In this document: positions 1 through 26,638 of the stretch, in pieces
Layout of the letters: every line of letters starts with the position of its first letter
Numbering within the stretch: position 1 is the first letter of the stretch
Virus record (IMG/VR): IMGVR_UViG_3300024346_000432
Span: 1-26,638 of that record
Reading direction: 5' to 3' (one strand)
Source of the DNA: a virus
DNA: 26,638 nucleotides
Translations under genes and position numbers: made by a program
The notes under the pieces: model-generated
Seen by the model: the letters and a program-made list of their open reading frames with translations, nothing else
Database searches by the model: none
Told to the model about the DNA's origin: nothing

Positions 1-7
1 ATACTAC

Positions 8-15
8 TATAAATA
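8..15 (-). promoter_or_regulatory. Late-promoter-like box for a gene beyond the left edge
   Basis: The plus strand reads TATAAATA here, which is ATATTTATA in the sense of transcription. It lies just downstream of the terminator at 30-51, so it would serve the next leftward gene outside the window. It is one of twelve such intergenic boxes in this window. Confidence 0.4.
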
Positions 16-29
16 TAGAGCATAAAAAA

Positions 30-51
30 AGTGAGGAATTATTTCCTCACT
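30..51 (-). terminator. Intrinsic terminator ending the gp26-type unit
   Basis: A perfect inverted repeat, AGTGAGGAA and TTCCTCACT, encloses a 4-base loop. On the minus strand it is followed at once by a run of seven T, the usual form of a rho-independent terminator. The stop codon of the frameshift extension (39-41) falls in the loop, so the last codons of that reading frame are also the 5' arm of the hairpin. Confidence 0.85.
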
Positions 52-263
52 CTTATATTAGGTCCATTGTTATTATTTGCAGGTTTTGATGTTTTTTTCA
101 TATCCTCTTGTTCTTTTTTCTTAGCATCTGATAATTGTTTGTAATAAAAATTTCTAAGATGAACTGGTAAACGATATACATCCATTTGTGTAAACCCATT
201 CCCATAATAACACAATTCAAAAATTTGTTTGTGTAAATGGATTGCATAGTTACTCGGTAGGCC
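39..263 (-). CDS. +1-frame extension of the gp26-type protein (tail assembly chaperone T-like region)
   Basis: This 74-codon open frame lies directly downstream of, and in the +1 frame relative to, the gp26-type gene. It starts at GGC just after a seven-T run (plus-strand A7 at 264-270) and ends at TAA at 39-41. The peptide includes FELCYYGNGFTQ, then DVYRLPVHLRNFYYKQ and a Lys/Glu-rich tail. It reads like a real protein, and I recognise its general pattern from small proteins next to gp26 homologues and from the T part of G/GT tail assembly chaperones. Coding similarity-like residues begin immediately after the end of the upstream gene, and the only internal ATG (183-185) lacks a good ribosome site and would remove the first 26 residues. 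I infer expression as a +1 frameshift fusion: tRNA-Phe can re-pair UUU to UUU on U7. A one-base homopolymer error in the assembly is the main alternative. If made separately, it would be 48 aa (39-185). Confidence 0.6.
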   Translation of the reverse strand, partial: GLPSNYAIHLHKQIFELCYYGNGFTQMDVYRLPVHLRNFYYKQLSDAKKKEQEDMKKTSKPANNNNGPNIRVRK

Positions 264-1002
264 AAAAAAACCCTATACCCATAGGAATTGGGCGTACCTC
301 CGTTTCTCCCGTTTCTGGGTTGGTGAAATCAAATTCCATTTTGATATCGGGTTGTAATTCTTTTAGATATTCTCTAAAAGCTTTTGTATCTCTTGCTAAG
401 AAACGATTATTGATAAAATCGGCAATACTTTTAGTATCATCTTTACCATCAACCGAAACAATCATATAACGATATCTAGTTGTCAATTCATTACCACCAT
501 CTTTAGTTAGACGTTGCATTGCTTTAACATCCATATCAATTTTCTTTTCATCACCATGAGTTAGTAATCTAAATACAATCTCATTACCAGTTGATGTTTT
601 GAATGTGTAACGATTATCTTTTGATAATTTAGTAAAATCAATTTCTTTTGTTTGAACTTTTCCTAAATCAACCGTTATTTCTTGTTTATCACCATTATCT
701 AAAGAAATCTCTATCTTATATTCAGGTCCATAACCTAAAATACGAGTTGCTAACATAATAGCATTTTTATCACCCAAAAGAATATCATCTGGATTTACTT
801 TTTTATCTACTATGATTGCTTCAAACAATTTATCCAATACAACACCTTTTTTAATTAAACTTTGTGTTGAAAGAATTTCTTCTTCTCTAGCAGTCATATA
901 CTTTAATTCGATTTGTCCAGATGAAAGTGGATTACTTTCTGGATAACATTTACCTTCCGATGGTAGAGCAACTATTTCCGTTGCGAAATCATATTGTGAC
1001 AT
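250..1002 (-). CDS. gp26: gp26-type baseplate hub / tail assembly protein
   Basis: This 250-aa protein resembles the T4 base plate protein family typified by gp26. Visible family hallmarks are LPSEGKCYP near residue 13, the MTAREEEILS stretch around residue 36, KKGVVLDKL around 51, GDKNAIMLATRILGYG around residue 77, and a C-terminus ending in FFWP. In T4 gp26 is needed for hub assembly; by position and sequence style it is comparable with tail assembly chaperones that hold the tape measure protein, which is inference here. The start at 1002 has an AAAGG ribosome site and a promoter-like box 26 bases upstream. The gene is separated from the tail tube gene by a terminator. Its last codons contain a slippery U7 run that probably gives a longer +1 product (see 39-263). 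Confidence 0.75.
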   Translation of the reverse strand: MSQYDFATEIVALPSEGKCYPESNPLSSGQIELKYMTAREEEILSTQSLIKKGVVLDKLFEAIIVDKKVNPDDILLGDKNAIMLATRILGYGPEYKIEISLDNGDKQEITVDLGKVQTKEIDFTKLSKDNRYTFKTSTGNEIVFRLLTHGDEKKIDMDVKAMQRLTKDGGNELTTRYRYMIVSVDGKDDTKSIADFINNRFLARDTKAFREYLKELQPDIKMEFDFTNPETGETEVRPIPMGIGFFWPTE

Positions 1003-1028
1003 AATTAACCTTTATTTTGTTATTTGTA

Positions 1029-1036
1029 TATAAATA
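1029..1036 (-). promoter_or_regulatory. Late-promoter-like box before the gp26-type gene
   Basis: TATAAATA on the plus strand, ATATTTATA in the sense of transcription. It lies 26 bases before the start codon and just after the terminator of the tail tube gene, which is where a promoter would be expected. Confidence 0.45.
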
Positions 1037-1060
1037 TATAAATTAAAAAAAGTTATAAAA

Positions 1061-1084
1061 AAAGGAGATATTTCTATCTCCTTT
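1061..1084 (-). terminator. Intrinsic terminator after the tail tube gene
   Basis: A 10-bp stem (AAAGGAGATA with TATCTCCTTT) has a 4-base loop. On the minus strand it is followed by a T-rich tract. It lies 24 bases past the tail tube stop codon. Confidence 0.8.
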
Positions 1085-1108
1085 CTTATTTTTATTTTTA
1101 ACTTTGTA

Positions 1109-1597
1109 TTAGAATTCTAATATAGCGTAATCCATTGCTAGTGTTAAAGTAATATCAGATGGGTCATTTGAAGCCCAGTCTAAATCATTAAACGTTGCGT
1201 TTAAGATAAATGCACCTTTAATTTTCCATTGTTCAATTTTATCACCAACTGGTCCTAACATATACAAATCGATATCTTTTTTATAGAAATCAGCATACCC
1301 ATCACGACCTGTTAAAGATTCGTGTGATAAACGTACCCACTCCATTACCGCTTGAGCACCTGATGGTACAATTGGGTCATAAAGAGTGATTTCGATATCT
1401 TGCCACTCACCTTTTCCTTTTAACTTTCTTTTCACGTTAATGTGGTCTAAGGTAACTGCTTCAAATTGAATTGAAGGTCTGTTTGCTGTTTTGATAAGAT
1501 ATGCAGGGATACCACCGATTTCCATAATGAAGCGATTCTTCATTTTTGGTTCGAAATTGGTATAAAACATGTCGTTAAATTCTAATACTTCTGCCAT
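1109..1597 (-). CDS. gp19: Tail tube protein, gp19-like
   Basis: The product is 162 aa, the size expected of the T4 gp19 tail tube subunit (163 aa), which stacks as hexameric rings to form the inner tube for DNA passage. Supporting residues include the N-terminal FEPKMKNRFIMEIGGIPA stretch, the central GEWQDIEITLYDPIVPSG segment, and the C-terminal FNDLDWASNDPSDITLTL stretch, all typical of the gp19 family (PF06841 type). It sits directly downstream of the sheath gene, the normal T4 order 18-19. AGGAG lies 6 bases before the ATG, and a promoter-like box lies 23 bases upstream, so it can be transcribed apart from the sheath. A strong terminator follows. Tube protein is made in many copies, which fits its own promoter and terminator. 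Confidence 0.92.
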   Translation of the reverse strand: MAEVLEFNDMFYTNFEPKMKNRFIMEIGGIPAYLIKTANRPSIQFEAVTLDHINVKRKLKGKGEWQDIEITLYDPIVPSGAQAVMEWVRLSHESLTGRDGYADFYKKDIDLYMLGPVGDKIEQWKIKGAFILNATFNDLDWASNDPSDITLTLAMDYAILEF

Positions 1598-1620
1598 TTT
1601 TATTTTTCTCCTATTATACT

Positions 1621-1628
1621 AATAAATA
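1621..1628 (-). promoter_or_regulatory. Late-promoter-like box before the tail tube gene
   Basis: Plus strand AATAAATA, one base off the common form; in the sense of transcription ATATTTATT, followed by AGTATAAT and then AGGAG. It lies 23 bases before the tail tube ATG, in the 55-base gap after the sheath gene. Confidence 0.4.
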
Positions 1629-1652
1629 TAATGTTTCTCTTTTTTTAAATTT

Positions 1653-3965
1653 TTACGCTGAGAATGATGCTCCTGTTGGTAAGATGTTGAAATCTAATAC
1701 GATAAATTCAGCTGTTCTAGTAGGTTGTAAGAAAATTTGACCTGCTAAGATGTTTCTATCGATTACATCAGGAGTATTGTTTGATTCATCCATCACTACT
1801 CTAAATGCAAATAAACCTTGTCTTTGTTGGATACCCTCTAAATATGGATTTACTGTATTTAAGAATCTTGAACGCGTTGTTGCTGTATTTTGTTCGAACA
1901 CTAAGTATCTTGAAGTAGAAGCAATATACTTCTTAACTTTGATAAGTAATCTTCTTACGTTAATTCTATCTAATGCAGATGATTTTTCTTGTAAAGTTTT
2001 CTGTCCAAATGCCACGATACCCTCACCAGGGAAAGAAGCGATTGGGTTTACTTTACCTTCATATAATTCATCTCTTTCAGAGTGTGTTAATCTATTCAAT
2101 ACTGAAACTGCTCCAACGATACCACCTCTATTCAAACCTGCTGGTGCGAACCATTCTGCTGCTACAGCATCGTTTGCTGCGAAGATACCTGGCATCAATA
2201 CTGATGGTGGTACTGCAGTTAATTTATTTGTGTTTCTATCGATTGTTTTAACCCACGGGTAGTATGTTCCAACATAGTTAGAATCAACGTTTCCTGCCTG
2301 CTCTACTGCATCACCAATAGTTGAATTTTGTCCAACTACATCACCGATGAAGAATACATCTTCTCTACTCTCACACATTTCAGAAATGTAATCGAATACA
2401 TATGGATGGTCTTCTCTTACAACACCAGGTGCTGCTATTAAATTGATATCGAAATCATCAGGATTAGATACTGAATCAATTGCTTTTTTGTAAGCAACTG
2501 AACCACTTGCTATTGAAGTAGATAAATTATATCCTTGTGAATTACCACCACTTATATCACTACCTTTGTTAATTGCTCTCGTTGGAGTTACACCATCAAA
2601 TCCACCTTGAAAAGCAACGATGAATTGTCTTTTAGAAACATCGTTAGCAGTTAATGGAGTAGTTAATTCTAAACCTAAAATTGTATCTAAACCGAAATCA
2701 ACGTTAGCACCAGTTTCTGCGTTTAAAGGAAGTGGTTTTAAATATTGTAAATTGTTTATTCTAGTTCCAGCAGATTCTAAATCAATACCAGAAAATCTAG
2801 TTGTAGATGATGATGTGTTTACTGCCGAACCAGTTGAGTAAGTTACTGCAGGAACGATAGATTCGACACCATCAACAAAAATTGGGTTAGTATATGCACC
2901 ATGTGCAAACGGACCAGCTATAATTGGGAATGAACCATCTTCTCTAACTTCTACTCTAACAAACTTAGAACGATTTGCGTAATCACCAGTTTCATTTTGT
3001 TTACCATTAGCATCAATTGTTACATTTCTATCACCAATTGCTCTTGCAATGTAATTAGATGATGCAGGGTCTAAGGTTACGTTGTTATATGTTTCCAATA
3101 CAACTTTTTTCTTATCCGTATCTGCAAAACCACGAATTGTTACAGTAAATGTAGAGTAATCAGTTGCTGCAGAATCACCTGCTGCTCTTACGTTTGAAAT
3201 ACCAATTTTATATTGTGTATTATATGGGTTACCATCTCCTAATGTATGGAATTGAAATAACTCATGTCTTTCACCACTAATCAATTGAGATTTAATCCAC
3301 GGAGTAGATGCAAATGTAATATCTTGTGTAAATTCTTGTGTTGGTAATTCAATTAGAGTTACCTTTGAACCAGATACTAAATCATTAGCAACTGCGTTTG
3401 TAGCAGTTTTTTCAAAATAAGTGTATGTGTAAGCATTTTTACCTCCGAATGGAGATTCTCCAAATACATCAGATAAATCATTACCTGCTGCAGGGTCAAT
3501 TGATGCAGATTGGTTATAACCAAGTTCTGAACCACTAATTTGAAATGCTGATGCAGATGGAGATGATGTGATTACCGAACCGGTTAAACCAACATCTTCA
3601 TTATTTTCATTAGTTACGTGTAACGTACCTATAATTTTAGTTCCACCTTGTGCAGTTGAACCACTAACTGCAATTGCAATTGGGTCAACGTGAGAATATC
3701 CACCAACGTGGCCTACACGAACAATAGTTACTGTCCCTGCTTCTCTTAAATAGTTTTGAACTGCGTACCCTGTATAGTATGTTCCATCAGGTGTACCGAA
3801 TATTTCCTCAAATTCTGATTGTGTATTAACCACAGTTGGTAAGAACGCCGGTCCTTTAGCAAAAGGTCCTACTATTGCTGCTCCTATTTCTCCAATTCCC
3901 TGTGCTAAGAATGATAGGTCATTTTCTCTTGTGAATACACCAGGTGATACAATCTTTTCTGCCAT
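1653..3965 (-). CDS. gp18: Contractile tail sheath protein, gp18-like
   Basis: This 770-aa protein is the tail sheath subunit, which surrounds the tail tube and contracts on infection. The N-terminal region with SPGVFTRENDLSF and GAAIVGPFAKGPAFLPT, and the C-terminal region with RVVMDESNNTPDVIDRN and then QPTRTAEFIVLDFNI, are the conserved ends of the T4 gp18 family. The ends form the contractile core; the middle (roughly residues 100-450, rich in Ser, Thr, Asn and Gly) probably makes the outward-facing domains. It is longer than T4 gp18 (659 aa), so the variable middle is probably enlarged. Start choice is supported by TTAGGAG 7 bases before the ATG, with a promoter-like box 39 bases upstream. 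No hairpin terminator is visible in the 55-base gap to the tube gene. Confidence 0.95.
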   Translation of the reverse strand: MAEKIVSPGVFTRENDLSFLAQGIGEIGAAIVGPFAKGPAFLPTVVNTQSEFEEIFGTPDGTYYTGYAVQNYLREAGTVTIVRVGHVGGYSHVDPIAIAVSGSTAQGGTKIIGTLHVTNENNEDVGLTGSVITSSPSASAFQISGSELGYNQSASIDPAAGNDLSDVFGESPFGGKNAYTYTYFEKTATNAVANDLVSGSKVTLIELPTQEFTQDITFASTPWIKSQLISGERHELFQFHTLGDGNPYNTQYKIGISNVRAAGDSAATDYSTFTVTIRGFADTDKKKVVLETYNNVTLDPASSNYIARAIGDRNVTIDANGKQNETGDYANRSKFVRVEVREDGSFPIIAGPFAHGAYTNPIFVDGVESIVPAVTYSTGSAVNTSSSTTRFSGIDLESAGTRINNLQYLKPLPLNAETGANVDFGLDTILGLELTTPLTANDVSKRQFIVAFQGGFDGVTPTRAINKGSDISGGNSQGYNLSTSIASGSVAYKKAIDSVSNPDDFDINLIAAPGVVREDHPYVFDYISEMCESREDVFFIGDVVGQNSTIGDAVEQAGNVDSNYVGTYYPWVKTIDRNTNKLTAVPPSVLMPGIFAANDAVAAEWFAPAGLNRGGIVGAVSVLNRLTHSERDELYEGKVNPIASFPGEGIVAFGQKTLQEKSSALDRINVRRLLIKVKKYIASTSRYLVFEQNTATTRSRFLNTVNPYLEGIQQRQGLFAFRVVMDESNNTPDVIDRNILAGQIFLQPTRTAEFIVLDFNILPTGASFSA

Positions 3966-4004
3966 TTTATTTACTCCTAATTAAAGTTTGTGTAATGATA
4001 CACA

Positions 4005-4012
4005 TATAAGTA
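4005..4012 (-). promoter_or_regulatory. Late-promoter-like box before the tail sheath gene
   Basis: Plus strand TATAAGTA, read ATACTTATA in the sense of transcription: the C variant of the motif, also seen at 15338 and 19264. It lies 39 bases before the sheath ATG. Confidence 0.4.
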
Positions 4013-4061
4013 TAAATTACTTTTTCTAAAATATTATTTTTTGATATGCGTAACGATGTTA

Positions 4062-4331
4062 TTATTTTTCTAGTGGGGTGAATATTCCTGTTGTAGGGTC
4101 ATAATCACCATCTCCGTATTTTTCGTTTAACCCTTTGAATAGAGTATCTTCCTTCGCAACTAATTCAGTATATTTAGCTAATACACTTTCTTCATTTTGT
4201 TCTAATTCTTCAAGTCTCTTTCTTTTTTCAATTTGAATTTGACCTAATTGGGTAAAAACTGCACCGACATCAAATCTTAATTGATTGATTTCTTTAACCT
4301 CGTCTTCCGTAAACTTAATTTCTTCTGCCAT
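4062..4331 (-). CDS. Small coiled-coil protein of unknown function
   Basis: This 89-aa acidic protein is mostly helical by eye. Residues about 6-70 are rich in Glu, Lys, Leu and Gln with heptad-like spacing (for example FTQLGQIQIEKRKRLEELEQ), suggesting a coiled coil. A short acidic tail with GDGDYDPTTGIFTP follows. I do not recognise a named family. Similar small helical proteins occur among structural genes of T4-like phages, so a virion or assembly role is plausible but inferred. It has its own promoter-like box 35 bases upstream and lies just upstream of the tail sheath gene. The ribosome site is weak (only AT-rich sequence before the ATG), unlike the sheath and tube genes. Confidence 0.7.
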   Translation of the reverse strand: MAEEIKFTEDEVKEINQLRFDVGAVFTQLGQIQIEKRKRLEELEQNEESVLAKYTELVAKEDTLFKGLNEKYGDGDYDPTTGIFTPLEK

Positions 4332-4366
4332 TTTGATATATTATATTGTTTGTAATTAATTATATA

Positions 4367-4374
4367 TATAAATA
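4367..4374 (-). promoter_or_regulatory. Late-promoter-like box before the coiled-coil gene
   Basis: Exact TATAAATA on the plus strand, ATATTTATA in the sense of transcription, 35 bases before the ATG of the 89-aa gene. The surroundings are a TA-repeat, so the exact edges are uncertain. Confidence 0.4.
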
Positions 4375-4401
4375 TACGAAAAGTTCCGAAACGTAAAATT
4401 A

Positions 4402-5688
4402 TTACCTATTAAATGTTAAAGTTGTAGACCAACTACTTTTCAATCCGTGGTCAATTGCTCTAACTCTACAATAGTAAGTTCCTGCAGATAAAAGTGAATT
4501 AACCTCTAATCCAGTTGTACTCCATTCTGAATAATCTAATGTTGGTGAACTAAAATCAGAGTTGTTATCAATTTGTACATCATATGCAGTAACACCAGTG
4601 GTACCAGTACCAGTCACAGCAGTCCAATCAACACGTGGTGATGAATATGCTAATCCCGTTGGTGCAGATGGTGCACCTAAATCAGAGTGTGAATTACCAC
4701 CTTTATTGTGAGTAATATACCCATTAACTAAATAAGTATCGTTTTCTTCAACGTCAATTGAAACAATTTCAGTTGTTTCGTTTTCTAATGTAATAGATGT
4801 TATTTCTACTTCTTCTAATCCGGTTTCAGTTGATTTAACTAATTTATCACCAACTTCTAATAAGAATACTTGTTTGAATTTATATTCACCACTTGATAAT
4901 TCTTTAACTAAAAGTGGATGTTCTGATGTTGCAGTAATTTGTCCGTTATTAATACTATAATATTTTCCTGTGAAAGAATATACTACATTTACAACAGTCA
5001 CATCTTTAGGAGTTGTACTTAATGTAGATGTTGACCAATCATAGAATGTTCCGTCTGAATTTTCATCCAAACCACCGATTGCATATCCTTTTAATACATC
5101 ACCTTCTTCAATTTCACCGATTTCTTTTATACTTCCATCTGCCATTAAAATTGGAGAATCTGATGTTAAACAAAGTGCAACGGAGTTACCATCATAAGAA
5201 TCTACTGAATAAACTGTTTTATCTTTATTTGCACCATATCCGTTACCTATACCAATGTGGTCATTAAAACCATCATTGAATACACATCTAATAGTGTTAG
5301 TTTGGATAGATTGTAATACTGCTTGAGAACTAGGATGTTGTGGGTTCATATTAGATACACTAAATGTAGCACTTGCACCACTATTTGTTCCTAATGTGAT
5401 AAAAGAACCTGCAGGTACTGTCCATGTAAAGTTTGCTGCTCTACCACTTATTCTATTAAAATTAGCACCATCACCACTAAAACCTATTGTGTAAGTTTCA
5501 GTAGTTCCTTCTACTGCATAAGTAAACCCACTAACCGAACCAACTGAATCTATTGCGAATGATGACATTGCGATTGGACCAGTTGTATTTCCCTTTGCTG
5601 CAGATAATGCTCTTGCACCTGCTGCTACTCCGGTTGCTGAACCTAATGAGTTTAAACTTAATGTATTACCTGATGTTAATGTTGGCAT
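4402..5688 (-). CDS. Structural/adhesin protein with internal Hint (intein-like) domain and C-terminal fibronectin type III domain
   Basis: The 428-aa product has three parts. Residues 1-172 are a Ser/Gly/Thr-rich region typical of phage structural or adhesin proteins, with no family I can name. Residues 173-328 form a minimal Hint domain: Cys173 starts block A (CLTSDSPILMADGS), block B is TATSEHPLLV with His256, and the C-terminal block is TYLVNGYITHN ending His327-Asn328. No homing endonuclease insert is present. The next residue is Lys329, not Cys, Ser or Thr, so standard protein splicing lacks its +1 nucleophile; this matches the pattern of A-type bacterial intein-like domains, which can cleave at their ends. 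Residues about 339-428 form a fibronectin type III domain (SAPTGLAYS, then TAYDVQIDN, then GTYYCRVRAID). AGGAG 8 bases before the start overlaps the stop of the glycosyltransferase gene. Autocleavage releasing the FN3 domain is inference. Confidence 0.85.
   Translation of the reverse strand: MPTLTSGNTLSLNSLGSATGVAAGARALSAAKGNTTGPIAMSSFAIDSVGSVSGFTYAVEGTTETYTIGFSGDGANFNRISGRAANFTWTVPAGSFITLGTNSGASATFSVSNMNPQHPSSQAVLQSIQTNTIRCVFNDGFNDHIGIGNGYGANKDKTVYSVDSYDGNSVALCLTSDSPILMADGSIKEIGEIEEGDVLKGYAIGGLDENSDGTFYDWSTSTLSTTPKDVTVVNVVYSFTGKYYSINNGQITATSEHPLLVKELSSGEYKFKQVFLLEVGDKLVKSTETGLEEVEITSITLENETTEIVSIDVEENDTYLVNGYITHNKGGNSHSDLGAPSAPTGLAYSSPRVDWTAVTGTGTTGVTAYDVQIDNNSDFSSPTLDYSEWSTTGLEVNSLLSAGTYYCRVRAIDHGLKSSWSTTLTFNR
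4705..5172 (-). other. Hint / intein-like domain, codons Cys173 to Asn328
   Basis: This marks the in-frame intein-like segment of 156 codons. The N-terminal Cys, the TxxH block B and the terminal His-Asn are all present. The residue after Asn is Lys, followed by Gly-Gly. Its size equals that of minimal inteins without endonuclease. Confidence 0.85.
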
Positions 5689-5692
5689 ATTT

Positions 5693-5711
5693 CTCCTATA
5701 TGTTATAAATA
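5693..5711 (-). promoter_or_regulatory. Promoter-like box and ribosome site inside the end of the glycosyltransferase gene
   Basis: TATAAATA (plus strand 5704-5711) lies within the last codons of the upstream gene, and AGGAG (minus strand, 5693-5697) overlaps that gene's TAG stop at 5696-5698. The box is only 15 bases from the ATG at 5686-5688, the shortest distance in the set. The Hint-domain gene could thus be transcribed with a very short leader or by read-through. Confidence 0.4.
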
Positions 5712-6691
5712 TCCAATAAAGATTCTATCCAATAATCTTTATCAGTAAAATTTCGTTTCATAAACGTTTTTATTTTGTTAAACCAAAATAATTTCGTTTC
5801 GTGTGATTGTAAAGTAATCTCACTATAAATATCACTAAATTCCTTTTTAGACGATGCACGATATGGATACTCAAAATCTTTACACCAATTTGAGTGTATT
5901 ATGGGTAGTTTACCTCTATCTACTGCTTCAAATATTGAATACCCAAATGGTTCGGATGTAAATGCAGAATGTGATATTCCCCAATCCATATTATAAAATT
6001 TATCTTTAAATTCTGAATTATAATGATATATCTTAGATTTAGATAAATCTATCTTTACACCATTTTTCCAAAGTAAATTAAATTCTACGGAATTTGTAAA
6101 AATATATGATGGTAACCCATCTAAATAATGTGGATTCTTTCTACCTTCACTTCTAGCAGCAAATCCTATTTTATTTGATTCAGATAAAGGTAATTCTAAT
6201 TTAAATTCGTAAAAATTAGGTATGTTAATATTTTTGTGTAATATTTCGTATAATCCAACCCAAATATTATGTTTAGATGAATTAATAACATCCGATTCCC
6301 ATTCAGAACTTAAATATGGATGCCATGCGATTGGTACATCACTTAATATTTGTGATTTTAAAATATGGTCTACTGAATTATGTAAAACATTGGAATGGAT
6401 TTTATCCTTATTATCTATAATTGGGTTTGTAGGTGTATAATGGCCGTGTAAAATGTTTATTCTACGTGCACCATTACATAATTCTTCAAATTTTTGAATA
6501 TTATCACCATGCCAATAAGTTTCTATTGGAAATTGGTAATCTTCATTACCATTTGGTTTGTTTCTATGAATTAGAAGTATAGGTTTAACATCTAATTTAG
6601 GTGCAACTAACTCCATCCATAAATTTACCCAAATATCAGAACCAGCATTTACCCACGGACCACCGCCAGTTGTATAATATACATCGTACAT
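5696..6691 (-). CDS. GT-B glycosyltransferase (GT4-like)
   Basis: This 331-aa protein looks like a GT-B fold glycosyltransferase. A glycine-rich loop near the N-terminus (TTGGGPWVNAGSDIW, residues 7-21) fits the acceptor half. IGFAARSEGRKNP (residues 175-187) fits the donor-phosphate region with Arg/Lys. EPFGYSIFE (residues 247-255) is the EX7E motif of retaining GT4-type enzymes, followed by DRGKLPIIHS. It is somewhat short for GT4 enzymes but both halves seem present. No membrane segment or signal peptide is seen, so it should act in the host cytoplasm. Sugar donor and acceptor cannot be read from the sequence. It lies in the fibre cluster, 17 bases after the fibrinogen-like adhesin gene; candidate acceptors include the Ser/Thr-rich fibres (inference) or a host/phage glycan. 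No promoter box is visible before it, so it is probably co-transcribed. Confidence 0.75.
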   Translation of the reverse strand: MYDVYYTTGGGPWVNAGSDIWVNLWMELVAPKLDVKPILLIHRNKPNGNEDYQFPIETYWHGDNIQKFEELCNGARRINILHGHYTPTNPIIDNKDKIHSNVLHNSVDHILKSQILSDVPIAWHPYLSSEWESDVINSSKHNIWVGLYEILHKNINIPNFYEFKLELPLSESNKIGFAARSEGRKNPHYLDGLPSYIFTNSVEFNLLWKNGVKIDLSKSKIYHYNSEFKDKFYNMDWGISHSAFTSEPFGYSIFEAVDRGKLPIIHSNWCKDFEYPYRASSKKEFSDIYSEITLQSHETKLFWFNKIKTFMKRNFTDKDYWIESLLDIYNI

Positions 6692-6708
6692 AACTTATTA
6701 TTTTTATT

Positions 6709-8370
6709 TTATCTAATATAGACTTCAACTCTTGCACTTCTATTTATACCAGTCGTATCTTGACAACATCCAATCATATCTCCACCCGAATAGTTTCCGT
6801 ATCTACTATCCATCCCAATTCCACCACTAACATCATCCGAACCTCTATACGGGCCGATTGCTAAAGTAGATGGAGATGTATATAATCCTTCACCATTTTC
6901 ATTCCAACCAAATCCCCATCTAACTCTGGCATCGGTTACACCAAAATATGTTGGGTTATTTCTAAAATTAAATCCGTAAAATCTAATATCCACTTGACTT
7001 GAAAATATACCACTAGCCCAACCAGTAAATGTTTTTGCATCTCTCATAAAATATCCACCATAAGTACCACCATCTCCACTTTCATATGTTCCGGCATTAG
7101 TAAAAAAATCTACTAAATTTGTTCGTGTACTAGCTCTACCACCATTAAACCCCTTTTCCATCCATGTCCAAGTTCCTGTTCCGGCAATACTACCACCACT
7201 TGTTGCAATATCAGGCCATCTAGCCATTAAATCCGTACCTTCAAAATAATTGAATGCATCGTATTTAGCATCACCATCATCTTGATTTAAGTTATTTTGA
7301 TTTAATACATTTTGTGTAGTCCAATAACTTGCCCCATAATTAAAAGTAGTTCCTCTTGTGGCTTTCATAACCATCATCCAACCACCTCCATCATATGTAC
7401 TATCCATAATACAAAATGTTTTTCTCGGGCCAATGTTAGGTAAATTTATATAATATACACCATTTGGTGCATTTGAATTTAAGGTTTTTATTGTTTGTGC
7501 CGAATCTGCTGGATTAAATGCTGAACCTAATGGTGCATCTACTCCGTATCTACCTCTTTGTTCATTAAATATATTTCCAATTTCTTCATCACTTAATGCT
7601 CGGTTATAAATCATAACTGCTCCTAAATAACCAATAAGTAATTCTCCCGTATTACCTTCACCAAATCTCAATGTTTCGGTATTTGTAGTTGAACTAACTG
7701 CTCCCGTTACATATGCACATCGTATTGTATCAATAAATGTTGCTTTTGATGAACCATTGCTTCTAATAACAACTTGTTGCCATTTGCTTCCTACTATTGA
7801 ATTATTGGGTGTATCTATCGGACCTAATGAAGAATTTGTTTCGTAATGAATATATCCAAATGCACTTCTTAATGTAGCAGCGTATTGTTGGTCGTTCCCT
7901 TTACTTATTAGTCCATGCCAAGTTGTTCCACCCAATGATGGATTTACCCAAATTACGGCAGTATATTGTTGTGTACTTGTAAAATCCAATGAACTATGAT
8001 GTGCAACATTTGCTCTTGCAGTTCCATCGAAATATAAAGAACCTCCTCCGGTTGTGTTAAATGTTACGCCGGAACCAGGTAGAGTTAAATTATTTGAATT
8101 TCCTGATAAATCGGTTAAAGTACTTCCATTACCACTATAACAATTTGGGTCACCTGCATCTATATAACAAACTAAGCCAGATGTACTATAATTTTCTTTT
8201 CTTTTTTGTGCACTCATCCACTTAGTACCATCATATACTTCAACTTCTGTACGAGAAGAATTATATCGCATCATTCCCGTTGTTGGAGTTGGTCTTTGTG
8301 TTCCTGTTCCGGATGGTAACCCCAAATATCCCGTAGAATTTGTTATTGTTGTATTTTTTAAACTTGCCAT
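6709..8370 (-). CDS. Tail fibre adhesin with LamG-like and fibrinogen-like domains
   Basis: The 553-aa protein has a short N-terminal module (residues 1-51: MASLKNTTI, GYLGLPSGT, MMRYNSSR) shared with the next two genes and probably used for attachment or trimerisation. Residues about 64-272 form a LamG/concanavalin-like sandwich (VCYIDAGDPNCYSG, then SLYFDGTARA, ending in GAVMIYNRALSDEEIGNIF). Residues about 288-553 resemble a fibrinogen C-terminal domain: APNGVYYINL, then FCIMDSTYDGGGWMMVMK with the characteristic GGGW at 328-331, and a glycine/aromatic-rich remainder. Fibrinogen-like domains bind acetylated sugars in animal lectins, so a glycan-binding receptor tip is the natural inference. 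It is the last and longest of three tandem paralogues, starting 1 base after the stop of its upstream neighbour, so translation is probably coupled. Confidence 0.8.
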   Translation of the reverse strand: MASLKNTTITNSTGYLGLPSGTGTQRPTPTTGMMRYNSSRTEVEVYDGTKWMSAQKRKENYSTSGLVCYIDAGDPNCYSGNGSTLTDLSGNSNNLTLPGSGVTFNTTGGGSLYFDGTARANVAHHSSLDFTSTQQYTAVIWVNPSLGGTTWHGLISKGNDQQYAATLRSAFGYIHYETNSSLGPIDTPNNSIVGSKWQQVVIRSNGSSKATFIDTIRCAYVTGAVSSTTNTETLRFGEGNTGELLIGYLGAVMIYNRALSDEEIGNIFNEQRGRYGVDAPLGSAFNPADSAQTIKTLNSNAPNGVYYINLPNIGPRKTFCIMDSTYDGGGWMMVMKATRGTTFNYGASYWTTQNVLNQNNLNQDDGDAKYDAFNYFEGTDLMARWPDIATSGGSIAGTGTWTWMEKGFNGGRASTRTNLVDFFTNAGTYESGDGGTYGGYFMRDAKTFTGWASGIFSSQVDIRFYGFNFRNNPTYFGVTDARVRWGFGWNENGEGLYTSPSTLAIGPYRGSDDVSGGIGMDSRYGNYSGGDMIGCCQDTTGINRSARVEVYIR

Positions 8371-8371
8371 A

Positions 8372-9079
8372 TTATCTTATCCATAATTGAACGTGTGAAA
8401 GATACATTGCCTCATCGGTTTGTATTTGGTCTGCTCCCAATACATGTCTTGCAGTAAAAGATGTAGATGTGTGGTCATAATAACCACTATCAAAAATATA
8501 GTAACCATCGTTACCATAAGTACCATTACCCCAAGGCCTGTATGTGTATGATTTAGAACCACTCCAAGTTGCGGTAGCACCAGATTGTAAAACCGATGTT
8601 GATGGTACTGCGTTATATATTTTTGTGAATCTTAAAAATTCAGTTTCAGTTCCAGCTGAATTCATTAAATATAAATTACTTGTTTCAGTATCTAATGAAT
8701 CTACTAAATGCCAAAAAACTACATAACGAACTTGTGTATGTGTTGGAATCGAACCCAATGTTAATGTATATGTGGCAGGACCTGTTGACCAACCATGTGC
8801 AGTTACATGCCCTAATCCACCAAAATTTAACATTGAATATGTTGTACTATTATTCCAATTTCCGGTATATAAATTTGCATCTCTACCTTCGTAATAATGT
8901 AAATAACTTTCCGCTCTAGCATATGGATTTAACCAACTACTAATATAAACTTCCGGTCTACCCAATGTAGTATTATATCTAACATATCCATTGGATGCGG
9001 ATGGTCTTTCAGCGGTAGTACCGGTTGGTAATCCGATAAACCCAGTATCATTGATTGTTAAATTTTTTAAGCTTGCCAT
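8372..9079 (-). CDS. Tail fibre adhesin paralogue with unique C-terminal domain
   Basis: This 235-aa protein shares the N-terminal module of its neighbours (MASLKNLTIND, GFIGLPTGTTAERP, VRYNTTLGRPEVY; residues 1-50). The remaining roughly 180 residues are rich in Tyr, Trp, Thr and Gly and look like a beta-structured receptor-binding domain, but no family is recognised and LamG hallmarks are absent. It ends in HVQLWIR, similar to the RVEVYIR end of the following gene, which hints at a shared C-terminal strand. The start ATG overlaps the stop of the upstream gene by one base (TAATG), and its own stop lies one base before the next ATG, so the three genes are likely translated by coupling. Confidence 0.75.
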   Translation of the reverse strand: MASLKNLTINDTGFIGLPTGTTAERPSASNGYVRYNTTLGRPEVYISSWLNPYARAESYLHYYEGRDANLYTGNWNNSTTYSMLNFGGLGHVTAHGWSTGPATYTLTLGSIPTHTQVRYVVFWHLVDSLDTETSNLYLMNSAGTETEFLRFTKIYNAVPSTSVLQSGATATWSGSKSYTYRPWGNGTYGNDGYYIFDSGYYDHTSTSFTARHVLGADQIQTDEAMYLSHVQLWIR

Positions 9080-9942
9080 TATAATCCGAATCTGTATTTT
9101 TGTGCGTTATAATTTTGTAAAACTTGTTCGCCACTCAATCCTATACTATACATTCTTGCAATTGCAATTTGCCCTTGGAAATTATGCATTCCATCGGTTA
9201 ATCCACTTCCATATGTTCCAACTACATATGTTGCAGCTGCAATTGTTCCTGTTTGTGCCGATGACCATACTTCAGTACCATTTACATACGCTCTACTTGT
9301 TGAACCATTCCATGTACCTACAATGTGCGACCAAACATTATTAGGAATATTACCAACTGCACTAGAGGGTCTACTACTATCGGTAGTATTTGCCCAATGT
9401 AAAGAGTGTGTACTACCACCATCTGCAGAATTAAATATACCCAAATATGTTGTATTTGTTGCAGAAACCACACCACCTCTTACTGTACCGGTACTTACCG
9501 TTCTCGTTGGTTTAATCCAACCTTCCATAGTTATTTGTGTTGTTGGTAATGTATTTAATGTAGAAATTCTAACATAATCGTTAGTTCCATCAAATGTAAC
9601 TACGCCACCCGAACTCTCCGTTGGAGAATACGTTGGTCCATTAACAAATATTCCATGTGCACATTGTGAACTAATATCATACCAAATATTACCACCTCGA
9701 TAGCTTGTTGGTTTACTACTATCCAAATGAAGTAATAGATTTGCAGTTACAATACTACCTTCTGAAATTTTCCCAGTCGTATAATCTATCCAATAAGTAC
9801 CATTATAATATTCTACAATACCTAATGTAGTATTGAATCTAATATATCCTGTGGATGGTGATGCCGGTCTTTGGGTTGTTGTTCCAGATGGTAATTGTAT
9901 AAAACCGGTATCGTTTATAGTAAGATTTGTAAGACTTGCCAT
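9079..9942 (-). CDS. Tail fibre adhesin with LamG-like domain
   Basis: This 287-aa protein is the first of three tandem paralogues. Residues 1-51 are the shared N-terminal module (MASLTNLTIND, GFIQLPSGTTTQRP, IRFNTTLG). Residues about 67-287 form a LamG/concanavalin A-like domain: LLLHLDSSKPTSY, then VVTFDGTNDYVRI, TMEGWIKPTRT, WSHIVGTWNGSTSRAYVNG, and the ending FQGQIAIARMYSIGLSGEQV. This fold is common in phage fibres and binds carbohydrate or protein surface ligands; the ligand here is unknown. Its ATG overlaps the stop codon of the 1025-aa fibre (TAATG), so it is translationally linked to that fibre, and the adhesins may attach to it. Confidence 0.8.
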   Translation of the reverse strand: MASLTNLTINDTGFIQLPSGTTTQRPASPSTGYIRFNTTLGIVEYYNGTYWIDYTTGKISEGSIVTANLLLHLDSSKPTSYRGGNIWYDISSQCAHGIFVNGPTYSPTESSGGVVTFDGTNDYVRISTLNTLPTTQITMEGWIKPTRTVSTGTVRGGVVSATNTTYLGIFNSADGGSTHSLHWANTTDSSRPSSAVGNIPNNVWSHIVGTWNGSTSRAYVNGTEVWSSAQTGTIAAATYVVGTYGSGLTDGMHNFQGQIAIARMYSIGLSGEQVLQNYNAQKYRFGL

Positions 9943-12900
9943 TATCTATTTGCTTTTAAATCTTCAATTTCTTTCTTTAAATCTTTTATTGCTTCTATTA
10001 AAACTGCTGTAATTCTACCATATGAAACCGAATCAATTTCACCTTCTTCATTTTTCAAAACTAATTCAGGTAAAACTTCATAAATTTCCTCAGCGATTAC
10101 ACCAATTTCTTTTACACCATTATCTTTTTTATCATAAGTAACTCCTCTCATTTGAAGAACTTTATCTAAACCATATTTTATAGTTTCAATATTTTCTTTA
10201 TATCTTAATGATGAGTTTTCGGTAATAGTTCCAGTAACGGTTAGATTACCCGTTGAACCTACTAATACTTGTCTAGTTAATGCTCCTGCAGTATTTTGAG
10301 TATACAATGAAATTTGTGATTCGTTATTTGTACCTCCTCCGCCATTTTCTAAACCTATAGCAGCATTAACACCTGTCCCATTTGATTGATATTGTATTCT
10401 CAAACCAAATCCAGGAGTTTGAACTCCTGTTACATTATCAGATAATGTAAGTACATTTGTATTAGAACCATTTGTTCTTGTTGTACTAATATTTTGATTT
10501 GTCGTAAATGTATTTGAACCGGTAGTTGCTAATCTTGAAATATTTGTAGTAGACATTACATCAACTTGTGATGAACCACTAACAATACCTCTACCTCTAG
10601 TTTCATATGATGAAGTTGCAGTAATTAAACTTGAAAGTTGTGAATTAACCGAACCTGTGTATGTTGCAAGAGTAGAATTTTTAGTCTCTAATGAACCGGT
10701 ATATGTTGCAAGAGTAGAATTTTTAGTTTCTAATGATGCAGTATAAGTACCTAATGTTGTAAATTTAGTATCAACCGAGCCAGTATAAGTTGCAAGGGTA
10801 GAATTCTTATTATCTTGTGAAGATGTATAAGTATTTACTGAATTTAATATACCAACTACTTGTTCCGAAGATGAAACCAATGTAGTTCCCGTTGCTAATA
10901 ACGTACCAGTTACAACTGAATTAGAACCCAAAGTAATCAAAGTACCAGTATCACTAATATTCGAATCATTTAAATGCTCTTTACCTGTTCCCTTTGGTAC
11001 TCTATTGTTTGTAAGATAAATTTCGTTACCTAAATTATCAATAGTTTCGGGTCCCATTAAAAAATGAGATGATGTTATGTTAATTCCATTCCCTCTATGA
11101 AGAAATACAAATTCATCTTCTACTGAATCATATAATATTGAACCAGAACCGCCTGCAGAACCACTATCTATTACTGCTAAACCGCCGAATCTAACCGATG
11201 GTTGATTTGTGGCGACAGTTATGATATTAGTTCCAATGTTTAATGTAGATGAACTAACATTTTGTATTGAGGAAGAACCTAATATAATTAAATCTTGTGT
11301 CACAAATAACGAACCACTAATAGTTTGCGTTCCATTAAATGTATTTGTTGAGTTTATTCTAGCGTATGAAGATGTTGCACTATTTTGATTTGAAAACGTA
11401 GATGCAACTGAAGAACTAAATGTTGATAAATTTATACCATTTACGTTTCCACTTGTATTAATTGAACCAGTTATTCCTAAATCATTTCCAAATTGAATAG
11501 TTGTTCCACCTGATGATGTTATCTTATTACCATCTTGTATTTGCAAAGTTCCTCTAACATCAAGTAAACCACTCGTTGGGTCGAATAATAAGTTACCACC
11601 ACCGGATGATTTTAATTGAATATCACCATCTACTGATTGTAAAATAATACTATCACTACCTTCTTCTAAAATCTTAATAGATTGGCCAGTATCGGTTGTG
11701 ATTTGTAATTCTTGATTCGTAGAACTTAAAACTTTTGTTCCATCTATATAAAGTGAACCAGACGATACATAGATGTCTCTCCATTGGTATGTAGGAGAAC
11801 CTAAGTCGTATGTATTATCCGTTGCCGGTACAATTGAACCACTATGAGTTTGAGTTCCTCTAAAGAGATTAGAACCAGTTGTTGCATAACTTGCTGTTAC
11901 TGATGTTAGATTTTCAATTGATGTTACTAAACTTGCAGATGAAACTGAAGCAGTATATGTATTCAATGAATCTAATATATCAATAATTTGGGATGAACCA
12001 CTTACGATTCCAGATGGAATTGAAGAGATTGAATTATAAATTATTTGAGATGAACCCGAAATAATATTAGTTCCACCTAATACTTGTATTGAACCACTAA
12101 CGATACCATTTGGTTTTGAAGCAATATTATCCCAAGTTGTTTGAGTAATACTTCCACTTAAAACATATCTTTCATCATATGATGATGTTAATTGTGATGA
12201 ACCACTAACAGTTCCTGCAGGTACTGATGCTGAACCACTTATAATACCTGATGGTATATCAGTTAAATTGTTATATGAAATTGTACCAGTTGCAGTTACT
12301 AAATGACCACCTTTTGCAACAACTACATATCCACTTTGAGGTGATGATAATATAATTGTCGTGGTATCTAAATCAGTTAAAGTTACCGATGATGGAATAA
12401 TTTGAGAATCATTCGAATCGTAAACTGAAACTATTATGTTTTTAGAATTAAAATTATGTGTTACTGAAATTGTTGATTGAGTATCAAATGATGCACTGAT
12501 AGTAGCAACTTCGGTTACTTCTTGTACCAATGTTCCACTTACAATATGTCCACCTTTTGCAACTACAGCAAATCCACTTTGAGCAGCCGATAATGTAATA
12601 TCAACTGAATTGTTATTTGTAAGAGTGACAGATGATGGTATTATTTGTGAATACGCAGTATCATATACCGAAACTAAAATATTTCTAGTATCAAAATTGT
12701 GTACTACATTTATATTTGATTGATTATCAAATGATGCCGTTACAGTTGCTACTTGAGAAACATCTGCGTTTGGTAAATTTGTTAATGCAGAACCATCACC
12801 TTTGAAATATGAAGCACTTACGGCACCGATTAAATTAATTGAACCAGTTGTGGTAGAGTCAGTAACTAATATTGTTTCTACTGATGGTGTTCCATTATCT

Positions 12901-13019
12901 TTTTCAAAATAAATTTTACCATCGAACGTGTTTATTGCCAACTCACCCAACTCTAACGAGCTGGTGTTAGGTACTTTACCCTGAACTGCAGTTCTTTTTA
13001 ACTTTAATACTTGTGCCAT
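9942..13019 (-). CDS. Long tail fibre with S74 intramolecular chaperone
   Basis: The 1025-aa protein begins with a phage fibre N-terminal module (VLKLKRTAVQGKVP, LELGELAINTFDGKIYF; residues 1-85, ending GDGSALTNLP). Two tandem beta domains follow (residues about 90-158 and 171-239), each with HNF, SVYD, QIIPSSVTL, QSG and AKGGH. A long Ser/Gly-rich shaft contains SGSSQ repeats, a beta cassette with QDLIILGSSS that is nearly repeated in the 1278-aa fibre, and four 14-residue NSTLATYTGS-type repeats (nt about 10640-10815). The last 91 residues are a peptidase S74 chaperone: SSLRYKENI with likely catalytic Ser936 and Lys941, then GVIAEEI and a C-terminal helix. In this family the chaperone trimerises the fibre and cuts itself off. 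It ends by TAATG overlap with the LamG adhesin gene. Confidence 0.85.
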   Translation of the reverse strand: MAQVLKLKRTAVQGKVPNTSSLELGELAINTFDGKIYFEKDNGTPSVETILVTDSTTTGSINLIGAVSASYFKGDGSALTNLPNADVSQVATVTASFDNQSNINVVHNFDTRNILVSVYDTAYSQIIPSSVTLTNNNSVDITLSAAQSGFAVVAKGGHIVSGTLVQEVTEVATISASFDTQSTISVTHNFNSKNIIVSVYDSNDSQIIPSSVTLTDLDTTTIILSSPQSGYVVVAKGGHLVTATGTISYNNLTDIPSGIISGSASVPAGTVSGSSQLTSSYDERYVLSGSITQTTWDNIASKPNGIVSGSIQVLGGTNIISGSSQIIYNSISSIPSGIVSGSSQIIDILDSLNTYTASVSSASLVTSIENLTSVTASYATTGSNLFRGTQTHSGSIVPATDNTYDLGSPTYQWRDIYVSSGSLYIDGTKVLSSTNQELQITTDTGQSIKILEEGSDSIILQSVDGDIQLKSSGGGNLLFDPTSGLLDVRGTLQIQDGNKITSSGGTTIQFGNDLGITGSINTSGNVNGINLSTFSSSVASTFSNQNSATSSYARINSTNTFNGTQTISGSLFVTQDLIILGSSSIQNVSSSTLNIGTNIITVATNQPSVRFGGLAVIDSGSAGGSGSILYDSVEDEFVFLHRGNGINITSSHFLMGPETIDNLGNEIYLTNNRVPKGTGKEHLNDSNISDTGTLITLGSNSVVTGTLLATGTTLVSSSEQVVGILNSVNTYTSSQDNKNSTLATYTGSVDTKFTTLGTYTASLETKNSTLATYTGSLETKNSTLATYTGSVNSQLSSLITATSSYETRGRGIVSGSSQVDVMSTTNISRLATTGSNTFTTNQNISTTRTNGSNTNVLTLSDNVTGVQTPGFGLRIQYQSNGTGVNAAIGLENGGGGTNNESQISLYTQNTAGALTRQVLVGSTGNLTVTGTITENSSLRYKENIETIKYGLDKVLQMRGVTYDKKDNGVKEIGVIAEEIYEVLPELVLKNEEGEIDSVSYGRITAVLIEAIKDLKKEIEDLKANR
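12303..12752 (-). repeat. Tandem duplication of a roughly 69-residue beta domain
   Basis: Two copies in the 1025-aa fibre (nt 12546-12752 and 12303-12509), 81 codons apart, share HNF, SVYD, SQIIPSSVTLT, QSG and VVAKGGH. A third copy lies in the 212-aa gene (nt about 14855-15058). This is a modular shaft or knob domain. Confidence 0.7.
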
Positions 13020-13063
13020 ATGTATGACTTATCAATTTCATTATATAATTACTTAAATTAGAA

Positions 13064-13081
13064 ACTCCTTATATAAGGAGT
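13064..13081 (-). terminator. Weak terminator-like palindrome after the 515-aa fibre gene
   Basis: ACTCCTTATATAAGGAGT is a perfect 18-base palindrome 6 bases beyond the 515-aa fibre's annotated reading frame, on its upstream flank, in the gap between the 1025-aa fibre start (13019) and the 515-aa fibre stop (13088). In the direction of transcription it is therefore just after the 515-aa gene. On the minus strand only TTTC follows, so a U-tract is nearly missing. It may end transcripts weakly or be a processing or regulator site. Confidence 0.45.
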
Positions 13082-13087
13082 CTGGAA

Positions 13088-14635
13088 TTATAATCCGTTT
13101 TCTAATTTATTAATTCTGTTTGTTAATTCTTCTATTTTCGATTGTTGTTCTTTAATACCCTCAATCAATAAAGCAACTAACTTATCATATTTAACTGCTT
13201 TGTACCCATTTTCACGAGTTTGAACTAACTGTGGAAGAACTTCTTCTATCTCTTGAGCAATAACACCAACATCGTTTCCTTCGTATCCATGCTCAATCTG
13301 ATTTTCTTGTTTCCAATCGTATGTATTACCACTAATCTTAGAAATCTTTTCTAAAGGGTTTTCGATTGGTTTGATATTTTCTTTAAAACGAATATCTGAA
13401 GATGAATAAGCTACGATATCATTTGTTGCATCAATTCTACCAGCGGTAGCAGATGCAGCCATTCCTATACCCAATGAGTTAAATTGTACGTTTGCAGAAG
13501 TACCACCGCCTGTTGTAGATGATAGAGTTACTTGTGATGAACCGGAAACTGTCCCTGTTGGTAAAATAGCAGTTACACTTCCTGCAGTTATGGTGCCAAT
13601 TGTAGTAATTGAATCATCACCACTATATGTTCCACCCGCAACAGCTGCCAATGTAGAGTTATATGCTTGAACGTTTGTTCCAATTGCTAAACCTAAATTA
13701 GTTCGTGCAGAAGAAGTATCGGTTAAATCTGATAAATTAGATGATTTTGCTAACTTACCATCTACTAAAGTATTTAATGTAGAATCTCCAGATGCAAGAG
13801 ATGCAGAAATTTCTAATAAAGTATCAAATGCTGCGGAAGCACCACCGATTAAATCAGTTAATTCTTGTTGAACGTATGCAGTTGTGGCAATTTGAGTTGA
13901 ATTTGTATTTACAGCTGCAGTTGGTGCAACTGGAGTTCCAGTGAAAGTAGGAGATGTGAACATCGTTGCCTTACTTTCATTGGTTACGTTTCCTAAACCA
14001 ACATGAGTAGCAGTTACACCACTAACGGTACCTGTAAAGGTAGGTGATGAGAACATTGTAGCTTTTGATTCATTAGTTACGTTTCCTAATGATAAGAAAG
14101 TTTTAACTGATGATGCAGAACCACTTACTACTGACAATGAATTGTTGTAATCTAATACATTTGCATCAAAATTAGTAATCGAATCTGCATTTACTTGAGA
14201 TGAACCACTAATTGTACCTGTTGGTAATAAAGGAGTTACTTGTGATGAACCACTAACAATCCCTCTGCCAATTGTTTCATATGATGATGTTGCACCATTT
14301 AAATTGGAAAGTTGTGTATTAACTGAACCGGTATATGTTGCTAAAGTTGAAAATTTAGTATCAACCGAGCCAGTATAAGTTGCAAGGGTAGAATTCTTAG
14401 TATCTTGAGATGAAGTATATGATTCCAATAAATCCAATCTGGCATCTTGTGAACCAGTATCAACATTTAATTGGGATATTTTATTTTCTAACGATGCAGA
14501 AAATGTTGCAGGGTCACCTATTCCCGTGATTGAACCACTAAATGAACCACTATAAACACCACCAGCAGGTAATACAAATGTTGCACCTGATGCGAAGGTT
14601 AATGAACCTGAAACTATTGGACTATGTATTATCAT
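13088..14635 (-). CDS. Tail fibre with S74 intramolecular chaperone
   Basis: This 515-aa fibre has a short N-terminus (IIHSPIVSGSLTFASG) unlike the KxKR module of its neighbours, two 14-residue NSTLATYTGS-type repeats around residues 75-105, SGSSQV repeats, and a middle with two copies of GLGNVTNESKATMF followed by SPTFTGT, a repeat style widespread in phage tail fibres. NLSDLTDTSSARTNLGL is another common fibre motif. Residues about 412-515 are an S74 chaperone (SSDIRFKENI with likely Ser413 and Lys418, GVIAQEI, and a C-terminal helical stalk). Its promoter-like box is 27 bases upstream and AAGGA precedes the ATG. Part of the chaperone coding DNA is identical to that of the 1278-aa fibre over 54 bases (13175-13228). 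Confidence 0.85.
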   Translation of the reverse strand: MIIHSPIVSGSLTFASGATFVLPAGGVYSGSFSGSITGIGDPATFSASLENKISQLNVDTGSQDARLDLLESYTSSQDTKNSTLATYTGSVDTKFSTLATYTGSVNTQLSNLNGATSSYETIGRGIVSGSSQVTPLLPTGTISGSSQVNADSITNFDANVLDYNNSLSVVSGSASSVKTFLSLGNVTNESKATMFSSPTFTGTVSGVTATHVGLGNVTNESKATMFTSPTFTGTPVAPTAAVNTNSTQIATTAYVQQELTDLIGGASAAFDTLLEISASLASGDSTLNTLVDGKLAKSSNLSDLTDTSSARTNLGLAIGTNVQAYNSTLAAVAGGTYSGDDSITTIGTITAGSVTAILPTGTVSGSSQVTLSSTTGGGTSANVQFNSLGIGMAASATAGRIDATNDIVAYSSSDIRFKENIKPIENPLEKISKISGNTYDWKQENQIEHGYEGNDVGVIAQEIEEVLPQLVQTRENGYKAVKYDKLVALLIEGIKEQQSKIEELTNRINKLENGL

Positions 14636-14662
14636 CTCTTTTTCCTTAATTATTTAACTTAT

Positions 14663-14670
14663 AATAAATA
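14663..14670 (-). promoter_or_regulatory. Late-promoter-like box before the 515-aa fibre gene
   Basis: Plus strand AATAAATA, sense ATATTTATT, the same one-base variant as at 1621. It lies 27 bases before the ATG, in the 45-base gap after the 212-aa gene. Confidence 0.4.
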
Positions 14671-14680
14671 TATATATTTT

Positions 14681-15319
14681 TTAAATAGAACCCCCGTCTA
14701 TCTGTGTTATCGTTGTTGCTGCTGCAGTACCTGTGACATCTCCACTCAAAGTAATTTGTGCAGAACCACTAAACAATCCTAACACATTTACTTGACTTGT
14801 TATTGAATCACCTAATCCACTAATATTATTAGCATCAATTGAACCACTAACAATGTGACCACCTTTTGCTACAACTACATATCCACTTTGAGCAGATGAT
14901 AAAGTTATAGTAATAGTGTTGTTATTGGTGTGTCTTAATGTTGCTGGGATAATTTGGTATCCATCGGTATCATATACCTGTGCGATTGCATTTGGAGTAT
15001 CTAAATTATGGTTTACAACCCATGTAGATGAGTTTGTAAATGAACGTTGAACTGTTGCATTTTGAGATACAGTGATATTTTCTAACCTACTACCATCTCC
15101 CACAAAATAAGATGCAGTAATTGCACCATTAATATTTATAGAACCAGTAATTGGGGTATCAGTATTAGTTGCTACTAATTCTTGTATAGTATCATTTCCT
15201 TTTTTAAAGAAAACTTTACCATCGGTAACGTTCATAGCAACTTCACCATATTCTAACGAACCAGTACCGGGAACTGCCCCACTGGTGGTGGAACGTTTAA
15301 ATTTAATGATTTGTGCCAT
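14681..15319 (-). CDS. Short fibre-like protein with shared N-terminal module
   Basis: The 212-aa product has the fibre N-terminal module seen in the 1025-aa fibre (IIKFKRSTTSGAVPGTG, LEYGEVAMNVTDGKVFF, ITASYFVGDGSRLENI) and one copy of the HN..QIIP..AKGGH beta domain at residues about 88-155. It then stops after a short region and ends in TQIDGGSI. It has no S74 domain and no 14-residue repeats. It could be a short fibre segment, a connector, or a truncated paralogue of the 1025-aa fibre; the clean C-terminal tag shared with two other fibre proteins argues for a functional short form. Its promoter-like box lies 18 bases before the ATG and abuts the stop codon of the 1278-aa gene. Confidence 0.75.
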   Translation of the reverse strand: MAQIIKFKRSTTSGAVPGTGSLEYGEVAMNVTDGKVFFKKGNDTIQELVATNTDTPITGSININGAITASYFVGDGSRLENITVSQNATVQRSFTNSSTWVVNHNLDTPNAIAQVYDTDGYQIIPATLRHTNNNTITITLSSAQSGYVVVAKGGHIVSGSIDANNISGLGDSITSQVNVLGLFSGSAQITLSGDVTGTAAATTITQIDGGSI

Positions 15320-15337
15320 AATTTATCTTTTCTTTAC

Positions 15338-15345
15338 TATAAGTA
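15338..15345 (-). promoter_or_regulatory. Late-promoter-like box before the 212-aa fibre gene
   Basis: Plus strand TATAAGTA, sense ATACTTATA. It is packed into the 27-base gap between the 1278-aa fibre stop (15347) and the ATG at 15317-15319. Confidence 0.4.
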
Positions 15346-15346
15346 T

Positions 15347-18300
15347 TTATTTGGTTTCCAATTCGTTCACTTTAGCAGAAAGTTCTTTTACAGCCTGTAT
15401 CAATACTGAAACTAACTTATCATATTTAACTGCTTTGTACCCATTTTCACGAGTTTGAACTAATTCAGGTGCTATGGCTTCAATCTCTTGTGCAATAACT
15501 CCTAAATCATGCCCTTCGTATCCATGTTCGGTTTTATTTTCTTCTTTCCAATCAAATTCATATCCACCAATTTGGTTAATTTTATCCAATGCGTTTTCAA
15601 TTGGAGTAATATTTTCTTTAAATCTTCTATCGGATGAAGAATACGCTACAATATCGTTTGTAGCATCAATTCTACCAGTTGTACCAGATGCATCCATACC
15701 AATTCCTAATGAACCGAAACGGACATTATCATTTGTACCACCACCGGTTGTAGATGATAGAGTTACTTGAGATGAACCTGAAACTAATGTTGTTCCACTT
15801 GCGTAGATTGTACCATTTATAGATGTATTTGAACCTAATGTGATTAATGTACCGGTATCAGTAATATTTGAATCAACTAAGTGTTCTCTACCTGTTCCTT
15901 TTGGTAAACGATTATTAGTTAGATATATTTCGTTTCCTAAGTCATCATATGTTTCAGGTCCTAATACAAAGTGTGAAGATGTTACATTTGTACCATTTCC
16001 TTTGTGTACAAAGATAAACTCATCTTGTACGGCATCATATAAGAATGAACCAGAACCACCTACTGAACCCGAATCAAATATTGAAATTCCACCAAATCTA
16101 ATCGATGGTTGATTTACGTTTAACTGAACAATGTTATCACCAATATCTAAAATAGAAGAACTAATGGTTTGAATAGATGCAGAACCTAATACAATTAAAT
16201 CTTGAGTTATAGTCAATGAACCACTTACAATTTGAGAACCATCAAATGTATTTGTTGAGTTTATTCTTGCAAATGAACCACTTAATGAACCTAATGTAGA
16301 CCATTTTGTATCATTTGAACCAGTATATGTTGCTAAAGTAGAATCTTTTGACTCTTGAGATGCAGTAAATGTATTTAATGGCCCTAAAATTGTAACAATT
16401 TGAGATGAACCACTAACTACACCTTCAACATCTAATTTTGTCTTAATAGTTGTGTTAATTGAAGAACTAAACGATTCTGCGATATCTAATCTACTATCTA
16501 CCGATGTTGAGAAAGCGTTAAATGTTTCATTTGATGATGATAATAATCCACTTCCACCAAATACTTGTGATGAACCACTAATTACACCCTCAACATTCAA
16601 TTTAGTTTTAATTGTTGTATCAATTGAAGAACTAAATGAGTTTAAATTTGTAAGATTGATATCTACTGAACCTGTATATGTAGCTAGAGTAGAATTTTTT
16701 GTATCTATTGAACCGGTATATGTAGCAAGAGTAGAGTTTTTTGTATCTAATGAACCAGTATATATAGCAAGAGTAGAGTTTTTAGTTTCTTCAGACCCAC
16801 TAAATGTTTCTAATGAATCTAATCTACTATCTACCGATGTTGAGAAAGCGTTAAATGTTTCATTTGATGATGATAATAATCCACTTCCACCAAATACTTG
16901 TGATGAACCACTAAATACACCATCTAAGTTTAATTTAGTTTTTACACCATCTGTAAAGTGGGTAGAACCGGTGTTTAGAGATAATGTTACATCTCCAGAT
17001 ACACCACCACCACTTAAACCACTGCCGGCATTAACTGCAGTTATATCTGCTGCTCCGATTGCATCTAATATTGCTTCAGTACGGAAGTTTACATATTCTT
17101 TAACAGCACCTGCAGTAAAAATGATACTATCATTTAAAGAACTTGTAAAATTAGCAGAACCAGTATCCAATTGTGCAGAAGATGTTACACTATAAAATGC
17201 TGCATCTCTAAGTGAACCTTGCGTACCAAAATTCCACTCACCAATTAATTCTTTAAATGATGCAGAATTTGCATATCTTAAATCATATGATGCAGTAAGT
17301 TGTGATGAACCAGAAACTATATTATTACCTCTTGTTTCATATGAGGCAGTAGCGTTAATTAAAGATGAAGTTACATTTTCTAATGTACTCCATTTCGTAT
17401 CGATTGAACCTGTATATGTTGCAAGTGTAGAATTTTTACTTTCTTCAGATGAAGAGAATAATTCTAAATTATCTAATCTACTATCTTGTGATGCACTATC
17501 ATTTGCTAACTGAATTAATTTAGAGTCAACTGAACTTGAGTATGTTGTAAAGTTTGTTGTGTTAAGAACATCCACTTGTATAGATGACGATATTACACTC
17601 TCTATATTCAATCTATGTTTGATTGATGATACATAATCAGCAGACTCCGATATAATTACTTGAGATGAACCACTAAATACACCTTCGGTATTTAATCTAT
17701 CTTTGATACCACTAACATAGTTAGTAGTTTGTGTTAAGTTTATTTGAGATGAACCCGAAACTACGTTATCACCATTTATTTCTAAGAAAGTAGATTTAAG
17801 TGATTCTACAACTTGTGCAGAACCAGATACTACATTATCGCCACCTGCTAATAAAAGTTTAGATTCTACTCCTTCAGCTCCACCTTTCCAATAGTCATTA
17901 GTTGAATCCCATAATAATGAACCACTTATAGAATTAGGAGAAGTTGGGTCTTTAACTAATAACCCCCCATTTGCTGCTCCCGTACCATTTAATTCAATAA
18001 TATTATCACCTAATTGAAGTGTTGTGGATTCTACCGATGTAGTAGTTCCTTTAACAGTCAAATCACCCAATACAATAACATTTGAACCTGTTAATTCTAA
18101 TGCTGTTTTTAATGATGATGTATAATTTTGTATACCATCAATTCTAATTTCGTGGTCAGATGCAGTTGTATATAATTCAGTAATATCCGCATCTACTGAT
18201 GCAGTATATGATGCAAGTGTAGAATTCTTAGTTTCTTCAGATGAACTGAATGTATTTAAAAGTGATATTGAGTTATTTACACTAGCACTATTTATTTCTA

Positions 18301-19183
18301 ATTGGTCTAATCTGTCATCAACTGATTGTGAAAAACTACCACTTAAATAAACAATTCTACTTTCATGATTCGAAGCAGTAGAGTATAATTCAGTAATATC
18401 TAAATCTACCGAAGCAGTGTATGATGCAAGAGTAGAATTTTTATCTTCCTCCGATGCACTAAATGTGTTAAGTAATTGTAATGAGTTATCTACTGATTGA
18501 GTATATGTACTCAATGTGATAAATTTATTGTTTATAGATTCAGTATGTTCTAATATTGAAGAAGTTACATTTTCAATAGTACTCCATTTCGTATCATTTG
18601 AACCAGTATAAGTTCCTAATGTAGAAAATTTTGTATCAATTGAACTGGTATAAGTTCCTAATGTATTATTTTTAGTAGCTAAGTTACTTAGTGTAGTATC
18701 TACCGAACCGGTATACGTTGCAAGTGTAGAATTTTTATTTTCTTCAGATGCTGTAAATTGTAATATATTGATGTCGGTAATACTACCATTTATATTAGTA
18801 GCATATAGATTGCGATATCTTTTATCAGATGCACCCAAATCAAATGAGTTATCATTGTTTGGTATTATAGAACTACTTAATTCACCTGAAATTACAATAT
18901 TATCGGTATTTTCATTTCCGATTGTTATCAACGAACCACTAAATGTAATATTTCCATAAATAGTTGCGTTACCAGATAAGAGTAAATTAGATGCAGTAAT
19001 ATCACCCGTTAAATTTAACGAACCTGTATTTATTTCGGATAATTTTACTAATGTAATATTATCATTATTTGCACTACTTTTACCAACTTGTAATGTACCC
19101 AACGTACTATTATAGAATAGTTCAGATTGTTCCAATGAAGTTGGGGTGGTAGACCCTCTTCTTAATTTTAATATTGCAGCCAT
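15347..19183 (-). CDS. Very long tail fibre with S74 intramolecular chaperone
   Basis: At 1278 aa this is the largest protein here. It starts with the fibre module AAILKLRRGSTTPTS and then reads as a mosaic: eleven 14-residue NSTLATYTGS-type repeats spread along the shaft, beta cassettes with LGDNIIELNG, GGLLVKD and WDSTNDYWKGG (nt about 17870-18060) and QDLIVLGSAS to KGTGREHL (nt about 15775-16255), and many SGSSQ turns. A 98-bp exact direct repeat lies inside (16484-16581 and 16817-16914). Residues about 1183-1278 are the S74 chaperone (SSDRRFKENI with likely Ser1184 and Lys1189; GVIAQEI; C-terminal helix), which in this family drives trimer formation and autocleavage. The repeats with hydrophobics at heptad spacing suggest a trimeric rod. 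Its promoter-like box is 26 bases upstream, with AGGA before the ATG. Confidence 0.85.
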   Translation of the reverse strand: MAAILKLRRGSTTPTSLEQSELFYNSTLGTLQVGKSSANNDNITLVKLSEINTGSLNLTGDITASNLLLSGNATIYGNITFSGSLITIGNENTDNIVISGELSSSIIPNNDNSFDLGASDKRYRNLYATNINGSITDINILQFTASEENKNSTLATYTGSVDTTLSNLATKNNTLGTYTSSIDTKFSTLGTYTGSNDTKWSTIENVTSSILEHTESINNKFITLSTYTQSVDNSLQLLNTFSASEEDKNSTLASYTASVDLDITELYSTASNHESRIVYLSGSFSQSVDDRLDQLEINSASVNNSISLLNTFSSSEETKNSTLASYTASVDADITELYTTASDHEIRIDGIQNYTSSLKTALELTGSNVIVLGDLTVKGTTTSVESTTLQLGDNIIELNGTGAANGGLLVKDPTSPNSISGSLLWDSTNDYWKGGAEGVESKLLLAGGDNVVSGSAQVVESLKSTFLEINGDNVVSGSSQINLTQTTNYVSGIKDRLNTEGVFSGSSQVIISESADYVSSIKHRLNIESVISSSIQVDVLNTTNFTTYSSSVDSKLIQLANDSASQDSRLDNLELFSSSEESKNSTLATYTGSIDTKWSTLENVTSSLINATASYETRGNNIVSGSSQLTASYDLRYANSASFKELIGEWNFGTQGSLRDAAFYSVTSSAQLDTGSANFTSSLNDSIIFTAGAVKEYVNFRTEAILDAIGAADITAVNAGSGLSGGGVSGDVTLSLNTGSTHFTDGVKTKLNLDGVFSGSSQVFGGSGLLSSSNETFNAFSTSVDSRLDSLETFSGSEETKNSTLAIYTGSLDTKNSTLATYTGSIDTKNSTLATYTGSVDINLTNLNSFSSSIDTTIKTKLNVEGVISGSSQVFGGSGLLSSSNETFNAFSTSVDSRLDIAESFSSSINTTIKTKLDVEGVVSGSSQIVTILGPLNTFTASQESKDSTLATYTGSNDTKWSTLGSLSGSFARINSTNTFDGSQIVSGSLTITQDLIVLGSASIQTISSSILDIGDNIVQLNVNQPSIRFGGISIFDSGSVGGSGSFLYDAVQDEFIFVHKGNGTNVTSSHFVLGPETYDDLGNEIYLTNNRLPKGTGREHLVDSNITDTGTLITLGSNTSINGTIYASGTTLVSGSSQVTLSSTTGGGTNDNVRFGSLGIGMDASGTTGRIDATNDIVAYSSSDRRFKENITPIENALDKINQIGGYEFDWKEENKTEHGYEGHDLGVIAQEIEAIAPELVQTRENGYKAVKYDKLVSVLIQAVKELSAKVNELETK
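16484..16581 (-). repeat. 98-bp direct repeat, copy B
   Basis: By eye it is identical, base for base, to 16817-16914, at an offset of 333 bases (111 codons), so the reading frame is kept. It encodes the part of the shaft with VFGGSGLLSSSNETF. This is a direct repeat inside the 1278-aa fibre gene. Confidence 0.85.
16640..16795 (-). repeat. Run of 42-bp / 14-residue shaft repeats
   Basis: Consecutive near-copies of the codons for (I/L/V)DTKNSTLATYTGS, period 42 bases. The hydrophobic residue and the Leu are seven apart, so each unit equals two heptads. Similar runs lie at about 10640-10815, 14310-14402, 18580-18740, 20600-20700 and 21270-21410 in the other fibre genes. Confidence 0.75.
16817..16914 (-). 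repeat. 98-bp direct repeat, copy A
   Basis: Partner of the copy at 16484-16581. Flanks differ on both sides, which marks the limits of the duplicated or converted tract. Confidence 0.85.
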
Positions 19184-19209
19184 TTATTATGATTTCCTAT
19201 TTTATTTTA

Positions 19210-19217
19210 TATAAATA
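19210..19217 (-). promoter_or_regulatory. Late-promoter-like box before the 1278-aa fibre gene
   Basis: Exact TATAAATA on the plus strand, 26 bases before the ATG at 19181-19183. A 12-bp palindrome GGTAAATTTACC (19227-19238) lies just upstream in the direction of transcription and could be an operator or chance in AT-rich DNA. Confidence 0.45.
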
Positions 19218-19263
19218 TAAATAATTGGTAAATTTACCCTATGCATGATGCCATTTACACTTA

Positions 19264-19271
19264 TATAAGTA
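19264..19271 (-). promoter_or_regulatory. Second, upstream late-promoter-like box before the 1278-aa fibre gene
   Basis: Plus strand TATAAGTA, sense ATACTTATA, 80 bases before the ATG and 25 bases after the terminator at 19296-19319. Together with the box at 19210 it suggests two start points. The rest of this 158-base gap holds no gene that I can see. Confidence 0.35.
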
Positions 19272-19295
19272 TTGTAAAACTAAAAGTTAAAAAAA

Positions 19296-19319
19296 AATCC
19301 CCCACTATTGTGAGGGATT
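19296..19319 (-). terminator. Intrinsic terminator after the 914-aa fibre gene
   Basis: The stem pairs AATCCCCCAC with GTGAGGGATT around a TATT loop. In plus-strand RNA one position would be a C-A mismatch, but in minus-strand RNA it is a G-U pair, giving a full 10-bp stem followed by a long U-tract. This fits a leftward terminator. Confidence 0.85.
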
Positions 19320-19341
19320 CTTATTTTTTTATGTTTTACTC

Positions 19342-22086
19342 TTAGAAAGTTCCACCATCAATTTCGTTTGAAGCAACGAATGATGAACCATTCCATTGAA
19401 TTAAATCACCAGCGTTTGAAGGTGCTACTGAAATTAACTTCTTACTTCCGTTTGATACAACGAATGTATTTGCAGTTAAACCATTGATGATTAAATCTGA
19501 ACCAACTGTTACTTTAACACCATCATCAGAAATATCAGAATCAACTAATAATCCGTTTGCACCGATTACTTGAACTGAACCAGATGTTGGAGTAGCGTTT
19601 AATCTAGCAAATTCTTTTTCAGAATTTAATGCTCCACCTTTCCAATAGTCATTTGTAGAATCCCATAGTAAAGAACCAGAAGCTGTGTTAGGGTTGGTAG
19701 CATCTTTTACTAATAAACCACCATTTGCACCTGCATTACCATTTAATTCAATAATATTATCACCTAATTGGATAGTTGTTGAATCAATTGTAGTTGTTGT
19801 ACCATTAACGTATAAGTTACCATCAACCGTTAAATTTCTACCAACTGTCAAATCACCATCGATAGATGCAGTTGCCATAGTTACTGAATCAGGTAAACCA
19901 ATTGTAACTGTCCCACCACTACCTAATGTAATAGAACCACCACTTACGGAAATTTCATTTGTTGTTCCTTGTACCGTCAATGAAGTATTACCTTCAACCG
20001 CAGTACCTGCAGTAGAACCATAATCAACTTCTAATGAGTTATCAACACCATCCAATGAAAGACCAGTTCCTGCAACATCTGCATTTAAAGTTGCTGCGGT
20101 TACACCATTTGCTTTAATTGTTACGTTACCGGATGTTACACCAAAATTAGTAGCTGAGAATGAAGCAACACCCTTTGCAGATGTACTAGCATTATCAGCT
20201 GTAATTGTGATTGTATTGTTACTTACTGCTGCAGATATTGAATTTGAACCTGTTACTAATAAAGCTTCAGTTTTTAAATTAAGTGTATCGTTACCAGTAG
20301 AACCACTAAATGCCAATGTAGATGCAATACCTGTTAATTGAGAACCATCACCTTGAAATGAACCACTAAATGAACCACTAATTTCACCACCGGTTACTTT
20401 TAATCCACTTATGGTTGTATTATTTAATTGAGATGAACCACTAATTACACCGTCTGTATTTAATTTATCTTTTACATTAGTATCAAAATTAGTAATTGAA
20501 TCTGCATTAACTTGAGATGAACCACTAATTACACCTTCGACATCTAATTTAGTCTTAATCGTTGTATTGATTGATGAACTAAATGAATTTAAAGTTGTAA
20601 GATTTGTATCTACCGAACCAGTGTATGTAGCTAAAGTATTGAAACGTGTAGTTACAGAACCTGTATATGTTGCTAACGTAGAATCTTTAGATTCTTGTGA
20701 ACCACTAAATGTTTCTAATGCAGTAACTCTTTGACCGATACCACTTGCTCCACCAATTGAAGCCTCAATTGAGTCGATTCTTGTTTCATGGTCAGATGAT
20801 GTTCCAAATAATTCAGTATCTTTAGATGCTAAAGAAGAACTGAATGTAGAATAACCTTGAGTTTGGTCAAGAAGAATTTGTGAAGAAGCAGTAACAAGAT
20901 TGTCACCACCCATCAATGCTATTTTTGATTCTGCAGATAATGCTCCTGCTTTCCAATAGTCATTAGTTGAATCCCATAATAACGAACCACTAGCTGTGTT
21001 CGGTGAGGTTGGGTCTTTAACTAATAAACCACCATTTGCTGCTCCCGTACCATTTAATTCGATGATATTATCACCCAATTGGATAGTTGTAGAGTTTACT
21101 GCGGTTGTCGTACCTGTTACTATTAAGTTACCAGGAATAGTTACATTATTACTAAATATTACATCCGTTCCACTTGCGGTGAATGCAGTTCTTAGTGATG
21201 ATGTGTAACTTTGTATTCCATTAAGAATTGTTTTATCACTAGATGCAGAAGCAAACAATTCTGTCAAATCTTCACTAACTGAAGCAGTATAAGTTCCTAT
21301 TGCAGATAACTTAGTATCAATTGAACCAGTATAAGTTCCTAATGTTGAATTTTTAGTATCAACTGAACCTGTATAAGTTCCTAATGTAGAATCTTTAGAT
21401 TCTTGAGATGCAGTAAAGGTACGGATTGCTGATAAATCATTTGTTACCGATGCTGTGTAAGTTGCTAATGTTGAATTTTTAGTTTCTTGTGAACCAGTAA
21501 AAGCTTCTAGCGAAGTAACTCTTAATCCAATACCACTCGCACCACCGATAGATGATTCAATCGAATCGATTCTTGTTTCGTGGTCAGATGCAGTTGTATA
21601 TAATTCAGTTATGTTAGTTGAAGCAGTTACTAATCTACTATTTAGAGAAGAACTAAAATCAGTATATCCCGTTGTAGAAGAAATTGTTACTTGAGATGAA
21701 CCACTAACAACACCCGTTGGTAACAATGAAGTTACTTGTCCAGAACCAGAAACGATTCCAGTCCCACCTGTGTTAGCAGTTGCTTTAATTTCAACGTTTC
21801 CACCTTTATTTAAGATGTACATTTTTTGTGCAGAGGTATCGTAATACGGAATACCATCTATCGATGTATCATATGAAGCTCCTGATAAGTTCGGAACTGA
21901 AGTACCTTGTAATATTTTGTTTGCTGGTGTTACTGTTGAACCATCAATACCTACGAATAGAATAGTGTTACCATTAGTTGCCGTAATTCCTGCCGAACCC
22001 GTTACAACTAACAATTCACCGGCTCTTTTAGTAGCACTCGATACGGATTCTAACGAACCGCGTCTATGTTTGATTATTTGTGCCAT
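19342..22086 (-). CDS. Long repeat tail fibre without S74 domain
   Basis: This 914-aa fibre begins with the module AQIIKHRRGSLESVSS and a region with GIPYYDTSAQKMYIL. The shaft holds six 14-residue NSTLATYTGS-type repeats, two copies of SIGGASGIG with RVT.LE, SGSSQV turns, and two copies of the cassette GTTT..STTIQLGDNIIELNG to WDSTNDYWK.G (nt about 20930-21150 and 19610-19870). It ends in VASNEIDGGTF, with no S74 chaperone, so trimer formation must rely on another element or on a partner. The terminal IDGGTF resembles the ends of the 212-aa and 223-aa proteins. It has an unusually long leader with its promoter-like box 99 bases upstream, AAGGA before the ATG, and a strong terminator after it, so it is a single-gene unit. 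Confidence 0.82.
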   Translation of the reverse strand: MAQIIKHRRGSLESVSSATKRAGELLVVTGSAGITATNGNTILFVGIDGSTVTPANKILQGTSVPNLSGASYDTSIDGIPYYDTSAQKMYILNKGGNVEIKATANTGGTGIVSGSGQVTSLLPTGVVSGSSQVTISSTTGYTDFSSSLNSRLVTASTNITELYTTASDHETRIDSIESSIGGASGIGLRVTSLEAFTGSQETKNSTLATYTASVTNDLSAIRTFTASQESKDSTLGTYTGSVDTKNSTLGTYTGSIDTKLSAIGTYTASVSEDLTELFASASSDKTILNGIQSYTSSLRTAFTASGTDVIFSNNVTIPGNLIVTGTTTAVNSTTIQLGDNIIELNGTGAANGGLLVKDPTSPNTASGSLLWDSTNDYWKAGALSAESKIALMGGDNLVTASSQILLDQTQGYSTFSSSLASKDTELFGTSSDHETRIDSIEASIGGASGIGQRVTALETFSGSQESKDSTLATYTGSVTTRFNTLATYTGSVDTNLTTLNSFSSSINTTIKTKLDVEGVISGSSQVNADSITNFDTNVKDKLNTDGVISGSSQLNNTTISGLKVTGGEISGSFSGSFQGDGSQLTGIASTLAFSGSTGNDTLNLKTEALLVTGSNSISAAVSNNTITITADNASTSAKGVASFSATNFGVTSGNVTIKANGVTAATLNADVAGTGLSLDGVDNSLEVDYGSTAGTAVEGNTSLTVQGTTNEISVSGGSITLGSGGTVTIGLPDSVTMATASIDGDLTVGRNLTVDGNLYVNGTTTTIDSTTIQLGDNIIELNGNAGANGGLLVKDATNPNTASGSLLWDSTNDYWKGGALNSEKEFARLNATPTSGSVQVIGANGLLVDSDISDDGVKVTVGSDLIINGLTANTFVVSNGSKKLISVAPSNAGDLIQWNGSSFVASNEIDGGTF

Positions 22087-22212
22087 TTATTTTTTCCTTT
22101 TTTAGTTTTTGTTAATTTGTATAACTTTTTTTTGAGTTTTAAGGACATATGCCTAATGAAAGAACACTATTTAGCGTTGATTATGTATAAATATAAAAAT
22201 ATTTGTCTTTGA
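22087..22212 (-). promoter_or_regulatory. Long 5' leader and promoter region of the 914-aa fibre gene
   Basis: This 126-base gap holds TATAAATA at 22186-22193, 99 bases before the ATG, and an AAAGGA ribosome site near the start codon. Between them is a leader of roughly 90 bases with a short imperfect palindrome AGGACATATGCCT (about 22142-22154). No open frame with a good start is seen. A regulatory function of the leader is possible but unproven. Confidence 0.4.
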
Positions 22213-22884
22213 TTAAATTGTACCAGCATCTATCATATAAGAACCAGATGAAATTATGTATTCTACCGCGGTACTGAAATGTACCGAGCCTGTATTTAAT
22301 GATAATGTGGTTATTCCCTCTGAAACAGATTTAGATAATCCATTACCTGCATTTACTGAAGAATCACCTATTGCAAACGCGTAAGTATTCCAAACTATGG
22401 TATCAGTAAATGTAGTTGTAAAATTAGCATAGGTTATATCTGATTGATAAAGAGTATTTGTATCTTTTACATATACAATTTGGCCATCAGTAAAATAATT
22501 AACTGATGATGAGGTTAAACTTGCATAATTCTCATATATTCTAAATAAACCACCAACTTCATATGGTGATTTAATTTCAATTGAAGCAGTATTTGAGTTT
22601 GTTATAGTTAATGGTGCACCACTTCCGGTTATTCTTAATTCGGTTACAACTGCATCAACCGAACCACTTATAATGTTAATACCCGTACCTTCTGCTACAA
22701 CACCAGTTAATCGACTACCATCTCCAACAAATTGAGAAGCTTGAACTACATTAGATGCAGTAATATCACCATCAACAAATAATGAACCTGTTAATATTTG
22801 AGAACCGGATACTATAAAAACCCCATCGACTACCGATGCGGTTACAATACCTTCTATTTGTTTACTTTGAATAAGTGTAGCCAT
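22213..22884 (-). CDS. Short fibre-like structural protein
   Basis: The 223-aa protein shares fibre motifs with its downstream neighbours: TGSLFVDGDITASNVVQASQ, then FVGDGSRLTGV (residues about 31-61), and an internal LSLNTGSVHFSTAV found in similar form in the 1278-aa fibre. It ends in SYMIDAGTI, close to the IDGGSI and IDGGTF ends of two other fibre proteins. The middle (RIYENYASLTS, FTDGQIVYVKDTNTLYQ) looks like a beta-rich domain common in phage structural proteins. It has no promoter box of its own and starts 3 bases after the 112-aa gene, so it is the last gene of the neck operon and links the neck genes with the fibre module. It could be a fibre connector or collar/whisker-type component; this is inference. 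Confidence 0.72.
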   Translation of the reverse strand: MATLIQSKQIEGIVTASVVDGVFIVSGSQILTGSLFVDGDITASNVVQASQFVGDGSRLTGVVAEGTGINIISGSVDAVVTELRITGSGAPLTITNSNTASIEIKSPYEVGGLFRIYENYASLTSSSVNYFTDGQIVYVKDTNTLYQSDITYANFTTTFTDTIVWNTYAFAIGDSSVNAGNGLSKSVSEGITTLSLNTGSVHFSTAVEYIISSGSYMIDAGTI

Positions 22885-22887
22885 ATC

Positions 22888-23226
22888 TTAAATACTCACT
22901 ATTTTACCTTTTACTAAAAAATCACTAGTTGTTAATTCATTTTGAAACAGAACTATTTTTTGACCAAATGTTATTACAATATTATCACCATTAATACCAA
23001 TATCATAAATATTACCACTTTGCTTGATACCTTGTAAATAAATATCAGTATAATCTTTTGGATTATCTACTTTCATTTCTTCAAATACAAAACGTTTATT
23101 CCATAACACTAATGTAATTAATTCATCTAATAATATTACTTGGTCAATATTATGTGGATATAATGCATTATCATCAATTATTTCATTAACTAATTCTTTA
23201 AATCTAGCCCTATCGTTTGTAGGCAT
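22888..23226 (-). CDS. Small protein with shared C-terminal beta domain, unknown function
   Basis: The 112-aa product has a helical N-terminal half (RARFKELVNEIIDDN, then LLDELITLVLWNKRF) and a beta-rich C-terminal half (DIYLQGIKQSGNIYDIGI, VITFGQ, DFLVKGKI; residues about 60-112). That second half resembles the C-termini of the next two upstream genes in pattern: Y/F, hydrophobic, NG-like turn, aromatic Y, V.F, D.. V.GK. No named family is recognised. It lies in the tail-completion operon, 26 bases after the 148-aa gene and 3 bases before the 223-aa gene, so a neck or tail connector role is the reasonable inference. Confidence 0.7.
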   Translation of the reverse strand: MPTNDRARFKELVNEIIDDNALYPHNIDQVILLDELITLVLWNKRFVFEEMKVDNPKDYTDIYLQGIKQSGNIYDIGINGDNIVITFGQKIVLFQNELTTSDFLVKGKIVSI

Positions 23227-23252
23227 TTTTGGTATATTAGGTTTTTGTCTCG

Positions 23253-23699
23253 TTATATCAAAAATAATTTATCTCCAGATTCTTGTATAATATCAGTATC
23301 GTTTTCAGCACTCAAATATCTTAGTGCTGATGGAATACTAAATTCTTGCAATATTTCAGGTGTTTCAGTTAATTGAAAATCACCTTCTAATTTGATAGTA
23401 TCACTATCTTCTAATATATAATCAAAATTAGAACGTTTAAATTTCACTAAAATATCACCACCGAATTGTTCTATTATATAATCTCGTGGACCAATAAACT
23501 GTCCGTTTACAAATACATCAAATCGTGCATGTTCTTTTACGTTTTTTCGTAAATTAGGTGCTAAATCTTTAATCACAGCATTTCTAAGAATAAACATCCA
23601 ATAAAGTTGATGCGATAAATCATATGAAGCCAAACGAAATTCATCTGGTTCGTGCATTTGTCTTAATAAACGATTTATATCACCTAACGGAGTAATCAT
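23253..23699 (-). CDS. Small neck/tail-region protein with shared beta domain, unknown function
   Basis: This 148-aa protein has an N-terminal helical region (LGDINRLLRQMHEPDEF, LSHQLYWMFILRNAVI) and a beta domain at residues about 58-108 (RFDVFVNGQFIGPRDYII, ILVKF, LEDSDTIKLEGDF). The beta domain closely parallels the C-terminus of the gp15-like protein (FRVYINGVFIKSG, then ILENTDEFYVTGKF). Residues 109-148 form a distinct tail. The start codon overlaps the stop of the gp15-like gene (ATGA), so the two are translationally coupled and probably made in fixed ratio. No named family is recognised. Confidence 0.72.
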   Translation of the reverse strand: MITPLGDINRLLRQMHEPDEFRLASYDLSHQLYWMFILRNAVIKDLAPNLRKNVKEHARFDVFVNGQFIGPRDYIIEQFGGDILVKFKRSNFDYILEDSDTIKLEGDFQLTETPEILQEFSIPSALRYLSAENDTDIIQESGDKLFLI

Positions 23700-24811
23700 A
23701 GTTCTATAAATTTACCTGTTACATAAAATTCATCCGTATTTTCTAAAATATAACCTAATTGAGTTGCTGATGCTGGAGTATTTGTATTAAATGTAAATGT
23801 TACATTTTTTGTACTTACATTATAAGTGTAACTATATGCTCCTGATTTAATAAATACCCCATTAATATAAACTCTAAACCAATTGGTATCATCAAACGTG
23901 CTTCTCAATTCTGGCGGGCATTCGGGGATTTTTACATTATCTAACGTAATTGTATTACTATTCACATAAGTTCCCTCATACGAACCTCTAATAGTGATAA
24001 AATCTAATATATCACTATACTCGTTATACACCACTTCGTTTTTAGAAGAATAGTTAGTGTGAGTGTTACCGGTCAAATCAGTTTCTAACCCCCAAACCAC
24101 TTTTTTAGGTGAAAGTGATTTTTTAGTAGTTGATTGATTATCGAATTTTTCAGGTAGTAAGTACGCATTCACTGTCATGCTGAATGTACTTCTAACTACT
24201 CTTTGAGAATTATCTCCAACTTCTTGTTGATTATCAAAGGAATCGATTCTTACTCTAAATTTGAATCCACCCTTATCACCCCAATATTCATCCGTTGCAT
24301 ACTGAAATGCTTCTAATATTTTATTCATATGTTCGGTATAATCCGTCCATACATTTACCTCATATGTAACAGTTACATAATCTGGCATTGTTATATTATA
24401 TTGTTCTACCGGTCTTTTAGTTCCACTCATCAAAGTGAACTTATCATATTTATGTTTCTTAGAATATTGAGTGACAGTTGGATAAATCAAATGTCTATTC
24501 ATAGAACTAGCAATAGATTCATCTCTTGCTATGGAATTTCGTTTAAATACGATTAATGGTAATTGTATTTGGCCGCTTTTATCTCTTAAAAATCCATCTT
24601 TCTTTATACTTTTCCATCTTTCAGGATTTCCGTATAATACCGGTACTTTTACTTTTTCATTTAATACTTCAACAGTTGGAACAACTACATCTATCATATG
24701 TTCAGCAATAGCCAAATCGACATCATACAACTTAACCCCCTTATGTTGTTGGGGTTCGGTTCTAAGTTGTTCTCCTCTATTTATCGGTCTTTTTAATGGG
24801 TCTACTGACAT
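23696..24811 (-). CDS. gp15: Tail sheath stabiliser / tail completion protein, gp15-like
   Basis: The 371-aa protein matches T4 gp15 in layout. Residues about 30-220 show KVKVPVLYGNPERW (T4 has a comparable VPITY segment), then IQLPLIVFKRNSIARDES, QYNITMPDYVTVTYEVNVWTDY, MNKILEAFQYATDEYW and FSMTVNAYLLP, paralleling the T4 order of LPRI, YNPSP, YELSIFTRY, ILPYF and FEVNGWMYPP. gp15 forms the hexameric cap that ends the tail tube and sheath and receives the head. The protein is longer than T4 gp15 (272 aa): residues about 221-371 are an extension that ends in a beta domain (311-371) also present in the next two genes. The start overlaps the gp14-like stop (TAATG) and the end overlaps the 148-aa start (ATGA). 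Confidence 0.75.
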   Translation of the reverse strand: MSVDPLKRPINRGEQLRTEPQQHKGVKLYDVDLAIAEHMIDVVVPTVEVLNEKVKVPVLYGNPERWKSIKKDGFLRDKSGQIQLPLIVFKRNSIARDESIASSMNRHLIYPTVTQYSKKHKYDKFTLMSGTKRPVEQYNITMPDYVTVTYEVNVWTDYTEHMNKILEAFQYATDEYWGDKGGFKFRVRIDSFDNQQEVGDNSQRVVRSTFSMTVNAYLLPEKFDNQSTTKKSLSPKKVVWGLETDLTGNTHTNYSSKNEVVYNEYSDILDFITIRGSYEGTYVNSNTITLDNVKIPECPPELRSTFDDTNWFRVYINGVFIKSGAYSYTYNVSTKNVTFTFNTNTPASATQLGYILENTDEFYVTGKFIEL

Positions 24812-25365
24812 TAATATGTTCTCTCCTCAATTTGTATTTGTGAACTTCTTACTAAGAAACCAGTTGCGATTAATTCTGCATTGGTATCTTCAAATGTATT
24901 TGTTTCGGGATTGTACATTTTAGGTGTACCTCCAATTAGTACATTTTCTTGTACATTATTTATCTCATAATACCATTCATCAAATAAAATAACATCACCT
25001 ACTTCTGGATAACCTGTAATTGTATTTTGTATAGCATCTGCAGGTACTTCTGTTCCATTTATTGTAAGTATTTTTGGTATTTCATGTGTTCTTAAACGTT
25101 GTCTATTAAAGCGGAATTCAGCAGTGTTTTGTGTTTCTGGACCAAACTCATCATAATTTGTTGTTGTAGCTTCTCTATTAACAATACACATCAAATTTGC
25201 AGGTTGGCGGTACACTTTACCAATGGATTCACCATACAAGTTTGTTTTAGATTCACCTACTGAAACTTTGAATAATGTAATTGTTTGTTGCACTACATAA
25301 TCCACCACTTCTTCGGCAATGGTTTTTATAAAATCTAAATCCTTACTATGAAAAAATTTTGGCAT
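24811..25365 (-). CDS. gp14: Neck / head completion protein, gp14-like
   Basis: The 184-aa protein resembles T4 gp14 in pattern. Visible are NLYGESIGKVYRQP (residues about 42-55), NYDEFGPETQNTAEFRFNRQ (about 69-88), and EVGDVILFDEWYYEINNVQE (about 122-141), the last comparable with the EGDLIYF...LFEI..V segment of T4 gp14. In T4, gp13 and gp14 form the neck that closes the filled head and accepts the tail. It is shorter than T4 gp14 (256 aa), mainly at the C-terminus. It starts 6 bases after the gp13-like gene and overlaps the gp15-like gene by one base, the T4 order 13-14-15. Confidence 0.65.
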   Translation of the reverse strand: MPKFFHSKDLDFIKTIAEEVVDYVVQQTITLFKVSVGESKTNLYGESIGKVYRQPANLMCIVNREATTTNYDEFGPETQNTAEFRFNRQRLRTHEIPKILTINGTEVPADAIQNTITGYPEVGDVILFDEWYYEINNVQENVLIGGTPKMYNPETNTFEDTNAELIATGFLVRSSQIQIEERTY

Positions 25366-25371
25366 ATAATA

Positions 25372-26523
25372 TTATCCTATGTATATTGCTAGTGGAACTT
25401 TATTTAATATTTTTTGCTGATGGTCTATGATATTAGATTCATTTTCCATTCTTTGTTTTTTACTAACTTCTTCCAAATTCTCTCTTAATTGTGTCATCAA
25501 TCCTTCTTTTTCAGTTTGTGCTTCTGCTCTTAATGCTGCACCATCCAATGAAACATCAGAACCAGGAATTGGAATTGTAGAATATTTCTCTCTAATTGCA
25601 CCTAATAACTCTTTTGCAAGTGCAAGAGTGTATTTTCTAATCCATTGTTTACCTACATCGTTTATAGATGAATAACTTTTGAAATTATATCCAACATTTG
25701 AATAATCACTAACTACATTTGGTCTTACAACTGTAGCACCTTCTCTAAAATCTTTCTTTACGATATATTCAAACCAAAGTTTACTATCTGCGGTTGGAAT
25801 TGGGAAAATTTGTAATTTATTATTAGTAATATTGAATGTATGTGCCGATTTACGAATTTGGTCATTAAATTCAATTGCTTGAATTCTCAACATATCTTCA
25901 TACATTGGCATCAATATAAATTGTGCTGCCGGAGAGAATGAACCAAATCCAAATTCATCAATTAAGTTTAATGTACCTTGTCCAGAAACTGAATAAGGGT
26001 CAAAGAATCTATTAATTGCAGGAGTTGGTTCATGAAATACTCTTGTTATATCAATTCTTTCTCCACTTTCACTTACATCACCCCATAAAGCCTGCAAATC
26101 GTATGATTGTCTACCTTGTGTCATATCGATAGAACCACTTTTAACATCTACATTACCACCTACCCCCGCAAGAGTACCATATGAATCTGCTATTGTAATT
26201 ACATTCTGTAATTCACCACCTAAAACAGATGCAGAAGAAAAATCGTTACTTAGTTGTTGTCCTTGTAATGAACCTAAATTTTGCCTTATGTTAAATTGAT
26301 TGACTTGTGCAGAATATTCACTTACTGCTTCTTCAAAAACAGCGAAAAAACTACTTGATACCAATTCGATATCAACTATTGGGTATCCCAAGCGTTGTGC
26401 ACACCACGTTGCAACTTTTGGTGCATCGATACGGAAATCCGAATCATTATCATATATACCGAATGGGGTTGAACTTCCCGTAACAAATGTTGCTACACCT
26501 GTCCATACTCTTGATTGAGACAT
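25372..26523 (-). CDS. gp13: Neck protein, gp13-like
   Basis: This 383-aa protein fits the gp13 neck protein of T4-like phages, part of the ring below the portal after DNA packaging. Family-like segments are LGYPIVDIELVSSSFFAVFE (residues about 45-64), EAVSEYSAQVNQFNIRQN following it, a central FGSFSPAAQFILMPMYEDM, and a C-terminal WIRKYTLALAKELLGAIREK followed by IPIPGSDVSLDG. A long charged helix (about residues 325-372) ends the protein. It is longer than T4 gp13 (309 aa). AAGGAG lies 8 bases before the ATG, and a promoter-like box 30 bases upstream makes this the first gene of the neck operon that runs without a visible terminator through 22213. Confidence 0.75.
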   Translation of the reverse strand: MSQSRVWTGVATFVTGSSTPFGIYDNDSDFRIDAPKVATWCAQRLGYPIVDIELVSSSFFAVFEEAVSEYSAQVNQFNIRQNLGSLQGQQLSNDFSSASVLGGELQNVITIADSYGTLAGVGGNVDVKSGSIDMTQGRQSYDLQALWGDVSESGERIDITRVFHEPTPAINRFFDPYSVSGQGTLNLIDEFGFGSFSPAAQFILMPMYEDMLRIQAIEFNDQIRKSAHTFNITNNKLQIFPIPTADSKLWFEYIVKKDFREGATVVRPNVVSDYSNVGYNFKSYSSINDVGKQWIRKYTLALAKELLGAIREKYSTIPIPGSDVSLDGAALRAEAQTEKEGLMTQLRENLEEVSKKQRMENESNIIDHQQKILNKVPLAIYIG

Positions 26524-26553
26524 AATTTACTCTCCTTAATACAATTATTCTTA

Positions 26554-26561
26554 TATAAATA
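26554..26561 (-). promoter_or_regulatory. Late-promoter-like box before the gp13-like gene
   Basis: Exact TATAAATA on the plus strand, ATATTTATA in the sense of transcription, 30 bases before the gp13-like ATG and 14 bases after the terminator hairpin. The order terminator, box, AAGGAG, ATG is as expected of a transcription start region. Confidence 0.5.
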
Positions 26562-26574
26562 TAAAATAACAAAA

Positions 26575-26600
26575 AAGGGAGTGAATTGCTCCACTCCCTT
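26575..26600 (-). terminator. Intrinsic terminator of the upstream gene
   Basis: A 9-bp perfect stem, AAGGGAGTG with CACTCCCTT, has an 8-base loop; the minus strand continues with TTTTTTG. It ends the transcript of the gene that enters the window from the right. Confidence 0.85.
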
Positions 26601-26622
26601 CGGTAAAATCGATTATAGTTTA

Positions 26623-26638
26623 TTATCCTAAGTTTACT
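26623..26638 (-). CDS. Possible 3' end of an upstream gene
   Basis: Before the terminator at 26575-26600, the minus strand reads GTA AAC TTA GGA TAA, which would be a C-terminus Val-Asn-Leu-Gly and stop. The stop lies 23 bases from the hairpin, a normal distance. Only a few codons are inside the window, so the frame and identity cannot be settled; no product can be named. Confidence 0.3.

Follow-up and report, generated by a model that had tools for sequence, protein, structure and literature searches.

An invariant lysine after a putative autoprocessing Hint domain that is fixed in a tail-region gene of T4-like phages

BIL domains are usually viewed as intein relatives that lack a +1 nucleophile and whose role is unclear. 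We describe a family of phage proteins in which such a Hint domain is built permanently into a gene of a large, uncultured T4-like lineage, and in which an odd +1 residue, lysine, is kept without exception. Our preferred reading, to which we assign a probability of roughly 0.4, is that the domain autoprocesses in the manner of BILs, as a constant feature of its tail-region gene, with an amine of Lys329 resolving a thioester at Cys173 and so ligating the flanking domains. The family makes it testable whether lysine can stand in for Cys, Ser, or Thr in protein splicing.

The window, which is the whole 26,638-nucleotide stretch analysed here (IMG/VR record IMGVR_UViG_3300024346_000432), encodes on its minus strand a protein of 428 amino acids with a computed mass of 45.1 kDa (ORF 5688→4402). 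Translation of the interval 4402-5688 on the plus strand is stop-rich. A promoter and terminator scan gave signals no higher than those in shuffles. The features of the gene are:

4402..5688, minus strand: gene for the 428-aa Ig-like / Hint / FN3-like protein (ORF call; 135 distinct homologues with N domain and Hint)
5173..5688, minus strand: N-extein, residues 1-172, Ig-like region (alignment of 58 and AlphaFold2 model)
4705..5172, minus strand: Hint domain, residues 173-328 (NCBIfam TIGR01445, PDB profile matches, Foldseek)
5170..5172, minus strand: Cys173 codon, Hint residue 1 (invariant, 135/135)
4918..4920, minus strand: His257 codon, block B TxxH (invariant in 58)
4705..4710, minus strand: His327-Asn328 codons, block G (invariant in 58)
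4702..4704, minus strand: Lys329 codon, the +1 residue (Lys in 133/133)
4405..4704, minus strand: C-extein, residues 329-428, a conserved linker followed by an FN3-like domain (AlphaFold2 strands 344-427; Pfam fn3 and Ig_Rha78A_N below cut-off)

Translation of 5688→4402 puts Cys173, His327, Asn328, and Lys329 exactly where the original prediction had them. Block B is likewise present, but its histidine is His257, in T254-S-E-H257, and not His256 as first given. The claim that the Hint catalytic set is intact is borne out by an alignment of 58 sequences, comprising the window protein and 57 relatives mutually below 88% identity, in which C173, H257, H327, and N328 are each invariant, as are L172 and K329. 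D163, Y165, and D166 are also invariant ahead of the N-terminal cut site (58/58 each). They fall within a near-invariant D-x-Y-D-G-N stretch at residues 163-168 (5185-5202, minus strand), which is possibly part of the processing site.

At 156 residues, the Hint domain lacks an endonuclease insert. Its score against the NCBIfam intein_Nterm model (TIGR01445), 29.4 bits, exceeds the curated cut-off of 24.5, and 57 of the 58 family members match this model at E<=0.01. Matches to Pfam Intein_splicing, PT-HINT, and fn3 fall below cut-off, and nothing in PHROGs matches the Hint-bearing protein. An AlphaFold2 model made from the 58 homologues (mean pLDDT 85) has three domains: Ig-like strands around residues 48-162, the Hint domain (173-327), and, from 344 to 427, an FN3-like sandwich. 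Low confidence is limited to 167-170 and 330-335, short stretches flanking the cut sites; the pTM is low (0.45), so the relative placement of the domains is unreliable. The C-terminal domain had been named fibronectin type III; the model gives it an FN3-like sandwich, although its Pfam fn3 match is under cut-off. Kinship to BIL domains, also predicted, is upheld by both sequence and fold. Profile searches of PDB sequences place the BIL of Clostridium (2lwy) and BIL2 of Tetrahymena (6y75/6tmm) at or near the top, and the best Foldseek match in the PDB is BIL2 (E 1.6e-10, TMt 0.76), with further matches to 2lwy (TMt 0.80), inteins, and the hedgehog Hint domain. The shared BIL2 fold bears indirectly on the predicted convergence of Cys173, His257, and Asn328 in one active site.

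The family was assembled from IMG/VR by merging the results of a motif scan with those of searches in which the query was either the entire protein or its N-domain. Its architecture in IMG/VR is fixed in three parts, an Ig-like domain, Hint, and an FN3-like domain, which occur together in every complete member, the C-terminal part being conserved as well. All 306 ORFs with the N-domain carry Hint; they include 135 distinct members, and each of the 135 has Cys as residue 1 of Hint. The non-canonical +1 residue noted at the outset proves to be general: it is Lys in 133 of 133 distinct ORFs, the remaining two being truncated, though family members share ancestry and counts such as this are not independent events. 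Position +2 varies among the same 133 ORFs (Gly 127, Glu 3, Ser 2, Asp 1), and in the alignment of 58 Lys329 is the sole invariant position of the C-extein ahead of W355. Among relatives, the lysine is encoded by both AAA (75) and AAG (5).

The +1 codon was absent from every search pattern, and the lysine is thus not a product of retrieval. As a control, we scanned IMG/VR for NGIITHN, which is one residue off the family motif NGYITHN. Outside the family, the +1 residue among the matches listed was Cys (54), Thr (26), or Ser (14) in 94 of 98 cases, with one each of Arg, Phe, Asn, and Tyr; family members with NGYITHN had Lys in 97 of 97 among the matches listed. We rejected chance or a sampling artefact as the source of Lys+1, as retrieval with the N-domain alone agrees and a near-identical motif elsewhere is followed by Cys, Thr, or Ser. 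At the level of sequence, the invariance of Lys329 points to a selected, specific role rather than merely a missing nucleophile, because cleavage alone should be compatible with many different +1 residues.

The gene sits between a gene resembling GT-B-fold glycosyltransferases and the genes for p89, tail sheath, and tail tube. The neighbours located in the window are:

5696..6691, minus strand: upstream glycosyltransferase-like gene, 331 aa (neighbour in 121 loci; GT-B fold matches)
4062..4331, minus strand: downstream p89 gene, 89 aa (conserved neighbour)
1653..3965, minus strand: tail sheath gene (PHROG and Pfam; comes after p89 in 129 loci)

The order p89 then tail sheath is found downstream of the Hint gene in 129 loci. 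A gap of 7 bases separates the Hint gene from the upstream 331-aa glycosyltransferase-like gene, which is very strongly conserved (mean column identity 78% over 43 relatives) yet gives no match in Pfam or PHROG. Gp23-type capsid proteins are present in four of six larger records, which identifies these as T4-like phages. The p89, sheath, and tube genes also occur in Microcystis phage Mel-JY01 and Flavobacterium phage immuto; in the stretches of these two genomes examined, neither Hint nor the glycosyltransferase-like gene was detected. One scan of GTDB genomes found no relatives, and psbA, a sign of a cyanobacterial host, was in none of 10 records. Between 9942 and 22086, the minus strand encodes several long fibre-like proteins with many NSTLATYTGS and SGSSQV repeats. 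One of them (13088-14635) has a C-terminal Peptidase_S74 chaperone domain (Pfam), and the C termini of two further fibre-like proteins resemble it by eye. As its gene neighbours those for fibre, sheath, and tube, the Hint protein likely has a role associated with the phage tail; the original term, adhesin, is putative.

The Hint domain is probably active as an autoprocessing domain. We infer the following scheme, which covers activity, step order, and Lys329 as acceptor, and likewise excision, cleavage, and any isopeptide bond. Cys173 would attack the Leu172-Cys173 bond with assistance from His257, yielding a thioester. Asn328 would cyclise with assistance from His327, freeing a C-terminal fragment that begins with Lys329. 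An amine of Lys329, alpha or epsilon, would then accept the acyl group, so that the 17.4-kDa Ig-like part is linked to the 10.6-kDa FN3-like part in a 28.0-kDa product and a 17.1-kDa Hint domain is released; hydrolytic cleavage would compete with ligation. The computed masses of partly processed species are 34.5 kDa for N+Hint and 27.7 kDa for Hint+C. An alpha-linked junction is predicted to give the tryptic peptide TVYSVDSYDGNSVALK (1716.82 Da monoisotopic, computed). An epsilon-linked junction would withstand trypsin at Lys329 and give a branched tryptic peptide of TVYSVDSYDGNSVAL and KGGNSHSDLGAPSAPTGLAYSSPR (3896.85 Da, computed), in which the alpha-amine of the lysine is free.

The scheme builds on type-A BILs, which form an N-terminal thioester, undergo Asn cyclisation, and mostly cleave; ligation has been proposed to occur through the freed amine of the C-terminal fragment (PMC4031507). 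The original statement that canonical splicing cannot occur went too far, as A-type BILs without a +1 nucleophile can splice (PMC4031507). Lysine at +1 gives the freed C-terminal fragment both an alpha- and an epsilon-amine in place, and this lysine is invariant; we therefore favour amine-mediated resolution. A more novel reading, which we hold doubtful, makes Lys329 a true +1 nucleophile: with its side-chain amine it would attack the Cys173 thioester, excising Hint and linking the Ig-like to the FN3-like part by an epsilon-isopeptide bond. To our knowledge, lysine is not an established +1 nucleophile among inteins, and it is largely protonated at neutral pH, which counts against Lys329 as acceptor. 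BIL2 is reported to hand its thioester to a lysine epsilon-amine, forming an isopeptide bond (PMC8616854). We rejected BIL2 as a direct precedent for Lys+1: its own +1 residue is Met, and its acceptor lysine must therefore lie elsewhere.

A serious rival to amine-mediated resolution at Lys329 is pure self-cleavage, in which a cut at either end of Hint, or at both, parts the Ig-like from the FN3-like region, with Lys329 tuning Asn cyclisation or being needed at the new N terminus. We consider it possible, if somewhat unlikely. The products of type-A BILs are mainly those of cleavage (PMC4031507; PMC7664689), and Lys329 is no canonical nucleophile. Against the preferred reading, related phage-tail Hint domains have Ala, Thr, or Arg at +1, so this type of domain can manage without Lys, and the invariant lysine could instead adjust C-terminal cleavage or serve the mature product. 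Pure cleavage should nevertheless tolerate many +1 residues, yet the residue is Lys in 133 of 133, and the three parts are unseparated in every complete member, with the C-terminal part itself conserved. The invariance of lysine at +1 is also left unaccounted for if the thioester at Cys173 acts in trans, handing the N-extein, which ends in the peptide TVYSVDSYDGNSVAL, to a lysine or other nucleophile on a virion protein or the host surface. In favour of this, BIL2 of Tetrahymena reportedly attaches ubl4 to further substrates, Ras among them (PMC8616854), and the Hint gene adjoins fibre and sheath genes; we think such a transfer to a putative acceptor unlikely.

There are two further readings. 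Hint might be a catalytically silent, rigid structural module, as the AlphaFold2 model folds as one chain. A structural role needs no invariance of the kind seen at C173, H257, H327, and N328 (all 58/58), and we judge it quite improbable. The intein_Nterm match and the mini-intein size could also suggest a canonical mobile mini-intein that is decaying after mutation of its +1 residue. This is very improbable: Lys never reverts to Cys, Ser, or Thr, and Hint lies between separately folded domains. We rejected a mobile intein, since every N-domain ORF carries Hint (0 of 306 without it). Amine-mediated resolution at Lys329 remains our preferred reading. If lysine splicing is true, proteins could be linked by isopeptide bonds with no enzyme, and the maturation of phage structural proteins would include a new step. 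Should the side chain of Lys329 be the nucleophile, the family would represent a splicing class in which lysine replaces Cys, Ser, or Thr and which builds a phage tail-region protein.

Several known Hint systems share parts of this design. Hedgehog Hog proteins have a C-terminal Hint with a sterol-recognition region and no terminal His-Asn, whereas the phage Hint is internal and ends in His-Asn. Canonical class 1 mini-inteins of viruses share the fold, Cys1, TxxH, and His-Asn with the phage Hint, but they are mobile and have intein-free alleles; the phage domain has neither Cys, Ser, or Thr at +1 nor intein-free homologues.

Hint domains recur in phage tail proteins, and not all need Lys+1. 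We found no open-access paper that studies such domains. Phage NCTB and the Erwinia/Dickeya jumbo phages (such as Y3, AD1, and Yoloswag) share with our family a tail-annotated Hint protein, the order Ig-like then Hint, and the block-F Asp. Their Hint domains, at about 30% identity to the family, lie at the very end of the protein, where only a few residues follow, and their +1 residue is Ala, Thr, or Lys and not fixed, in contrast to the fixed Lys described here. Phage Hint domains at the extreme C terminus occur in LR756508 (L379; 1990-3288), NCTB (L056; 6744-7226), L296/L310/L324, and L052, and the tails that follow His-Asn in such domains are short and often basic (HNKH*, HNKVD*, HNRKIGFE*, HNRK*). 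In the Dickeya/Erwinia jumbo phages (L380-L384), an Ig-like "putative tail protein" has a C-terminal Hint with Thr at +1 and a conserved tail of about 11 residues, TD..A.AEK. These phages are cultured, which makes virion proteomics feasible.

BIL2 of Tetrahymena BUBL1 (6y75/6tmm) is the best fold match and, like the phage Hint, is seated between two separate domains. It makes an isopeptide bond by lysine chemistry, and the phage Hint is tied to it by fold relation. The acceptor lysine of BIL2 belongs to another part of ubl5 or to a different substrate, whereas the phage lysine is at +1; the host of BIL2 is a eukaryotic polyubiquitin-like protein with ubiquitin-like flanks, in place of Ig-like and FN3-like ones. 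The Clostridium thermocellum BIL (2lwy), the best sequence-profile match, shares Cys1, TxxH, the terminal His-Asn, the fold, and the lack of a canonical +1 nucleophile. The phage domain groups with the BILs by both profile and fold, and the A-type BIL signature first ascribed to it holds for Cys1, TxxH, His-Asn, and a +1 residue other than Cys, Ser, or Thr. It does not extend to the setting: published accounts place A-type BILs in the variable parts of bacterial proteins that are not conserved, whereas the architecture of the phage family is fixed, its flanks, C-terminal domain, and gene order are conserved, and its Lys+1 is invariant.
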